The translations under genes were made by a program, and so were the position numbers. A stretch of 64,000 nt of DNA from the NCBI RefSeq assembly GCF_901933205.1, contig NC_044596.1, positions 2,606,001-2,670,000 of the forward strand. Reading direction: 5' to 3'. Under the pieces are notes generated by a model. The model had not been told where the DNA came from, did no database searches, and saw nothing but the letters and a program-made list of their open reading frames with translations. Below, piece by piece: positions 1 to 64,000 of this stretch. This stretch comes from Camarhynchus parvulus (lineage: Eukaryota > Chordata > Aves > Passeriformes > Thraupidae). Each line of letters begins with the position of its first letter. Position 1 is the first letter of the stretch.

Positions 1-2356
1 CAGTTTTCCACCAGCAAACCAACCTAATATTGCGAGTGAGCAAAAGAGAAAGAAAAAAAAGGGTATTTTTTGCTCTTTTCCTTCGTCTGTTTAAACAGAG
101 GTTCAGGTACCAATCATGGACTCGTTAAGGTTGGAAAAGGTCATAATTGGCAGTTTTTGAAACAGCTCACACAAGGTCAAGAATGTGCTTGCTCCTTTCT
201 GTTCTCTTCCCCTCATATCAAGGACCTTTGATGTAAAACTTCAGAAGTGCTCCTATTATGTTCTACATAAAAAGTGAAATTTATGATAGGAGTAGGAACA
301 ACTTAAAAATTAAATATTCTCATTTTAGAACATTTCCCTCCTGCCTTAGGTTTTCTTTTTTGATAGACCCACAGTTAATTCAAGGATTGATAAACATTTC
401 TGTTCCAAATATCTGATGTAGTTGATAGATGCAAGAACAGCAGCAAAATATGTTTAAAAATATTAAAACATTATAAATCTATGTAAACCCTAAGCAGCCT
501 GGCTTGGAATCTGTACTGATTTCTGCTTGTTTCAGGCTCTGTTGTTTAACTTCATAGTGGGAGAGCAGAGGATTAAACCCCAGATTAGCCTCCATTCTCT
601 GGCTGGATTTGGCAGTCCAGCTGTTTAGAAGGAAAGCAAAGAGGAATAGGCTCAGGCTATTGATCCAATTTTCTGCTCTGTGCTGAGAGAACACAGCAGC
701 TTGAGCTGATTTTAGAACAACTCCACTTCCCAACAGCTCTTCTCATAGTGCAGGATAAGATAAGAAGATCATGGGAACAGCAGCTGATAGACTAATCCAC
801 CCATTGATTTCTCCTCCCTGTTACTCCCTGTGTTTTAATTGAATTTTGTGGTTCAGCATTGGTTTCAGCCCATGCTTTCCGAGTCAACCAGAGTACAAAG
901 TAAAGCAATGGGAAAAATCAAATTCTTGAATTTTGTCCAAATGGAATTGGACAAAAATAGACTCAAAGATTCTCATTGCAAATTGGACTCTGGAATGAAG
1001 GTTGTGTTGGGGGGGCTTTTTGTTGTTGTTCTGGTTTGGGTTTTTCTCCTTTTCACTCAGCTCTTGCTTGCAACAAGGCCAATGTGAAAAGGAGAATGCT
1101 GGGAAAGAGACATTTTCTTGTTCCCAGCAAGCAGGTTAAAAAATTGAGGGAGCTGGAGGTTTTGAAGAACTCACTTTTGACACAGAAGTCACAGAAGAAA
1201 CTTAGCAGACAGGGACAAGTTGCTGTCAGTCACCTCTTACACAAATACTTCCTTTGCCAGCCGTGCTCCAGCTCGGTTTGCTGGCTCTCATCAGTGCTCT
1301 AAGTGCTAATAATTCAACTGCTGGACACCCAGAGGCATCACAGTGCTGAACATAATTCTAAAAGAAAGGGAGTAATTTAAAAATAGAGATGAACACTTCC
1401 ACTGCAGCACTGGGCAGTCTCTTCATGCCCTGCCTGCTTCAGACAAGTCACAGATTTTTCCACTACCTTGAGGACAACTCCTGGATCCTTCTTTCTTTTT
1501 GTTTCACCTGGACAAGGCCCTTAAGAACTTAAGATCTACAAACATGGGTGATGATTTGTTTGATCACTTAGAGCCAAGATTCTGGATGGTAATTTCAACG
1601 CCTCCTTATTCCCCAGCACCCCAAGCAAAGTGCAGGGAATGGACGCCCCCTCCTCATTAGCAGAGCTGACTCAAAGCCTGGTTCCAGTCCCAAAGGACAC
1701 CGTGCTGTGCTCAAGTGGCAGAGGAACTCACAGCACACGTGGAAACAGAACATCCAGGATGGATAAGGGAAAAGCACGTGCACAACACAACTTTTCCCAC
1801 TGACCACAGTGTTGTAAAATAACTCAGGTTCCACAAAAGAGCTGCAGGTATAAAATCAGTGTTAGACTCATAGAATAAGGGAGGCATTCTTTGAATATCC
1901 TGTAAGTTCCCCTGGACTTCCAGAACTCCTGAGTAGTTTTTCTTTATAGGAAAAAATAAAGCATATGTATTACCTGAGATTTCCAAGTGTGAGTTCTGCC
2001 CTTAATGTAGTAACACCTAAAATTCCCAGGTTAATTCCCAAGCAGAATTACCTTACCCACGTGACAGCTTGAATTTGGAATGACCCAGATTTTGGAAAAG
2101 CTTGTGGAGTGACAAATGCAACGTAAAACTGTCTTTGCTTTCCTGAAAAGAACAGTACAAAGAAGACAACCCAAAACACCAACTGTCCCTTGGTGCATAA
2201 CGAGGAACAGCTTCAGGACACAACGTGGTTCTGTGCTTCCAGGGAATGCCAGCCCAGCAAGGAGAAGGGTGCCAAGGCACAGCAGCATGGCAGGAGCTCC
2301 TGCAGAGCCAAGCCCTCAGCAGATGGTGGGCAGCCAGGCAGGAGCCAGGCGTGATG

Positions 2357-2700
2357 CTCCCCACGAGGAGCTGCACGTCCCCGTGGTGTCACCCAGGGCA
2401 CTGCCAGGAGGAGCTGCACGTCCCCATGGTGTCACCCACGGCACTGCCACGAGGAGCTGCACGTCCCCGTGGTGTCACCCAGGGCACTGCCACGAGGAGC
2501 TGCACGTCCCCATAGTGTCACCCACGGCACTGCCACGAGGAGCTGCACGTCCCCGTGGTGTCACCCAGGGGCTGCACGTCCCCGTGGTGTCACCCAGGGC
2601 ACTGCCAGGAGGAGCTGCACATCCCCATGGTGTCACCCACGGCACTGCCAGGAGGAGCTGCACATCCCCATGGTGTCACCCAGAGCACTGCCAGGCTCCC
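2357..2700. repeat. Minisatellite, 43-bp unit, about 8 copies
   Basis: The motif GAGGAGCTGCACGTCCCC recurs with spacing of exactly 43 bases (GAGCTGC starts at 2368, 2411, 2454, 2497, 2540). One shortened unit lies near 2571, and further copies run to about 2700. Copies differ by a few substitutions (CCCGTGG/CCCATGG, CCCAGGG/CCCACGG). Because 43 is not a multiple of three and the unit lacks stops, it opens long artificial frames on both strands; these are not genes. The unit is GC-rich with CpGs, unlike the flanks. Confidence 0.93.
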
Positions 2701-2869
2701 AGCGCTCTGGAGATGAGGGAGAGCCCCCAGAAAATTTGAGCAGTGGCACCATCCAAACTCCTTTTTATGGCAATGACTGCTCCAGTCTTATCTTCTTTAT
2801 GTTTGGGAAGTGCAGGGCTTGTGCATTGCACAAGGAAAGAGGAATAGTGTTGATCTGCAGGTTAGAAGC

Positions 2870-3222
2870 AGTAATTGGTTTAGGGATCAGAACCCCAGTC
2901 AGTAACTGGTTTGGGGATGAGAACCCCAATTAGTAACTGGTTTGGGATCAGAAGCCCAGTCAGTAACTGGTTTGGGGATGAGAACCCCAGTCTGTAACTG
3001 GTTTGGGGATCAGAACCCCAATTAGTAACTGGTTTGGGATCAGAAGCCCAGTCTGTAACTGGTTTGGGGATGAGAAGCCCAGTCTGTAACTGGTTTGGGG
3101 ATCAGAACCCCAATTAGTAACTGGTTTGGGGATCAGAACCCCAATTAGTAACTGGTTTGGGGATGAGAAGCCCAGTCTGTAACTGGTTTGGGATCAGAAG
3201 CCCAGTCCGTAACTGGTTTGGT
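2870..3222. repeat. Minisatellite, 30-31-bp unit, about 11-12 copies
   Basis: The unit is a GTAACTGGTTTGGGGAT core followed by CAGAACCCC or GAGAAGCCC and a short linker. Starts at 2871, 2902, 2933 and 2963 show spacing of 31, 31 and 30. The one-base difference comes from GGGG versus GGG in the core. Variants alternate (CAATTA, CAGTCA and CAGTCT linkers), suggesting higher-order mixing of two or three subtypes. Confidence 0.93.
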
Positions 3223-4944
3223 TTAAGTGGGGCTTTTCCTGCCATCTATAACCTGGGCTCAAGGTGAGCTGGCAAAACCTGTCCCTCTCCCCCTGCTTCC
3301 AGAACATTCTGTACTTCCCAGTCCTGAGGCAGTGCTGGAAATTCATTAACCCATTGATTCCAGGCATGAACCACTGCAAACCCCACAGTGCCACCCCATC
3401 CCCTCCATCCATGGGCTCCCATTCCTCAAGAGCACAGAGTGAGTTTTGTTTGCTACACGACTGCATTATATAAATCTGCTGCTGGCAATATCAAAACATA
3501 TTAAAAGTTTAACTAAGACAATGTGTTTGAGAAGAATTTGCTCTCTTTGGAGCTGGAATGTCCCCATAAAAAGGCATGCTCTGTACAAGAGTGAGCTGTC
3601 CAATGATCTGTGTTGTGTCCTGGAGTAAACCCTGCTCTCCTCAAACCCAAATTGGTTTGGATTCCCTCTGTGCATGCAAAGAGCACTTCCAACTCCTGCT
3701 GCAGCTGCATGGCTTAAACCTGCATTAGGGGGTGGCTGATTGCCACAGGTGGACTCTCCTGTCACAGCAGGTTTGGGGACAATGCCACAGAGGCTCCTCA
3801 GGACACCCTGGGAGGGTGTGTCCAAGTGTCCTTGAAATCCAAAGCTGTTCCTGTTTGCAAGGCTTGATCCACTACAATGGTCTGGCAAAAGCCATAAAAA
3901 GCTATCGTCCTTATCCCAAAGTTGTCCCTTTTCCTACTAGCCCATTGAAAACGCTGTAATTCCATTGAAAACACTAGAAATCAATGGAAAACACTGTTAT
4001 TTCTGGCTGGTTCCTTGTGCCTCCTCCCCACCTCACCTGGCCTCTCACCACTTCATCCCATCTCTGTAGCATCCCACATCTCCAGCTGTTCCACTATTTC
4101 TCCTTAAAGCTTTGTGTTCCCCAGTCTGCCCCAGTCCCTGTGGTTCCAGGAAGGACCTGGAAAGGCCAAGGAAGTCCAGGATACCTAAGAGTTGCTTGAG
4201 AGCTTCACTTCACTGCTGATAATTCAGGGATTTTATCTTGCAGACTATTTACCAGCACTCCAGAGGTGGAAATCACAGTGAAGATGAGACAAATTCTGTG
4301 ATACTGAAATGAAATCTTGGTGAATGAGCGTGACAGCCCTACCAGGGGCTCACTCCGTGCCTAGTTTTCCTTCCAGGAAAATTGGAAAGCTTTGTTTTCA
4401 TTCAGTTTTCAACTCAGAATAATTCTCACAGGCAGAATTTTGCCTTTTCCTGCAAAACAGCTGAACACACTGAGCACTCCCACACTGGCTCAGACCAGGG
4501 GTAGTTCTGGCCTGGAGTTCTGCCTCCAGCAGAGCCCAGAAGAAGCGTAGAAAACAAGTGTAAGAAACAGGGCAAGTGCAAAGCAATTCACTGGTGGATG
4601 TGCCCTCCCAGTTTCCTGCCTTTTTTAGTAGTAAAAACAAGTTGTAACATTGGCAGGGAGCCGCAGTGTTTTACACTTTCATTATCTCCATTGTTATACA
4701 ACACACAGTCAGGTCCTGGAAGATGAGTAGGATATGAAATACTTCTTGAGCTTTGCTTTAAAAGTGATTATTTGCACTTCTTTTCAACCTTCCCCAAAGC
4801 CTCATTGAGGTTTATCAATCAAGATAAGCAGATGCTGGACAGAGAGATGATGAAGGGCAAGTCCATCTTTGAGGCCCTGGTGTCAGGGCAGGGTCCCTCC
4901 AACTGGGCACATTTTTTCAGCTACTTTAAAATACCCCACCCCCA

Positions 4945-5062
4945 ACAGAATCATAAAATCATGGAATGCTTTGGGTTGGAAAGGACATTAAAGCTCATCT
5001 TGCTCTAGACCAGGATGCTCCAAGCCCTGTCCAGCCTGGCCTTGGACACTTCCAGGGATGGG
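4945..5062 (-). mobile_element. CR1 LINE 3'-end fragment
   Basis: The plus strand reads as the reverse complement of a CR1 tail. It has the terminal AATCATAAAATCATGG-like octamer repeats, then GGGTTGGAAAGGACATTAAAGCTCAT, and then the CCAAGCCCTGTCCAGCCTGG block. It is truncated after about 115 bp. Confidence 0.85.
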
Positions 5063-6505
5063 TAAATTGTCAAATGCATCCCCCCAAGACTGATGTTAAG
5101 TTTATATTCCTAATTTCATAGCAGAACTCCCTCCTGTACCTGTCCAGGGAGTGCTGGAAGGAGGAGAGCTGAGTGCAGGAGCCTGGTTAGACCCACACTG
5201 AGGGAGAGAACATTTACAAATGTCAGAAAAATGTTCATAACTCTGATATTCTGATCCTTAGTGACAGAAAAGTGGTTTCACCAGTGATGACCAACCTAAA
5301 AAATTGGGTTCCCTCCAAAAGAGACAGACCCAGCTTCTCTGAGCCAGGTGAGAGGTGCTTGGTAGGCTGGACTTGTGTCCAGGCTGTGACAGGACCCACC
5401 TGCCCAAAGAAAACCTGCAGCTGGGTCTGACCTCCCTGTGTGAGAGCAGGAAAGCTTTTCCAGTATCTGCAGAACTTAAACCACCAGAAAAACAAGGCAT
5501 CAGCCTCACAAAGCAGTAGCTGGAAGACAGAATTCCAGAAATAAAACCCAGTGCAGAAAAGAGAGATTTCCCACGAACTGGTGTGAGCCTGGGTTGTTTC
5601 CTTGGTCAGGTTAAACACACCTGGGTGTCCCCACAGAGGGGAGGCCTCTTCAAGCACATTTTCCTTCTTAATTAAAATAACTTTAAAAATAATTTTGAAA
5701 TTAAATTTGAAATTAAAATAATTTTTAAATTAATTTTGAAATGGCAATCGGCCTGTGAACAGAACAAAGGACAGCCCAGCAGCTGGGGTGATCAGATTGT
5801 AGGGGCTGACAAACAGGTCCCAGTGAGCTGGAATATAGCATGGAAAAGGATTTCTCCACATGGAGAAGGGATTCCTTGGGGGTTTTTAATGAACATTTAG
5901 TGCAACAGATGGCTTGATGCTGTGCACATCAAAATGGTTTTATTGGATATCATCACTGCTGGCAAATGAATCAGGAAATATGTGAGGCTCAGAAATCACC
6001 TGCACAAACCTTGGGGCACCTCTCTGCATTCACCACCAGGTCCATGAGCAGCTCCAGGCTCTGGAAGGGCACAGGGGAGCGGGGAAAAGCTCTCAGAAGG
6101 GCAAATAAAGAGATTGAAGAGATGAAAGAGCTGCCTTGAGAGGCTGGGGCTCCTTGGGCTGGGGAAGGTCTGCGGGGGGGTGAAGGTGATGGGTGAGGTG
6201 GGGTGGAAGAGCTGCTCAGGAAGCCTGGCACTGCTGAAACCTGGGGGCACTCGCTGACAGCAGCACAAGTATTGGCAGAGAGGCTGCACAACTCGGGGAT
6301 GTTGCTGCCAGAAAAGGGTTGGAAGCAAACAGTGCCTCAGGCAGACAAGTTCATGGACAACAGGTTCATCCAGATATAAATGGAATTAGGAAAGGGGTGT
6401 GCCTTCAACATCCCTCCTGCAATCACTGTGAGTAAATCTTACCTCCAGCTGTCACTTCTGGGCACAAAGTGCATTTTTTATTCTTTTAAATCTGCTCTAG
6501 TCACT

Positions 6506-6850
6506 AAACTTTTTTTTCTGTCCCTAAGGAAATACAAGTAGTAGTAACAATAATAAATAATACAAATAATAACAGCACAAAACCCAAATAATAATGGTAA
6601 GAAATAAACAAATAAAATAACAAATAGTAATGGTAAAAATAATAATGGTAATCAGTAACAACAATAATAAATAAAAAATAAAATTAAAATAAAATTAACT
6701 TTTTTTTCTGTCCCTAAGGAAATATGAGTAGTAGTAACAATAATAAATAATACAAATAATAACAGCACAAAACCCAAATAATAATGGTAAGAAATAAACA
6801 AATAAAAAAACAAATAGTAATGGTAAAAATAATAATGGTAAGCAATAATA

Positions 6851-6900
<50 letters not shown>

Positions 6901-7145
6901 GTAATAATAATAAATTAAATTAAACTTTTTTCTGTCCCTAAGGACAAAATAATACAAATAATAACAGCACAAAACCCAAATAATAATGGTAAGAAATAAA
7001 CAAATTAAGTAACAAATAAAATAACAAATAGTAATGGTAACAAACAATAATGGTAACCAATAATAACAATAACAAATTAAAAATAAAATAAAATAAAAAT
7101 AAAAATAGTATTAGTAGTAGCAGTAGTAGTAGTAATAGTAATCCA
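6506..7145. repeat. AAT-rich tandem block of three ~190-225-bp units with an (AAT)n core
   Basis: The block TTTTTCTGTCCCTAAGGA recurs near 6511, 6701 and 6926. Each time it is followed by a similar AATAATACAAATAATAACAGC-type sequence, so it is a tandem array of three diverged long units. A pure (AAT)n run occupies about 6843-6913 inside the second unit. The last part (7080-7145) degrades into (AATAA)n and (TAG)n. No coding potential: the Tyr/Ile-rich minus-strand frames are translated (ATT/TTA)n. Confidence 0.9.
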
Positions 7146-7738
7146 ACCAAAACTGCAAGCCAAACCCAGCCAGTCCATTTCCCACAGAACACAGCCCCAC
7201 AGAGCTCAGCTTCCAGGCATTGGTATGTAAAGAGTGAATAACAGTCCTGGTTTTAATTACTGCCCTGCAACAGTGCTAGGAACAGAGAGCCATGTTTTAC
7301 AGCAATTCCTAAGTGTGCTCCTTCTTGGAAACACAGAGAAGGGCTGGCCAGGGAGAATCCTGCAGATGGGATTCTTTTACAAAGTTGGAATTCAACCTAA
7401 GGAAATTAAATCTTGAATGACTGGGGGGCAATCTGGGGCTCTCCTCAAAGTGTGGCCTCTCTCATGTTTGCTGATTTATGGTAAAGCACAGGTAGCTGGA
7501 AAACTTTTACAGGGCAGAAATGTTTGAAGAAATTGGCTGATTTATGGTAAAGCCTGTCCTGGTAGCAGAGCCTGGACAAATCCTGGATGAACTTTAAAGC
7601 AGCCAGGTAATTCCTGTTATTGCACAGTAATTGCTAAGTCTGACAAATTACCTTTTTGTACCTCAATTCCACAGCTTGGTGACATTTTGCTCGTTAGTAT
7701 TTCTGTCTCCTTTCCACTAAAGTTTTAAAAACTTCCAG

Positions 7739-7960
7739 CAAAACCAGTGCCTGAGAAGGAAGCTTTAAGCAGACTGCTCACAGAAAAAGACCATGTTCAG
7801 ACCAAAGAGCAGGAAAAGGTGTTCCATGAAAAGCCTAATTTCACCTTTAAAAAATTATATACCAGCAACTCAAATGCCAAAGTGTTTGTCCCACCCCCTC
7901 CACAAGATTTAAGCAAGAAAGCAACATTCCCTGAGAGCAGCAAGTTCTCTCGTGGGGTCT
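7739..7960 (+). other. Exon-like open stretch, product not recognised
   Basis: An open plus-strand frame follows a plausible acceptor (TTCCAG ending at 7738, with a pyrimidine-rich run upstream near 7700). It encodes a Lys/Glu/Phe-rich, non-repetitive peptide. This includes a charged segment near its start, FHEKPNFTFKKLY in the middle and KVFVPPPPQDLSKK after it. Unlike the other frames here it is not repeat-derived, and its composition looks protein-like until about 7960. The frame then runs on into ordinary sequence to a stop at 8080. There is no initiator Met (the first in-frame near-start is GTG) and no clear donor. It could be a lone exon, a decayed retrocopy fragment or a chance frame. 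I do not recognise the family and assign no function. Confidence 0.2.
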
Positions 7961-8544
7961 GTTCTACAGCAGGAGGTCAAGGGGCACTCTGGAATGTTTT
8001 GGGGCACTCTGAAAAAAGCAGATTCTTCTGTGGGAGAATCTTTGGCCCAGTGGCCACAGTTCCTGTGGTGTTGTGTACATGAATTTGCTGTCCAGGGCCA
8101 TGGAAGCATCCCTGGAGAACAAGCACAACCTGATCCCACAGCTGTGGCCCCACTGCTGCTGCACACAAGGATCCAGCCCTGAAAGGAGGAGGAATTGTGC
8201 TATGATCATTTGTCATCTGCCCACCAACAGGGCAAAAAGGATCAGATTTTAATGGTCATCCCCTGAAGACAGAAAATCCCTTAAGCAGCTGCCAACTGCC
8301 AGAGGTCATGAGCAAAGCAGGGTCCTGCAGGAGAACCATTCCCACTGTGCCAAGCTTGGGCTGGCACAGCTCCTGCCAGAGGGGTGGGGAGCACTGGGGA
8401 GCAGGGAGGGGAAACACGAGGCCATTTCATCCATCAGGGCAGGGAGGAGTCACTCCAGGCCAGGGATGCTGCTCTCTGCTTCCAAATCCTCTGCAGCAAG
8501 GACAGGAGTGATGCTGAAGCCATGGATTCTCAGGGGATCTGGAA

Positions 8545-8864
8545 TTATGGTCCAGCAGCAGGAGGAGCAGCAACTGACAGGACAAGAGGACACAGTGTCA
8601 AACTGCACCAAGGGAAATTTAGGTTGGATATCAGGAAAAAGTTTTTTACAGAAAGAGTGATAAAGTTCTGGAATGGCTGCCCAGGGAGGTGATGGAGTCA
8701 CCATCCCTGGGGGGGTTTAACAAAGCCTGGATGTGGCACTGGGTGCCAGGGTTGAGTTGAGGTGTTGGGGCTGGGTTGGACTCCATGATCTTGAAGATGA
8801 TTCCAACCTGGTCATTTTGTGATTCTGTGAATTCTGTGAATTCTGTGATTCTGTGAATTCTGTG
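8545..8864 (+). mobile_element. CR1 LINE 3'-end, with expanded terminal repeats
   Basis: A sense CR1 tail: the GGACACAGTGTCAAACTGCACC block, AAATTTAGGTTGGATATCAGG, GGCTGCCCAGGGAGGTGATGG and TGGACTCCATGATCTTGAAG. It ends in five or so copies of the terminal octamer type (ATTCTGTG, 8821-8864), more than the usual two to four. The 5' side is truncated. Confidence 0.9.
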
Positions 8865-9452
8865 AGCGTGCAGACCTCCCCCAGAACGGTTCCATTTCCT
8901 GCTCCCATTGGGGGAGTGAGTCCTTGAGCTGCTGAGTTTCTCTGGCAGGGCTGGCACCCCCCAAAACAGGATCCCCCTGTCAGACTGTGGGTGTTTGAAA
9001 GATTGATGCTGGCACAGTGTTGGCAGCACAGAACCAGGTAAAAATACCCAACCCCAGTACCGGGGGGGGATGGTTTTTGCTGGCTCTTTAAAAGCCTCTG
9101 TCAAGGAGATGAATGAGAAAGGTACACCAGAGCAGGTGTTCTCCTTCTAAAAATCCATCAGAGCAGCTTCTGTCCAAGGAGAGAGACCTCAAACAAAATC
9201 CAGCATCAGCAAACTCTGACAAGCAATGGTTTCCAAGGAGAACTCAGACTTCCACCCAAGCCTGGCTCAGCCAAGCACAAAAAGCTCAGTCCTGGGGAAA
9301 AACTTTGCACCGACTCAGCAGAATTTCTTAAAAATATTCATTCTCTCACAGAAGAGCATGGAATAAACATCTGAGTGCTGATTCTCAAAATCCATTTTAA
9401 ATAGCATATATGCTCTCATTTGATCCTCTGTGCCAATGAATGGCTGATAATT

Positions 9453-9690
9453 AATCACAGAATGGTTTGGGTTGGAAAGAGCCTCAAATCTCATCCCATT
9501 CCAACTCTGCCATGGCAGGGACACCTTCCATTATCCCAGGCTGCTCCAAGCCCCATCCAGCCTGGCCTTGGACACTTCCAGGGATCCAGGGGCAGCCACA
9601 GCTGCTCTGGGCACCCAGTGCCAGGCTCTCCCCACCCTCAGAGAGAATTTCACCCTAACATCTAATCTCAACCCAGTCTCTTTCGGTTTA
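9453..9690 (-). mobile_element. CR1 LINE 3'-end fragment
   Basis: Reverse complement of a CR1 tail: AATCACAGAATGGTTTGGG at the start, then the CCATGGCAGGGACACCTTCC block, the CCAGCCTGGCCTTGGACAC block and the GGCAGCCACAGCTGCTCTGG block. It is truncated near TCTAATCTCAACCCAG. It includes a purine-rich stretch TCAGAGAGAATTTCACCC. Confidence 0.9.
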
Positions 9691-10329
9691 GAGCCAGTAA
9701 TAAAAGCATTTATTAAATAAAGCATGTATTGCCTGCAAGCCTGTGCATTCCAGAATGAAATGGTTGTTATCTCTTCAAACAACTGTCAGGCCAAATGTGT
9801 GCAGGGTCTGAAGCAGAATGTGAAGTTTTTCTCAGAGTTCTGTCTATATGTCACTGCCACTACAATTATGTTCTGTCTGTAACAGCACTTGAACCATCAC
9901 CAGACATTTTAGTCAGCTCAGGCTTTTGAGATGTTTTCATTTAGAGTCAAAGGGTTTCTTTCTCCTGTGCAGTGCAGAGCCAGGCGAAAGAGAAAGAAAG
10001 GATGAGTGCAAATCACTTCAGCAGTGCAGCACAGATGAGTGGCTGTCCCTGCTCAGTTTGGATTGCAGCTATTGGAATTCAGCGTGTTCCCATCGATTTT
10101 CCAACATGCCCAAGCTGCACTCCCCATGTGGTATCGACTCAGCTGGGGAGCCATGAGGCAGAGACAGTTAAGAAAATATTTACAGGAGACTGAGCCCTAC
10201 AGTAAATCAGTAATGAACTTGTTTGTCTGACCCATTTATTCATGACCCATAAGTGAGCTTCTGCTTTTTGCTGGAAACGTCTCCCCGACACACAACCCCG
10301 CAGTGGTGCTGCACAAACCCCCAAAGGCA

Positions 10330-10430
10330 AAACAGACCCTCAATTCCTCCATCAAAACTGACCCTCAATTCCTCCATCAAAACTGACCCTCAATTCCTCC
10401 ATCAGAACACACCCCCAGTTCCTTTATCAA
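10330..10430. repeat. Short tandem repeat, 25-bp unit, about 4 copies
   Basis: GACCCTCAATTCCTCCATCAAAACT is repeated three times almost exactly, then once in a diverged form (ACCCCCAGTTCCTTTATCAA). Nothing suggests a function. Confidence 0.85.
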
Positions 10431-10566
10431 CTTTTCCATTTTCTGTAATGAACACAAGGAGAGAATTTGCATTGTGATTGTTCCTTCCAATCTCTTTATT
10501 AACTTCTACTCAGCCGAACATGGGTGAGCTTCCTCCAGAGTTGTAGAAGTTGAATATCTCCTCTGG

Positions 10567-10962
10567 AGCCAGCCTGGGAGAGCTGGGGGTGCCCAGTCTG
10601 GAGAAGAAAAGGCTCCAGGGAGAGCTCAGAGCCCCTTCCAGAGCCTAAAGGGGCTCCAGGAGAGCTGGAGAGGGGCTGGGGACAAGGGAGGGAAGGACAG
10701 GACACAGGGAATGGCTTCCCAGTGCCAGAATGCAGGGCTGGATGGGATATTGGGAAGGAATTTTTCCCTGGGAGGGTGGGCAGGCCCTGGCACAGGGTGC
10801 CCAGAGCAGCTGTGGCTGCCCCTGGATCCCTGGCAGTGCCCAAGGCCAGGCTGGACAGGGCTTGGAGCAGCCTGGGACAGTGGAAGGTGTCCCATGGCAG
10901 GGGTGGAATGGATGAGCTTTGAGGTCCCTTCCAACCCAAACCAGTCTGGGATTCTGTGATCT
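10567..10962 (+). mobile_element. CR1 LINE 3'-end (about 400 bp)
   Basis: A sense CR1 tail. It reads CTGGAGAAGAAAAGGCTCCAGG, then GGATATTGGGAAGGAATT, the CCCAGAGCAGCTGTGGCTG block and the AAGGCCAGGCTGGACAGGG block. It ends with CCTTCCAACCCAAACC and ATTCTGTGAT. It is among the longer CR1 copies in the window. Confidence 0.92.
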
Positions 10963-11584
10963 CTTTCCACTCACTTTAGCCCTGGGAACAGCTCTCAGAC
11001 AAGTTTACACAAGTTAAAAATGTTCTGCTTCCTGCAAATGTAGAAGTGTAAAAGCGAAATATTCTTTCAGGTAAAACAGACCCTGTCTTCCACTCTGAGT
11101 GTTTAATTTCAGCTGTTTATAACTCTTCCTCACACTCACATCAAAGCACTCCAGGACAGTCAGGGGAAGAGGGTTGCTTGTGATACAGCTTTTCTCATGT
11201 AAAGACTTAGCATTACAAGGAAATATTGAATGTAATGCACACACACATTTAAATAAGTGTCTCTGAAGAAAATAAAACTTGATAAGCTCATCTTATCCCT
11301 TTATACTTTTACAGGACCTCTGAAAACTGTTTGATGCTCTGTAGGTCCCTTTCTCAGTGACCTGACACCGCTCTGAAGGGCCAAGATTTTATGAACAGCA
11401 GCTGTACATGCCCGTGTTGCTTCCAAACCCACAAAGATTTCAGAAATAAATGAGGATTCATCAAAAGCAACATTTTTCCTCGAAGGCTGTTTTTCTAAAC
11501 CAAAAGAACACAGACACTTCTTCTCAAATGCCTTGTCTAAGACTGTCAGCAGCACAAAGGACACTGATTCCAGGAGGAATCTGT

Positions 11585-11744
11585 AGAATCATGTAACATT
11601 TTGGGTTAGAAGGGATTTTAAATCTCATCCATTCCACCCCTGCCATGGCAGGGACACCTTCCACTGCCCCAGTTGCTCCCAGCCCTGTCCAATCTGGCCT
11701 TGGGCACTGCCAGGGATCCAGGGGCAGCCACAGCTGCTCACAGA
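11585..11744 (-). mobile_element. CR1 LINE 3'-end fragment
   Basis: Antisense CR1 tail: AGAATCATGTAACATTTTGGG, then CCATGGCAGGGACACC and CTTGGGCACTGCCAGGGATC. It is cut off abruptly at CACAGCTGCTC. Confidence 0.88.
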
Positions 11745-13979
11745 AGGAGCTCATCCAAGAAATCATGGGAGACTTTAAACTGTAGTAGAAGGAGAGAAAT
11801 AAGTGGATGCAAAGCAGTAGAGAACCAGGATTCATTCATCCTGTGCTCACAAGATTCTTTATCCAGCTGCCCCTCCGACTCCAGAGCACATCCTTTCCTT
11901 GTCCATAACACTCCAATCCCTCACGTGGCAAAGCAAGAGAAGCCTCAGCTCATGGAGGGGTTGAGCAAGGCTTTCCTCCTTAAATCTGAGCCTCCAACCA
12001 CTGCTGAGGGAGGAGGATTCACCTCTGAGCACAGCAATGCCCTGGGATCTGACATTCCTCCCTGCAGTGCTGCCACACCTTCTCCAGGAGCTGACTTGGT
12101 GTTTGTTTGGGTGACATGGGAACGTCAGGAAGAGCAGACAAGCTCCTGCTCCTTCCCGCTGCCATCAGCCTGCTGGGGTGAGCTCAGGAGGAACGAGAAT
12201 GTGGGACAAGGGGAGGATTTCTTCAACACAGAAATTAGTGCTGCTGATACAGATTAAGCACAAACACAATGTTTCGTTGATTACTGTGTCCAAAGGAGCT
12301 TTTAAGAAAATACAGGCATTTTTCTTAGAACACAGTTTTAAGAAAAAACAGGCAGTTCTTGCCAAGAAATACTCTTAGAGATGCTCAGCACAAGTGTGCA
12401 CTAACTTTTATGTAACGAAAAGAAAAATATTATCATTTTATAGCTCTCATCTGATGCTGTTTACTGCAGTCACAATGAGCTCTAAGGCTCTTTCCAATTT
12501 TCCAGCACAAAGTCCTAATCTGAGGATGTCCTAATGAGGCCAGAGAAATGCTCAGCACTGGCACAGCCTGGCAGTTCTGCCATGGACCCTGAGGCTTTGG
12601 CCAAATCCCCAGGTCAAGGTTTGCAGGCAACATCTGAAGAAACTCTCCCTGTGTAAATGAAGACACACTTTGGCCTGTGGCTGCCACCATGTGCAGAAAC
12701 ATTTTTCTTGGAGAAAAACAAAGCAATCTGCATAATCCTGGCAAATGGGAAAGGCAATTTCAGCAGTCACATCCAGCATTTTGTGCTGCAATTTCCTAAA
12801 GGATATTCCAGGCAATTTTAAACACACATCCCCTCCCAGAATCAATCTAGCACTGAAGGCACTTTGGCTCTGTGGGGAAGGAATTTAAGGTTTTCTGCTG
12901 GTGCTAATGAAACATGAGGACAGGGGTGCTCCAGGTTCAGAAAGCAGCACATCCCCATGGCAGAGAGCTTGATTATCCCAAGGCTTCTCTGCCTCCTTGC
13001 TCTTCTCCTTTACATAGTGCCTTCCACACATCATTCCCTTTCCCAAAGGATTTAAGGACCAGTCTCTCCAGCTGGCTGCCCTCTCCTGGATGGAATCAAA
13101 AAGTGTTTGATTACTTCCACTTAGATAAAATGCAGTGATCTGCTTTTAATTTTTTTTCCTTGGGTCTGTGTAATCACAAAGGTTCCACTGTGCCAGAACA
13201 AGAACTATGAAATTCTAAGGGGCTGCTTCATAATCCTCAACAGAGCTGCCAACTTTTTTGAGAGTAAAGTTTTTAGCCAAATTGGGTTTTATATACATAT
13301 TTTACAAAGTTTTAAATTTTTACATTTCTTTCCTGTATTTACCATTGCCTAAATCCCACTGCTGTTCCCTTGTAAACTACTTAATCCCTCTCCTCAAACA
13401 CGCTGGAAAACATTTCCATATCTCTTTGTTGCTGAAGGTAAGCGTGTTAAACACAGAATATTTCACTTGGAAGCATTCTTATATAATCTTTTCCCCTGCC
13501 TCAAGTCAGGGTCAAATATTTCTTTGCTACTCTCAACCAGTGCTTGGCTGACCCCAGTTACAGCCAGCTGATAATGGGGACTGCGCGGTTTTTGTAGGGA
13601 ACCAGTCCACTCCTTCCCCAGTTAACCATTGCTGTTCCTACAGGTTTATTCCCACTCCTGAGACGAGCGAAGGGCTCTGGAGATGATTTTCCCACCGGGG
13701 AGCTGGGAGTTTCCCTCTGGGAGCCCTCATCTTTAAATCGAGGGCAAGGATTAGGATGCAGAGAGGGAAGGCAGAGGACAAACCCCCCTCGCAGAGGGAT
13801 TCAGTCGCTGCCAGCGGCGCGGCCGAGCCGGAGCCTTCTCGGGGCGTTGTGCGAGCGCACTCCCAGAGCAGCCAAGGCTTTGAAACTTTCACTGCACATC
13901 TGTGCATCCCTGCCTGCGCTCGGCAGCGAGCCAAGCGCTGAATTCCTGCGAGCCCGTGCAGCTCCCACACGTCCACAAG

Positions 13980-14157
13980 CGCTAGGACCCAGAGGGAGCC
14001 GGCTCGCCGTGAATCAGAGCGGAGCCCCGAGCGCTGAATGAGGCTGCCACGGCAGCGGCGATGTGAATGGCTCACGGGGGCCGAGGACAGGGGTGTCACA
14101 GCAGCCTGGACAGCCTGGACAGCCTCGGGGAGCCTCGGGCAGCGCTGCGGCTCCCAG
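13980..14157 (+). other. Candidate NGF non-coding exon 1 (3' end by splice donor)
   Basis: Within the CpG-rich region, CCCAG followed by GTGAGC (exon end 14157, GT at 14158-14159) is a near-perfect U2 splice donor. The GC-rich sequence before it could be a 5' UTR exon spliced to the acceptor at 40883, a 26.7-kb intron. The 5' limit given here is a guess, because no transcription start can be read from the sequence. It contains in-frame stops and no conserved peptide, consistent with a UTR exon. Confidence 0.35.
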
Positions 14158-14245
14158 GTGAGCGAGCGGGGCGGGAGCGGCACCGGAGCGCGGCCCCGGA
14201 GCGCGGCCAGAGCCGGCTCCGCGCTCCGGAGGAGGCTCGGGAGCC

Positions 14246-14318
14246 ATGGGATGCGCTGGGATGCGGTGGGATAAGGTGGGATGCGGTGGGATGCGGTGGG
14301 ATGCGGTGGGATGGGATG
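14246..14318 (+). repeat. 10-bp G-rich tandem repeat (potential G-quadruplex)
   Basis: Units of the type GGGATGCGGT run in exact 10-bp register: GGG at 14248, 14258, 14268, 14278, 14288, 14298 and 14308, then 14313. Eight G-tracts of three, mostly with 7-base loops, satisfy the G3-N1-7 G-quadruplex rule on the plus (transcribed-sense) strand. It lies about 90 bases past the candidate splice donor. Confidence 0.9.
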
Positions 14319-16529
14319 TCTGTGCAGCACGGAGCGCTCGCTGCTTGCTTGCGGGTTGGTGGAAGGGAAAATCGCATCTGCTCAAGGCAGGTTTGGCCGC
14401 ACGCACATCTGGAAGGTGTTGGTGGGGCAGCTGCGGATAAGCTTAGAGCTTGAAAAACGTCTTTAGCCAGAGCAGCTTAATCTCAGGGAAATGCAAGTGT
14501 TCTTACTCTTTTTATCCAGGTATATGGGAACTTAGTTTTATTTGCATTCTACAGCAGTTGCACCTATATGAAAATTCTTTACTGGCTTTGTTCTGAATAT
14601 TGAGGCTGATTTCTTTTTTTCCTCACCCTGTGATAATTCTAGTCTAGATAAAAACTCCTTTCTTTCTTTATTAGTATAAATAAATAGGAATTCTGCTAAA
14701 TCAAAGCGTGACTGACCCAAGGCAGGATCCTTTTAGCTGCAGACAGAGCAGTGCTTCAGCAGCGACCGTGTATCCTCTGGGATGTCCACTTGGAAAAGCT
14801 CACGACCTCCCTGCTGCCTGTGTGTAGTGACAGGATGGAGCTGACAATGTTTATTGATTTATAGCTGGTGATAACACTGTTTTAGCTGAGACACTGCTCA
14901 CAGATAAAAACAGGGACCCCAGGCAGGGAGACAGAAGGAATTTGTGTGCTGAGAACAAAAAGTGTTTGTGCTTGGGTTCTTTCTTCAATTTAAATTCTCC
15001 TTATAAAGCTCAAGAAGTTTTAGAAAAACACCAAAAGTGAGCGTGCTTGTCAGGCTGGTTTTCCAAGTTGTCACAACTTGGAAGTTGCATTGTGGCTGTT
15101 AGACAGATAATTTATGGATGTTTTCATGCATTAGAGTATCACTATAAAGTTTTTGGGGCACTTTTTTACTAAGCCAAACTAAAATGTGACAATTATCTGC
15201 AATAAGACAGAGAGGGAGCTGACTTGTCTGTACATTCCTGCTCGTGGCACTTCTGAGCTGGTTCAGATATTGTGGAAAACAGGCTTTTAAAATCCCCCTG
15301 CCAACTGCCATTTCAGGCAGTTTTGTCTGAAATTCAGAGGGTTACAACATTTTCTGCACTTCCCCAAGAGATTACAGGGATGGAACGAAGGGATTTGAAC
15401 GATGAATCAAATATATTGGAGAGTTCTCAAGTATGATAAGAAATACTCTAAAGGCCTTAGAATGTATTAATAACCATAGATATGAATCATTTTAAAACAA
15501 ATCTGGAGGTCTGGAGAGGAGCCCCCTGACACATCTGTGCAGAACCAGTGATTTCACAGCTTGATCAATCCCAGCCACTCACCCCGGAGGGATCTGGCCC
15601 TCCTAACAAGGTGGTAAAGAAAGTAACTGTGGCTGTATTTCCTCATCCTTGTAGCTCAGCAGTGCCCCTTTTCCCCACCAAAATCTGGAATTATATTTTT
15701 AGATGTCTTCCTTTAAGTTCAGCGGAGAGCTACAATGAGCACAAGCATCATTTTAACCCACATGCTAAATAAACAATTACTTCACGGGGTAACTGAGCAG
15801 CCTATGAAATAACCACAAGATATTAATTTAAAAATTAGTTTAGTAAAAGTCCTAAAATATGTATTCAGATTAGCATTTTCAAGTGTAAAATGTCTGTATT
15901 TAATGGGATGTCTAGAACAAGGGTCAAATAGAATACATTAAAAACTAGATTGTTTCAATCAATAGAGTAAAGCCCATAAATTTCCCTACTGTTCCATGGC
16001 TTTGGCCATATAAATGTTCCTTTAAGCATAGATTCTATTAATTGGTTTTCTGTTTCCTTAAAAAATGCTTTTAGGACTAGGAGAATATTGAATATGTACT
16101 AATTAGCATTATTGACTTAAATTAAAGGCACTTGAAAAAAATACTGGTAATTTTAAGAAGTTAACAGAAATGTTTGATTTTTTTTTTCATCTACATTTTA
16201 CAAACAAAGTGCTGATAAAGAAAAAAATAACATAAAGGGTTACTAAAACCCATGGTTTCATTCCAAAAGATTCAGTGCTCTAACAGCAACAGTGAGTGCT
16301 GGATTGGTGGGGTTAGAAATGTTTGTCAATCCCAAATGTGGGGCCAATAAAAGCCAGGGAAACTCAACCCCTTCCAGCCCAGCTACAGCAAGGCTGACCT
16401 CTGCCGGCAGCTGCTCGGGCAAAGGATTTGTTACACCCAAATATTTATTAAATCTCATTCTATTCCCTGAAAAAGGGGCAACACCTCTTCCCACCAATTC
16501 ATCTTGTGGAAAGAAAGAAAGAAAAAAGA

Positions 16530-16935
16530 CTTGTCCCAGGGCAGCGGGGATGGAGAAGGGTCTGGAGGACCAGGAGGGGCTGAGGGAGCTGGGAGGGCTC
16601 AGCCTGGAGCAAAGGAGGCTCAGGGGGGACCCTGTGGCTCTGCACAACTCCTGACAGGAGGGGACAGCTCAGGGGGTCGGGATCTGCTCCCAGGGAACAG
16701 GGACAGGACAAGAATTGGCCCCAAGTTGTGCCAGGGGAGGGTCAGGTTGGGTATTATGGAAAATTTCTCTCCTGAAAGGGTTACCAGATATTGGGACTGA
16801 GGGCAGTGCTGGAGTCACCGCACACCCAAAGTGTTCAGAAATGCCCAGGTGTGGCACTTGGGACATGGGGCAGTGGTGCTGTGTGGATTCAATCTTCTTA
16901 GAGGTCTTCTCCAACCTGAATGATTCCATGTTCCT
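16530..16935 (+). mobile_element. CR1 LINE 3'-end (about 400 bp)
   Basis: Sense CR1 with a longer body than most. It carries GAGGGAGCTGGGAGGGCTCAGC, GGAGGCTCAGGGGGGACCC, CAGGGAACAGGGACAGGAC, CCAGGGGAGGGTCAGGTTGG and a final CCAACCTGAATGATTCC. It is the same subfamily type as the copy at 27537-27934. Confidence 0.92.
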
Positions 16936-17160
16936 GTGGGAGCAAAAAGCCATGCACCAACGCTCCTACAACTGCATCCCTGCCCTGGCCAGAAGGAAAT
17001 TTTCCCTGCGCTGGGTCTGACCTGAGCAGGGTCACAGAGGCCAAAGCGTTTGAGAACATTTCTCCAACCAAAGGTCAGGGACAGATGTCCTGTGGGATGT
17101 GTTGTGGCTTTTTCTCTCCCCACAATGTCCTTTGTGCAGCCCCACAGAATTCATTAAATA

Positions 17161-17179
17161 TTTGTGTGTGTGTGTGTGG
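17161..17179. repeat. (GT)n microsatellite
   Basis: Short TTTGTGTGTGTGTGTGTGTGG run. Confidence 0.9.
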
Positions 17180-18946
17180 ATGTGAATTTATTCACAAAAA
17201 TTATGTGGTCAAGCAAAGCAGGATCATTTTTTGCTGTTGCCAAGAGATTACAGTATCAATCACTGTGAGTTACGTGCACACTTGTCTGCCCAGGGACACT
17301 AATACTAAAGGAATTTTGGGGAAAGAAGATCTCAGACCCTCAATATAAACCCATCCCAACCCCAAATCCTGGGTACTGCCGGTAGTTCTGGTCACTGGTT
17401 ACAAGGATAAATGTATAAAGTAAAACAAGGAAAGGTGCAGGATGATGAAAGCCTGGAACATTTTCTGTATTTAGAGAAACTACAGAGATTATGATTTCTA
17501 AGTCTGGAAAAGAGATGGCTGAGCAGGGGTGTGAGGGAGATATTTATAGTCACAGTTGTCCTTAAGATGTAGAGAGGAAATGGCTGTTGTCAAAAATCGA
17601 GGAGCAGGAAATAAAACTGGCAGGTGGCAAAGTGGAGGCAAACAAAACAAGGCACTCCTCTCTCTGGGCATAAGTGAGCTCTGGAATTTTTCCCCATGGA
17701 TATGGCAGGTCACAGGGCTCAGGGAGCACTTAGGCACACTTAGAGCAAAGCTGCTGCCTGTGGCTCCATCAGGCTGTGGTTCCAGAACAACCTCTGGGTG
17801 GGAGAGCAGCCCAAGGATTTGCTGCCCATGTGTCCCCCACTCCCCAGCCACCCCCAGGGGCTGCAGGAGGCAGAATTCCTGACCTGCTGCTCTAGTTCCT
17901 CCTCCTTGGTGCTTCAGCTGTCAAATACTCCACCTACCCCACCCCAAAAAGGTGACTGTGTAATATTTGCTGTGGGCTGCCAGTTCACTGGTGAAAGAAT
18001 GGCAAAAGGTAAAATACATCCCTCATTTTGGTGTTTGCTCAAGGATTAGGTGTAGGCCAGTGTTCATGGATGTTACCACTACAGAAAGACATCAGTGATG
18101 AGATTTACAGTGATTTTCTCTCTCTGAGACAGTGGAGAAGGGCCTGTGAATCCTGGGGCATCTTGTGAAATTCACTGAAATGGGGAAATATCGTTTCATC
18201 TCAATGTGGCCTTCAAATGGAGCTGGCATCTTATTTGAATTTTTTTACTGAACTCAGGTCTTTTTTAACAGCTTCCACTAAAAATATTATGCACAAATAA
18301 ATCTCAAGGAAAAAGTAGCAGGGCAATGCCTCATTAATTACACTGACAATAACCTTTCACTCTGAGAACTGCATCACCCTGAGAAATGCAGCAGAGAATG
18401 GCAATGCCAGCAGAGAATCCTGGATGCCAAGAACCTGAGTGCATTGGCAGAGAGCTGGGGAGTCACCAAGGACATCCAGAGCTGGCTCCAGCAGCCCAGA
18501 GTCAGAACAGCTCCTGGGAGAGACACTGAGATCACACCAGGGCTGAACAGCAGGAGAAAATCAGCAAAGTGCTGCTCAGTCCTTGGAGCCTGCACACAGC
18601 TGGAAGTTCCCAGTGCAAGGAGAAATCAGGCCCTGAATACACACCAAGGAGGCTCTGCCATAATGTCTAAATTCAAATGACTGCAGCAGGTAGTTTGAAA
18701 TAACATTTGCTGGCTTTTCTGCTATCCTTTGAGTTGCCCCAGGCCATTGTTGACTGAATAAAAGACCTCTGACTTTTCCTTATCTTGGAGGCAGTTTTTA
18801 TCACCTTTCTCCTTTATTCCCCCAGGCTCCTGCATTTCCAACAATGCTTTGAGATTTTATGGCACAGTGCTTGACACCACCAGATGACCCAAATCAGGAT
18901 GTAGTAGGCACACACTGTCTGTTGCTGGGATAGGTTTTATCACATA

Positions 18947-19200
18947 AAATCCCAGGATGGTTTGGGTGAGAAGGGAATTCACCCCATTCTTCCTCCTGCC
19001 ATGGCAGGGACACCTTCCACTGTCCCAGGCTGCTCCAAGCCCTGTCCAACCTGGCCTTGGACACTCCCAGGGATCCAGGGGCAGCCACAGCTGCTCTGGG
19101 CACCCTGTGCCAGGGCCTGCCCAAAATCCCAGGGAGGAATTTGTCCCCAGTATCCATCTAACTCTGCCCTCTGTCAGTGTAAAGCCATTCCTCCTTGTCA
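18947..19200 (-). mobile_element. CR1 LINE 3'-end fragment
   Basis: Antisense CR1 tail: AATCCCAGGATGGTTTGGG, CCATGGCAGGGACACCTTCC, CCAACCTGGCCTTGGACAC and GCAGCCACAGCTGCTCTGG. It runs to about CATTCCTCCTTGTC and ends about 60 bp before the 23-bp minisatellite. Confidence 0.9.
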
Positions 19201-19257
19201 TCTCTCATGGACATGACTGCCATATTTCACAGTGGCATTTCCTGGAGGAAACAGAGT

Positions 19258-19908
19258 TGGTGACAAAGCACCAAGGGAGATGGTGACAGTGCACCAAGGG
19301 AGGTGGTGACAATACACCAAGGGAGAAGGTGACAGTGCACCAAGGGAGGTGGTGACAATGCGCTAAGGGAGAAGGTGACCAAGGGAGGTGGTGACAAAGC
19401 ACCAAGGGAGAAGGTGACAATGCACTAAGGGAGAAGGTGACAGTGCACCAAGGGAGGTGGTGACAAAGCACCAAGGGAGATGGTGACAGTGCACCAAGGG
19501 AGGTGGTGACAGTGCACCAAGGGAGAAGGTGACAATGCACCAAGGGAGATGGTGACAATGCACCAAGGGAGAAGGTGACAGTGCACCAAGGGAGGTGGTG
19601 ACAATGCACTAAGGGAGAAGGTGACAATGCACCAAGGGAGATGGTGACAGTGCACCAAGGGAGATGGTGACAATGCACCAAGGGAGGTGGTGACAGTGCA
19701 CCAAGGGAGATGGTGACAATGCACCAAGGGAGAAGGTGACAATGCACTAAGGGAGAAGGTGACACACAAGAGGTGGTGACAGTGCACCAAGGGAGATGGT
19801 GACAATGCACCAAGGGAGATGGTGACAATGCACCAAGGGAGAAGGTGACAGTGCACTAAGGGAGAAGGTGACAATGTACCAAGGGAGAAGGTGACAGTTC
19901 ACCAAGGT
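19258..19908. repeat. Minisatellite, 23-bp unit, about 28 copies
   Basis: The unit is GGTGACAATGCACCAAGGGAGAA or close variants (AGTG/AATG; GAA/GAT/GGT before GGTGAC; CACC/CACT). ACCAAGGG occurrences at 19516 and 19539 show the 23-base period. Two units are shortened (near 19375 and 19760). The plus strand is purine-rich. Because the unit is 23 bases long with no stop in any minus-strand frame, it yields three overlapping artificial minus-strand frames that translate to repeats of PWCTVTISLGALSPSPLVHCH type. These are not proteins. Confidence 0.96.
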
Positions 19909-20300
19909 GAGGAGCTCCCTGGCCTGGACTTTCCAACCAATCCCTGACACAATCCCCTCTCAGTGTGACAGAAATCAAATCTGCAGTGATCAGACCACTT
20001 GAGGTAGTCCAAGATTTCTTTTATTCAGGGGTTTTCTACAACTGAACATCAACACAGACCGTAAACTGGTTCCAAAAAGTCTTTCCCTCATTTATCTTCC
20101 TGGCTCCAAAATCCAATTTCCTGTCCCCATGGGGTCCATAACAATGTGCCAATAAAAGTTCAGATTCTGCTCCCGTTGACTTGCTAGAAATCAAAATCCT
20201 AACTGGGGTTCAAGCACAAAAGACAGACAAAAAAACAACCAGAAAGTAAAACCAGTTCTTTGGTTTGCTTTTTGGGCCTTGGTTGACGTATTATTGACAA

Positions 20301-20394
20301 AATCACAGAATCACAGAATCATTAAGGTTGGGAAAGACCTCCAGGGTCAGCAGGTCCAACCTTTGACAAACATCACGATGCCCACTAAACCATA
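20301..20394 (-). mobile_element. CR1 LINE 3'-end fragment (about 95 bp)
   Basis: Antisense CR1 tail starting with two AATCACAG octamers, then AATCATTAAGGTTGGGAAAGACC, CAGGTCCAACC and CACGATGCCCACTAAACCAT. Confidence 0.88.
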
Positions 20395-20926
20395 ATGACC
20401 ATTTATGTTATGCAAACATGAAGCTCTTCCAAGAATAAAATCAAAGGAATGAATTAAATGAATGACTAATGGATAAAATGAATCTGGTTTGGAACTCAGG
20501 GCTGGTCATTTCTTTTGATCTGCCATATTGGTGAGAAATGTTGCTGCCTTAAAGAGGATGCAGTGAAAATTGCCTTCATTAACTTCTTAACTGCCCAGGA
20601 AATTTATAAAGATTACACAGATTCTGACAGTTCTGACCTCCAATGAGTAAATTAGTGTAAATACAGCCAGGAAGCAGATTACGTGCTTGATAACTTTCTA
20701 TTTGCCAAGTATGGCTTTGCAAGGTGAAAAACTACTATTTTGATTTTTTCAGTTCTTAATCACTTTGTATTTCGTCTGTTGTACAAGTAGAAAGGTGATT
20801 TTTTTGTTGGTCTGGTTCACTGCTTCACTTTGACTGTTTTATTTTGTTCCTGACACAACCATATGTGATCCAGGCTCTTTTTTTTTTTTAAAAAAAGAGT
20901 TCTTCAGAAATTTTTGTGATGGGGAT

Positions 20927-21118
20927 TTGCCAGGCACCTCATTGCTATCTAATACTTTGATTATGATACATTTAAGAGCTCTGGCTCACAGAATATATGT
21001 TTTTCTATTTTGAAACATAGTTTTGCCAGGCACCTCATTGCTACGTAATATTTTGATTATGATACATTTAAGAGCTCTGGCTCACAGAATATATGTTTTT
21101 CTATTTTGAAATGTAGCT
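20927..21118. repeat. Tandem duplication, 96-bp unit x 2
   Basis: Copy 1 (20927-21022) and copy 2 (21023-21118) both run from TTGCCAGGCACCTCATTGCTA to TTTTCTATTTTGAAA. They differ at only a few bases (CTAATACTTT versus CGTAATATTTT; ACATAG versus TGTAG). The near identity indicates a fairly recent event in an otherwise AT-rich unique region. Confidence 0.95.
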
Positions 21119-21710
21119 TTTATTCTTTTTCTTTGACGTCTTTATGTGCTGGATGAGTCAGGTATGAGAAAAGACCTGTGCTTGTTCACAAAGAGCTTTG
21201 CCCTGTGGTGGATGACACAGCCTGCACTTCCCCAGTGCATCATTTCCTGCCCATTATTCCATGATCCTTTTGGGACATTCTATGTCCCAGCACCAGACCA
21301 GCCAGGAGTTTGAGGTGGGTGCATTCCCAGAGCCACACAATCTGTTTATGTGAATTATTGAGATTTTGCTCACCTTGCTCCTAGAATCTTCTCTTTGTCC
21401 CTATCAGAGACATCACTCCCTTCACCTGGTCATTCTCCTGTGCTGAGAGGACATTGAAGGGTTCTCTTTAAAAAGAATAATTTGATTATTCTTGTTTCTG
21501 CTCAGAGTTGGCAATTTTCTCCGTTTTCCTCAGCAAAACTGAGGGAAATCAGTAACTGATCACAGTAACTGCGCTTCTTACCTGGGAGGAGAAAGCACAT
21601 GAAGTGTGTCAAGAGAAATAAATCAGCACAGAACAAGCCACTGAAGTGAGGTGTGGGTTTATTTTCCGTGTCAAAAATCTTTTCCATCCCTTCTCTCATT
21701 ACTGGGGATC

Positions 21711-21808
21711 AACCTGGTCCAGGGAAGGTGTCCCTGCCTGTGGCAGGGGTGGAATGGGATGAGCTTTGAGGTCCCTTCCAGCCCAAACCATCCTGGAATC
21801 CCATGATT
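21711..21808 (+). mobile_element. CR1 LINE 3'-end fragment
   Basis: Last ~98 bp of a sense CR1: AACCTGGTCCAGGGAAGGTG, GGGATGAGCTTTGAGGTCCC and CCAAACCATCCTGGAATCC. Confidence 0.86.
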
Positions 21809-23330
21809 GGTGTTATCAGTGCTCTGAACATTCAACATCCACGTTTTTGTTCTGCTTGGATCCAAACCCTCCCTGCCCAGTCCCTCCTGCCAAACCTTCC
21901 TCTCATCATTTTCTCAGGCACAGGCTGTAAAGAGGAGAGTGCAAAGGGTCACTGCTCAGCCTTACATTCCAGGACATTTTATCTGTGCCAAAAGTGTGAG
22001 TTTCTGGTTTTGGCAAAGCATCCAGAATCCAAAGCATCAGAGGGAGTTTGATCCACGAGCTCTGCCTGGGTGCACGTTCCTGGTGCTGGGCAGGGCTGTT
22101 CTAGAGACCATTTCTTTTTTCTGTGTGTTCTGAGACAGAAAAGTGTGTGGCCCTTTCCTTCTCATTTCTTCCCTCCTCTTTGAAAGCAAAGAAATTAGCA
22201 AACCATTTAATGACCTGCCGAATTTCTCCCCTTTGTTCAGGATTTTAAATTTTAGAAAGAATTTGAGTAATTTGAATTCAGTTTTCGGCACTTGCTTGTG
22301 CCATCACTTGAAAGCAAAAGGAAATGCTTTCTGCGGAAATAACACATCTCCAGTGCCACAGGAAAACTGATGTGAGGTTTAAAGTTTAGATTTAAAGTTC
22401 ATCTCTCTCCCTTTGAATTTGCAAAAGCTCATTTCCAAGTGACATGTATTTAAACTCTGGCATTGTGCAGAGAAATAAAATACACACCTAATCAGCAAAA
22501 TTCCCCTCTGGTTTTCATTTTAAGCAGGCAAAAAATGATCTTGTGAGGCTTAGACCTTGATTATTGCTTTGAACCTAATACTAATGCAAAGAAACCCCAG
22601 AGAAAAGTTGAAAGATGCAAAATTCAGTCACAATAGGCTTCTTGAAAAAGGCGGTTCAGTTAGAAATCTGCTAGACATATGTTATTTAAAAAAATAGAAT
22701 AAAAAGGCCAGTTTTTTGTGTTAGACAATGTAAAATTTTCATGTATTCATCATCTGAGGAAAATTGTAGCAAAAATAGACAAATACCAAAGAAAAATTTA
22801 TTCCTATTGCCACAATTATGTCAATAATCAGTGACGTCTCACTTTTCAACAGCATTTAATATTTTCATACTACAAATCACATCTGGCTACAAATGTCATC
22901 TTCTGTCTCCTCCCACTCCATATTCATCCATATTTTCTTCCTTATAGTTCACAATAAAACTGCTTTTTTGTAACCACAATGATTCTTCCTGACAACTGAT
23001 TCACCACACAAAAGCATTAACAAATAACACTGTAATAAATACAAGGTGCACAGCAAATATCCAGACAAGGAAAATACTTGGTTACATATGGGGTGAAATG
23101 TTATAATGACAGCTAATTTCAAATCTATCAGGTTATTTGTACTAATTAATATTGGCACAACCCCCATGGAAATTCAGATCTGGGAGCTTTCTGGATGTGT
23201 TTTGTGGAGCTACAGAAGGTGTGAACCCTGTGGTACCTGTGTTCATGTCCTGCTGCACAAGAGTGATGATTTTTAAGTGAAATCCAAACCAGAATTATGA
23301 TTATGTGGGGGAAGAGTATGGAATTTATTA

Positions 23331-23420
23331 GAGAATCATTACGGTTGGAAAAGACCTCCAAGATCATCAAGCCCAACCTTTGCTTGAACACCACCACACC
23401 CATGAAATCATTCTGCACCC
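23331..23420 (-). mobile_element. CR1 LINE 3'-end fragment
   Basis: Antisense CR1 tail: GAGAATCATTACGGTTGG, AAAAGACCTCCAAGATCATC, then AACACCACCACACCCATGAA. Its remaining body may extend to about 23510, directly abutting the LTR insertion. Confidence 0.85.
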
Positions 23421-23513
23421 CCTGTTGTGGCCAATGCCCCACAACAAAGGCCAAACCCACACCCCAGGGCTGGGGGGTCCCAGCAGGACCTTCCCAGAGG
23501 ATCCCAGAAACTG

Positions 23514-24108
23514 AAGGAGTGTTGGGGAAGATGAAACAGGAAAGCCTTATAAATATGATTGTCTGGCAAAAGATTTTGAGAATATAGAAACTATAAGGGA
23601 GATTGAAATGAAAGCAAGCTTTGAGATCCCTCAGTTACTGAACAACTGGAAAACAATGGTGTGGCCAGCTGAAGGTGATCCCCTTTTGATGGAACAACAC
23701 CCTCTGCTTGCAGACAGCTCCAAGGGTCAGAGCAGACCCTACAGCTTGGCAGAAGGGGCCCAAAGAGGAGTTTTTAGGGTTTAAAATGTAACACAGTGTG
23801 GTAATGTAATGATTCTTATAGGCTGTATGGAAATGCTATAGGATTTGTATCTTGTACCAGATTGGTTAGTGAGAATTAGAATATTCAGCACAGAAGAAGA
23901 TTTATGGTGTTGTAATGGGAACCTCGCTCTCTCTCATCCTCTCTCCCCCTCTCTTCTCTCAGGCCTGCTCCAGCTGTGGCTGGCAGCTCCCAGCAGGGCC
24001 CTGCACCCAGGCCCTTTGCAATAAACCTCAAGTTCCCAGCCCTGGCTGCAGAGATCTCTCATCTCCATCCATCCCAACCATCCTATCCCCGATGCTCCTA
24101 CAAAGGAG
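23514..24108 (+). mobile_element. Solo LTR of an endogenous retrovirus with 6-bp target duplication
   Basis: The LTR proper is 23520-24102 (583 bp). It begins TGTTGGGG and ends CTCCTACA (TG...CA), with AATAAA at 24020-24025 near its 3' end. It is flanked by a perfect 6-bp duplication, AAGGAG, at 23514-23519 and 24103-24108. No internal gag, pol or env sequence lies beside it, so it is a solo LTR left by recombination. A 6-bp duplication fits class II (ERVK-like) elements. It is related to the copy at 46335-46989 and lies in the inferred NGF intron in the sense orientation. It is a fragment with no coding capacity. Confidence 0.88.
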
Positions 24109-24186
24109 CACTTCAGAAGTTCTGGACTCAGCATTCCCAGATTCCTTGTGAAACTCAAACACTGGCTTGGACAGAAAGGTTCAAAG

Positions 24187-24401
24187 GTTTAGGTGGGATA
24201 TTGGGAAGGAATTCTGCCCTGTGAGGGTGGAGAGGGGCTGGAATGGTTTCCAAGAGCAGCTGTGGCTGCCCCTGGATCCCTGGCAGTGCCCAAGACCAGG
24301 CTGGATGGAGCTTGGAGCAGCCTGGGACAGTGGGAGGTGTCAGGGTTGGAGCTGGATGAGCTTTAAGGTCCCTTCCAACCAAAGCATTCCAGGATTCCAT
24401 A
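24187..24401 (+). mobile_element. CR1 LINE 3'-end fragment
   Basis: Sense CR1 tail starting GTGGGATATTGGGAAGGAATT. It continues through AGAGCAGCTGTGGCTGCC, CAAGACCAGGCTGGATGG and GATGAGCTTTAAGGTCCC to CATTCCAGGATTCCAT. Confidence 0.9.
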
Positions 24402-25670
24402 TTGATTCTTTCTAATGCTGGGCCTCACCTGAGGTCCTGCCACCTGCTCTGCACACCCAGCCAGGTGAGCAGATGCCCAATCCAGCTGCAGGGTTTGCAG
24501 CCAGATGTTGGTGCTGTGACTGCAGCCCTGCTGTCACTGCTGACTCAAGGCTGGCTCAGCCTGTGTGCTGCTGCCCTGGGTCACAGGAGGACTGTGGCTC
24601 GTTAACTGTGACATCAAATTCAGCTGTTAATTGTGCTTGGAATTTCTGATATTACAATGGGATGGGATAGCTACACATGACAAATATCAAATATTCATCA
24701 AAGCAAGCAGCTGATAAAATTGTGCAACCATGTGCGTGCAGGGAAAATGATGATTCATTTACAGATGTGCTGCTGATTTTTCATCACTGTACACAACCTG
24801 GGGCACATCAGGAACCAGACAAATGTTTAAACTCCACCGTTATTTTCCACTAGACAAACTCTTGTAACAAGTCTGACATTTCAGCTCCGCTTTGAAACAG
24901 TTTCTGCTGAATGTAAGAAACAAAACCCATAGAAATATCCTTCTGGGATTAATTCTCTAAACATAATGACTGAAGAGCCTACTTGCTTTGCTCTAAAATA
25001 CTGCAATTTTTAGTGCTAGTACTAATAGCTGCATGAAGTTGGTATTATTCATCTTTCTAAAACCTTCTAAAAAGTTGTTTTAACTCCTGGAGGCTGCAAA
25101 TTTTCTATCTCAGAGACAAGGCAGCACTGCAGCACCATTCAGAAGGAAGAAAGGTGAAAGGGCAAGTGTCTTGTTCCAGTCTGTTAATCTGTACATTGCA
25201 CTGTAAGCCTAGGGAATGGAAATAAAAGGGAGCATGGTGAAAATCTTCAAATTATTGCAAAGAACAGGTTTCCAGGAAGCAATTAACTGTCTGACTGGGA
25301 ATATCCCTGCTTTTTATTTGATGTCAAACTCATGGGTGGTATTTTGAAACATTTGATTGAGCTCAGTCAATTAGCCTTGATTATGGTTTGGCTTTTCCCT
25401 CAGAATAGGCTGATCCATAGGGAATGCCACTCATACCAGCAGTGAGGCAGAGCAGGATGACTCAGCTGATTAACCAGCTTTCTTTTCTCCTACTAAGAAG
25501 CAAGACTTTGGCTTCCCCAGCTGCTGGAGTGATCACTATCGAGCTCATGTTGTAACTCCCACAGCTTTGCTCACCCCTGACTCACATTCTGGGAGAAGGA
25601 AAAGTCACCTGCACCCCTGACTGTTGGAGTCCTGGATGAAAAAAACAAAATCCAGCACCTGACCTGTCAG

Positions 25671-25808
25671 AGAATCATGGAATTACAGATCCCACCCTGG
25701 TGTGAGCTGGAAGGGACCTTCAAGCTCATCTCATTCCAGCCCTGCCATGGGCAGGGACACTTTTCACTGGATCCCCCTGCTCCAAGCCCTCCCACACCTC
25801 TGGGACTG
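25671..25808 (-). mobile_element. CR1 LINE 3'-end fragment
   Basis: Antisense CR1 tail, more diverged than the others: AGAATCATGGAATTACAGA, GCTGGAAGGGACCTTCAAG, GCCATGGGCAGGGACAC and CTGCTCCAAGCCCTCCC. Confidence 0.82.
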
Positions 25809-27097
25809 AGGGACACACAAAGCAAAGCTGCAACCAGGGATTCCTGCTCACCATAAACTCCTTGTTTGCAGGAGAAATGTTCCCATTCCTGTTGCTTTCT
25901 GATTGAGATTTGTCCCTAATTTAGAATCAATCATGTTTATGGGTTCTGACAATTCCTTCCAGACAAGCAAGTACTGAATCCTCACCTGTATTTTGCCAAG
26001 TAAATCTAATAACTTTCTTAGAAACACAGCACAGAACCTGCAGATGAGCAATTTTTTCCAATCCAAAAATCAGATTAATTTATTAAATAAGTTAATGGAA
26101 GAAAAAAACAAAGGCTACTTGTAAAAATCTTAAGTAAACACAGAGCTTTTTTCTCTTTCTTTAATAGGTAAATGGCACAAAACACAGCCAGGGTACAGTC
26201 ACAGTGTGTAATCATGGTCATGAAATGCCTATAATGTAAATGGACTTAATGACAAAATTAAACAAATCTCAATTAAAGGCACAATGATCCCAGACAGGCA
26301 AAACCCATCACTCTCCCAGCTTCCCACTAAGTAGATCTCCAAGCATGGAAAGGTTGCCAGCTATGGGGAACAGTTTAGAAAGTTAATGACAGTACAAATG
26401 GGATTGACTGGAGACTGTAATCCTGGCTCTGTAAGCATTGCCAGAGGCCTGACATGAAGGAACAAGTACTATTTCAGGCAGACTGCAAAGCCAAGGCAAA
26501 GATTAACATCTGTCAGAATCAGCTACAGATGAGATTCTTATTGATCCTTGAATGTCACAAGAATTTAGAAGGGCTCAAAGGAACTTTAAAGAGAATAATC
26601 GAGTATCTGTGGATTTGGTTTGTAAACCTGAAGTACCTTTCCCACATTTCAGCTATTTTTTTTCACACAGCTGTGTGTGATGTAGCTCAGTGCTACAAGG
26701 CAGAAGAGCAATTTCTTCCAACTTAGTCAGTGTCAAGCTTAGTCTTGCAGGAAAAGCAGGGGCAGGGAGCAGTTCTGGTGCTGTTACCAACCTCCAAGAC
26801 AGCTTTTTGTGTTTGGACTGTGTTGCTGTGGATTTTGTTTCTGCCTCATCCGTATCTATCCCTACTAACAAGATTAAGGCTTTGCTCACATTCTTCTAAT
26901 TAAAATGCTATAATTCTGAGAAGAGATTCCACGTCTTCTTTTAGCAGGGTAATCAGTACATCTGTGAGTTCAAGTTACTATTTTTTAACATCAAAGCCTG
27001 CACAAAGATAGTTCTCCTCCATGCAGGCCCTGACTTTTTATCCACGCTGGTTGGAATAACAGGCTCCATTTTGTACTGGGATCAACATCATCTCCTA

Positions 27098-27428
27098 CAA
27101 GGGAAGGCTGGGAGAGCTGGGAATGCTCAGCCTGGAAAAGAGAAACTTCCAGGGAGACCTGAGAGCCCCTTCCAGTGCCTAAAGGGGCCCTGAGAGAGAC
27201 TTTGGACAGTCTGGAGTGCCAGGACAAGGGGACGGGCTGCCCACTGCCAGAGGACAGGGATGGATGGGATATTGGGAATTAGGAATTGTTCCCTGTGAGG
27301 GTGGGCAGGCCCTGGCACAGGGTGCCCAGAGCAGCTGGGGCTGCCCCTGGATCCCTGGAAGTACCCAAGGCCAGGCTGGACAGGGCCTGGAGCAGCCTGG
27401 GACAGTGGAAGGTGTCCCTGCCAACCAA
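27098..27428 (+). mobile_element. CR1 LINE 3'-end, lacking its terminal block
   Basis: Sense CR1 from AAGGCTGGGAGAGCTGGG through GGGATATTGGGAATTAGG and CCCAGAGCAGCTGGGGCTG to GTGGAAGGTGTCCCTGCC. The last block (CCTTCCAACCCAAACC and octamers) is missing, so its 3' end was lost. It lies about 110 bp before another CR1 copy in the same orientation. Confidence 0.88.
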
Positions 27429-27536
27429 AGGCTCCCAATATCTTGTCCTGTCAGGAGCACATGTGCATTTTTCTGCAGCATTTTTTCCTTGTTAAACTGA
27501 AGAAGCATGATCTAAGTGGAGCATGTCCAGAGAAGG

Positions 27537-27934
27537 GAATGGAGCTGGGGAAGGGGCTGCAGCACCAGGAATGGCTGAGGGAGCTGGGAGGGCTCAGCCT
27601 GGAGCAAAGGAGGCTCAGGGGGGACCTTGTGGCTCTGCACAACTCCCTGCCAGGAGGGGACATCCAGGGGGATTTGGGATCTTATCCCAGGGAACAGGGA
27701 CAGGAGGAGAGGGAACGGCCTCAGGCTGGGCCAGGGGAAGATTGGATATTGGTGAAAATTTCTTCACTGAAGGCATTGCCACAGGCTGCCCTAGGCACTA
27801 GTGGAGTGGAATACCTGGAAATGTTCAAAAAACATGTAGATGTGGTGGTGCTTGGAGATGTGGTTTAGTGGTGGACATGACATTGCTCTGTTAATGATCT
27901 TAAAGGTTTTTCCCAGCCTTAATGATCCTGTGAA
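27537..27934 (+). mobile_element. CR1 LINE 3'-end (about 400 bp)
   Basis: Sense CR1: GAGGGAGCTGGGAGGGCTCAGC, GGAGGCTCAGGGGGGACC, CCCAGGGAACAGGGACAGG, GGTGAAAATTTCTTCACTG, then TGATCTTAAAGGTTTTTCCC and AATGATCCTGTGAA. Confidence 0.9.
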
Positions 27935-30900
27935 CTTCAAGCTGTATTTCACTTACCGGATGCAGCCTTGATTTTTTATTTACAAAGTTTTTAGTTCTGT
28001 AGCTTCTCCTTGCTATATCAAGGTACCACTCCACAGGTTTCAGAAGCCCCTCCTGCCCTCACTCCTTCCCCCTGTTTTCTCTAAGGTTGTGACACAGCAC
28101 TAAGTTTTGTTTAATCAGTTTCTGCAAGACTGTTTTGGTGAATGTAAATTGAGGAAACTCATTACAGCAGTTTAATCCTCCCAGTCCAAGAGCTCCCACA
28201 TTCAATCCATGATTGTTCTCACTGTGGAAATGGGGGAAAAAAGGTTCATATCTAATATAATAAAAGGTACCAAGGAAAATAATATGTTGGTAGACATATA
28301 ATGGTAGACATAATCTTCTAATCCTGGCTTACTTTTATAGGAATTCCTTAATTTCCAAGTCCACATAACAGGGAAGTCAGTGAGCCCCACAGAAAGATGA
28401 AGGATGAGTAGTTCAAAGATGTCCAGCGCTATCAGTGATAGCACTGTGTTGCAATTCAGGGTTTCAGAGCTGTTCAGACTCAGAGCAGGGCCAAAGAGAG
28501 TTCTAGAAAATGTGACAGAAACACTCAAGGGCATGGTTTAAAGGAACAAGAGGTATCTTTCCCATTATCATTTGTACTGAAGCAAAAATGCTTTCAACCA
28601 CCAGATGATGCCAGAAAATGTAAAGACCCTTCAAATCCTCCTCACACAAGTGAGTTGCCAAACACAGATTTATAAGAGCTGCTGAGACTGCCAGGTCAGT
28701 CCAACTCCCTGTTTCCTGTTCTTAAGCAAAGGTTGCTGAACTTCATTTAAACTTCTTTGCTCTCTGTTCTGTGCTTGAAGGATTCCCACAGCACAGGACA
28801 GGATTTGATCTTTCCTTTACAGACACTCTTCTGTTGAGCTGTCCTTTTGCACAGAGGGTCTGTTGTGGCCAGGAGAGCTGAATAAATGTTCAAAGACATT
28901 TATTCCAGACACAGCTGCAGGCTCCCAGCAAGGGAGCATCATTCACTTCTGTGTGTGTTACACCCTTCAAGCTTTGTGTGAGGTGAGGATATTCCAGAGC
29001 TGTCAGGCTCCAAGAGGTTCAAGATCCAGACAAACAAACCCCTTCCCACACTGAAATGTTACCTTAAATTTCATTTCACCTTAAATGGCTGAGCAGGGAA
29101 TAAAAACCTCCTATCTTAAAACATCCACAGCAGCTGCCTCCCCTCAGACTCTGACATAATACAAAGATGGAAAACTCCTACTCCCCACTGCTGGCTGGGT
29201 CTGTGCCCAGCAGCCCACAAGGTCCAGCTGAAATATGAAATATGGCCCCAGTTCAAACTGTCTCTGCTCTCTGGGAGCATGAGCAGATTTGCTGTGCAGC
29301 AGCTGCCTGACACACTCAGGATGCTGAGAGTGCTGAAGTTTGGGCTGTGCTCCTCTGGCCTCAGGTTTGGTGGTGGGGTGGCAGCTGAAGGAGAGCTGAG
29401 ATTCTCAGAGCATAGCAATGAAGTAACACCTAAATCAATCTCTGTGCTAGCTCAGTGCAAGGAAACACTACTTGGATTAGTTTCTCTGAATATGTATTTT
29501 GTTGCTAATGTACAGAATCCATCACATTTTGTTACCACACCTCTTTAGAGCTGTCTGGCATTGTGAGTTAATGCAGCAGTGAGTTCAAACAATCATACAG
29601 CAAGGAGTAAATACCTTCCACAGCAGATGAAAGCCAAGATGCTGAAGAGGTCCCAGGTGTGCTGCAGACAGGCCTGTGTGGGGCAGCAGCTCTGAGGCAG
29701 CTGGGCTCAATGTGTGACAGGAGAAGGCAGGAGCCTTGCAGATAAAGAGTCAGAGAGCACGTGGAGCAGCACTTGGAGCTGGAGAGGAAACAAAACAGAG
29801 GATGTCAACACACAGGCATGACCAGGGGCAGGAGTGAGAGAGCCAGAGAACAGATTTTTAGGGATGGCTGTCTCACTCTCCTGCTGCTTTTTAATCCATC
29901 CACTCCATAAGGAAAGGTGCAGAAAAGGGTTTTGGTAAAGAGAGAAGAGCTGGTACTCACATGGATTACAAACCCTGGCAAAACCACTCTTGTTTTTCTA
30001 CCACTTGAGGCATGCAGATACTAAAATACAATGAACAAATAAGGACAATAAGGCAAATAAAAGCATGGGAAGAAATAGGATCAGTTTCCCAAACATCCTG
30101 AACACTTGTGCTTTGCAGTGGCTTACTCTGCTGCCAAGTAATCAAGACGATCTCCCAGGCTGAGCTCAGATAAATATACAGGGGAAAGATGTAGGTATGG
30201 AGCATTTTGCATGGTGTCAACACACTTCCACAGAGAGCAGGCTTTAATCCTCAGCAAGTGCTGAGTACAGACATACAAAGTATGAAAGCCCAGGGGTAAA
30301 AATTCCAGCAGCAGCACAGTTTACAAAGCAGCTCTGTCTCTTCATGGAAAATGAAGCAGCACTCTTGTCTGGAGCGCAGGAGCTGCAAGGTGAAACCTCC
30401 TTTGCTTGTTTCCTTCTGATGGCGCTCAGATGTGCCCTGGCATTAGGGGAAATATCTGAAAGGTCTAAGCAATTGTAAAAACCTCATGTTTTTCTTGGTA
30501 AACGACCCTAGATGACAGGAGACTCCTATTTCTCCTGCAAGAACTACTTGTGCTTGCAGAGAACATTACAAGATGACACTGCAATCTGATAACTCAGTGT
30601 TTCTGTGGTTGACTTTGTTTTATTTGGTGGTGTTTCCAGATTTTTTGTGGAAATCTCTACCCTGTTTCTTAGGAGGTTTTTACCCTCTCATTTCAAAACT
30701 ACACCACATCTAAGAGGTTCCTGCTGTGCAGGGAAAGAAAACCCTTTTTTCCACCTCTTTGGTAACTAAATTTTTAAGCCACCAGCAAGTAGCAAAAAAA
30801 CTTCAAAGCTGAAAGTTTTCCTTGCACCCAAGTAAAGTATTTGCTTCGTTTAGATTTAACACTAAGACTGTTACTTAATATATTTTTTAATGTTATAATA

Positions 30901-31588
30901 TATTAGTATATTACTATTTATTTACATCTGCACTGTATTTCACATCTCTGCAGTGGAGTCCTTAGGAATTCTAAAACAATTGTTTCGAACTCAATTTCAA
31001 ATGGGAAAGGCAGGTGGAATACAAGGGTTTGAGCATTACCACATCTTTACAATCTGCAGAAAAAACTCAGGCTTTGAAATAAGCAGACATACAAATATCT
31101 GCCCAAATCCTGGAGGTCACCTCTTGTACAGCAGGACATAAAGTTTATGTTCAGTTGTCCAGAAAATATGGAAATAAGCTTCTCAAATGTACAGGATATG
31201 TCAAAAATACAGAAATCAAACAGCTAATGAGCAACAGCCCAATGACTGAGGTTTTTTGTACACACAATTCACCTTGGGGTATGCTGTTTGAGGAAAAATA
31301 TTAACATTTTTCTATAGTTCAAAGTATTATGCCTGTGCCTTGAGAGTTATAAAAAGAAGGGCACAGAATGACTGTGACTGCTCTGGGGTCAATATCCATT
31401 TCCAGCTGCAATAAAAATAAGGAATTCAATTTCTAAAGGTGTCGTTTTAGGGGTTTTTGTCATGATTTTCCTATTGTAATGTAAAGTAAATCATAAGAGA
31501 GGGAATTCAATCCCTAAAGAAGGCAATTTGATTCTGTAGGTCTCATGAAAGTAAAATAGATTTAAAAATGGGAAAGAATAACCTAGAA

Positions 31589-31637
31589 ATTAAAAAAAAA
31601 AAACAACAAAAAAAAAACCAAAAAAAAACAACAAAAG
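31589..31637. repeat. A-rich low-complexity tract
   Basis: Runs of A broken by ACAAC and ACC units. It has no coding value. Confidence 0.9.
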
Positions 31638-34213
31638 GAAGGTGGGCAGCGGAGAAGAGGAACATTGCTACTGCTTGGCAGGAATCCTGTGTTATTCTTT
31701 GGGTTCTTCACATGCTACAGAAGTAAATTCTACTGATCATAAGTGAGTGGGGAGGATAATTTTATTAAGTGTTTGTAAAACCACTCGACATTTCTGGATG
31801 GAAAAATCCTACACAAGCAAAGCAATATTCCATTCCAGTATTGATGTTTCTTCCCTATCTCAGCACTCTGAGTGAACACAAGAGCACCTCCATGTCATAA
31901 GATTTAATTTTGTAGATTTTTGTCTATATCCTTAAGGGTTTTTTAATGGAAAAAAAAGTCCAGCACATCAGTTTGAATTGCTGCAGCTACAGAAGTTTTT
32001 ATCAGGTGCAGCCAGGCCCTCAGTTCAGCAGAACAGAGATTTTAAAGTTCTCTCAACTCTATCCTTTGCTGCATCCTTCTGTACTCTGACTTGCCAAGCA
32101 CAGACACCCTTCAGCTTCCCTTTGGAACTTCTCAGAATTCCTGCCCCATTAAAATATCATTGAGTCATTGAAAATAGTTATAAACACACTGGAAGATTTG
32201 TAGAAGATAAAATTCCTTTTGGATGTAAATAATTAATAGAACGGGAACGTCTGAAAAGTCACGGCCATAATTTATGGCAGCTCCTTGTCCTTACATAATG
32301 TTCTTTTCCAAATTCATGATCCAGAGAAACTCTGAAGATGATGGAGTCCACCTTTGGGAATGGGATCATGACATCCCAGCTCATTTTTGCTTTCTACCTC
32401 ATTTTTGGAGGCACTACATTGATGCCTTACACTGCAACACGTGCGATTGCTAAAATCGCCTGTGTTCAAGTTTGTTAATGCAGTTGTAGAAAAGTGAAAA
32501 AGGAGAATATAAATGAAAATTATGGGCCTGAATAAAAATGAAATGCTAGCATTGCTGCTGGGATTCAGCTGGTTCTTATTAATCAGGGTTTGGAAAAGAA
32601 TCAGGATTTATATTCCCTTCTGAATAGCTGGAATAAGATCACTAGTTGGAAAGGTTTACTGGCCCTAAAGATATTGTATTTTTCTGCCTTAACTACTCTT
32701 GGCTGTAAGAGGGGATGTAACATCACAGTCTGACTGCCCTCATACTTTCTGTTCCCAGCTGAATTCCAGTTTGATTTTGGTAGTGTTGTGAAGTCTGAAA
32801 TTCCAGTTCTTTCATTCCTGGTAATTTTGTATTGGAAACCTCGGGGCCAAATATAGCAAGCCAGCTATTCCCAAATTTAAATCCCTTTGGGAAGGGTGTA
32901 GAGGGGAGAAGGGCAGGCCATGCTCCAGCCCCAGGAAGGTCTTTGGACTCACTGTTTTAAGCAGCAATAGGAATGAGTCCTGCTGTGTTTGGACCGGGAT
33001 TGTAGGGAGCAGCAATCCCATCCTGGGTGCAGCTGGGTAGGATGGAGGCAGCAACTTTATATGGATGGATTTATCCCATTTATCCTGCAGTAGTTTTCCT
33101 GTCAGTTAGTGCCTGAGATCTTTAGTCACTACTTGGTGCCTATGAATTAGGATATATGAAACCCTGGAGTCCTATAAAATATATATATATCCAGCTCCAA
33201 GGCGATATGGAAAGTTCCAAAGCAATCATCACATGCCAATCATCGATTTTAGGATTTGCTTTCTGGATAATAATATAGGGATGATATAAACCCTGGTATG
33301 CTCCTATAACTTACTTCTAGCCAGGATTTTTATTTCTAGCTCATTTAATTTACCAGCTTTATGCATTGAGGTTATTGACTTCAGGAGAATCAGATTCACA
33401 TGCTCCTCCAAAAGCTGTTTCCTGCCATTTATTTTCAGTTTGTCACTAGTTTTGTAAGTGATGTGTTTCCCTTCACTTTACTTAAAGAGATTTTTATCTT
33501 GACCGAGACAATTTCTTTATCTTTTATTTAACAACTGTCAGTTTGGTTTTGTTATCTGCAGCAGGATAAAGCTTTCTGCTCTGTCAGGGTGGCTCAGTGT
33601 GTGTTTAACACTCACTAACAGCCAATCTGTCACAGCAAGGGCTGCATCCTGTCACAACCCTTTGCTGGTACAGCCACCCTGACCCAAGATCATGTGGTTT
33701 TTCCCAGAGGAATCACATTTTACATGACTGTTGATGCCTCTGAATTCCCATGAGCAAGTTCTACAGGCCAAAGTATCATGATGCCAAACACTGTAAAACA
33801 AATTTGAGAAGTAAAACAAGTGATTATATTCTTAGAAGTTTTGATTTTGTTTTACCAGTCAGGAGTTTTAAAATGAGGCTTCTAAAGGTGAGCTGTGCCT
33901 GTCCCGTGTCACCAGATCTGTCACCTCCTGTCCTCCAGCTGTGGCTCCAGCTGGATCTCTCCCAGCAGACGGCCTCACTCAGCACCAAATGCTCTGAGGG
34001 AATAGGGTGTCAATGAAGGTGATGGGAAAGACACTTTTCATCTCTTTGGACTTCTCTACAGAGAAACCAGCAGGTGAAATATTGATGGACTGGTTCAGAA
34101 TGAAAGAAGGGATGAAATTAGGTCCTTGCAAATAAGCCACTTCCATTACTTATACCCCAATAAAAAGAGAATAAACATTAAGAATTGTTGCATTTGGTGC
34201 ATCCCCACCCTAC

Positions 34214-34353
34214 AGAATCACAGCATGGTTTGGGTTGGAAGGAACCTCAAGGATGACCTGACTGCACCCCCTGCCATGGGCAGGAATATTTCACTATCCC
34301 AGGCTGCTCCAAGCCTGTCCAGCCTGGCCTTGAACGCCTCCAGAGATGGGCTG
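34214..34353 (-). mobile_element. CR1 LINE 3'-end fragment
   Basis: Antisense CR1 tail: AATCACAGCATGGTTTGGG, TTGGAAGGAACCTCAAGG, GCCATGGGCAGGAATATTTC and CCAGCCTGGCCTTGAACG. Confidence 0.88.
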
Positions 34354-37300
34354 AGACTCATGGAGCAATTACCCCCTAAGTACCCCAAATTCCCAGAGGC
34401 TCAGTGGGCTGTGAACCATCCCTGTTATTATCTTTGCCTGGGCCCAGGCTGAGTCAGAGCTCTGGAGGCAAATGCTGGGTGCACATCCTGATGACGAGGA
34501 GGATCATGGTGACATGATGATGCTCCCTGCTGCAGGGCAGAATTTTTCTCAGTCTACTGCTCTCCCTAGAAATCCTCAAAGGAAAATTTCAATGCTGGAG
34601 GCATTTGGAAAAAAGAAAAAAAAAAAAGGAAGTGTATGAGACACAGGTATCTTCCAGCTGGCTCTCCAGCAGTCATAAACCTCTTATTTACAGGCTGAGT
34701 CACTGCAGATATAATGGAGGAATGAAATGTTGGGTACATTAGAGATTCCCATTTTCTTGCTCATCAGCTAAGATCAAGGCAAAGCTGTGCCTCTGACACT
34801 GCTCTTAGTCATAATGGCTTCAGGATTCCCTTCAAGGCCTCCCAGGGCTCAGAAATCTTTTCCCTGAGTTGCTACTGCTAAATTTTAATTCATATAACAT
34901 ATGCTGGTGAAAATGTTTCCATGAGAGATGTGCCAGAGGCACCTTCTCTTTACCAGCAACTTCAGCAGCAGCTGCCTCCCTCATTTCTCTCTCACTACCA
35001 GAAGCAATGAGAGAAAATTAATTCACTACTTGTTGCTTATTTTGGTGACCTCCACGATCCCACTTGCTGCACTGACAGCCAAGCAGCTCTGTTTATTTTT
35101 TACACATCCCTAAAATATGCCAACAACTTCAAGAACGACAGAAAACAACATTCCAAACTGTATAATGCCTTAGATTACAACATTCTATGCTTATGTTTAT
35201 TGACTATGTTTATTTTAATTTAGAAAATAATTTACTTGCTGTGCTTGACTGAGACAAATAAGCATTAATTTATCTTTTCTCAGTGTAGGAGCTGCTTTAA
35301 TGGCATCTGGTCAAGTGCAGTGAGAAGGCTGCACTGACTGCTGTTCTCATTGGAAGCAATTAATTTAGTAAATTTATTAAATTCTCATTCCTAATAACTC
35401 TCCAGGCAATATTCCCTGTTTGTCCATTTTTCCTTAGATTCTGCGGGTAACTTTAACAAAAGGGGAATTCCCTAAACATATTTTGTTTGGCACTTTTTGC
35501 ACGTAGAGATCCTGCAAGCAAAGAGCTTTTCAAGACACAGAACCGTTTGCTTTTTGATGTGACCCATTTCTCCACACCATTCCCTAATTCCAGAATTATG
35601 GAATCCTGGAATTCCAGTCTGGGGCTCTTTAATTCTACTCCACATGTGCTGAGACTAAGAAATAAGACTGAAGTGAGATGTGAGATTTTTTTTACCCACA
35701 GGTCTGCCATCCTGTATACAGGTACATCCTGAAGAAAGACTCACTTCACTAGGATATTTTATGAATGTCTGGGAGTGGTAAAACAGAGGAATAGTCTATG
35801 GATGCTGAATAACACTGCATCATTTACTGGATTCCACCACAGCCAGGAATCCGGGAAAAAGACAGTAAAAGAACTTTTAAAAAAAGTCCTGCTGAAAATA
35901 AATGCTTTTGTGGTTAAAAACCAGCCAGTTGGAACTGAAACAGTGTTTTCTTAGGGTGGCAGAACAGTTGGAAAAGTTGTTGGATTATTTTTGGCAGTGG
36001 CCAGCACATTATAGCTCTAGCATTACTGGTACTCAGCTCTCCAGAGTTCACTGAAAGGGTTATTACTTCACTTGTACATTCCTGCAAAAACACAGCATAC
36101 TCCATCTGTAGCATGAACCTCTGGATTCTGGAACTCTGTGTGACCTTTCTGACACACTGATATGAGTGGAAGCAGCTCAGCTCCCAAACCCTGCAACAGC
36201 CAGGGGCAGCCTGAGCCACAGCCCCAGAGCAAGGCAGGGAGCCCAAACCACTGTGCACGTACCAGGGTGACTCCTGTGCCCTGCTCTGATGGAAACAGCC
36301 TGGGAAGGTTTCAGCTGGAGGTTTAAACATCAAGGAACTTGTACCTGGGTGTTGTGAGAGCCAAACCCAGTGGCTGCCTTTGCTGGCAGCCAGTGCTCCC
36401 ACTGACAGACTGTGCAGGTGGAAAGTGAGCCCAATTAATATTTTTGCATTAGCAGCTTGTTCTCCTTAGCAAATGCACTTCAGTCTGATGCAGCAGGATT
36501 TTTGCAGTGCGGGAGTACCTTATCCAACCCCTATTTACCTTATCCAACCTCTACTTCCCTTATGAAATGGAGCAGATAAGCTATTGAATAATAAGACTAA
36601 TAAAATACTATTCCTATCCCTCTCAGTGGCATAAATTTACAACCAGAAAATGTGTTTTGCTGAGAAGGTGTCAGTGTGCTGGATTTAATTGGTGAAGAAA
36701 AGAATGGTTTGCCATTAGCTGGGGTCTGTATGACCATTCCCAATGTAGTGATTAGGACTGGAGTCATTGCTGCTCTTACAGCAGCAACACAGCAAACATC
36801 AAAATTTTTGCTTTTAAGTGCCTGTGAGTTTTGTATCTTCAATTCTTCTCAAATATCAGCCATAATCAGATAATTGTCTGGCAATCTGTGATTCTCCTCC
36901 TGAATTTAATTGTAACCAGATTTGTTTCCCAGAGTAGATGTTGGGGCTGTGAGCCCTGCTTTGTGCCTGGCTGCTGTGCAGTGCCATCAGCTATTGCTGC
37001 CCACTCCTGGGTTTGCTGAGCCTGGGAGGTGTCTGAGAGGAGTGGGAAGCAGTGGATCAATAACCATAATCTAGTAAAGGTGCTGAGTAAAGGCAGCCCT
37101 GTCTTACAAATGTGCTGCTCTGCAAAGTCTGGAAGTGCTTTGGACAAGTGGAACAAGTTTCCCTTGATGCTGTGACATCAAGAAAAGGCACAGCTCAGAA
37201 AGCCAGGGGGGTTTGTCCCTGTGCCCCTGCTGCCATGGGGGATGGCACTGAGAACTCTGATTTACTGGCTGATTACTGACACAAACCCTTCTGCCCTAGT

Positions 37301-37993
37301 GACCCACAGCACACACAGCTGGCAGGAGCAGCAGGGCCCCATGGCAAGGTGCAGCCCAGCCCGGCTCAGCTCTGGATGAAATAAGGACCTTGCTGGGGGA
37401 GCAGTTCTTTGTGCAGTCCACTCCTCACAGGTAAGCCACACTCTGCCACAGCAGCCTGGAGTCCCCCAGGGCCAGGGTAACAGTTCATGACACAGGCCCA
37501 GCACAGAAGTGGGGTTAGCACAGGTGAGGTAACTTTGGCATCACAATGCCTGTGATAACCTTTGTGTTGTCATCTTATTGCAAAGCTCCCATACCTTCTC
37601 AGTGATTTCTCATGGGCAGCTCCTTGCAACACTGACTCCTTCTTCTTCACAGCACAGCCAACAAACTCCAACTCTTTTGTAGCACTCTTCTTCTTACTGG
37701 ACACAGCTGTGGCCTGTTAAGGGCAGGTCTGTTCTTAATCTTTGGTGATTAGTACAGCTGCAACTCCTCAGGTGTGAGATTACCTTCCGCACTATCTTTA
37801 TTTTCTTACATTCCATCCCTCCACACCTTTGTGCCCAGGGTTCCCATCACACACCCACGGACCCCCAGCACTGGAACTGGCAGCTGCACATCCCCTGCAA
37901 GTCCAGGTGGCTGCATGAGGCATCTCCTGTGAGCATCTCCAGAAAGCACCATCAGAGGCTCTAATAACTAATTATGGGACAAGTTTTGGAGAG

Positions 37994-38086
37994 AGAATCA
38001 TAGAATCCCAAAATCGTTTGGGTTGGAAGGGACCTTAAAGTTCATTCTGTTCCAACCCCATGCCATGGGCAGGGACACCCCAAACT
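37994..38086 (-). mobile_element. CR1 LINE 3'-end fragment (about 90 bp)
   Basis: Antisense CR1 tail: GAATCATAGAATCCCAAAATC, GTTTGGGTTGGAAGGGACC, CCATGCCATGGGCAGGGAC. Confidence 0.88.
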
Positions 38087-40585
38087 CCCCAAAATAGCCT
38101 GTAAAATACCTCTGTGTGCTAGCAAAAGAGTTCACAACCCTCACAGCCCAGGGCACATCTATTCTTTAATGTTAACTTCTCTTGCCTGTGTTGTCATCAA
38201 GTTGAGTTCACTTTTTTAATGTTTCTATTCTCCACTAACTCACTAATTGCTAAAAAATGTTCCACTTTGAATCCTGAGAAGTTATTATGTATCCCAAATA
38301 CATTCTGTCTATGTTTGGGCCACACTCCACAGAACGATTTAGCACAAGGAGAGGAAATGCAAGGCAATTAAAGAAAAAAGGCATGCAAGGTCTTTCTGCT
38401 TTTGTGTTAATGGCCTTAAATCAAAAATTTCAGCACAGGCAACACAAAAACCCAGAGAAGGGTGGTAAATGTAGCTGCATTTTAGAGCAGCAAATCTTGT
38501 ATAGCACAAAACCAGAACCAGCTCTCTGCTGACATTGCAGCATCTCTTTCCTATAGAAGGAAATAATAAAAAAAGGCTTTATGCATAAACACAATACACT
38601 GAGGCTGCTATTGGCATGGCGAAATTGTGCCTGGATTTTATTCTGCAAACCTTTTCCATTAACATTTCTGTCGGGAAAGCTGACTCTTGAGAGATGTAAT
38701 GAACCATCTGACTTTATTTTGCTTGTGGAACAAGGGGTTACTCTCTGGACGGTGCACAGCCAAGCTCTGAGCTACACCCAGCTCTGTTTCCTTATACAGA
38801 GGATGACGAGTGCTCCAGCACGAGCAGCACGTGGGAAAGCAGCAACCCTCAGCCTTGCTTTAAACAAATTAAAGTGCCTTTGGAACAGTGAGGATTTGCT
38901 CTGTGACAAACATTTGACTCTCCTCGTCATCATTTTGTCTCCAATGCCTCCAGCCCAGCAGTTGCACAGACAAGTGCTCACACGGCTTTTGGCCTTTCTC
39001 TTCCTTCCTCCCCTCCAGGGCTCTGCTTCTCCTCCCTCCTCAGTCACTGCTTCACTTGGTGTCTCCCTGAATGTTTGCTCAGCCCTGCACAAACCTTGCT
39101 GTTTATGTCATTTCAGCTCCTGTCTGAGATAAGACACACGAGATCCTGTGGGACATCTTAGGGTTGTTCTGCATTTTCCACAGGATTATGCTCTGGCAGA
39201 GCATCCTGGTCAAGTCCTTTAGTGCTCCTTGGGATTCTAATCTGACAAAGCTCCACAGAGGGGGGGAACTGCAACCATAATTGACCCACACCCAGCAAAA
39301 ACACAGAGAAATTCTGGGAAATCACAGTGGAACTGCAGAGCCTGATTCCTCTGGTACAAAACCCTGTTTGTCCAGTGGCTTTGGGGCTCCCTGCCTGCTG
39401 GCCAGCCACGGCAGAGCTCGGGGCCAGCTGAGACATGTCAGGAAAACAAGGCAAAGAGACGGGGAGGAGCCTCACTTGGGCTTTTCTGTTTATACCCTGT
39501 CTCTGCTTATTAAGTCTTTACAGAGGAAATACAATGTCTGCCCTTCACTGCAATTCCAGAGCATTTTTGAATGTCTCTCATTCCCAACATGTGGCTGAAT
39601 TAGTCAGCACATGGTAGTTGCCCAACGAGGTATTGCTGCTGCTGCTCTTCCTGCATGAAATGGATCTTAGCAAAGGTTTAGACATTTGGCTTGCATTTTT
39701 CCACACCCAAACAGATGTGCCTGTCCTCTGGATTGAAGGAGGACCAGCACTGGCACTGCATCTGCTCGGCAGGGACTTTTGGGGAGTTCTTGCTCGTGGC
39801 ATTCTGAAAAAAAACCAGGTGTTTCCCTGTCCAGAATTCCCAGTACTTTGGCCACAATGGCTGTAGCTGTGCTGTATCTAAGCAGAGGTAGTTTGGTTTC
39901 CACAGTGCTCCCATAATTGCCCTTGAATGTGGAAAAATCCCATCTGCCCTTGTGACACAGATACCTGAGCTCATCAAGGAAGGAGCCTGGGCTTTATCTG
40001 CCCTAACTCAGTGATGTGGTGTGTCCTGAAAGGGCAGCTGGGAGAGCTGGCAGCTGCTGGAGGCTGCTGAGCCAGCCTGCAGCAGGGTCTTGCCCCGTGG
40101 CAGGTGAGTGTGGCTGCTGAGGGTGTGATAATGGCATGAAGTACTGGCTTGGTGGCCCCCACTGTAGCCCCAAGGACGCCTCTGCAGACAAATTTAGGGA
40201 ATGGACAGCTGTTCTAGCCAAGGGACTGCTTCTGCTTTCACTCCTGTGCAGCCAAGAGACCGGCCCCGGCCAAAAAGGTTGCTGCAAAACTCACTAGAGA
40301 TCTGACTCCTGGGAACATGCTGTCACCATATGGTCTCCACATTAATAACACCAAACAAGTGCTTCATAAACAGTGCTCTAACGACAAATACCAGAGGAAT
40401 TAATAATAATCTTGCTATTATTTTCTAATGTTCTCGCTTTATTAAGAACACTGATGCTGTCTGAATGAGCTCTTCCGGAAGAACAACATCTGGCACTCAC
40501 ATGAATACCTGATGAAATCTGTATGATCCTGGGTATCTGATAAATTTATGGCCAGAACAGCAGCAGTTTGTGCCCTCCTGCCTCA

Positions 40586-40918
40586 CAGTAACAATGCCCT
40601 TCTCTCTCATTCTAGGTCAGAATGTAATGCCCATGCTGTTCTACACTCTGCAGTAACAGTGCCCTTCTGTCTCCTGTTCTAGGTCAGAGTGTAATGACCA
40701 TGTGCTGTTCTACACTCTGCAGTAACAGTGTCCTTCTCTCTTTTTCTAGGTTAGAATGTAATGCCCATGCTGTTCTACACTCTGACTGCAGTAACAGTGC
40801 CCTTCTCTCCTGTTCTAGGTCATACTATAATGCCCATGCTGTTCTACACTCTACAGTAACAGTGCCTTTCTGTCTCGTTCTAGGTCATAACGTAATGCCC
40901 ATGCTGTTCTACACTCTG
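40586..40918 (+). repeat. Five tandem copies of the NGF 3' splice site and start codon
   Basis: Units: 40586-40650 (65 bp), 40651-40719 (69), 40720-40788 (69), 40789-40853 (65), and 40854 onward into the gene. Each has, in order, CAGTAAC (branch-point-like TAAC), a pyrimidine tract, TCTAG, a short GTCA...GTA leader, ATG and the codons of MPMLFYTL or a variant. AG acceptors end at 40615, 40682, 40749, 40818 and 40883; ATGs start at 40627, 40694, 40761, 40830 and 40895. The copies differ by substitutions and small indels, so this is not a simple assembly echo. Unit 2 has an extra TG after its second ATG and ACC for CCC. Only the fifth copy continues as NGF. Frames from units 1, 3 and 4 stop within the array; unit 2 is in frame with NGF. 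Confidence 0.95.
40854..40883 (+). promoter_or_regulatory. NGF coding-exon 3' splice site
   Basis: A TAAC with its branch A at about 40859 lies 24 bases before the AG ending at 40883, with the tract CCTTTCTGTCTCGTTCTAG between. The exon then begins GTCATAACGTAATG, the same context that precedes the start codon in other vertebrate NGF genes. It is the last of five similar acceptors, so actual use must be tested with transcripts. Confidence 0.8.
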
Positions 40919-41611
40919 ACTGTAGCTTTTTTGATCGGCACACAGGCAGCTCCCAAGTCAGAGGACAATGCCCCACTGGAGTTTCCTGCAGAACATTCCC
41001 TGCTCAGCACCCAGAGCGACCGACACCGCATTGCCCAGGAGGCTCTGCAGACATCCCACGGCCACACCACATGGAGCCTTGGCAGCAGAGAAGCTCTAAA
41101 CATCACTGTGGACCCCAAAATCTTTCGGAAGCGGCGTTTCCGCTCTCCCCGGGTGCTGTTCAGCACGGAGCCCCCGCCGCTGGCCGGGCAGGGCCGGAAT
41201 TTGGGATTTCTCAGCGGCACGGGGGCTCTCAACAGGACTGCGAGGAGCAGGAGGAGCACGCACCCTGTGCTGCACCGCGGGGAGTTCTCGGTGTGCGACA
41301 GCGTCAGCATGTGGGTCGGGGACAAAACCACAGCCACCGACATCAAGGGCAAGGAGGTGACGGTGCTGGGCGAGGTCAACATCAACAACAATGTCTTTAA
41401 GCAGTACTTTTTCGAGACCAAGTGCAGGGACCCCAAGCCGGTGTCGGGCGGGTGCCGCGGCATCGACGCCAAGCACTGGAACTCGTACTGCACCACCACC
41501 CACACCTTCGTCAAGGCCCTGACCATGGAGGGCAAGCAGGCGGCCTGGAGGTTCATCCGCATCGACACCGCCTGCGTCTGCGTGCTCAGCAGGAAGGCAG
41601 CCAGGCCCTGA
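40895..41611 (+). CDS. NGF: Nerve growth factor (beta-NGF) precursor, complete
   Basis: This encodes the secreted neurotrophin that dimerises and binds TrkA (NTRK1) and p75NTR (NGFR) to support sensory and sympathetic neurons. The precursor is 238 residues. Residues 1-18 form a signal peptide (hydrophobic, ending GTQA). The pro-region (19-120) has N-glycosylation sites at N69 (NIT) and N113 (NRT), a basic cluster RKRR at 78-81, and the furin site RSRR at 117-120. Mature NGF (121-238, genomic 41255-41608) is 118 residues, starting [11 protein letters not shown]. The six knot cysteines C134, C177, C187, C199, C227 and C229 are all present, as are tryptophans W140, W195 and W218. The mature part lacks an N-glycosylation site (NNNV). 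The whole protein lies in one exon, as is usual for NGF. I chose the ATG at 40895 by homology of the signal peptide; M3 at 40901 is an alternative. The frame is open upstream to a second in-frame ATG at 40694. No frameshift or missing key residue is seen. Confidence 0.98.
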
Positions 41612-41745
41612 GCCCACGCCCTCCAACCCCCTACCTCAGCCTGTAAATTATTTTAAGTTATAAAGGACTGCATGGTATATTTATAGTTTATACAGTACAG
41701 AAAGAACCTCATTATTTATTAAACTCTTTTGGAAACCTTTGGTGT
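41612..41745 (+). other. NGF 3' UTR with poly(A) signal
   Basis: After the TGA the sequence holds GTAAATTATTTTAAGTTATA and GGACTGCATGGTATATTTATAG, a block I recognise as conserved in vertebrate NGF 3' UTRs. ATTAAA at 41718-41723 is the likely poly(A) signal. A GT-rich element (TTTGGTGTTTTGTAAG) follows at about 41738-41753, placing cleavage near 41740. The block also has AU-rich elements (ATTTA at 41699-41720) that could affect mRNA stability. The 3' UTR would be only about 130 bases; longer forms are possible. Confidence 0.75.
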
Positions 41746-43569
41746 TTTGTAAGTTATTTACTGGCAGAGCTCTTTAAAATGAGTGTTTGTTTTAGTGTCA
41801 TTCACCTCTGCAACTCTGGGCTGTTGAATGAGCTTTCAGCAAAAAGAAAACATTTTCCACACAGTTTTCACACGTATTGCTCTCCTCTACAAGAAAATTT
41901 CCCTGCCAGTTTATTGTAGGTTTATTTTCAATTGAAATTTTTTTGTCCAAATACCAAGAGACCGAAACAGAACTTTCAAAACTTGCTTCCAGTATTACTA
42001 ATTATCCATAAAGGTATTAATCATATATAATTAATCATCTTAGTGAAGTCCTGGTAGAAACACTAATTCTTCATTGTTGCCAAATCAATTTATAAGTAAG
42101 AACTTATACGTTTTTTATAAGTAAGAACTTCAGTGCATATTTTAAAATTGCCCACTGTTATTTCATTGCAAAAACAATCCGTTCTGAATTACTTTGGAAC
42201 ATTTGTTTCCACAAGAATAGAATCTCAAAGTATGTATTTTTGTGTTAAAATGGTATTTTACAGCTCATTACTTCAGAACTATATCAGAGTGATGTGATTT
42301 CAAATGTCAATATACTTCTATAAATTTAAAAAGTTCAAGTGCCTTATAATCCAAATTTGATAATTTTCTCAAGCCAGCGTTCTGGTAATGGGACTTGCCA
42401 TAAGAGCAAGTCTTTTCATGCATGACAGAGTAAAATCCAAAAATAAATAATAAAAAAAATCACCGAGGCTGTGTTTTAGCAAGGACCCAAAATAACCCTG
42501 TGCTCAAGATTTCTGCATGTCGGGGACATCGACCTCCAGAAATACCCGGCGGAGCCCCAGGCCTGTGCTGGGCGTTTCACTGCACTCTCCAAAAGCTGCA
42601 GATCCTCTCCTTGTTTCCCTTGGAAGAGCAGCTGTTCTCCATTGCAGAAACTGTTTCAAAACAAATACCATCAAGGTTTTTCAGCATGGTCCCTTCCAAA
42701 TCCTAGAGGGCACAGCCACCCTCGGCTCCCCTCCTGCACGGTTCTTGCTTTAATGCAAAAAGCAGAGTTGATCTTTGCTTCCTCCACGTAAGCAGTACAG
42801 CAGGGCAGCAAAATCTCCAGAGAAAACGTGCTGGGGTAAAACAGTGCCAGTGGAATTAACCCAGGCCAGGCAAGAGGCGCTTCCTGGTGGGACAGTGCCA
42901 GTCTGTGTGACGTGGAGGGCACAGACATCACTCCTGACCATCTCTGCTCTGCCAGTTTTCACTCCCCTCCAGTAAGTTTTTACGGTGTGGGGCAGCAATG
43001 TCCCAGTGAGAAAGTATGGCTCTCTCCAGAACAACATTTTTGCAATATTTTTGTGAATAATCACTTATCTGAAAAGCTGAGGTGGAGGCAGGCTCCTGGC
43101 TGTCCTGATCCTTCAAATAACAACTTGTTCTGGAGCAGGGCGAGGCAAGGAAATCACAGAGGTCTCAGGTGCCCTGACACAGCAGCAGAACCCTGTCACC
43201 GCCACAGGAGGGATGGAGGGACATCAGTGACACCCAGTGTTCTGAGGCAGAGGAAAGCATGGAATTGGAGCAGGCTGTGCTCCTCAGTGGCCTTAAAGCC
43301 AAGGTAGCAAATTGCTGCAGAACTGTTTTCCAGAACTGACACAATGGGACTAGAGAAGAATGGAGCTGCTGCTCATTCAGAACTCCTAGGTTTATGGAGA
43401 CTGAGATTATTTTACCACTGACATAAGAGAACTGCAATTGAAAGTGTCTTCTGAATGCCTTTGGTAATTCCAAACATGTGTAAGACCTGGCATTTGTTCA
43501 AAAGCCCTGAAAGTGATGCCTTTCTTCCTCAGGACAGCTGGAAAGGGACTTTTGACAAGGACACTTGGT

Positions 43570-43826
43570 GATAGTGGGGGGTGGCTTTGAACTGAAGGAG
43601 GGTAGATTTAGATGGGATATTGGGGAGAAATTCCTCCCTGTGAGGGTGCTGAGGCCCTGGCACAGAGCAGCTGTGGCTGTCCCATCCCTGGAAGTGTCCA
43701 GGGCCAGGTTGGACAGGGCTTGGAGCAACCTGGGAGAGTTGAAGGTGTCCCTGCCCATGGCAGGGGTTGGAAGAAAATGAGCCTAAAGATTCCTTTCAGT
43801 CCAAACCATTCTGGGATTCCATGATA
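43570..43826 (+). mobile_element. CR1 LINE 3'-end fragment
   Basis: Sense CR1 tail: GGGTGGCTTTGAACTGAAGG, then GATGGGATATTGGGGAGAAATT, CAGAGCAGCTGTGGCTGTC and CAGGGCCAGGTTGGACAGGG. It ends CCAAACCATTCTGGGATTCC. Its 5' limit is uncertain by about 20 bases. Confidence 0.9.
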
Positions 43827-44453
43827 ATGAAAGCAATATTGGGAGCTGCCATCCCTAATTAGAGATCCCACCAAGAGGCTACACAGCACAGCAGAGGGGG
43901 AAATCTGTTTGTTGGTGTCACTTTAAGGAGAGAAGAAAACAACTGCAGGATTTAACTGCTCAGCAAGGACTTCTGAGCGAGATCTCAGGTGATCAAACCT
44001 AACCCACAACTGCAGGAGAAGAGGTGAGGGACAGAAGGGCCAGGTGACAACACCACAGCTCGACTCACACTGATGAAACCAAAGCTGCCAAAGCACCCAA
44101 ATCAGCCTCATCTGCTTTGTTTCTGCTGTATCCAAGGGCTGACAGGACCATCATACTCTGATAATTTATTTTCACTTGTAAAAGCTGCATTAGAATCTGT
44201 ACGATGAGTCAAGACTGTAGCTCAGCATGGAGAATGGAGCTGATGCCCTGCTCAGTTTTTGCGTAAGGTGACAATAACAGAAAAACCTGTGAGGAAGGAT
44301 CTCTACAGACCCACTTTGTTCAACACTAACTGCTCACTCACAGCTCTTTGCATTTCCCAGGAGTTCCTCTGGTGCCCTCAGCTTTTGGAACAAGTGCTAC
44401 TCACTGAGTGCTGAATTCTCTTCCCACTGTTTAAGAAAAGAAGTCTACCAGTT

Positions 44454-44460
<7 letters not shown>

Positions 44461-44490
<30 letters not shown>
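44461..44490. repeat. (TA)n microsatellite
   Basis: About 14 TA units in an AT-rich setting. It is likely polymorphic. Confidence 0.93.
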
Positions 44491-44491
<1 letters not shown>

Positions 44492-46328
44492 GCATGATAA
44501 CCAACTGCTTCCCTAAAGATGGAGCATCTTCATTTCTTCTTAAAGCCCTACTTCTAAATATAAGGACTGAAAACATTTGTGGCTAAGAAGAAATAAAGCT
44601 ACTTCATCTAAAAGGAGATCAACTAGAGGGACTGCTATGAAGCAGTTTGATTGGGAGAATTACATCATTGCTAATTCAAGAATCTGAATTCTCTTTAGAA
44701 TTTGAGGACAGAAAAGCGAGATCCTTACATTAAAAAAAAAATCAGATCAATCTGGTTTCACCTTTAGCCAAATGCCACACGCCTGACACCCAGAATTTCA
44801 CTCCTGCTCAGTGGGTCTGACTAAGGAGTGAAGGTTAAATTTTGCCTGGAGGAAAACAGATCAATCTCTAGAGAGATGGATCATAATCAGTTTCCATCAG
44901 CCAGCATGGGACTCATCCTCTAATCACCGCTGTAATTAGTTTGGTGGGGCTTTTTTTGAGAGGGGTGTGGGAGGTGGCAACAACACATCTTAAACCCCAC
45001 AGGTTACTCAGTCACTCCTGCTGCCGAGAGGATGCCAAGAAATACCAGAAATCCTGGAATGCCAAAAAGCCCATTCCAACTCCTACACCTGCAACCAGGC
45101 TGCACTTCATCGGGCCTGGGTGATTATTTTCACTTCAGCTGCAATACAGACAGGAAATGTTGACACTGACAGAGAAGAGATGGTTTACATAACAGTCCTG
45201 CTTTCTCCCGGTTTCCTTTCACCCCTTACATGACACTGCTGCTCCACTCTCTAATCCCTTGTTCAAACATGTAATTAAGCAGCAGCCACACCCTTGCCAG
45301 CTCTTCCTTAGTAAGCTACACCTCAGGAAAGCAATTACAACCGCTGAGGAATTTACTTGCAGGGTTTGGAATCACTGTGTGTGTGTTTTCACTTTTCTCA
45401 GCCTGTTTTCCTGAGGAATTCTGTGCTCTGGAGAAGTCAGGGTCTCTGTGCCTACGAATGTTCCCATGTGGCATCTCCAGCCTGATATAAATCATTGGGC
45501 CTGACATTCAATCCTGAATCTCTTGGTCAGTAAAACCATCAAGGATTGTACATTGACACTTCAGTATCACCCTGCTTTGGGAAGTGAAAAGGAATCAGCA
45601 AAACCTAAGGAACACTGAATGTAGCCCAAAGCAGAACAAAATATGGGATTACCACTGAGCAGCAGTTTAATACATAGAGAAAACACTCCAGCAGAAGACC
45701 TGGCACAGGGCTGAAACTAAGAAAATACAGAATTATTCAGCTTCTACTCTGGCCAGGAGACATCATCCATTGATTTTAGACAGCAGAAGGAAATCCAGGC
45801 AGGACCAATATCTTGTTAGAAAAATGGATGTTCTTTGATTTGGTTGGTGTTAAAGAAGATCAGATTATTAACTCTTTCCTGTATGCCAAATTTTACAGCA
45901 GAACCCAGGCACTGGCCTCAAATTACCAGATAAAATATTTAGTCCTCATCCTCACAGTGATAACAGTTCTGCAATAATTGTCTTTACTTCAACAATGTAT
46001 TCAGTACTTCCTCAGTGTTCTTTTGAGTTTTCCTTCTTGTCCTTCCAGATTTCAAACACCAAATACTGCCCAGGGAATCAGAAATTCATAGTTTTTGGAG
46101 GGTTTCCCTAAACTCTCTGAGACATGAAGAAGAACAGTGAAGCTGCCAAGTTTTGCTGTGCACCTTTGCTGTCTGAGTGATGAGGACACTGCAATCTGAC
46201 AATTAAAGTGGGTGGGATGGAGTAGGAGGTTATTCTGTTGTGTTTCTGACAAACTGTTCTGAAGGAAAATTTTTTCTTCCTTTACGCCAAAAGAAAAATA
46301 AAACCAATCCAAACCTGCTCATGTCTAA

Positions 46329-46995
46329 GTCAGTTGTTGGGAAGGATGAAAGTTTGACAAGAAAGTCTCACAAATATGTGTGCTTAGCAGAAAGATTTTG
46401 AAATGTAGAGTCTGATGAAGGAATAGAGATGGAAGCAAGTTTTGATATAGAAGAAAAGAATTGCTGAGCCAATCTTACTGGATAACCAAGGAGGCAAAGG
46501 GTTTGTTAGTTAGAAGGGGTTTTTAGGGCTTAGAGCAAAGGATAAACCCACCCCAAACAAGAAGATGTTTTTACCAAGCAGAAAGATAGCACAGGCAAAC
46601 AAGTCAGCAAAGCTGCAAGTAGAAAAAGGTCTCAGAATTTGCTACTGCAAGAAAACTGAAAAACAACTTCTAGCTTAAACTGTAATGTACTGACTTTTAG
46701 TGATTGGAGAATAGTAACATGAATATGGTAATTATAGCAATTATGATAGGCTATAGATAATAGTTAAGGTATAGATTGGTTCTACTGTATTAAGATGCTC
46801 AGCAAAGAAAAGTTTATAATGCATTGTAACCAAAACCAAAGGGTCTCCAGGCCTGCCTGCAGCTGGAGCTGACAGCTGTAGGCACAGCTCTGTCACCCAC
46901 CACCCTGGACTGCTGTGACATCTTGGATGGAATAAATTGCATTTTGAAGAGCTGCCTGGAGTCCCACATCTCTCATTCAGGCTCTTACAGTCAGT
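46329..46995 (+). mobile_element. Solo LTR of an endogenous retrovirus with 6-bp target duplication
   Basis: The LTR proper is 46335-46989 (655 bp). It begins TGTTGGGAAGG and ends CTCTTACA, with AATAAA at 46931-46936. A perfect 6-bp duplication GTCAGT flanks it (46329-46334, 46990-46995). It shares blocks with the copy at 23520-24102, such as AAGATTTTGA, GAAGCAAG.TTTGA and GTTTTTAGGG, so the two are related but not identical. No retroviral coding sequence remains beside it. It sits 4.7 kb past the NGF stop codon, in the sense orientation. Confidence 0.88.
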
Positions 46996-48990
46996 GAAAT
47001 GGATTTCTGCTTCAAATGTGAATGGCTTTTTCTTTTGAAGCATTGCTTAGACACACATGGCTTTTAAATAGAATATTGCCAGCACAAACCCCACCAGACA
47101 GACCCACTGTGCAAAGTGAAGGCTCCTTCTGCCTGGAAAAGGCAAGCCTGTACTGAGCACACTGACTCACGGATTGCCTCTTTTTTTATAATCTCTATTT
47201 CCATAATCCAGCACACACAGGGGGCCCTGACAGGCATTTAGCAAGATCTTGCCCCCAGGGCTGTGATCCAAGCTGATGGGTGCAGGAGTGACTCACAGGG
47301 CTGGAAAGCTCCGGGTAACCTCAGCCCAGGTGATGCTTTCAGCCCAGGATGAACACAGATGCTCGTGGCACCTCTGTGCAAAACACATCTGCTGTTGTTA
47401 CTGATCAGATGTGTCCTCTGGGGATTTTGTTCCGTTTCCCTTTTTCCTCTTGAATCATTGGATTTGGGTACATTCCAGTTCTACTGCACGGAGTCCAAGT
47501 CTGAGAACAAGTTAAGCTGTGGCAGGAAGGAAGGAGTGTGCACAACCCCAATTCCCTGGTGACAGGTCTATTAAGCAATAAATAATGAGCCTTTTATTAC
47601 AGGTTCTAATTAGAACAGGGCTTGTCTGATTTAGGAGCTCAACTGAGCACTCATTCCAAAATTCAGTTTGATCTGTTGCAGTGACATTCAAGCTCTATTT
47701 GTTTTCTTTTTGGATTGATGATGCACAGGAAGAAAAGGGAAAGGAAAAATGTTCGTGTCACCATCTGCAAAGGATTGCTTTGGTTCTAGGCTCTTTACAG
47801 AGACTGGAACCCAAATTTCTAAAACATGTCCATTCCAAGACTTTAGACGCTGTGAGCTGACATTTTAAGTGGGGTGGAACATGCTGGACACAGGCAGGAG
47901 CTGCTCAACAGGGAAACAACAAGAGTGTGCTCAATTTGCTAGACAATGTGCACTATATCAAACCTATACATTTAAAACCCAAGTTTTTATTTTGTTTTCT
48001 CACACAAGGTCCAGAATACTTTTCAGAAAGTCATGGAAAACATTTTCTTATTAAGGTAGTAAAAAGCCAAGCAGACAGATTTTGCACAAATTTTTTAAAA
48101 GCCTTTACGTCACTGACAACAATTATAGGAAATTTTTAGCCACAAATATTGTTTAGCAAACAGTAAAACTGGAGGCTTTGTTAAAAATATTCTGAATCGG
48201 AACAGCTGTAATGAGCTAAAATGAAGAAGTGAAGGTGACCAGAATGCAAAATTGTGTGGAAAGTCCCTTGTCCTCCATTAACTTCTCAAGACTATAAATC
48301 AGAATAGACAAGGAGAGCAAAAAAGAGGTTTTGGAATCATATCCATAAATTTAGATGATTAGTAGCGCAGGAAAAGCAGTATCTAATGGGAAAGTGCTGT
48401 TCTAAACTGGGACTGTTTACTGGGGAATGATGGAAGCCCAATCCTCTTGTTCTAGGAAGTCAAGAGTTCTTGAAGTTCCCTTTCAAAGTGCGCTCCCAAA
48501 GCAGATCCCTGAAGCCAAAGACAACAAACTTGGCCAGGGTTATTGTCAGGCTGAAGCAAACAACTCCTCAGCTGTGTGTCTGCAGGAGCTGTGAGCCCAG
48601 ACAGACCAGCCAGGCACCAGCAGCACCCCCAGAGCCCAGCAGGCAGCTCCTGCAGCATTATTTGCCAGCTGCAGGGGCAGGGTGGCCACACTCAGCTCTG
48701 CCACAGAACTGCAGAAACCCTTGGTGCCACCAGGCCAGGAGCTGATGCAGAAAAGCCATTTCTAACTCCCAGCATCTTCATGCTCCACCCTGGCCACATC
48801 AGCACAGTGACCTGCACAGAATGCAGCTCATTATGCATTGAAGGGACTGATACAATTAGTGACTAATTGCTGACGTGGGAAAGAGAAAAAAAACAAACAT
48901 TTGGGTTACTTGCTCTTGACAAACTTCTGTTGGAGTTTTCATGCTTCATCCATGCTGCTGCAGTAAGAGAGAGCTCAGAGCCAGGAGAAT

Positions 48991-49068
48991 GGTGGCAATA
49001 AAACTTCTGGGAGAAGTTAAAGGTTTTCTGTGGCAATAAAACTTCTGGGAGAAGTTAAAGGTTTTCTG
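48991..49068. repeat. Tandem duplication, 38-bp unit x 2
   Basis: TGGCAATAAAACTTCTGGG...GTTTTCTG occurs at 48993 and again at 49031 without change, so this is a recent direct duplication. Confidence 0.93.
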
Positions 49069-49215
49069 CTGTGCCCTGAGTGCAATCAGTTACTCTGACT
49101 GCAATTTCTACAGCCAGCACAGGGAGGACAGTGGAACTGAAAATTTAGGCTACACATTCCAGGAGTAGCAGATCCTGTAGAAGCTCAGCACTGCTGACAA
49201 ACCCCATTTGCATAC

Positions 49216-49462
49216 AATCATGGAATGGTTTGAGTTGAAGAGACCTTAAGGCCCATCCCACCTCACCCCTGCCATGAGCAGGGACACCTTCACTATCCCA
49301 GGTTGCTCCAGCCCCAGTGTCCAACCTGGCCTTGGACGCTGCCAGGGATCCAGGGACAGCCACAGCTTCTCTGAGAATTCCATTCCAGCCCCTCACCACT
49401 CCCAAAGGGAAGAATATTTTCCTAACATCTGGTCTAACCTATTCTCTGTCACTTTAGAACCA
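49216..49462 (-). mobile_element. CR1 LINE 3'-end fragment
   Basis: Antisense CR1 tail: AATCATGGAATGGTTTGAG, CCTGCCATGAGCAGGGACACC, CCAACCTGGCCTTGGACG, and a final TCTGGTCTAACCTATTC. Confidence 0.9.
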
Positions 49463-51696
49463 TCCAATTAAGTTACACCAAGAGATTTTTCTTTCTGAAA
49501 ATGCAAGATGGAGTCCCCAACATCTCAAGTATAACCAACCCAAAAGTTTTCTTGAAAATGCACTTGAAATACAAATTTCTGCTATTTCACCAATGTAATT
49601 AAGACATTACAGGTCCTGATTGTCTGATTTGCTTAAAAATAGCCAGACATTTATTTGGAGAATTTAAGATACAGACTGTCTTATCTACAAAGGATTTGGT
49701 ACAAATTGAAAAAAAATACTATTTATCTAATCTTCCCTAAACTCAGATCACCTTCAGCTTTATCAAACTGCTTAGACATTGTCTGATTTGAGTGAAGAGA
49801 TGATTCATTTGGTGATTAATAATTCCCAATACAGCTGTCATCAGCAAGGCTTAAACACCAACTTCGGAACATCAAAGCTGTGTGAGGGCAAACAGGGAGA
49901 ATCAAATTAATAAATGGGATTTTTGTAAGCTGGATCTGCTCTGGCTCCTTCAGCACTGGGCTGAATAATGGTGTTGATTGTAATAGTTTATTCTTAATAT
50001 TCATAACAACCCATCATTCTTCAGACAAGTATACAGCACTTATCTTCCCATCCATCAACCAGCCCTGCGTTTGTGTTAACCAGTTGTAACAGGATCTTAT
50101 GTTTGAGCATCAAAGGTGATTCAACAAACACTTCACACTGCCACTTTCTCAGCATTGCCCAGTTTGTTTTGGTTTAGCCAACTTTCTCCATCCCATTCTT
50201 ATTTCTCTTTTATTTTCACAGACTATTTTTTTTTTGTGCTCAGGATCTTGCTTATTAATATTATTTCTAAAATGCTCCTCAACAGCAGCAGCTCTCATTC
50301 TATTTTCCCTATTTTTTGCAATATATTTCAGTTACCTCCTTTGCACCTCGTGCCATAAAGCTTCATTTGTTTCTCAGATTGTCACCCAGGAGATGCTGTG
50401 ACTCTCCCCAAGAGGTGACCATGCGCAGGGTGGGTGTTCCATCAGTCTGAGCCTTCAAACCAGGTTTTATTCCTTCCCAAAGGATCTTCCCTGTCAATAC
50501 CCTAAAGTGAAATGGCAGCTGGAGGCAGGAGCACCCCTGCCAGTTGTAGTGTTTCTGATGAAGTGGTGGCTGGGGGAACATTTTACCCTGCAGAGCTCCT
50601 GCAGAACAGGCTGCAACAGCACCAGTGCTCTTCCCTGACACAGCCTCTGTCACTCAGAGCTTCCCCTCAGGTGTTTATTAAATGCTCTGTTTTTCAGCCA
50701 AGCATCAGTTAGAGCTGGAGGTAAACCCACCCCTCCAGAGGATTCAGAGCAACCCATGGAAATAATCGATGTCTTGGCCATTTGCCCTGGATGTGTGAGA
50801 GCTCTGCAGTCCCCTCCACTGGAAAACTGCTAAAGAGAGCTCTCTGCAAGGCTGGCCCTTTGCAGACACCTGGGAAATGTGAAGGAGCTCCTAGAGAGGA
50901 ACTGAACAATGTTTTATTTACTCAATTATTTATTTGAGGCAGGACTGAAAAATGAGCAAAACCACATGCACTTCTAGCACTTATTTTGTGTTTCACATTT
51001 CCCTGGCAGTCTCTGTGTAGGTACCACATCTCAAGCACCATTGTAAAGCCCTAAAACACCCTGTCAAAGAAAAAGTACATTTTTGAAAAGGCTTTTTTGT
51101 TGGTTTATTGAGGGGCTTTGTTTGTTTGTTTGTTTATTGATTAAATAAAGCAGCCACAAGGATAAAAAATGTATCTGGGCTGACTCCAGTTGCTTTCCTG
51201 GCTTTTTTCCAGTGATGTTCAAATCAGGCGTTGTTCAAACTAGGAAACAGTAGTTTTGCCATTTACTCATACAAAAACTTGGGAGCTCTGGTATTTTTTT
51301 AGTACACATTGCTAACAGGGTTCAAGAGTACCCTCTCCTCTGTCATGTGGCTCTGGCTGTGCATAAACATTGCTTTGACCAATAGGGGCAAAATTAGAGA
51401 CTTCCCAGAATGATTTGTTGCATTCTCACGACAGTTGCGATCCCAGACTGGATTAGATCCAGTGGGAAAATGTTTAGACAAAGTCCTGCAGCAAAGAACA
51501 CTCCTGAGAGATGTGCCTGTGGTCTGCCTAGGACAGAAGGCAAGGTTACAGCCAGGCCTGGAGAAATGTGCCACAGGGAGATGCCTTGGAATGCTCTGTC
51601 TGGTTTTAGGGAGCAAAAAAAAAAATGGGAGCATCCAGCAAATGAGCAGCCACATTCATGTGGGAGGTCCTGGCAGAGAAGCTGTAGCTGCCCCTG

Positions 51697-52060
51697 TGTA
51701 GTGGATTTGGTTTGTTAATTTGAGATTTCGTCAATTTTGAGATTTTTTTGGCTAATATTTTAAAGAGTGTGGCAGGTTTGGTGTTGGCTAATTATTAATG
51801 TATTAATATTATTTTATAACAATAATATTTATCAATATGACAATATTTATATTATGTATAATTAAGTATATATTAATAACATAATCTTTTATAATATAAA
51901 ATAATATTTTATTAATATTATTAATGTATTAATGTTATTTTTTTGTTGTGAGATAGGATTAGGAGAAAGGTAAAGTAGGTTTAAAAATTTAAAAGGGTAT
52001 AAAGAAAATTTTATTAATAGTAATTAAAAGAAAGAATAATAAGAATTGGAATAGATAAGA
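51697..52060 (+). other. AT-rich block, possible LTR remnant
   Basis: It starts TGTAGTGGATTTGGTTTG and passes through an AT-rich core (51780-51950) of TATTAATATTATTTTA-type sequence. It continues with GGATTAGGAGAAAGGTAAAG and GGGTATAAAGAAAATTTTATT, and runs into a CR1 tail at about 52074. The TG start and the AT-rich TATAAA-bearing body suggest a degraded bird LTR. I find no matching end or target duplication, so it may be simple AT-rich DNA. Confidence 0.3.
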
Positions 52061-52073
52061 AGATCTCACTTCC

Positions 52074-52190
52074 AAAGATCCCTGTAGGTGTCCAAGGCCA
52101 TGTTGGAGCAACCTGGGGTAGTGGACGGTGTTGGGGTTGGAACTGGATGAGCTTTAAGGTCTCTCCGAACCCAAACCACTTTGGAATTCC
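52074..52190 (+). mobile_element. CR1 LINE 3'-end fragment
   Basis: Sense CR1: GGTGTCCAAGGCCATGTTGG, GGAGCAACCTGGGGTAGTGG, GATGAGCTTTAAGGTCTC and CCAAACCACTTTGGAATTCC. Confidence 0.88.
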
Positions 52191-53379
52191 AAGATCTGCA
52201 ATATCAACAATTTGGTTCAGCTCACATTACTCAAACATCAGGAAATGGAAACCAGAAAGAAGAAGGAGAAACATGAGGAGATCAGAAAAGGAAGGTTTCA
52301 CTCAACCCTCTCTTCAAACACTCTCCTGACCCACTAGATTTCAGGTTTCAAGAGCTTTAGGAAATATTTAGCTAAAGACTACTCCTAATTCAGTGATCCA
52401 GCAGGACAGATAAGCACATCAGGACTGAGAGCTGGAAAGTGCAAATGCAGCATGAAATTGGAAGCAGGAACATGGTCTTAGCACCTCCCCTGTGCTGCAC
52501 CAGCCAGAGCTTAACCAGCCTCTGAGGCCTTAAAAACTTAAGCCCCTGCTCATTTCTCCTCATCAACTACTTTAGAGCAACATTTCCTAAAAGCTGCTTG
52601 GGGTTTTTGTCTCCTTCCTACTGGTTTCCTCTTTCTTCTTCTGTGAGAGTTGTTTGGACTCGTTCAGTTTGCAGATTCCACTCAAGGCTGTGCTTCTCAT
52701 TCAAAACATTTCTACTCTCAAAGGCATTTTTGCCTTTCCTTCACTTTGAATGAAGACTCTGCAACCTGCACAGCCTTGCCTTTTTAGCCCCTTCAAATGA
52801 GTTCTATTAATTTTTGTTCCTCACTGCTCCAGCAGATTGCTCTGAGAACTTTCTGCACGCATCCACACAACACTAAAATAGTGAATTCTGCCTGGAAATC
52901 TGTCACACATATTGTTAGAAGTTCATTAAACCTGCATTCCTGCAGTCATATTGTGACAGCATGCTTAGGAATACATTTCCTGACTCAGGTGACACCATTA
53001 CTCAGCTTTTCCTACCCTCTTTGATTGCTGGAATATTACCTAAAGCTCTTTAGAAGATAGAAGATGTGTGAAATTGGAATCATCTGGAGACAGCTTCTTG
53101 TCTGCCACTGCTGACAGGTAACATTACAAGAACTAATTCACTGTTGTTGTTAAATTCCTGTTACTTTCATTCACATCTCTGCTGTGAAGGCACAGAAGAT
53201 CCTTTATCAAACAGAGTTTAATCAACAGCAAAAGATAAACAGAATACGCAGGAATCACTGGGTGGTGCTTCAATTGTCATAAAATTGTCCTCCATTTTAT
53301 GTTTATTCTTAGTGTTTAAGTTGCCTTCCTCTCTAAGCCACAGGTCAAAGTGAAATTTCTTTTATTTATTATATATATA

Positions 53380-53530
53380 GACAAAATAAAGGTGTAGGAC
53401 AAATGAGGTGACTGCTCCAAAGCTGCTTCTGAAGGAGCCCTGCAGTCAGTTGAGAACATTTTCATTTTCTTTCTTCCACTTGATCTCCTCAGAAACATAT
53501 TTTTCATACTATTCCTCACATTTTACTCCC
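53380..53530 (+). repeat. Dispersed direct duplication, copy A (151 bp)
   Basis: GACAAAATAAAGGTGTAGGA at the start and CCTCACATTTTACTCCC at the end. It matches 55149-55299 at nearly every base; differences are mostly single substitutions near the left end. There is no sign that it is coding. Confidence 0.92.
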
Positions 53531-54940
53531 ATTTTGATATATATACTTAATACACAGTGTGATGGAAGCAGCAGAAGCTGGTGGTGCTCCTCCATGACAA
53601 CTCTGACACTGCCGACAGGGGCTCAGGCTCCAGCTGAGGGATGGTTTGGAGCAGTAACAGAGGGAAAGCTGAGCCCACTGCTCTCAACATGGGAATTGTG
53701 GTGCCTGTGGGACACTCTGGTCCTCAAAAGAGGGGGGAAACTTCAAGGCCCTTGGTTCATTTTATCAGCATAGGAAAAGAAAATAGGAAAAAAACAGAGA
53801 TAAGAAGTACAGGACCCCTGAGCCAACAGCAGCAAACCCAACAACCTTCTTAACTTTGTCAAAACCAGCTGCTTTCAGCACCTAAACAGGATTTTGGTAT
53901 TACTCTAAAAGTACCTGTGCTTCTGTTTAGCCTCTTCCTTTATAAATATAAGACACTGAGGGAGCTGGGAATGAGCAAGGAATCAAATAAACATTTCAGC
54001 CTCCTGTATTGGAGCTCACCACCCAAACTCTGCAAGGAGCCTGAGGACACACCAGTGTTACCAGGAGTCTGGGAAACCACATCTGGGAAAGACAAATGCA
54101 CTTCAGTGGTGGGAGGTTCAGCAGCTCACTCCCATCCTCATTTTGCAGAAGGACACAGAGCTGCTGCAGCAGGAGGCAAAGTGCTACAGAAAGGAATCAA
54201 CTCAGAGCCATGGAGAGACCTCCCCTCTCCATCCTCCCTGCCAAGGCTGGAATAAACAGAATTTATTGTTGTAATAATCCCTCATCATGGCCTGCACACA
54301 TCCTGTACCATCACCTGCATATTCCATAGGCTTTGCACTCCTCTTTCCCTTCCCTAAACTTTTAAGCATATTTTAATTTATAAATAATATTTAAGTTCAT
54401 GTTTCAAAAGCATGCAGGCTCTTGGATTCTATAAAATCTCCAAGAAATCACCTTTACTTCCCACAATGTAGATCCAGAGCATCCAAAGTCTGTTTGCTTG
54501 TTATATTAATAGAATTCAGAAAATTGCTCTACAACATTCCTAAAAAAGAGAATCAGCCAAAGTTAGACTTGGCATCTGCACAAGTCTCAGTTATTTTTTG
54601 GAATACTTTGACAACACTCTTATGTTATTGTCTCTGGGTTCATTTTTCTGTTCATGTATTCCCCAAAGAAGGAAAGAATGATATTCCTGTTCTCTGAATA
54701 AGGACACATCTTGCTTGTCAGAGAGATTTAATTATTTATTTTCCCTTCTCCTTCTTGAATTGTTGGATCTTCAGGATCAGGAGGATCAGGAGGTTTCAGG
54801 TCCTCCAAAATCTTGCTCTTCAGAGAAAGTTATCCTAACTGCCTCAAATAAAGAAACAAGAACAGAGTTTTACCTGCAGAGCTGGCACCTTCAATTATTG
54901 TCCTTTCAGCTGCTTACTGCAGGGAGAGCCTTTGGAGAGC

Positions 54941-55068
54941 ACAGAAAACCTGCTAGGTTCCTAAATCTGATTTAGTGACACAGAAAACCTGTTAGGTTCC
55001 TAAATCTGAGTTAGTGGCACAGAAAACCTGTTAGGTTCCTAAATCTGATTTAGTAACAGAAAACCTGA
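54941..55068. repeat. Tandem repeat, 39-bp unit, about 3.3 copies
   Basis: ACAGAAAACCTG begins units at 54941, 54980 and 55019, each followed by CTAGGTTCCTAAATCTGA or a one-base variant. A partial fourth copy ends at about 55068. Confidence 0.93.
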
Positions 55069-55148
55069 GCTACTCAGTGCTGGCAGGAGCACTGCGGCAA
55101 AGTCCCAGCTCCACAGGTTCCACTTGGCCTCACCTGGGTGCACCTGGG

Positions 55149-55299
55149 GACAAAATAAAGGTGTAGGAGGAGCAAGGTGACTCCTCCAAAGCTGCTTCTG
55201 AAGGAACCCTGCAGTCAGCTGAGAACATTTTCATTTTCTTTCTTCCATTTGATCTTCTCAGAAACATATTTTTCATATTATTCCTCACATTTTACTTCC
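55149..55299 (+). repeat. Dispersed direct duplication, copy B (151 bp)
   Basis: Partner of 53380-53530, 1,769 bases downstream in the same orientation and of the same length. The intervening 1.6 kb is not duplicated, so this is either a small transposition or what remains of a larger tandem duplication. Confidence 0.92.
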
Positions 55300-55790
55300 A
55301 TCTGGTTTCAGCTTTTGATTAGAAACTTGGAAGCTCAGCCTTAACAGCTCAGTGCAGAGACCTGAGCTGCTTCCAGCCATATTCCTCCTTGGAGGATCTT
55401 TACTCAGCCGTATGGTTCCTTTTACTGAGGCTGTAGCCTCAGTAAATAGTTTGCAACTCTTGGAAAGAGCAAAAAGTCTTGCAAACAGATGAAGGGTTTG
55501 TTATCCTGAAAGAAACGAAACCTGCAAGACAGATGATACTGATTGAAAAATATTTGCTATGCAAAGTGGTGTTTATGGGGAAGCTGCAAATTGCCAGGTT
55601 TATCAGGCAGGATTCAATGCACATTTAAATGTTGGTTGACATCTCACCAGGAATACAGAACCCTGCTATCTGAACTCAGCCCAGAATTCACTGCAGCCAC
55701 CAAAAAAGGATGCTGAAGTTACGGCTCAGAAAAAAAAAAATTAAATGTTCAATAATAAGCATTGTATTGATGGGGTTGTAAAATTGTAGA

Positions 55791-56017
55791 ACCACAGAAT
55801 GGTTTGGTTTGAAGGGACCTCAAAGCTCATCCAGTGCCACCCCTGCCATGGCAGGGATACCAGGGCTGCTCCAAGCTCTGTCCAGCCTGGCCTTGGACAT
55901 TCCAGGGATCCAGGGGCAGCCACAGCTGCTCTGGGCACCCTGTGCCAGGGCCTGCCCACCCTCCCAGGGGACAATTCCTGATTCCTAATAACTGACCTAA
56001 ACCCACCCTGTCCATGT
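55791..56017 (-). mobile_element. CR1 LINE 3'-end fragment with internal deletion
   Basis: Antisense CR1 tail: ACCACAGAATGGTTTGG, then CCATGGCAGGGATACCAGGG. Relative to the other copies, about 15 bases are missing between the CCATGGCAGGGA and GCTGCTCC blocks. It continues through CAGCCACAGCTGCTCTGGG to CCTAAACCCACCC. Confidence 0.9.
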
Positions 56018-56490
56018 CCTTCCCTCTGCAGGATCAGGAGAAGCTGGCAGTCATCCGGGCAGGAAAGGTTGGTGGATGGTTCCATTTTTACACTAAAAAA
56101 TTTTTTTTTAACCTTAAAAGCATTAAAACATCCTGAGCCAGAACAAAGCTGTGTCTCCCCAGGTGTTTGCAACAGAGCATGACTGACACACAACCAGCAG
56201 GCACAGAAACACCCAGGAAATGTGTGTGGGAAGGAAAAAGATTTGGGAATGGTGACCATCCCACACCACCTCAATTCCAGCAGAAGTGCTTTATTCTCAA
56301 GGACCTGTGAAAGTCACAGAAGAAAGCCAGATATAAGCCAAGATCAGAGTCACCAGAAATCCTGATTTCCAACAGCTTTTGAACAGCACCAGCAATTTTG
56401 CAAGGCAGCCTTAATCACCACAAACATCCATGAGAAGTTACCTACCTGGCCTGCAAGTGGGAGGGCTGGAAAAAAGACACTCAGCTACTG

Positions 56491-57019
56491 ACTGTAAGAA
56501 TCAAGGAAATGGGTTTAGACTTCTCCCATTTCTGAGCAATCAAACAGCACAGCCAAAGACAGAAAGCAGGATTCCAATCACAAAGCTAAGAAGGAGAAAG
56601 TTTCCAGATTCATCCAGCTTTTGTCACTTGGATTTTTTTTTCCTACATTGTAAGCTTTTTTCCTATATTCTGGTACCATCTCATCTGGGCTGTGCTTTTA
56701 TATTGTTCTTTGTGCTTTTATTTATTTATTTATTTATGCTATATTATTCTTTTTGCTTTCATACTATTATTTTATATTTTTCTTTCAGCTTCTTACTGTA
56801 AGAATCAAGGAAATGGGTTTAGACTTCCTCCATTTCTGGGCAATCAAACAGCACAGCCAAAGGAAGACAGAAAGCAGGATTCTAATCACAAGGCTACGAA
56901 GGAGCAAGTTTCCAGGTTCATCCAGCTTTTGTCACTTGGATTTTTTTCCCTGCATTCTAAGTTTTTTCCTACATTCTGATACCATCTCACCTGGGCTGTG
57001 CTCTCACATTATTCTTTGC
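56491..57019. repeat. Direct duplication of ~225 bp, offset 304 bp
   Basis: Copies at 56491-56713 and 56795-57019 both start ACTGTAAGAATCAAGG and pass through AATCAAACAGCACAGCC and CAGCTTTTGTCACTTGG. They end CTGGGCTGTGCT...TTCTTTG. The spacer (56714-56794) is T-rich with an (ATTT)n run. Copies differ by scattered substitutions and a 3-base indel (AAAGAC versus AAAGGAAGAC). Confidence 0.93.
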
Positions 57020-59876
57020 AGTATTTGCAGAGTTCACAGTGAAGACTTGAGCCATATGTAGGACATATGCAGGAGATATCATGGAATGATCTCATGTTTA
57101 CAGCTCCAGGAGGGATCAGAGAGCTGAAAGTTGGTCTGGGTTGTCCCCTAGTGGTCCCCACCTTTCCTGGGGAGCAGAACCCCTCAGGGGCTCTGGGTGC
57201 TGATTGTCATGGTCACCCCCAACGTGGGACCTGTCCACATTAACCAGGGGTTGCCTCCTTCCCTGCAGCATTTTCTGCTCAGCTCACAGCATCTCCCAAA
57301 TTCCTCACTGCAGACCTCACCTGCCCATTTACTCCCAGTGCTGCCCCTGTGATGACGTTTATTTCTACACTAATCCCTGATCTTCTACGCTGTGATTAAG
57401 CTACTCTTTTAGAGGTTTTCCCCAATCTGTCATTTGTATTTCAAGTTCTGTCCTCTCCCATTCTGGTAGCATTTTACAGCTTGGTTGTCATTCATAAATT
57501 CCTGACAGAGCTCCCATTACATTATCCAGGTTATGTAAAAAAATATTGGCCAACACAACATCAGCCAACTTCACCTGATAGGCACTAAGAAGCACAGGAA
57601 CTGGTGCAGGTTATATTACCAAAAACATCCAAGGATTGGCTTCCAGAAAATTCTCACAGATCTTGACTCCCATCCATCTTGTTTTCTTCAGCCACACAGC
57701 TCAGAGAAACAAATCCATATCTAAAATCTGAAGTGCTGCTTTTCCAGTAACAGGTCAAAATTCTGATTCCAGATCTGTTGCCAATTCTGCCCATGCACTA
57801 TTTTTAAAATTTACCTCTTGTCCAAATCAAGTCATGACATTACAATATTTCTTCCTGCATGTTTCTCCATGTTAAGAGCACTGTTTTGTAATTTAATTGG
57901 AAAGCTGACAGTTCCAGACATCCTAAATCTCTACACAGTCATCTCCTCCATGTTTGACCTCAGCAACTGGAGGGTCTCTCCTGTGCTTTTACCAAGAGCT
58001 TTGAACCCAGGGGAGAAGTTTTTGGTCTCATTCCTTCCTTTGTGCCTAAATCATCCCCCAGCTCCATGTGCATCCCAGCAGTTTGGGTCAGACTCACACT
58101 TATTGTCCATTGTTCTCTTATTCTTGCTCTCTTTTCCTTTCCTTATTCTGAGTCCTCCCTGATGCAATTTCAGTTGTTTTGCTAAGAAAACTCCTGTCAG
58201 GCCACACATGCATCAGCACAGGAAGCCCAGGAGAAACTGTGGTATTAAGTGGCTCAAGTGCAATTAACTGAAGGATTGTCATGGAAACAATCTAATTTAA
58301 GCTAAAGAACAAAGTCATTAGCCTCAAAATTTCAATAAACTTTCATTTCTGTCCTCTATTCCACCCAAAAACATTCGGGAAGGAGGGAGGTCACTAAAAA
58401 CTTCAAGTCATGATATTTGCTTTAAGAAAACAAGCATAAAATTAATTTTAAAACCCAACAACAACAAAATATATTTGCAAAACCTCCACTCAGCAGAAGG
58501 AAGGTAATTTCTTCTTATTCCAGGCATAGAAAGCTCCTCCTAGGGAGGCAAAATTTATTCAATTTTAAAGGATATGCTCCTTTTAGACAGAAAAGTTCCC
58601 CTGTACACAGCACTGTTACTATTCAGGAGGTTACTACAGAAAAACTCCTTTTATTACCCATGTGCTCTAAATTCTGATTACAGCTAAACTGCAAAAAATC
58701 CCCTTCAAGATACTTCAAAGAGGAGCTTTACAAAAGTGATAAAAACTGGAGGATTTGGGTGCTCAGTGTTTCTAGTGGTGTGTTCTAATGCCATAAATAT
58801 CCAGGATATCCATGGAAAGCATGGAAAGATTAGATCAATATGTCAGTAGTAAAAACTGTATCTCCATCCACTCCATCCCACTCAGCTTTTGCATTAATCT
58901 CATTAACAGGTTCCAAGCATAACCCAGTAGTGGCTCCAAAAATGCAAAGGCAGCATCTGCCAGGAGACATCCTCCCCCTCTCCTCATGGAAACAGGGATG
59001 GAGGTGCCTCCTTGCTCCTGGAGCCACATCAGAAGAGCACACCTGGCATTTGAATGGAATGCAGGGAGGTCTGAGGTGGCTCCTGGATCCTGTGAGGGCT
59101 TGTCCAGCTCTCCCAAGGCTTTTTCCTCTGCACACAGCTTGTCCTTGCTGCAAGGACGTGCTGCACGTGTCAGCCTGTCAACAAACATGTCCTACCTCAC
59201 TGCTGGGAGCAGGAAAACCCCCACTGCGCCTGGATACTCATGAGGAAACATGTACTGAAAGGCAGAAGGGGTAGGATAGCAATTTAACTGTAGTTTTTTT
59301 GAAGAGTTGCTGCAGGTGGGGTCTCACAAGGGCACAGGAAGGGGAAAGACAAAAGGCTGAGGAACAGCAAACACAGACAGAAAGGTCACAAAACTGGCCA
59401 GCAATTCCCTGTGGCAGGGGAGAGTGATCCACGAATGGGTGTTCCACAGTACACACAAAGAGTCTGTGTCCTTCGTAAGAAACCTGACTTACCAGAAAGT
59501 CTGTAAATTGCCCAGAAATTTAATTGCAGCTCATAGCTTTGTTTCAGTGATGACAGAGTGAAGCTGCTGAGAGCTGGAGTTTGGTTGTACCTGTCAGGGC
59601 AAAAGGAGAATTGTTTGAAACTCAGCCACTCCAGCGCTTCCTGCTTCAGAGGCAGCCAGTTCTTGGGCTGAGTTTGTTTTACAAACACATCATCATCATC
59701 ATCATCAACAGGGAAATCTGCAGGAAATGAGTTGTCACTGGGGCTGTGCAGCAGCACCTGAGCCCACCAGGCTCTGCACAGGCAGGGAAGGTGCCCAGGA
59801 GCTGCTCTGGGCTCCAGGACCTTGAAATGTGGGGAGCAGCACCAAAGGTAGGGAGGCCTTGATCCCTGAGAGCTCA

Positions 59877-60250
59877 GAGAATCATGGAATCATTCAGCTG
59901 GAAAAGCCTTTAGGATTATCAAGTCCAGCCATTCGCCCAGCACTGCTGTGTTCACCACTAACCCCTGTCCCCAGGTGCCACATCCACATGACTTTGGAAC
60001 AGTTCCAGGGATGGTGATTCCACCACAGCCCTGGGCAGCTGTGCCAGTGTCTGATCACTCTTTCAGTGAAAAAAAATTCCCCAATATCCAATCTAAACCT
60101 CCCCTGGCCCAGCTTGAGGGCATTCCCTCTCCTGTCCCTGTTCCCTGAGAGCAGAGCCTGATCCCCCCAGCTACCCCCACCTGTCAGGGGCTTGTGCAGA
60201 GCCAGAAATTCCCCCGAGCCTCCTTTGCTCCAGCTAAACACACTCAGACT
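59877..60250 (-). mobile_element. CR1 LINE 3'-end (about 375 bp)
   Basis: The longest antisense CR1 tail here: AGAATCATGGAATCATTCAG, TTATCAAGTCCAGCCATTCG, CAGTGAAAAAAAATTCCCC, AATATCCAATCTAAACCTCC, CCTGTCCCTGTTCCCTGAG and CCTCCTTTGCTCCAGC. Confidence 0.92.
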
Positions 60251-63200
60251 TCTGTGGGTGTTTTCCACATTGAGAACCAGATCAACACACTAATTTTTTT
60301 AAACCAAACTTCTGTAGATGGGTTATAAGCAGTGGGGTCTTCACTGCTTTCCTAGCCTTCAGTATTTATTATGGATACTTTACAGAAAGGCTGTCAAGTG
60401 TTGTTGGTTTCCATCCCCACAAAATCAATCATTTTAGGACATCACCCTGCAAATGGGGATAGAACAGGAGCAAGATTATTACAGTGGGAGCAAAGAGCAG
60501 CTCAGCTCTCCAGACATTTGCTTTGTTTGAGACTAGATTTTCTTCGAAACTCCCAAAGTATCCCACATTTCTGTGGTTGATCCATGTACAAAGACAAAAC
60601 ATTATTGCAATCAACCAGCAATTTTTACATTATTTCCTCCTAATTGCTTATAGTACCTACAAGCAAAATTTAGACCTGGAAATTCACACCTATTCCCCCC
60701 CATTAGGCAGATGGGAGAAATCACAGGTTGTTCTACCAACCTAATATTGATAAATCCTGGTAATTCTCATGTTCAATTCAGTCTACTGCTGCTCCTGGAT
60801 AAGCATCCTACTACTTTGACCTTTATCTACTCAAGAAGAAGCAGCTCAAGTGCCCTCTAGTGTGGTTTCAGAACATCCAGTCCATGCTTTTGGTATTAAA
60901 TGAGAGGGTTTGTCTTTGATTTGAAGCATTTCTATAGATCCACAGAATTTCATTACTTAAGCCACTGTGAAAAACAGGTTGACTGCAAAATTGATGGCGA
61001 TTGTGATATTTTTAAATAAAATTCCTGAATTATAGCTATGGCTACTTTCACTTTATCCCCAAAATAGCAAAATTACTCAACACGTCTGATATTTTCTTGA
61101 CCATTATATCTGCTTGTGGAGTGTTGCTGTTATTGGATGGTTTTTCTTGATATAAAAGGGTTTAGAACATCATCGTTCTACAAAAAAAAATATGGTACTT
61201 CTATTTACTTTTCCAGTTTCTTATACGCCCAAACTTTTAACACATATTTATCAAAGTTGATTTTATTTTTCTACCTCCTGCATTTTTAGTGGCTCCAACA
61301 AACATTTCCTGAACTGCTCAAGCGATCCTTACTGTTCCATTTGAATTACTTTCCTAGCTGATTCAACCCGAAGAAATTTGGCCCTTTTAAAGCTATTCAC
61401 AGTCTGAATAATGAACGTGCTGAGATCATCTCAGAGCACATGTTTCTGGAAGCTTTCCTGGCTGGGCTGCACAGGCTTTGAAATAAGCTTCCTGTTTTAG
61501 CTAATTCTGATTTAGCTCCAGTCGTGTGCGCACCATGTGAGCGAACAGACTCAGGCACCAAATGGGTTTGTTTTTTCCAGACTGAAGGTAGAAATGGGAA
61601 GAGCACAGGCTGGGGACTGATATTGTTTCAGACATCTTCCATAGTAGTGAAATTCTTGAAAGAAATGCCAGAGAAATAAATGTATGATCTGGTAGCACCA
61701 ATGGCCTGTCCACTTTATAAGCAGCTAAAGGAGACAGCTTGGGAATGTAAGGGTAGTAATAGGAGGAGCACATTCCCAGTTTGGCCTGCTGGAATTCAGT
61801 GATGTTTGTTTTAAGAAGATCAGAAGAAGAAAATTTAGAGTGAGAATAATGAAAATAAGGTCAGGCTGAGCTGTGGGATGATTTCAAGGGAAGAGTCCTG
61901 TCCCTTGGCTGGTGGTTACACAGATTGGAGCCCTGGAAATGGGTTTCTCCAGTTCTACTCTGCACTTCACCGCCTGGCACAAAAACTCCAATACCTTTCC
62001 CCTAATTTTCCCTAAACACTTAATCCTACTCCACTCTTAACAGCCTTTTCTATTACTTCGTAGACCTGGGAAAATGTAGAAGTCTATTTAAAACACTGGC
62101 AAGTTTCCAAGCAGCAGCAGCAGCAGCTGTGCTCAGATCGGCTCTCCCTGATGGAAATTTTCTCTTCTTGTACCCAAACAGCATCACACCACAATCACAT
62201 CAATAAATTTCTTTCAAGTGTTCCAGCCAGAAGCAGAAAAGCAGCACCCATGTGAATGGGAGAGAAAATGATATTCTATCACGATTGAAATAGGGATCCA
62301 TGTGAAATAGGAGTTGTGTCCTGGTACTGCCATGGTTTTCCTTTCCACACCTGCAAATTTTTTTCCACACTGCAAATATTTTAACAGTCCTGATGTGTGT
62401 TTCTTACAGGGGTTAATAGGAACTGAGGAAGGGGAGGAGGTTTATAAAACTCAGTGAAGTTTTCTGTATTTAACATGCAATAAATAATGATTTTAGACAT
62501 GGGTTGAATTGACTTAGCATAAAAATAGACATTTTGGTCTTAGGGGCAAGTTCTTGAGATTAACATCAGTCACTATTAGCATCTGATTTCAGTCTTAAAG
62601 TCAAAAGTCCTTGACTTTTCTACCCAGATCCATGAACAGTTAAACACCTGTATGAGTTGCCAAATATGTCTGAATTAGTTTGAGTACATTTGCTCTGGAA
62701 GGACATTTTGTACCTCCCTAATATGCAGTTACAGATGCAAAGGCTTTGTATAAATAGCACAAGAATAGCTTTGGATACATCATTTTTTAAAGTTCCTCCT
62801 CTCCTCAGTTCCCCTGCTTTCTAGCAAATTTCCATGGAAAATGGAAAACTCAGCAGCATTTCTGTTTATTTGAGAAGAAACCATTCACACAACAAAGCTC
62901 ATTTTGGATCTTTCCCTTCTGGTTTGTCCTTGCAAAGGAGTAACTTGGGGTAGAATTCAGAAAAGCTCTTTGGACTCCTCAGTCATTGACTGGGATTCTG
63001 TCCTCAGCAGCTCATCCTGCAGGGATAATTCTACATTTAATCAGTGCTGAGGCCCAAAGTTCCCCCAACACTGATGTGCATGTGAAGGAGCTGAATTAAA
63101 ACCATTGAATTCAAGGTGCAGCCCAACAAAGAAATTGACTCCTGGAGTGAGGAGGAGGAGCAGGAGAAAGGCGCTGCTGCTGCCAGTTTAAGAGTGGAGC

Positions 63201-64000
63201 CCTTGCCATCCTGTAGCCTGCAGGACAGATTAAATAGCAGAGAAATCTTCCCAAAAAATTAACAAAATCATTTTTTGTAAACACGTTGGACTGATGATTT
63301 CTTTGAACAGAAACCAAAACTTCCCTCAGATAATTGAATGCTGTATCCAAATATTCTTCTGATACAACACAGGCAGAGTTTTTCTGTGCCAAGAGAAAAT
63401 CACATTTTATAGTAAGGGTAGAGCAGGCAGCATGGTGGTGCCCCAGATATAACAATAACCAAATGTTAATAATGACCAAGCTTTTAGACTCCATAGTGTC
63501 ATTTGTCTGTTTGTTTTAAAAGCTGCCTTTCTTGATGGAAATTCATAAATACTCAGAGAAACAGGAAAATAAATGGGCTTTCTAGGCTTCTTCCTTTCCC
63601 TTGTTTTCTTCTGTTTAACCAACAAACAAATTTATCTCCTTAAAGGCCATAAATGCACTCAGATTTCCCTTTGCCTTGGATTTCAGGGAGTGAAACTGAG
63701 CACCTGCTACAGCTCATACATCATCTGCTGTCCTTATACTGAAACTTGAAAAAATGCCTAAACCTCCACCAAGTCCCAGCTCTGAGCAGTTTTGTGGAAG
63801 CAGACACTTCTCTTTAAGGATTGCTGCTGTCTGCTGGGTACCCCCTCCACCACCACAAACCCTGCAAGTGCCACTCAGCCCCTGCTGTCAGTGAAATCTT
63901 CATCTCCTGCCAGCTGGAGGCAGCTCTGAACTGCAGCCAGGCTCTGCTGGAGGGAGCACACCCAGCAATGCCTCCCTCCCTCCCCGGAGCTGACCCTGCT

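What the first reader, a model, noticed from the sequence alone, without database searches (positions are those of the whole stretch)
40586..40918. Five-copy tandem array of a complete 3' splice site plus NGF start codon
The boundary between the intron and the NGF coding exon has been multiplied into five head-to-tail units of 65-69 bp. Each unit holds a TAAC branch-point-like site, a pyrimidine tract, TCTAG, a short leader, ATG and the first codons of the NGF signal peptide. The repeated piece is a whole functional module, not random DNA. Copies 1-4 lie just upstream of the real one, so the spliceosome meets five alternative acceptors in 270 bases. The scattered differences between copies argue against an assembly error. 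I know of no description of such an array at NGF.
Basis: partly seen in the sequence, partly recalled or inferred. Interest (0 to 1): 0.9.

Follow-up and report, generated by a model that had tools for sequence, protein, structure and literature searches.

The report
Five-fold repeated NGF splice site
In a bird genome (most likely a songbird's), the junction where the last intron meets the NGF coding exon, start codon included, is present as five diverged copies in a row; this is predicted to give the splicing machinery five alternative landing sites and would likely change how much NGF is made.

Summary
Window 40586-40922 holds five head-to-tail units of 65-69 nt spanning the intron/coding-exon boundary of a bird NGF gene. 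Each has TAAC, a pyrimidine tract, TTCTAG|GT, an 11-nt leader and an ATG. Unit 5 belongs to the intact NGF exon. The locus is single in its 1.05-Gb assembly, and 50 shuffles gave nothing like it. The copies differ at 13 of 64 aligned columns plus small indels, so they are not duplicated reads.

Actual splicing is untested: no RNA data were available.

The parts
40586..40650 (+). unit 1 (65 nt): TAAC, pyrimidine tract, acceptor AG ending 40615, ATG 40627
40651..40719 (+). unit 2 (69 nt): acceptor AG ending 40682, ATG 40694; two 2-nt insertions relative to the others; the only upstream ATG in frame with NGF (67-codon extension, 305 aa in all)
40720..40788 (+). unit 3 (69 nt): acceptor AG ending 40749, ATG 40761 (32-codon ORF); highest acceptor score; shares the ACTG tail with unit 5
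40789..40853 (+). unit 4 (65 nt): acceptor AG ending 40818, ATG 40830 (9-codon ORF)
40854..40922 (+). unit 5, the native boundary: acceptor AG ending 40883, ATG 40895 of NGF
40895..41614 (+). NGF coding sequence (238 aa, stop TGA 41609-41611 by the ORF list; PF00243 at residues 127-235)
14038..14157 (+). candidate upstream coding exon: 40 codons from an ATG, ending CAG before a GTGAGC donor; weakly similar to the N-terminus of long NGF forms of other birds
37357..37430 (+). candidate second upstream exon (part of it), ending CAG before a GTAAGC donor; similar to the N-terminus of the swift (Apus) NGF prediction

Best explanation
A 65-69-nt segment spanning the last intron/coding-exon boundary of NGF stands in five diverged head-to-tail copies, which likely arose by minisatellite-type slippage or unequal exchange, and each copy is predicted to work as an alternative 3' splice site in front of the same coding exon. 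Shown: the five copies, their motifs, the reading frames, the single locus. Inferred: transcripts from the upstream exon(s) join any of the five acceptors. Joining unit 5 gives the ordinary NGF message. Joining units 1, 3 or 4 adds 65 to 268 nt of leader with short upstream ORFs (9 or 32 codons, and start-stop ATGTAA in units 1 and 3), which would lower NGF translation. Joining unit 2 puts an in-frame AUG 67 codons upstream, which would give a 305-aa precursor with the normal signal peptide buried inside. The array would thus act as a splice-site lottery that tunes NGF output down, tolerated because unit 5 stays intact. The upstream reading frame that makes the long NGF precursor in other birds would be closed in all five units by the one-nt-shorter leader, ending at TAATG.
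For: Five intact acceptor modules at 40615-40883, TAAC 24-26 nt before each AG. All five AGs lie in the top 1% of the 4924 AGs of the window by a recalled weight matrix; unit 5 scores 10.7, units 1 and 4 11.6, unit 2 12.2, unit 3 14.9, so nothing in the motif favours unit 5. ORFs from each acceptor. Upstream exon candidates with good donors (10.5 and 11.2). Exon-1 frame ends in TAA overlapping the unit ATG in 5 of 5 units. Leaders are 11 nt in 5 of 5 units against four codons (V-x-x-V) before the M in 7 of 7 long-form proteins fetched. Only 1 of 18 sampled arrays has an acceptor-like site per copy. Origin: arrays of this kind cover several per cent of this chromosome sample; units 3 and 5 share the ACTG tail that units 1, 2 and 4 lack.
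Against: No RNA evidence for use of any acceptor. The weight matrix is recalled and unspecific: in the same intron 39018 scores 15.8, above all five units, and 39183, 39043 and 37652 score above unit 5. A protein search with the array's own translation gave no hit at E<=0.01 among 126 candidates, and none of the 29 NGF relatives fetched out of 120 listed (386 found) carries an array-like N-terminus. Invariance of the seven core splice columns is not significant (P 0.07, or 0.12 within the intron part), so selection on the upstream acceptors is not shown.
Confidence: 0.55

Rival explanations
1. Inert minisatellite: the array expanded by chance; unit 5 (or the exon behind it) alone is used and the upstream copies are spliced out as intron without effect.
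For: Arrays are dense on this chromosome: 64 arrays of period >=20 and >=3 copies in 264 kb; 17 of period 40-120 with >=4 copies. No protein prediction found with an array-encoded N-terminus. Variable columns are plentiful in the leader (5 of 11).
Against: All four upstream copies keep TAAC, TTCTAG|GT and the ATG; they score as well as or better than the native site. The first acceptors transcribed would normally be expected to compete (inference). The 23 coding-derived columns vary at only 1 position against 12 of 41 in the rest (Fisher p 0.022, segments chosen after seeing the data).
Confidence: 0.28
2. Self-correcting splice ratchet: because each unit is AG|GT, a message joined to an upstream unit regenerates a 5' splice site (CAG|GTCAGA) and is spliced again to a later unit, ending at unit 5, so every first choice converges on the same NGF mRNA.
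For: AG|GT in 5 of 5 units; after exon CAG the donor score is 7.1 for units 1-3 (97.7th percentile of the window's GTs) but 3.8 for units 4 and 5, so the chain would run down at the native site. Spacings of 65-268 nt are compatible with short introns (inference). Recursive splicing in mouse brain is restricted to AGGT (PMC8797253, Results part 1 read).
Against: Score 7.1 is well below the two real donors (10.5, 11.2), with an unfavourable base at +3. Recursive splicing is reported as rare (20 sites in the abstract) and in long introns, and the exon junction complex represses re-splicing at regenerated sites (PMC8184009, passages). Unit 4 lacks the good donor.
Confidence: 0.12
3. Assembly artefact: copy number inflated by mis-assembly of one boundary.
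For: Raw reads could not be seen; copy number in the individual is unverified.
Against: Copies differ pairwise at 4 to 8 of 64 columns and by indels; such divergence is not made by duplicating one sequence, so more than one copy must exist. The array lies once in a 6.8-Mb contig.
Confidence: 0.04

Closest known systems
Intron gain by tandem duplication of an intron-exon boundary, potato RdRp gene (PMC4974935; passages seen)
   Same: A stretch with branch site, pyrimidine tract, 3' splice site and the start of the exon was duplicated head to tail, supplying a second complete acceptor.
   Different: Two copies there against five here; there a new intron is spliced, helped by an activated GTAAG donor; here the piece includes a start codon and use is untested.
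[quoted passage not shown] ATP2A1; fission yeast 24-bp arrays), as described in PMC4974935 (passages)
   Same: Repeated AG|GT in tandem, so that a GT of one copy and an AG of another could bound an intron; multi-copy arrays are reported in fission yeast.
   Different: In the model the duplicated piece is purely exonic; here each copy brings its own branch site and pyrimidine tract.
Recursive splice sites (ratchet points) in vertebrate introns (PMC8797253; abstract and Results part 1)
   Same: Acceptor directly followed by GT (AG|GT).
   Different: Known ones lie singly in long introns; here five lie within 268 nt at the end of the intron, and the regenerated donor is only moderate.
Alternative NGF precursors, long and short (mouse and bird predictions)
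   Same: Choice of N-terminal exon decides between a 241-aa and a longer precursor; unit 2 would add 67 codons, the mouse-type long form (307 aa) adds 66.
   Different: There the extra residues come from an upstream exon; here they would come from the array, and the upstream-exon frame is closed. The similar length is probably coincidence.

Membership tests
Minisatellite / tandem repeat | Head-to-tail copies of a unit of tens of bp | tested here: met
   TRF period 69, 5.0 copies, score 461; 50 shuffles maximum 61
Minisatellite / tandem repeat | Copy-number variation between individuals | not testable with these tools
   one assembly, no reads, no other individual
Tandem alternative 3' splice sites | Several complete acceptor motifs before one exon | tested here: met
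   5 of 5 units: TAAC, pyrimidine tract, TAG; top 1% of window AGs
Tandem alternative 3' splice sites | More than one acceptor used in mRNA | not testable with these tools
   no RNA data; protein predictions gave no support
Intron gain by tandem duplication | Duplicated segment supplies the splice signals | tested here: met
Intron gain by tandem duplication | A new intron is spliced between copies | not testable with these tools
   no RNA data
Recursive splice site | AG|GT juxtaposition | tested here: met
   5 of 5 units TAG|GT
Recursive splice site | Strong regenerated 5' splice site | tested here: inconclusive
   7.1 in units 1-3, 3.8 in units 4-5, real donors 10.5 and 11.2, recalled matrix
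NGF gene | NGF domain and prepro start | tested here: met
   PF00243 E 2.5e-54; NGF chains of the PDB to E 7.1e-95; 96% to Chloropsis NGF

The most novel reading that the evidence does not exclude
The array is a self-correcting splice ratchet: five AG|GT acceptors in series catch the spliceosome wherever it lands and pass the message on, copy by copy, to the native start of NGF, with leakage at unit 2 making an extended precursor; copy number sets NGF output and is a heritable dial.
Probability: 0.1. Interest if true: 0.85.

Novelty: new variant of a known kind. Interest (0 to 1): 0.58.

Why it matters
If the upstream copies are used, one gene has a repeat whose copy number would directly set how many competing acceptors and start codons precede an essential growth factor: a natural dose series for how the spliceosome chooses among near-identical acceptors, and a possible source of heritable variation in NGF level. 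If they are not used, the spliceosome ignores four equal or better-scoring acceptors that it meets first, which would be as instructive.

Tried and rejected
Relatives' DNA: no bird genome other than the window's own is held; a degenerate array pattern had 0 matches in viral contigs, as expected. Search for array-encoded N-termini in predicted proteins: none at E<=0.01 among 126 candidates. A canary prediction (P0092) that lacks the NGF start and begins with sequence matching window 38803-39060 was considered as evidence of trouble at the array, but is more likely a faulty gene model. Codon before the start (H, Q, P or R in different passerines) was considered as a trace of exchange between units; the site varies too freely to say. 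Exchange between units: 2 of 3 pairs of informative columns fail the four-gamete test, but the columns depend on where unit 2's 2-nt gap is placed (four placements tie), so this is weak. Selection on the core splice columns: P 0.07 or 0.12, not shown. Age: mean difference 0.146 in the 41 non-coding columns would mean some tens of millions of years at recalled passerine rates; not relied on. No Rfam family in the window at gathering score. In one search the exon-2 donor was scored one base out of register (-17.3); one search gives the right value, 11.2. PMC6639004 (passages) held nothing usable.

Full report
The array is real. Window 40586-40922 reads as five head-to-tail units starting at 40586, 40651, 40720, 40789 and 40854 (alignment). 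TRF gives period 69, 5.0 copies, score 461; 50 dinucleotide shuffles of the 64-kb window gave a best score of 61 and no period of 40 or more. Each unit contains CAGTAACA, a pyrimidine tract, TTCTAG|GT, an 11-nt leader and ATG; TAAC lies 24 nt before the AG (26 in unit 2). The array has one match in the 1.05-Gb assembly to which the window belongs, on a 6.8-Mb contig; that search scores only the best candidates and skips very common words.

What follows unit 5 is NGF: PF00243 at E 2.5e-54, NGF chains in the PDB, and 386 protein relatives at E<=1e-5, of which the best 120 were listed, led by passerine NGF at 94-96% identity. The bird is therefore most likely an oscine passerine; its species is not known.

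The copies are old enough to differ. With unit 2's two 2-nt insertions gapped, 13 of 64 columns vary: 7 of 30 in the intron-derived part, 5 of 11 in the leader, 1 of 23 in the coding-derived part. The contrast between the last and the rest has Fisher p 0.022, but the segments were chosen with the data in view. The seven columns of TAAC and TAG do not vary, which is not significant (P 0.07, or 0.12 within the intron part). Units 3 and 5 share an ACTG tail that units 1, 2 and 4 lack, so a 69-nt unit is likely the older form. Divergence between copies argues against an assembly duplicate, though the exact count in the individual needs reads.

Base rate. In 264 kb of the same chromosome (20 sampled 10-kb stretches plus the window; 2359 N) there are 64 arrays of period >=20 with >=3 copies and 17 of period 40-120 with >=4 copies. 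Expansion of a stretch that happens to span a splice site is thus not astonishing as an event. As a control, acceptor-like sites (recalled matrix at or above the score of unit 5, with TNAY 18-42 nt upstream) were counted in 18 such arrays (17 after merging): only the NGF array has one per copy.

Acceptors. By the recalled matrix all five AGs are in the top 1% of 4924 AGs in the window; unit 5 is the lowest (10.7) and unit 3 the highest (14.9). The matrix is unspecific: an AG at 39018 in the same intron scores 15.8, and three others score above unit 5. So the motif does not single out the native site, but it cannot show which sites are used.

Upstream exons. Tblastn with the N-termini of long NGF predictions of other birds finds 14038-14163 (gull: 51% over 35 aa, E 2.5e-4; manakin 42% over 50, E 0.003) and 37357-37410 (swift: 70% over 20, E 2.3e-4). 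Both end in CAG before good donors, GTGAGC at 14158 (score 10.5) and GTAAGC at 37431 (11.2). In the seven long or extended NGF proteins fetched (P0005, P0006, P0007, P0014, P0016, P0022, P0072) four codons V-x-x-V stand between the place where their N-termini diverge and the M, i.e. a 12-nt leader. All five units here have 11 nt. Joined to the 40-codon frame of exon 1, every unit closes after three more codons at a TAA that overlaps the unit's ATG (TAATG). The long precursor thus appears lost in this bird and replaced by an upstream ORF that ends on the start codon.

Consequences by acceptor (sequence fact): from unit 5 the first array ATG is NGF's own, 238 aa. Unit 4 adds a 9-codon ORF; unit 3 adds ATGTAA, a 32-codon and the 9-codon ORF; unit 2 starts at 40694 in frame with NGF, 305 aa in all; unit 1 adds ATGTAA and a 9-codon ORF before 40694. 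That 201 nt of unit 2-5 sequence stay open has a chance of about 6% in base-shuffled sequence, so it is not evidence of coding. No predicted protein with such an N-terminus was found (126 candidates, none at E<=0.01; none among 29 of the 120 listed relatives fetched).

Mechanism. I favour competing alternative acceptors whose upstream use would add upstream ORFs and lower NGF output, with unit 5 kept intact. An inert array is the main rival. The boldest reading uses the AG|GT in every unit: after joining to CAG, units 1-3 regenerate a moderate donor (7.1) and units 4-5 a poor one (3.8), so mis-joined messages could be re-spliced onward. Recursive splicing in mouse brain is confined to AGGT but rare (PMC8797253, abstract and Results part 1), and the exon junction complex represses re-splicing (PMC8184009, passages).

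Known relatives. Tandem duplication of an intron-exon boundary creating an extra acceptor is known from a potato gene, and the AGGT duplication model and multi-copy fission-yeast cases are described in the same paper (PMC4974935, passages). Ten searches of the open-access library listed no paper that by title or abstract describes such an array at NGF; subscription papers and preprints are mostly not held. I rate it a new variant of a known kind.

Noticed in passing
window 2361-3221: Two neighbouring minisatellites (43-bp unit, about 5 copies; 31-bp unit, 11.5 copies with 92- and 123-bp higher-order periods).
   Followed up: no
window 19254-19907: 23-bp unit repeated 29 times, GAGATGGTGACAATGCACCAAGG.
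   Followed up: no
window 38803-39060: A canary NGF prediction (P0092) starts with sequence 88% identical to this stretch over 86 aa and lacks the normal NGF start; the strongest acceptor-like AG listed for this intron (39018) lies inside it. Faulty model or an unannotated exon.
   Followed up: partly
window 14038-14157: Candidate first coding exon of the long NGF form, diverged and eight residues shorter than the manakin's in the alignment, now out of frame with NGF.
   Followed up: partly
L008 209-1543 and L021 839-1577: Long minisatellites of 14-15 copies on the same chromosome, part of a high array density there.
   Followed up: no
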